NCBI GenBank assembly: GCA_027346765.1
Contig: DAIERN010000053.1
Span: 1 to 8,460, forward strand
DNA from: Chloroflexota bacterium
GTDB taxonomy: Bacteria > Chloroflexota > Limnocylindria > Limnocylindrales > CSP1-4
Length of the DNA stretch: 8,460 nucleotides
Direction: 5' to 3'
Part shown: one piece after another, positions 1 to 8,460 of the stretch
Numbering within the stretch: position 1 is the first letter of the stretch
Layout: every line of letters starts with the position of its first letter
Translations under genes and position numbers: made by a program
The notes under the pieces: model-generated
The model's database searches: none
The model's input: the letters and a program-made list of their open reading frames with translations, nothing else
What the model was told of the DNA's origin: nothing

Positions 1-92
1 GGCGCCGAGTGCAACACCCGCAACCCGGCTTCGGTCCATTCGAGCGAGAGCACCTTCACACCGTGGAACTCCGCGATCATCATTCGCTTCAC
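1..92 (-). CDS. Partial hypothetical protein, N-terminus only
   Basis: About 30 codons of a minus-strand gene are visible before it leaves the window. I place the start at the GTG at 92, because an AAGG-containing purine-rich stretch lies about 7 nt upstream of it; ATGs follow at 83 and 80. The peptide begins MKRMMIAEFHGVKVLSLEW and has a normal mixed composition. High GC sits at positions divisible by three, which fits this frame. It also fits plus frame 1, which stops at 105, but that alternative peptide has an unnatural composition. The family is not recognised. If real, the gene diverges from moaC with essentially no spacer. Confidence 0.4.
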   Translation of the reverse strand, partial: MKRMMIAEFHGVKVLSLEWTEAGLRVLHSA

Positions 93-625
93 TGCGCCGC
101 CTTGATTGCCGCCGCGTCGCGCGGGTCGATGTCAGCGAGAAGCCCATGACGGCGCGGCGCGCCGTCGCGGAAGCCTTCGTCACCCTCGAGCAGGAGACGC
201 TGACCGCGATCATCGACGGCCAGACCACAAAGGGCGACGTCCTGACCGTGGCGGAGATGGCCGGCGTGATGGGCGCCAAGAAAACGTCCGAGCTCATACC
301 GCTGTGCCATCCCATCCCCTTGAGCGACATCGTGGTCGAGATCACGCCCGAGCGCGCCGGACCGGGCGTGCGCATTCGCGCGACGGCGGCAACGGTGGGC
401 CAGACAGGCGTCGAGATGGAGGCGCTGACCGCTGCCTCAATTGCCGCGCTGACCGTCTACGACATGGTCAAGGGCGTGGATCGCAGCGCCGCCATCCGCG
501 ACATACGGCTGCTCGAGAAGTCGGGCGGCAAGAGCGGTGAGTGGCACCGTGCGGCAGACGGCGCGGCACCTGCGGGCCGCGCCCCACAGAAGCACAGCTC
601 GTTCCGTAAGCGCCCCGACCGTTGA
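92..625 (+). CDS. moaC: Cyclic pyranopterin monophosphate synthase MoaC, start uncertain
   Basis: MoaC converts the cyclised GTP product of MoaA to cyclic pyranopterin monophosphate in molybdenum cofactor synthesis, in the cytoplasm. Counting from the ATG at 146, the conserved LCHPIPL segment is at residues 53-59. The EMEALTAAS segment follows at about 90-98, and DMVK at 106-109 corresponds to the catalytic Asp/Lys pair of E. coli MoaC (DMCK). The glycine-rich KSGGKSG end is at about 125-131. Conserved family sequence (LD, then ARVDVSEK) continues in frame upstream of that ATG to about 101, so starting at 146 would cut off roughly 15-18 conserved residues. No ATG, GTG or TTG exists in this frame between 2 and 145; the coordinates use the CTG at 92 as a provisional start. 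The protein also has about 26 residues beyond the usual end. Its TGA overlaps the mogA start. Confidence 0.85.
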   Translation: MRRLDCRRVARVDVSEKPMTARRAVAEAFVTLEQETLTAIIDGQTTKGDVLTVAEMAGVMGAKKTSELIPLCHPIPLSDIVVEITPERAGPGVRIRATAATVGQTGVEMEALTAASIAALTVYDMVKGVDRSAAIRDIRLLEKSGGKSGEWHRAADGAAPAGRAPQKHSSFRKRPDR

Positions 626-1110
626 GCCGGCACGCGCTCGTCCTCACGATCAGCGACGGCGTCAGCGCCGGCACACGCCAGGATGAGAGCGGTGCGGTCC
701 TTGCCGCGCGGCTGGAGGAGCTCGGCTTCACGGTCGAGCGTCTGACGGTCCCCGATGAGATGGACGAGATCGCGACAGCGATCAGCGGCGCGACCGGCCA
801 CGCGGCGCTGGTGATAAGCACCGGCGGCACGGGCCTGGGCCCCAGGGACGTGACGCCACAGGCGCTGCGCGGGCTGCTTGATTACGAGATCCCGGGGTTC
901 GGCGAGCAGATGCGCGCATTCGGCCGCTCGCAGACGCCCCTGGCGGACCTGTCGCGCAGCATGGCCGGCGTGCTCGCCTCGACGCTGGTCATCGCGGTTC
1001 CCGGGAGCCGCGGCGGCGCACTCGACTCGCTGACGGCGATCGAGCCGCTGCTCGACCACGCGCTCGAGACGCTCGGCGGCCACACGCAGCACGCGAAGGC
1101 ACAGGAATGA
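622..1110 (+). CDS. mogA: Molybdopterin adenylyltransferase (MogA/MoaB family)
   Basis: This 162-residue protein belongs to the MogA/MoaB family, which adenylylates molybdopterin before molybdenum insertion. Visible motifs are ISDG at residues 10-13, the nucleotide and molybdopterin loop TGGTGLGPRDVT at 67-78, the segment LLDYEIPGFGEQMR at 85-98, and PGSRGG at 127-132. Length and motif order are normal for a single-domain family member. The start is a TTG at 622 that overlaps the moaC stop (TTGA), which suggests translational coupling; no in-frame ATG lies before the conserved N-terminal strand. Its own stop overlaps the start of the next gene as ATGA. MogA and MoaB homologues are hard to separate by eye, so the symbol is a family-level choice. 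Confidence 0.9.
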   Translation: MSRHALVLTISDGVSAGTRQDESGAVLAARLEELGFTVERLTVPDEMDEIATAISGATGHAALVISTGGTGLGPRDVTPQALRGLLDYEIPGFGEQMRAFGRSQTPLADLSRSMAGVLASTLVIAVPGSRGGALDSLTAIEPLLDHALETLGGHTQHAKAQE

Positions 1111-3194
1111 GCGTCGTCGACCGGATCCCGCTCTACCCGCTCGCGCCCGCGCTGTTCGTGCTCGCCGTGATCGGTTTCGTGCTCCTCATGGCGCGCCACC
1201 TGCGCGTCTTCGCGGTGGCGCAGCCGGCGCCTGTTGGCGATCGGCCGGGCTGGTTCACGTCGATGTTCAAGTACACGATCCTGCAGGTGCGGATGTTCCG
1301 CGATCTGGACGCGGGATTGATGCACGCCACGATCTTCTGGGGCTTCGTGATCCTGACCGTGGGCACGGCCGACCGCGTCACCTTTGGCCTGATCGAACAC
1401 ATCGTCCGGCCGCTGCTCGACGGCTGGCTGTGGCGGCTGCTGATGCTCAGCCAGAACATGTTCGTGCTGGGTGTCCTGGTGATGGTCGGCTATGCCCTGT
1501 TCCGTCGGCTCGTCTGGCGCTATCCCCGCCGGACGACGCTATCGCGCGACGCGCTGGTGATCCTGTTCCTTATCGGCGGGGTGGTGCTCAGCGAGTGGTT
1601 CGCCGAGGGCTTCCGGATTGCCGCGTACGGCGACCCGGACGCGGGCTGGGCGGTCATGGCGCTGCCGCTGTCGTACGTTCTCAAAGGCGTGCTGCCCGCG
1701 CAGGTCCTGAGCACCTGGTACGCGCTGTTCTTCTGGGCGAACGTCGCGCTGGTGTCGTTCTTCCTGGTCTACCTGCCCCATTCCAAGCACCTCCACATCG
1801 TCACCGCGTTCTTCAATGCCGCGCTGCGCAAAATGCAGCCGCGCGGCGAGCTGCCGCAGATCGATTTGGAAGCCGCGGACGCCCGATTCGGCGTCAAGAC
1901 AGTCGCCGACCTGTCGTGGAAGGACCTGCTCGATGGCTTCACCTGCACCGAGTGCGGGCGCTGCCAGGAGGCATGCCCGGCATGGGCAACAGGCAAGCCG
2001 CTCAACCCCAAGACGCTGATCATGGGCATCCGCGAGATGTCCGTCGAGGCGGAAGCCGGCGTGCCGCTCATCCCGTGGATCAAGCCGGGCGGCGGCACCG
2101 CTATCCATGGCACGGACAAGCCCATCGTCGACACCGCCATCCCGTATGACGCGGTGTGGGATTGCGTCACCTGTGGCGCCTGCGTGGAAGCGTGCCCGGT
2201 GCTGATCGAGCACGTCGACAAGATCGTCGGCCTGCGCCGCTCGCTGGTGCTGGAGGACGCGCGCTTCCCCGAGGAGCTGACCGCTTCGTTCAACAATCTC
2301 GAGCGCTACTCGAACATTTGGGGCCAGCCCCAAAGCACCCGGCTCGACTGGGCGAAAGGGCTGCCGTTCGAGGTACCGACTGCCGCGTCGGTGGTCGAAA
2401 CCGGCGGACCGGATGCTGTCGCAGACCTTGAATGCCTGTACTGGGTGGGCTGTGCCGCGTCATTCGACGATCGCAACCGCCGGGTCGCCCGCGCGGTCGT
2501 GTCCTGTCTGAACGCCGCCGGAGTGAAGTACGCGGTGCTCGGTCAGGAAGAGTCGTGCACGGGCGACCCGGCGCGCCGCATGGGCAACGACTACGTTTTC
2601 CAGATGCTCGCCATGGCCAACGTCGAGACGCTCAACCGCTACAAGCCCAAGCAGCTCATCACCGCGTGCCCGCACTGCTTCAACTCGCTCGGCAACGAGT
2701 ACGGCCAGCTGGGCGGCCACTACGACGTTGTGCACCACTCCCAATACCTGGCGCGGCTGGTAGAGGTGGGGCGGCTCCGCGTCGACGCGCGGCGCGAGGG
2801 TTCCGTCACGCTCCATGACTCGTGCTACCTCACGCGCTATAACGGCGTCATCGGCGAGACGCGCGAGGTTCTCAAGGCGGTCCCCGGCCTCGAGCTGCGC
2901 GAGATGTCACGCTCACGCAGCGAAACCCTCTGCTGTGGCGGCGGCGGTGGCCGCATGTGGATGGAAGAGAAGCGCGGCTCGCGCATCAACGCGGAACGAA
3001 CCAACCAGGCGCTCGCCACCGGCGCCGACGCCGTGGCCACCGCCTGTCCCTTCTGCCTGGTGATGATGCGCGACGGCGTGGCCGATTCTGGCTCGCGCGG
3101 CGAGGGCGTCGCGGTCCAGGACATCGCCGAGATCTTCGCCGCCGGCCTGCCGGCACCCGGCGCCAACGGGCGATCGCTACCGGTCGTCCAGTAG
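1107..3194 (+). CDS. FadF/EtfD-type membrane ETF:quinone oxidoreductase (Fe-S, CCG domains)
   Basis: This 695-residue protein has three parts. The first about 230 residues hold five to six hydrophobic helices (about 10-30, 73-93, 110-132, 148-167, 183-198, 203-224), with His73, His225, His228 and His230 at membrane edges as possible heme ligands, as in NarI-like domains. Two [4Fe-4S] motifs follow: C280, C283, C286, C290 and C353, C356, C359, C363. Two cysteine-rich CCG domains end it: C449, C484, C521, C524, then C573, C609-C610, C647, C650. This architecture matches HdrDE-like proteins including FadF (YwjF) of Bacillus and EtfD of mycobacteria, which accept electrons from EtfAB and reduce menaquinone. 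Acyl-CoA dehydrogenase and etfBA nearby support that role. The first CCG domain has Ser-Cys where the second has Cys-Cys. The ATG at 1107 overlaps the mogA stop; GAAGG lies 7 nt upstream. The last 18 bp overlap the convergent gene. Confidence 0.9.
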   Translation: MSVVDRIPLYPLAPALFVLAVIGFVLLMARHLRVFAVAQPAPVGDRPGWFTSMFKYTILQVRMFRDLDAGLMHATIFWGFVILTVGTADRVTFGLIEHIVRPLLDGWLWRLLMLSQNMFVLGVLVMVGYALFRRLVWRYPRRTTLSRDALVILFLIGGVVLSEWFAEGFRIAAYGDPDAGWAVMALPLSYVLKGVLPAQVLSTWYALFFWANVALVSFFLVYLPHSKHLHIVTAFFNAALRKMQPRGELPQIDLEAADARFGVKTVADLSWKDLLDGFTCTECGRCQEACPAWATGKPLNPKTLIMGIREMSVEAEAGVPLIPWIKPGGGTAIHGTDKPIVDTAIPYDAVWDCVTCGACVEACPVLIEHVDKIVGLRRSLVLEDARFPEELTASFNNLERYSNIWGQPQSTRLDWAKGLPFEVPTAASVVETGGPDAVADLECLYWVGCAASFDDRNRRVARAVVSCLNAAGVKYAVLGQEESCTGDPARRMGNDYVFQMLAMANVETLNRYKPKQLITACPHCFNSLGNEYGQLGGHYDVVHHSQYLARLVEVGRLRVDARREGSVTLHDSCYLTRYNGVIGETREVLKAVPGLELREMSRSRSETLCCGGGGGRMWMEEKRGSRINAERTNQALATGADAVATACPFCLVMMRDGVADSGSRGEGVAVQDIAEIFAAGLPAPGANGRSLPVVQ

Positions 3195-4718
3195 CGTCCT
3201 GACCGCCGCGTAACGCTGGGAAACGACGCTCACCGCCCAGCGCAGGAGCACGTTGCCCAGACGCGGCTCGAAGTGCGTCAAGGCCGTCTGACGCCGCTCC
3301 AACGCCCCGGTCAATCTCTGGAGACGCAGGCGCCGGCCCGTCCTGACAATCGCACGCTCGACCGGGGAGAACGGCCGCCGTCGTCGCCACGCCACCTTTC
3401 CTTGCTGGCCCGCGACGAAACGCTCGATCGACTGCCGGGTAGCCGGGCTGAACACCGTGAATCCGTCGCGCGGCGGCAGGGCCGTCGCTGCGCGCTTCGC
3501 CTGCGCGAACGTGCCGCGCTTGATGCCCGCTTCTTCGATCAGGCGGCGCGGGATTGGTCGGTCGTAATGACCACCGACCCGGAATGGATCCATCTCGCTC
3601 CGATCCAGCAGGTTCGGCGCGTCCAGCGTGCGGATCGCCCCGAACAAGGGCAGCGGCACCCACGCGAAGTCCGCCCGCAACCGGTACTCGGTGATGCCCG
3701 CGCCCGACGTGGTGATAGGCGCCACCTTCTGGTACGCGTCACGTGTGCTGAAGGCGAACTCCGGCCCGCCCCAGTAACCGTTGATCAGCATGGCGCGTTC
3801 CAGCGCAGGTTCAAGGCTGAGCAGCACGGTGTCCTCGCCGGCCATGCCCGACGCGAGCAGCTCGGCCTCTGCAAGGTCGTCGCGCGACTTGTACGCGCCG
3901 CGCTCGTAGGTGGTGAACGGCATGCCCAGCACCGCCGCCGCCGCCGCGCCGCTGTCATCGCCTTCCTGGGTTGATCCGCGCGGCGGCCGTGCGGTGGCAA
4001 AGCCGACGGCGCTCACCTGGCCCGGCGCGGCGGCGGCCACCACGGCGGCGACGGCCGTGCTGTCGTATCCCGCCGAGAGAGCAACAACCGGCTTGTACGG
4101 CGCGCCATTGGCGATCAGCGAGGCCGTCGCCGCCGTGATCCGCGCCTTGTAGTCGGCGAACGAGGCAAACGGCGCCTCGCGCGGCCGCCGCGATGCCTCC
4201 ACCGTGAGGTCGGGCGTGATGAGCAGGTTCTCGACGAACCAGCCGGTGATCGGCACCGTCGTCGTCGGGATCTCGAAGCGCTGGTGGCGCAGCCGCAGCC
4301 GTCCGTCGCGCGGCTCATCGATCATCCAGACCGACCGGACTGATTCGAGGAATCGGCCTGGGTAGTTGACGGCCGGGTCAAGCTCGAGCCCGGTCGCGGC
4401 GAGGAGTCCGACGAGCGAGTTGGAGACCGCCACCGCCTCGCTGGTCCGAGCGTAGTAGATGCATTCGAGGTGGTGCGTCGGTGGCACCGCGAAGAGGTTG
4501 CCGTCGCGCACGACCATGCCCGACCCGAACACGGTGGTCGACTCCGGCAACTGCGCCGGGTCGGCCGATCCGACCCAGGTGCCTTCGACCAGGCCACCGT
4601 CAAAGGTCCGCACCGACTCGCCGCAGTCGACCGTCACCCTTCGCGGCCGCACGGCGGCGACCCAGGCGAGCGGCGGCACCGTCGGCTGTCGCCGCATATC
4701 GAACTGCCACTCAGCCAT
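3177..4718 (-). CDS. Asparagine-synthase-like ATP-dependent amide ligase, no glutaminase Cys
   Basis: This 513-residue protein has an ATP-pyrophosphatase domain of the asparagine synthase type. The PP-loop is SAGYDS at residues 215-220 (bases 4059-4076), a variant of SGGxDS, set in a typical hydrophobic strand and small-residue helix. A degenerate second-loop region (INGYWGGPEF) is at about 312-321, and a basic segment (RRLIEEAGIKRGTFAQAKR) at about 391-409. Residues about 60-110 resemble the end of an N-terminal nucleophile glutaminase domain, but the protein starts MAEW, so the Cys2 nucleophile is absent. Free ammonia or a substrate amine would then be the nitrogen source, as in beta-lactam synthetase or lasso peptide cyclase relatives. 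The substrate is unknown. There is no signal peptide. The start ATG at 4718 is 7 nt downstream of TAGAAT, which suggests a leaderless message. The gene sits opposite to its neighbours and interrupts the ETF module. Confidence 0.75.
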   Translation of the reverse strand: MAEWQFDMRRQPTVPPLAWVAAVRPRRVTVDCGESVRTFDGGLVEGTWVGSADPAQLPESTTVFGSGMVVRDGNLFAVPPTHHLECIYYARTSEAVAVSNSLVGLLAATGLELDPAVNYPGRFLESVRSVWMIDEPRDGRLRLRHQRFEIPTTTVPITGWFVENLLITPDLTVEASRRPREAPFASFADYKARITAATASLIANGAPYKPVVALSAGYDSTAVAAVVAAAAPGQVSAVGFATARPPRGSTQEGDDSGAAAAAVLGMPFTTYERGAYKSRDDLAEAELLASGMAGEDTVLLSLEPALERAMLINGYWGGPEFAFSTRDAYQKVAPITTSGAGITEYRLRADFAWVPLPLFGAIRTLDAPNLLDRSEMDPFRVGGHYDRPIPRRLIEEAGIKRGTFAQAKRAATALPPRDGFTVFSPATRQSIERFVAGQQGKVAWRRRRPFSPVERAIVRTGRRLRLQRLTGALERRQTALTHFEPRLGNVLLRWAVSVVSQRYAAVRTLLDDR

Positions 4719-4725
4719 CCGGTGA

Positions 4726-4756
4726 ATTCTAGGAAGCGTCGGCTCGCGTCTGTCCC
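4726..4756 (-). promoter_or_regulatory. Predicted leaderless promoter of the asparagine-synthase-like gene
   Basis: Read on the minus strand, TAGAAT (4731-4726) fits the TANNNT -10 form and ends exactly 7 nt before the ATG at 4718. This would place transcription start at or within a base of the start codon. A weak -35 match, GGGACA (4756-4751), lies 19 nt upstream, which is longer than ideal. No Shine-Dalgarno sequence precedes the ATG. The -10 spacing is seen directly; promoter activity is inferred. Confidence 0.4.
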
Positions 4757-4764
4757 GGTGGTCG

Positions 4765-4862
4765 TATGTGCCGACACGACTGGATATGCGCCGACACGAC
4801 TAAATATGCGGGTACAGACATGTCTAATCGGCTCGGCACATATTTAGTCGGCTCGGCACATG
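4765..4862. repeat. Array of four 20-bp repeats, two in each orientation
   Basis: Four copies of a 20-bp unit, consensus TATGTGCCGASMCGACTAAA, fill the middle of the divergent intergenic region. Copies at 4765-4784 and 4785-4804 are head-to-tail on the plus strand (CCGACACGAC core). Copies at 4823-4842 and 4843-4862 are head-to-tail on the minus strand (core CCGAGCCGAC, one copy CCGAGCCGAT). Between the two pairs lies a partial unit (TATGCG at 4805-4810) and a perfect 10-bp palindrome, AGACATGTCT, at 4816-4825. Outer edges form an imperfect inverted repeat, GGTC plus ATGTGCCGA, at 4760-4774 and 4853-4865. The region is AT-richer than its flanks. It could be an operator array or a remnant or miniature mobile element; the sequence alone does not decide. 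Confidence 0.85.
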
Positions 4863-4889
4863 ACCCTCTTTCTGGCGAGTCGGTAGCAT
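4860..4889 (+). promoter_or_regulatory. Predicted leaderless promoter of the acyl-CoA dehydrogenase operon
   Basis: TAGCAT at 4884-4889 fits TANNNT and ends exactly 7 nt before the ATG at 4897. ATGACC at 4860-4865 is a 4 of 6 match to the TTGACA -35 box with an 18-nt spacer. No Shine-Dalgarno sequence precedes the ATG. The -35 overlaps the last copy of the 20-bp repeat, so anything bound there could affect this promoter. Activity is inferred. Confidence 0.4.
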
Positions 4890-4896
4890 CGGGCTG

Positions 4897-6051
4897 ATGA
4901 CCGTTCTCAACGAAGAGCAGCAGGCGTTGCGCGACGCCGTGCGCGAGCTCGCGCAGGACAAGATCGCGCCGCGCGCCGCCGCAATCGACGCGAGCGGCGA
5001 GTTCCCGCGCGATATCGTCGACTTGCTCGCCCAGCACGACATCATGGCGCTGCCGTTCCCGGTCGAGTTCGGCGGCCTGGGCGGCGACATGGTTTCCATC
5101 CTCGTCGTGATCGAGGAGATCAGCCGCGTCGACGCAAGCTGCGGCCTGATCCCCGCCGTGCAGGAGCTGGGCTCGCTACCGCTGCTCCATGGCGGCACGG
5201 AAGAGCAGAAGCAGCGCTGGGTCCCCGACCTCGCGGCCGGCAAGATCCTCAGCGCCTTTGCACTGACCGAAGCCGGCGCCGGCTCCGACGCGGCCAACGC
5301 GCGCACCAATGCCAAGCGCGACGGCGAGGACTGGATCCTCAACGGCGAGAAGCGCTTCATCAGCCAGGGCGACGTGGCCGATGTCGTGGCCGTGTTCGCG
5401 GTCACAGACACGGCGCCAGAAGCGGTCAAGGCGCACCGCCATATGACCTGCTTCTACGTTGAGAAGGGCACGCCGGGCTTCACCAGCCCAAGAGTCGAGC
5501 ACAAGATGGGCATCCGCGGCTCGACCACGGCCGAGCTCGCCTTCCAGAACGCCCGGGTGAGTGACGCGAACCGCGTGGGTGAGGTCGGCGACGGCTGGGG
5601 CCTGGCGATGAAGACGTTCGAACGCAGCCGGCCGGGCATCGGTGCCCAGGCGGTCGGGATCGCCCAGGGCGCGACGGACATCGCGGTCAAGTACGCGAGT
5701 GAGCGCAAGCAGTTCGGCAAGCCAATCGGCGCGCACCAGATGATCGGCGCGATGCTGGCCGACATGGCCACGCGCACTGAGGCCGCACGCCAGCTCCTGT
5801 GGGCCGCGGCGGAGCACATCGAGCGCGGCGACCCCCACGCCGCGCGCTGGGCCAGCATGTGCAAGCTATTTGCCGGCGACACCGCGATGGCGGTCACCAC
5901 TGACGCGGTCCAGGTGCTGGGCGGCTACGGCTACACCACCGAGTACCCGGTCGAGCGAATGATGCGCGACGCCAAGATCACGCAGCTTTACGAAGGCACG
6001 CAGCAGATCCAGCGGCTGATCATCGCCCGCGATCTTCTGGCCAGCCTGTAA
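4897..6051 (+). CDS. Acyl-CoA dehydrogenase
   Basis: This 384-residue flavoprotein is of normal family length and would catalyse alpha,beta-dehydrogenation of an acyl-CoA, with FAD as cofactor and ETF as electron acceptor. The first family signature, FALTEAGAGSD, is at residues 121-131. The C-terminal signature runs from QVLGGYGYTTEYP to the active-site segment YEGTQQIQR, where Glu366 is in the position of the catalytic base of medium- and short-chain enzymes. The FAD-contacting segment RKQFGKPIG lies at about 270-278. Chain-length or branched-chain specificity cannot be read from sequence alone. ATG at 4897 is the first plausible start; the family N-terminal helix (NEEQQALRDAVRELAQ) follows directly. 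The gene heads a run with etfB 12 nt downstream and etfA, which are its expected partners. Confidence 0.93.
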   Translation: MTVLNEEQQALRDAVRELAQDKIAPRAAAIDASGEFPRDIVDLLAQHDIMALPFPVEFGGLGGDMVSILVVIEEISRVDASCGLIPAVQELGSLPLLHGGTEEQKQRWVPDLAAGKILSAFALTEAGAGSDAANARTNAKRDGEDWILNGEKRFISQGDVADVVAVFAVTDTAPEAVKAHRHMTCFYVEKGTPGFTSPRVEHKMGIRGSTTAELAFQNARVSDANRVGEVGDGWGLAMKTFERSRPGIGAQAVGIAQGATDIAVKYASERKQFGKPIGAHQMIGAMLADMATRTEAARQLLWAAAEHIERGDPHAARWASMCKLFAGDTAMAVTTDAVQVLGGYGYTTEYPVERMMRDAKITQLYEGTQQIQRLIIARDLLASL

Positions 6052-6063
6052 CCTCCGTTGCCG

Positions 6064-6840
6064 ATGAACATCGTCGTGTTGCTCAAGGCCGTGCCCGTCG
6101 TGGGCACAGAGCGCCTGGATTCGGGGCTGCTGACCGATCGGTCGGTCCAGCTAGAAGCCAACGGCAACGACGAGTACCTGCTCGAGAAGGCGCTCAAGCT
6201 GACCGAGACGCACGGCGGCGAGACGATCACGCTGACCGTCGGGCCGGCCGGGTCAATGGAGCCGATCCGCAAGGCGCTGGCGATGGGCGCGACGCGCGCG
6301 GTGCACGTCGCCGATGACGCGCTACGCGGGTCGGACATGCGGGCGACGCTCGAGGTCCTGACCGCCGCGCTCAAGAAGATGCAGCCGTGGGACCTGGTTT
6401 TCGCGGGCGCGGACACGTCAGACGGGCAGGGTGGCGTGCTGGGCGCGGCGCTGGCCGTCCGATTGGGCATGCCCTATTTGTCATACGCGAGCGAGATCGA
6501 GCCGACCGATGGCGGGGTGCGGATCCACCGCATCAACCCGACCGGGTATGACATCCTCGAGGCGCCGACGCCGGCCGTGGTCATGGGCACGCAGCTGCTG
6601 GGCGCGCCGCGCTACCCGTCGTTGCGCGGCATCATGCAGGCGCGCTCCAAGCCAGTTGAGGCATGGACTCTCGCCGACCTTGACCTGGCGCCCGCGGCCG
6701 TTGGCGGGGGAGCGGCCACCACCAAGACGCTCGATGCCTCCAAGCCCCCCGAGCGGGCCGGCGCGACCTTCGTCCGCGACGCGGCCGATGACGCGGTCGC
6801 CAAGGTCGTCGACTTCCTGGCGAGCCGGAGGCTCATCTGA
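6064..6840 (+). CDS. etfB: Electron transfer flavoprotein beta subunit
   Basis: EtfB binds AMP and, with EtfA, forms the soluble ETF that takes electrons from acyl-CoA dehydrogenases. The 258-residue protein opens with the typical strand MNIVVLLKAVP. The nucleotide-binding segment AGADTSDGQGGVLG is at residues 114-127. The beta-subunit signature, in the form PRYPSLRGIMQARSKPV, is at 182-198. I chose the ATG at 6064 because it fits the family N-terminus; a TTG at 6058 would add only Met-Pro. Neither has a visible Shine-Dalgarno sequence, and the gene follows the acyl-CoA dehydrogenase stop by 12 nt, so coupling is likely. The stop overlaps the etfA start by one base (TGATG). Confidence 0.93.
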   Translation: MNIVVLLKAVPVVGTERLDSGLLTDRSVQLEANGNDEYLLEKALKLTETHGGETITLTVGPAGSMEPIRKALAMGATRAVHVADDALRGSDMRATLEVLTAALKKMQPWDLVFAGADTSDGQGGVLGAALAVRLGMPYLSYASEIEPTDGGVRIHRINPTGYDILEAPTPAVVMGTQLLGAPRYPSLRGIMQARSKPVEAWTLADLDLAPAAVGGGAATTKTLDASKPPERAGATFVRDAADDAVAKVVDFLASRRLI

Positions 6841-7163
6841 TGGCGAGCCAGATCTGGGCGATCGGCGAGATTGCCGACGGCCAGCCGACCAAGCTGACGC
6901 TGGAGCTGGCGACCCTCGCCCGCACGCTCGCGACTGCAAGTGGGGGAGAGGCTCGAACCGTGCTGATCGGCGCTGGCGCCGGTGCGGCGGGTGACGCCGC
7001 GGCGGCATACGGGCCCGACGTGCTGGCGGTCGATGTCGACGGGCTGGCCGACCGACCGGTGGCTGCGATGGTCGCACCCCGGGTGGCAGCGCTGGTGGCC
7101 GAAAGGAAGCCCGACTTCCTGTTGGTCGGTGCCTCGAACGACGGCAAGGACATCGCAGGTTAA
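6840..7163 (+). CDS. etfA: EtfA N-terminal part, ended by an in-frame TAA
   Basis: These 107 codons encode the start of an ETF alpha subunit, including IWAIGEI near the N-terminus and the segment DFLLVGASNDGKDIAG at about residues 92-107. The frame ends at TAA 7161-7163, where family members continue with an Arg or similar residue followed by a Leu-rich helix. The remainder of EtfA follows immediately in the same frame. The break lies inside domain I, not at a domain boundary, so this piece alone should not fold into a working subunit. ATG at 6840 overlaps the etfB stop (TGATG), as is usual for etfBA pairs. Confidence 0.88.
   Translation: MASQIWAIGEIADGQPTKLTLELATLARTLATASGGEARTVLIGAGAGAAGDAAAAYGPDVLAVDVDGLADRPVAAMVAPRVAALVAERKPDFLLVGASNDGKDIAG
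7161..7163 (+). other. In-frame TAA interrupting etfA
   Basis: A single ochre codon separates two parts of one EtfA reading frame with no shift of frame and no lost residues relative to the family spacing. By my reading it occupies the position of a commonly conserved Arg (the DIAxR pattern). A CGN to TAA change needs at least two base substitutions. TTG follows directly (TAATTG), so re-initiation is conceivable. Assembly error, a true nonsense mutation and recoding are all possible; error or mutation is most likely. Confidence 0.9.
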
Positions 7164-7826
7164 TTGCTCGGACTGACCGACCTGCCGCTCCTCGCCAACG
7201 GCTCCGGCGTGACGTGGGGCGACGCCGCGCCCAACGTGGAGATGAGCACCTTTGGCGGCAAGCTGGTCACGCACAGCACCTTCGCCGGCACGCGCGGCAT
7301 GATCATCGTCCGGCCGGCTTCGGTCAGCGCCGAGCCCGCGTCGGCGCCGGGCAGGGTGGAGCAGGTCAACGTGACCGTCAGCGACGAGCTGCCGGCCGTG
7401 AAGATCACCGGCTCAGTCGAGGAGTCCGGTGCTGCCGCGCCCATCGAGGAGGCGCGGATCATCGTTGGCGCGGGGCGCGGCATCGGCTCTGTTGACGGCC
7501 TGAAAGTGATCGAAGACCTGGCCGCGGCGCTGGGTGGTGCCGTGGGCGCGACCAGAGCAGTGGTCGATTCCGGTTGGGTGCCGTACGGCCAGCAGATCGG
7601 CCAGACCGGCAAGATCGTCAAGCCGTCGCTGTACGTCGCGTGCGGCATCAGTGGCGCCATCCAGCACAAGGTGGGCGTCCAGACCGCGGGCACGATCATC
7701 GCCATCAACCGCGACGCAGACGCACCAATCGCCGAGTTTGCCGACCTGTTCGTGGTCGGTGACCTGTTCGAAATCGTGCCGCGCCTGACCGCAGCGCTGC
7801 GCGCCCGCAAATCAGAGAGCGCCTAA
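7164..7826 (+). CDS. etfA: EtfA C-terminal part with FAD-binding domain
   Basis: This part carries the FAD-binding domain of the ETF alpha subunit. Visible features are ARIIVGAGRGIG at about residues 97-108 of this piece, the FAD contact segment VPYGQQIGQTGK at 139-150, and the alpha-subunit signature SLYVACGISGAIQH at 155-168, followed by AGTIIAINRDADAPIAEFADLFVVGD. Together with the 107 codons upstream the length is about 327 residues, normal for EtfA. The only start at the break is TTG at 7164, directly after the TAA; the next in-frame ATG is at 7242. If the stop is real and not bypassed, ETF function from this locus is probably lost, unless re-initiation yields two complementing pieces. 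Confidence 0.88.
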   Translation: MLGLTDLPLLANGSGVTWGDAAPNVEMSTFGGKLVTHSTFAGTRGMIIVRPASVSAEPASAPGRVEQVNVTVSDELPAVKITGSVEESGAAAPIEEARIIVGAGRGIGSVDGLKVIEDLAAALGGAVGATRAVVDSGWVPYGQQIGQTGKIVKPSLYVACGISGAIQHKVGVQTAGTIIAINRDADAPIAEFADLFVVGDLFEIVPRLTAALRARKSESA

Positions 7827-7840
7827 GGGCCGAAAGGCTC
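7827..7840 (+). other. GAAA-tetraloop hairpin after etfA
   Basis: Directly after the etfA stop, GGGCC and GGCTC pair (five pairs, one G-U) around a GAAA loop at 7832-7835. GNRA loops are unusually stable for short stems. There is no T-run after it, so it is not a standard intrinsic terminator; it could mark the transcript end or protect an RNA 3' end. Function is inferred. Confidence 0.35.
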
Positions 7841-7849
7841 ACCGAAATA

Positions 7850-7866
7850 GGGGTCCATCTGACCCT
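7850..7866 (+). other. Small inverted repeat in the etfA-ferredoxin spacer
   Basis: GGGTC at 7851-7855 and GACCC at 7861-7865 are perfect inverted copies around a 5-nt loop, extended by one G-U pair. No T-run follows. It could be a weak hairpin or an operator half-site pair for the ferredoxin gene. Nothing else recognisable lies in the 102-bp spacer apart from the ferredoxin ribosome binding site. Confidence 0.25.
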
Positions 7867-7917
7867 GTTGCGCACCTCGCCAAGACGGGACGATCACGCT
7901 GCCAACCGTCTATGAAC

Positions 7918-7923
7918 GAGGAG
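7918..7923 (+). promoter_or_regulatory. Ribosome binding site of the ferredoxin gene
   Basis: GAGGAG is a strong Shine-Dalgarno match 5 nt before the GTG at 7929. It supports the GTG start and contrasts with the genes upstream, which lack a clear site. Confidence 0.65.
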
Positions 7924-7928
7924 CGGAA

Positions 7929-8225
7929 GTGACCTACGTAATCGCCGAGCCGTGTGTCGACGTGATGGAGCTGTCGTGCGTCGCGGTCTGCCCGGTCGAC
8001 TGCATCCACTACGACCAGGGTGTCGACCGGATGCTGTACATCGATCCCAACGAGTGCATCGACTGCGGGGCGTGCGAGCCCGAATGCTCAGTCGAGGCCA
8101 TTCGCGTTGAAGATCAGCTGCCCGATGACTGGCGGCCCTACACCGAGATCAACGCGCTCTGGTTCAAGGACAAGGACGCTGCGCGCGCGAAGCTCGACGC
8201 GCTCAAGCCCAGAGCGGCGGCTTAA
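7929..8225 (+). CDS. fdxA: Seven-iron ferredoxin (3Fe-4S plus 4Fe-4S)
   Basis: This 98-residue cytoplasmic electron carrier matches the FdxA type of 7Fe ferredoxin. By family pattern C9, C17 and C53 bind the [3Fe-4S] cluster, and C21, C43, C46 and C49 bind the [4Fe-4S] cluster; C25 is an extra cysteine in the VCPVDC segment. The core PNECIDCGACEPEC at about residues 40-53 is highly typical. A Ser follows C53 where Pro is usual. The C-terminal tail (about residues 62-98) contains the WxxYxEINALWF helix seen in this family. The GTG start at 7929 is supported by GAGGAG. It follows etfA by 102 bp on the same strand, so it may be separately transcribed. Whether it exchanges electrons with the ETF system is not shown. 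Its last 23 bp overlap the convergent small gene. Confidence 0.92.
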   Translation: MTYVIAEPCVDVMELSCVAVCPVDCIHYDQGVDRMLYIDPNECIDCGACEPECSVEAIRVEDQLPDDWRPYTEINALWFKDKDAARAKLDALKPRAAA

Positions 8226-8436
8226 GCACCATCAGCGTCACGATCGCGAAAACGATCGCGACCGCGACCAGCCCAAGAACGTTGCTCCGTCGCGCGGCGG
8301 CGCGGTAGTCGGCCGAATCCGGGTCGGCGAGCGCGGCCGCGCGCCAGGCCGCGGCGTCCTGCGGCTCGGCCGCGGGCGTCTGCGCGGCGGCCGGCGTCGC
8401 CAGCAAAGCCGCGGCGAGGATCAGCGCGCGAATCAC
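8203..8436 (-). CDS. Small exported or membrane-anchored protein, function unknown
   Basis: The 77-residue product begins MIRALILAAALLATPAAAQ, a convincing signal peptide with a possible cleavage after the AAA stretch. A roughly 30-residue Ala- and Asp-rich segment follows, then a strong transmembrane helix (NVLGLVAVAIVFAIVTLMVL) and a short tail KPPLWA. I chose the GTG at 8436 because it puts the positive charge next to the hydrophobic core; a TTG at 8451 adds five residues, and the frame stays open to the window edge, so a longer protein is possible. No Shine-Dalgarno sequence is seen. The family is not recognised. The 3' end overlaps the ferredoxin gene by 23 bp, tail to tail. Confidence 0.55.
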   Translation of the reverse strand: MIRALILAAALLATPAAAQTPAAEPQDAAAWRAAALADPDSADYRAAARRSNVLGLVAVAIVFAIVTLMVLKPPLWA

Positions 8437-8460
8437 CGCGAGGGCCGGCAACCGTAGCCG

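Follow-up and report, generated by a model that had tools for sequence, protein, structure and literature searches.

A putative four-site operator array at an acyl-CoA dehydrogenase gene in a small clade of Chloroflexota

The stretch of DNA analysed here (the window; 8,460 nt of contig DAIERN010000053.1 in assembly GCA_027346765.1, from a Chloroflexota bacterium of the group CSP1-4) carries two divergent genes, one coding for an acyl-CoA dehydrogenase (ACAD) and one for an asparagine-synthase-like protein. The flanking reading frames (3177-4718 on the minus strand, 4897-6051 on the plus strand) confirm the intergenic limits of 4719..4896 set in an earlier note on this DNA. In front of the ACAD gene lies an array of four near-identical 20-bp units, two on the plus strand followed by two on the minus strand, which spans 98 bp (4765-4862). 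The features of the locus are compiled below in window positions, together with the sites that differ in the orthologous array of the MAG Chloroflexota bin11 (G001).

3177..4718, minus strand: asparagine-synthase-like gene, 513 aa, divergent from ACAD; possible second target of the array
4726..4731, minus strand: probable -10 box of the asparagine-synthase-like gene (TAGAAT), 7 nt before the ATG
4765..4784, plus strand: unit 1 (CA type), facing the asparagine-synthase-like gene; 2 of its 20 positions changed in G001
4785..4804, plus strand: unit 2 (CA type); 2 of its 20 positions changed in G001
4805..4822, no strand: spacer between the pairs, 18 bp, its first six bases another TATGCG; of equal length in G001, with 5 of 18 positions changed
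4823..4842, minus strand: unit 3 (GC type); 1 of its 20 positions changed in G001
4843..4862, minus strand: unit 4 (GC type), adjoining the ACAD promoter; 1 of its 20 positions changed in G001
4860..4865, plus strand: possible weak -35 box of ACAD (ATGACC), read by eye, overlapping unit 4 by 3 bp, absent from the promoter scan
4884..4889, plus strand: probable -10 box of ACAD (TAGCAT), leaderless, 7 nt before the ATG
4897..6051, plus strand: ACAD gene, 384 aa (Pfam PF00441, PF02770, PF02771); likely target of the array

The 513-aa asparagine-synthase-like protein has no above-threshold match in Pfam, NCBIfam or PDB sequences, and a sub-threshold Pfam match alone (PF00733, E = 0.15). Pfam scans of the window ORFs and of a set of seven proteins showed no regulator.

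When a unit is defined by at most two mismatches to the consensus TATGTGCCGASMCGACTAAA, the window holds four matches and each of 200 dinucleotide shuffles holds none, which substantiates the head-to-tail pair described earlier for each strand; a repeat search recovered both direct pairs with the exact 20-bp period and, within the array, an inverted repeat of 43 nt that is 77% complementary. Further symmetry elements proposed in the earlier note fared less well. The 10-bp palindrome AGACATGTCT is present at 4816-4825, but it overlaps unit 3 instead of lying cleanly between the pairs, and it is not conserved, since it reads AAACATTTCT in the G001 orthologue; as a third site it was accordingly discarded. 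The outer inverted ends (4760, 4865) amount to a short imperfect GGTC match.

When genome_contigs (84,980 species) was scanned for exact copies of two adjoining units, three contigs emerged (L001, L002 and L003), all from Chloroflexota MAGs. L002 is the same locus as the window, 99.4% identical over 4.9 kb, in the MAG Chloroflexi WY5.bin150 (G002). L001 and L003, both contig ends from G001, share an overlap of 66 bp (one mismatch) and are most simply taken as one locus, array 2; with mismatches allowed, the orthologous array at the ACAD place (array 1, 88%) was found on G001 contig C83. The copy number, even at E values up to 10, is thus one array in G002 and two in G001, both being incomplete draft bins, with array 2 assembled from two contig ends. 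An extra site on contig C98 of G002 was dropped as merely a 13-bp core match. The genome-wide consensus search that had been proposed earlier therefore yields few copies, as an operator would have it, one of which, however, lies not beside ACAD but between a NUDIX and an aldehyde dehydrogenase (ALDH) gene.

Among 393 genomes of the class of G002 and 101 relatives of G001, the array was present in one each, namely in G002 and G001 themselves. In the phylum of G002, the pair pattern (≤3 mismatches) occurs in 4 of 400 genomes including G002; as the control gave 7 hits, the three others are regarded as background, and so are the single-unit matches (≤3 mismatches) in 98 other genomes, which number 26 against 58 for the reversed-pattern control (manual counts). 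Plasmids, phages and viral contigs gave no array match, and an element of these kinds was rejected on this ground. In this context one should recall that G002's relatives are the wrong neighbourhood for the locus, and searches among them say less than those among the relatives of G001. ACAD matches of 60-74% were counted by hand in at least 49 of 101 relatives of G001, compared with a best match of 57% among the relatives of G002 (G002 itself excluded). The locus consequently belongs to the neighbourhood of G001, and the same comparison suggests that L002 (G002 contig C187, coverage 1.18 in its title) is probably misbinned.

Array 2 is flanked by two genes recognized by Pfam:

L001 118-564: NUDIX gene, on one side of array 2
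L003 173-1732: ALDH gene, on the other side of array 2

Array 2 matches array 1 unit by unit and in equal order (78% over 105 bp), with small deletions, and it is doubtful whether the outer flanks are homologous (shuffle fractions: right 0.037, left 0.61). Eleven units can be listed from the three arrays (four from the window, four from array 1 and three from array 2, whose fourth unit, with deletions, was excluded), and these show no variation at ATG.., C7, G9, A10, G14 and T17. As far as the units reach, the plus-strand pair of all three arrays has CA at positions 11-12, where the minus-strand pair has GC, and array 2 keeps the two types in the order of array 1. In 14 ALDH orthologues (77-86%), the retrieved flanks showed neither a match to NUDIX nor a unit-like site, L152, which is masked just upstream, saying little. 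The ALDH gene is an unlikely target of array 2, since it has its own GTGACC-N4-GTCAC-like palindrome and -10 box, shared with L151 and L154, where the array does not recur. This palindrome-like motif (GTGACC-ACAA-GTCAC), followed by a leaderless -10, is seen in the ALDH promoters of G001 (L003, about 108-124), L151 and L154, and may represent a separate, older operator candidate.

The claim that the array sits between two predicted -35 boxes receives no support from a sigma-70 promoter scan, which returned 0 promoters in 4680-4930; -10-like boxes at leaderless distance are found instead. Leaderless bacterial promoters carry TANNNT just upstream of the start codon, and TAGAAT and TAGCAT, 7 nt before the two window start codons, conform to this pattern, an ordinary likeness which merely places the array. 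The closest ACAD orthologue among the matches listed (L120) reads TAGCAT-N7-GTG. In a survey of 63 ORFs with 161 candidate starts (20 contigs of G001 and G002, plus the window, L001 and L003), TANNNT stands 6-7 nt before 8 of the 161 starts, compared with 10 occurrences over the other 29 offsets, and three of these eight starts are those of the ACAD, asparagine-synthase-like and ALDH genes. Both window genes are probably leaderless on this evidence, and their -10 signals would locate the array upstream of transcription. The array edge lies 21 bp from the -10 box of ACAD and 33 bp from that of the asparagine-synthase-like gene; for array 2, the corresponding distance is 106 bp on the ALDH side, and on the NUDIX side the edge overlaps the -10 box by one base (about -1 bp).

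Comparison of the window with array 1 of G001, a single orthologue pair with a short spacer, indicates that the units have changed slowly. Differences affect 6 of 80 unit positions, against 86 of 314 fourfold-degenerate sites (77/276 in the stretch of the FeS oxidoreductase gene, or FeS gene, and 9/38 in that of ACAD; Fisher p = 9e-5) and 5 of 18 spacer positions (p = 0.027), the first six bases of the spacer, TATGCG, being unchanged. The spacer is indistinguishable from the fourfold sites (p = 1.0), and the two pairs of units do not differ significantly from each other (4/40 in units 1-2, 2/40 in units 3-4; p = 0.68). Both the 20-bp period and the 18-bp spacing are retained exactly. From these proportions the units look constrained by selection and the spacer does not. 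A point against an operator is the flank between the array and the ACAD start, i.e. the ACAD promoter, where 3 of 34 positions differ, so that it is about as conserved as the units.

The history of the locus can be followed further in G001, in which DNA matching window 3258-4762 is missing. This deletes nearly all of the asparagine-synthase-like gene, a C-terminal remnant of which adjoins the FeS gene (translated by eye), and the array and the ACAD promoter are retained. The best 30 of at least 49 orthologous ACAD loci (62-74% identity) were inspected over 400 bp upstream. The FeS gene lies upstream of ACAD in 21 of these 30, within 150 bp in nine of them, and etfB lies downstream in 29, but the asparagine-synthase-like gene occurs in none; nor does a unit-like site occur within the 400 bp, the best candidates having 7-9 mismatches of 18. 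These gene counts argue that the FeS-ACAD-ETF order is old and that the array and the asparagine-synthase-like gene are later arrivals. Control by way of the array would hence be young at best. The earlier note had expected both of its readings, operator and mobile element, to lose ground if there were neither a further copy nor conservation upstream of orthologous genes; a further copy and a close orthologue do exist, but the 30 more distant orthologues lack the array.

Taken with somewhat better than even confidence, the array can be rationalized as a young, clade-restricted putative operator array for an ACAD regulator, copied once en bloc. Two points make this the best reading: the units seem to be under selection, and in G001 the array has survived the loss of the divergent gene. 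From the observed sites, their conservation and their placement close to leaderless -10 boxes, we infer a regulator, its binding and possible directions of control. The four 20-bp sites would bind one DNA-binding regulator, with both protein units of a head-to-tail pair on the same helical face, 20 bp being nearly two turns. The minus-strand pair, which abuts the leaderless ACAD promoter, would control ACAD and maybe also the ETF genes that follow, and the plus-strand pair would face the divergent asparagine-synthase-like gene. The spacing at ACAD would suit an activator touching RNA polymerase at the -35 region, and the overlap of array 2 with the -10/-35 stretch of the NUDIX gene would suit a repressor; a fixed activator geometry is not apparent, as the four distances between array edge and -10 box differ. 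An operator array for a fatty-acid-responsive regulator had been proposed earlier. Its operator part gains from the unit-specific conservation, the few copies and the place kept at the ACAD promoter, but the fatty-acid-responsive part is a guess from the neighbouring gene, and array 2 sits at the start of the NUDIX gene, about 106 bp from the ALDH -10 box.

AraC and XylS use tandem direct sites next to the -35 region (e.g. araI1-I2), and the array likewise offers tandem direct sites near a possible -35. For AggR, an activator of the AraC-XylS type, the sites are reported to lie 21-22 bp from the -10 box (PMC6392122), close to the 21 bp at ACAD. The array differs in its second, facing pair, it matches no motif tested, and the distances at the other promoters vary. 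If the operator reading is true, it would provide a recognisable operator for an ACAD gene beside electron-transfer genes in an unstudied Chloroflexota group, with a spacing that is simple to test, and a small case of a new four-site operator arising in one clade and gaining a copy at a second locus. The general picture of gene control would remain unchanged; the case is locally interesting and of an ordinary kind.

The strongest competitor to the operator reading, although itself rather unlikely, is a tiny non-autonomous mobile element or its remnant, with IS21-like ends and a middle mostly lost, which would have inserted by ACAD in the common ancestor and again by ALDH in G001. In the IS21 family (PMC10122671), the ends consist of two direct repeats each (L1/L2, R1/R2) with a terminal CA and AT-rich DNA between GC-rich boxes, and target duplications are 5 bp long. 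The array shares with these ends the two direct repeats per end, the inversion between ends, a TG...CA near the outer edges and an AT-rich stretch between GC-rich boxes. It differs in having neither istA nor istB, in the 18 bp between its ends, in its one or two copies per bin and in the conservation of its units, the spacer not being conserved. None of the three arrays has a direct repeat of 4-12 bp at its edges; for target duplication this is a weak test, because such repeats turn up at 195 of 500 random places. The close match of array 2 to array 1, set in flanks without clear homology, favours insertion, as does the late arrival of both the array and the asparagine-synthase-like gene, neither of which is found in the 30 best loci, 21 of which have the FeS gene upstream of ACAD. 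Further points tell against it, namely that the base just beyond the would-be TG...CA ends is always an A, in all 11 units listed and so also in the outermost ones, that plasmids, phages and viral contigs gave no match, and that an autonomous partner, in the form of further tandem units, is absent from the incomplete drafts G001 and G002. A search for rve transposase genes gave one in G001, with different end-like repeats nearby, and none in G002. The mobile element put forward in the earlier note as the competing idea is thereby weakened (no target duplication, no element with such ends, other repeats by the rve gene) and is sustained by the likeness of array 2 between unlike flanks; a mobile origin would be compatible with later use as an operator. 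As a separate observation, four copies of the repeat GATCGG..CATCGTGAACG lie upstream of the rve gene in L094 of G001 (about 783-898), and this gene was judged IS21-like by its look.

A further variant, held to be improbable to a slightly greater degree than the mobile element, would make the array a self-contained regulatory cassette, copied or moved whole, which arrived by a newcomer gene, kept its asymmetry at both places and was fixed by selection for a new control of ACAD. The asymmetry may, with the same low confidence, follow a rule, the CA pair pointing toward the newcomer gene and the GC pair toward the resident metabolic gene at both known places.

A tandem and inverted duplication of promoter DNA that is neutral and has no function today would explain why the array is confined to one small clade and is carried by none of the 30 best, more distant ACAD orthologues, but it is very improbable given that the units differ at 6/80 positions against 86/314 at fourfold sites. 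Only marginally less probable again is an action as RNA, in which the array would be transcribed from upstream (the G001 FeS gene reads toward ACAD) and its 43-nt arms would form a long hairpin with fixed internal loops affecting the ACAD mRNA. The plus strand does fold strongly (-52.5, -40.0 and -46.3 kcal/mol, with z of -8.0, -4.3 and -6.8, for the window, array 1 and array 2 of G001), and, with G-U accepted as a pair, three transitions among the six changes that separate the window from G001 preserve or create pairing (manual count). Yet any inverted copy of one site folds likewise, and the other three changes are transversions that break pairs (manual count). Of 40 positions in facing units, 30 form Watson-Crick pairs in the window and 26 in G001, and a leaderless -10 box for ACAD lies downstream of the array. 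Rfam gave 5 sub-threshold matches alone (E 0.18-0.96) and none above the gathering score, and a known structured RNA was accordingly rejected. REP and BIME elements are short inverted pairs in intergenic DNA with many copies per genome, and the array, which is likewise made of short inverted pairs in intergenic DNA, shows no trace of the REP-like spread once considered for it, the one and two arrays ruling out a dispersed repeat of this kind in both bins.

Two minor features of the window may be added. The etfA-like frame at 6840-7826 is broken by one in-frame TAA at 7161-7163, which may be an error or real; no second copy covers it. Within the FeS oxidoreductase gene, 24 of the 34 alignment columns that differ between the window and L002 (alignment over window 950-5864) are clustered at 2907-3107, a cluster which is either a recombination tract or an assembly chimera.
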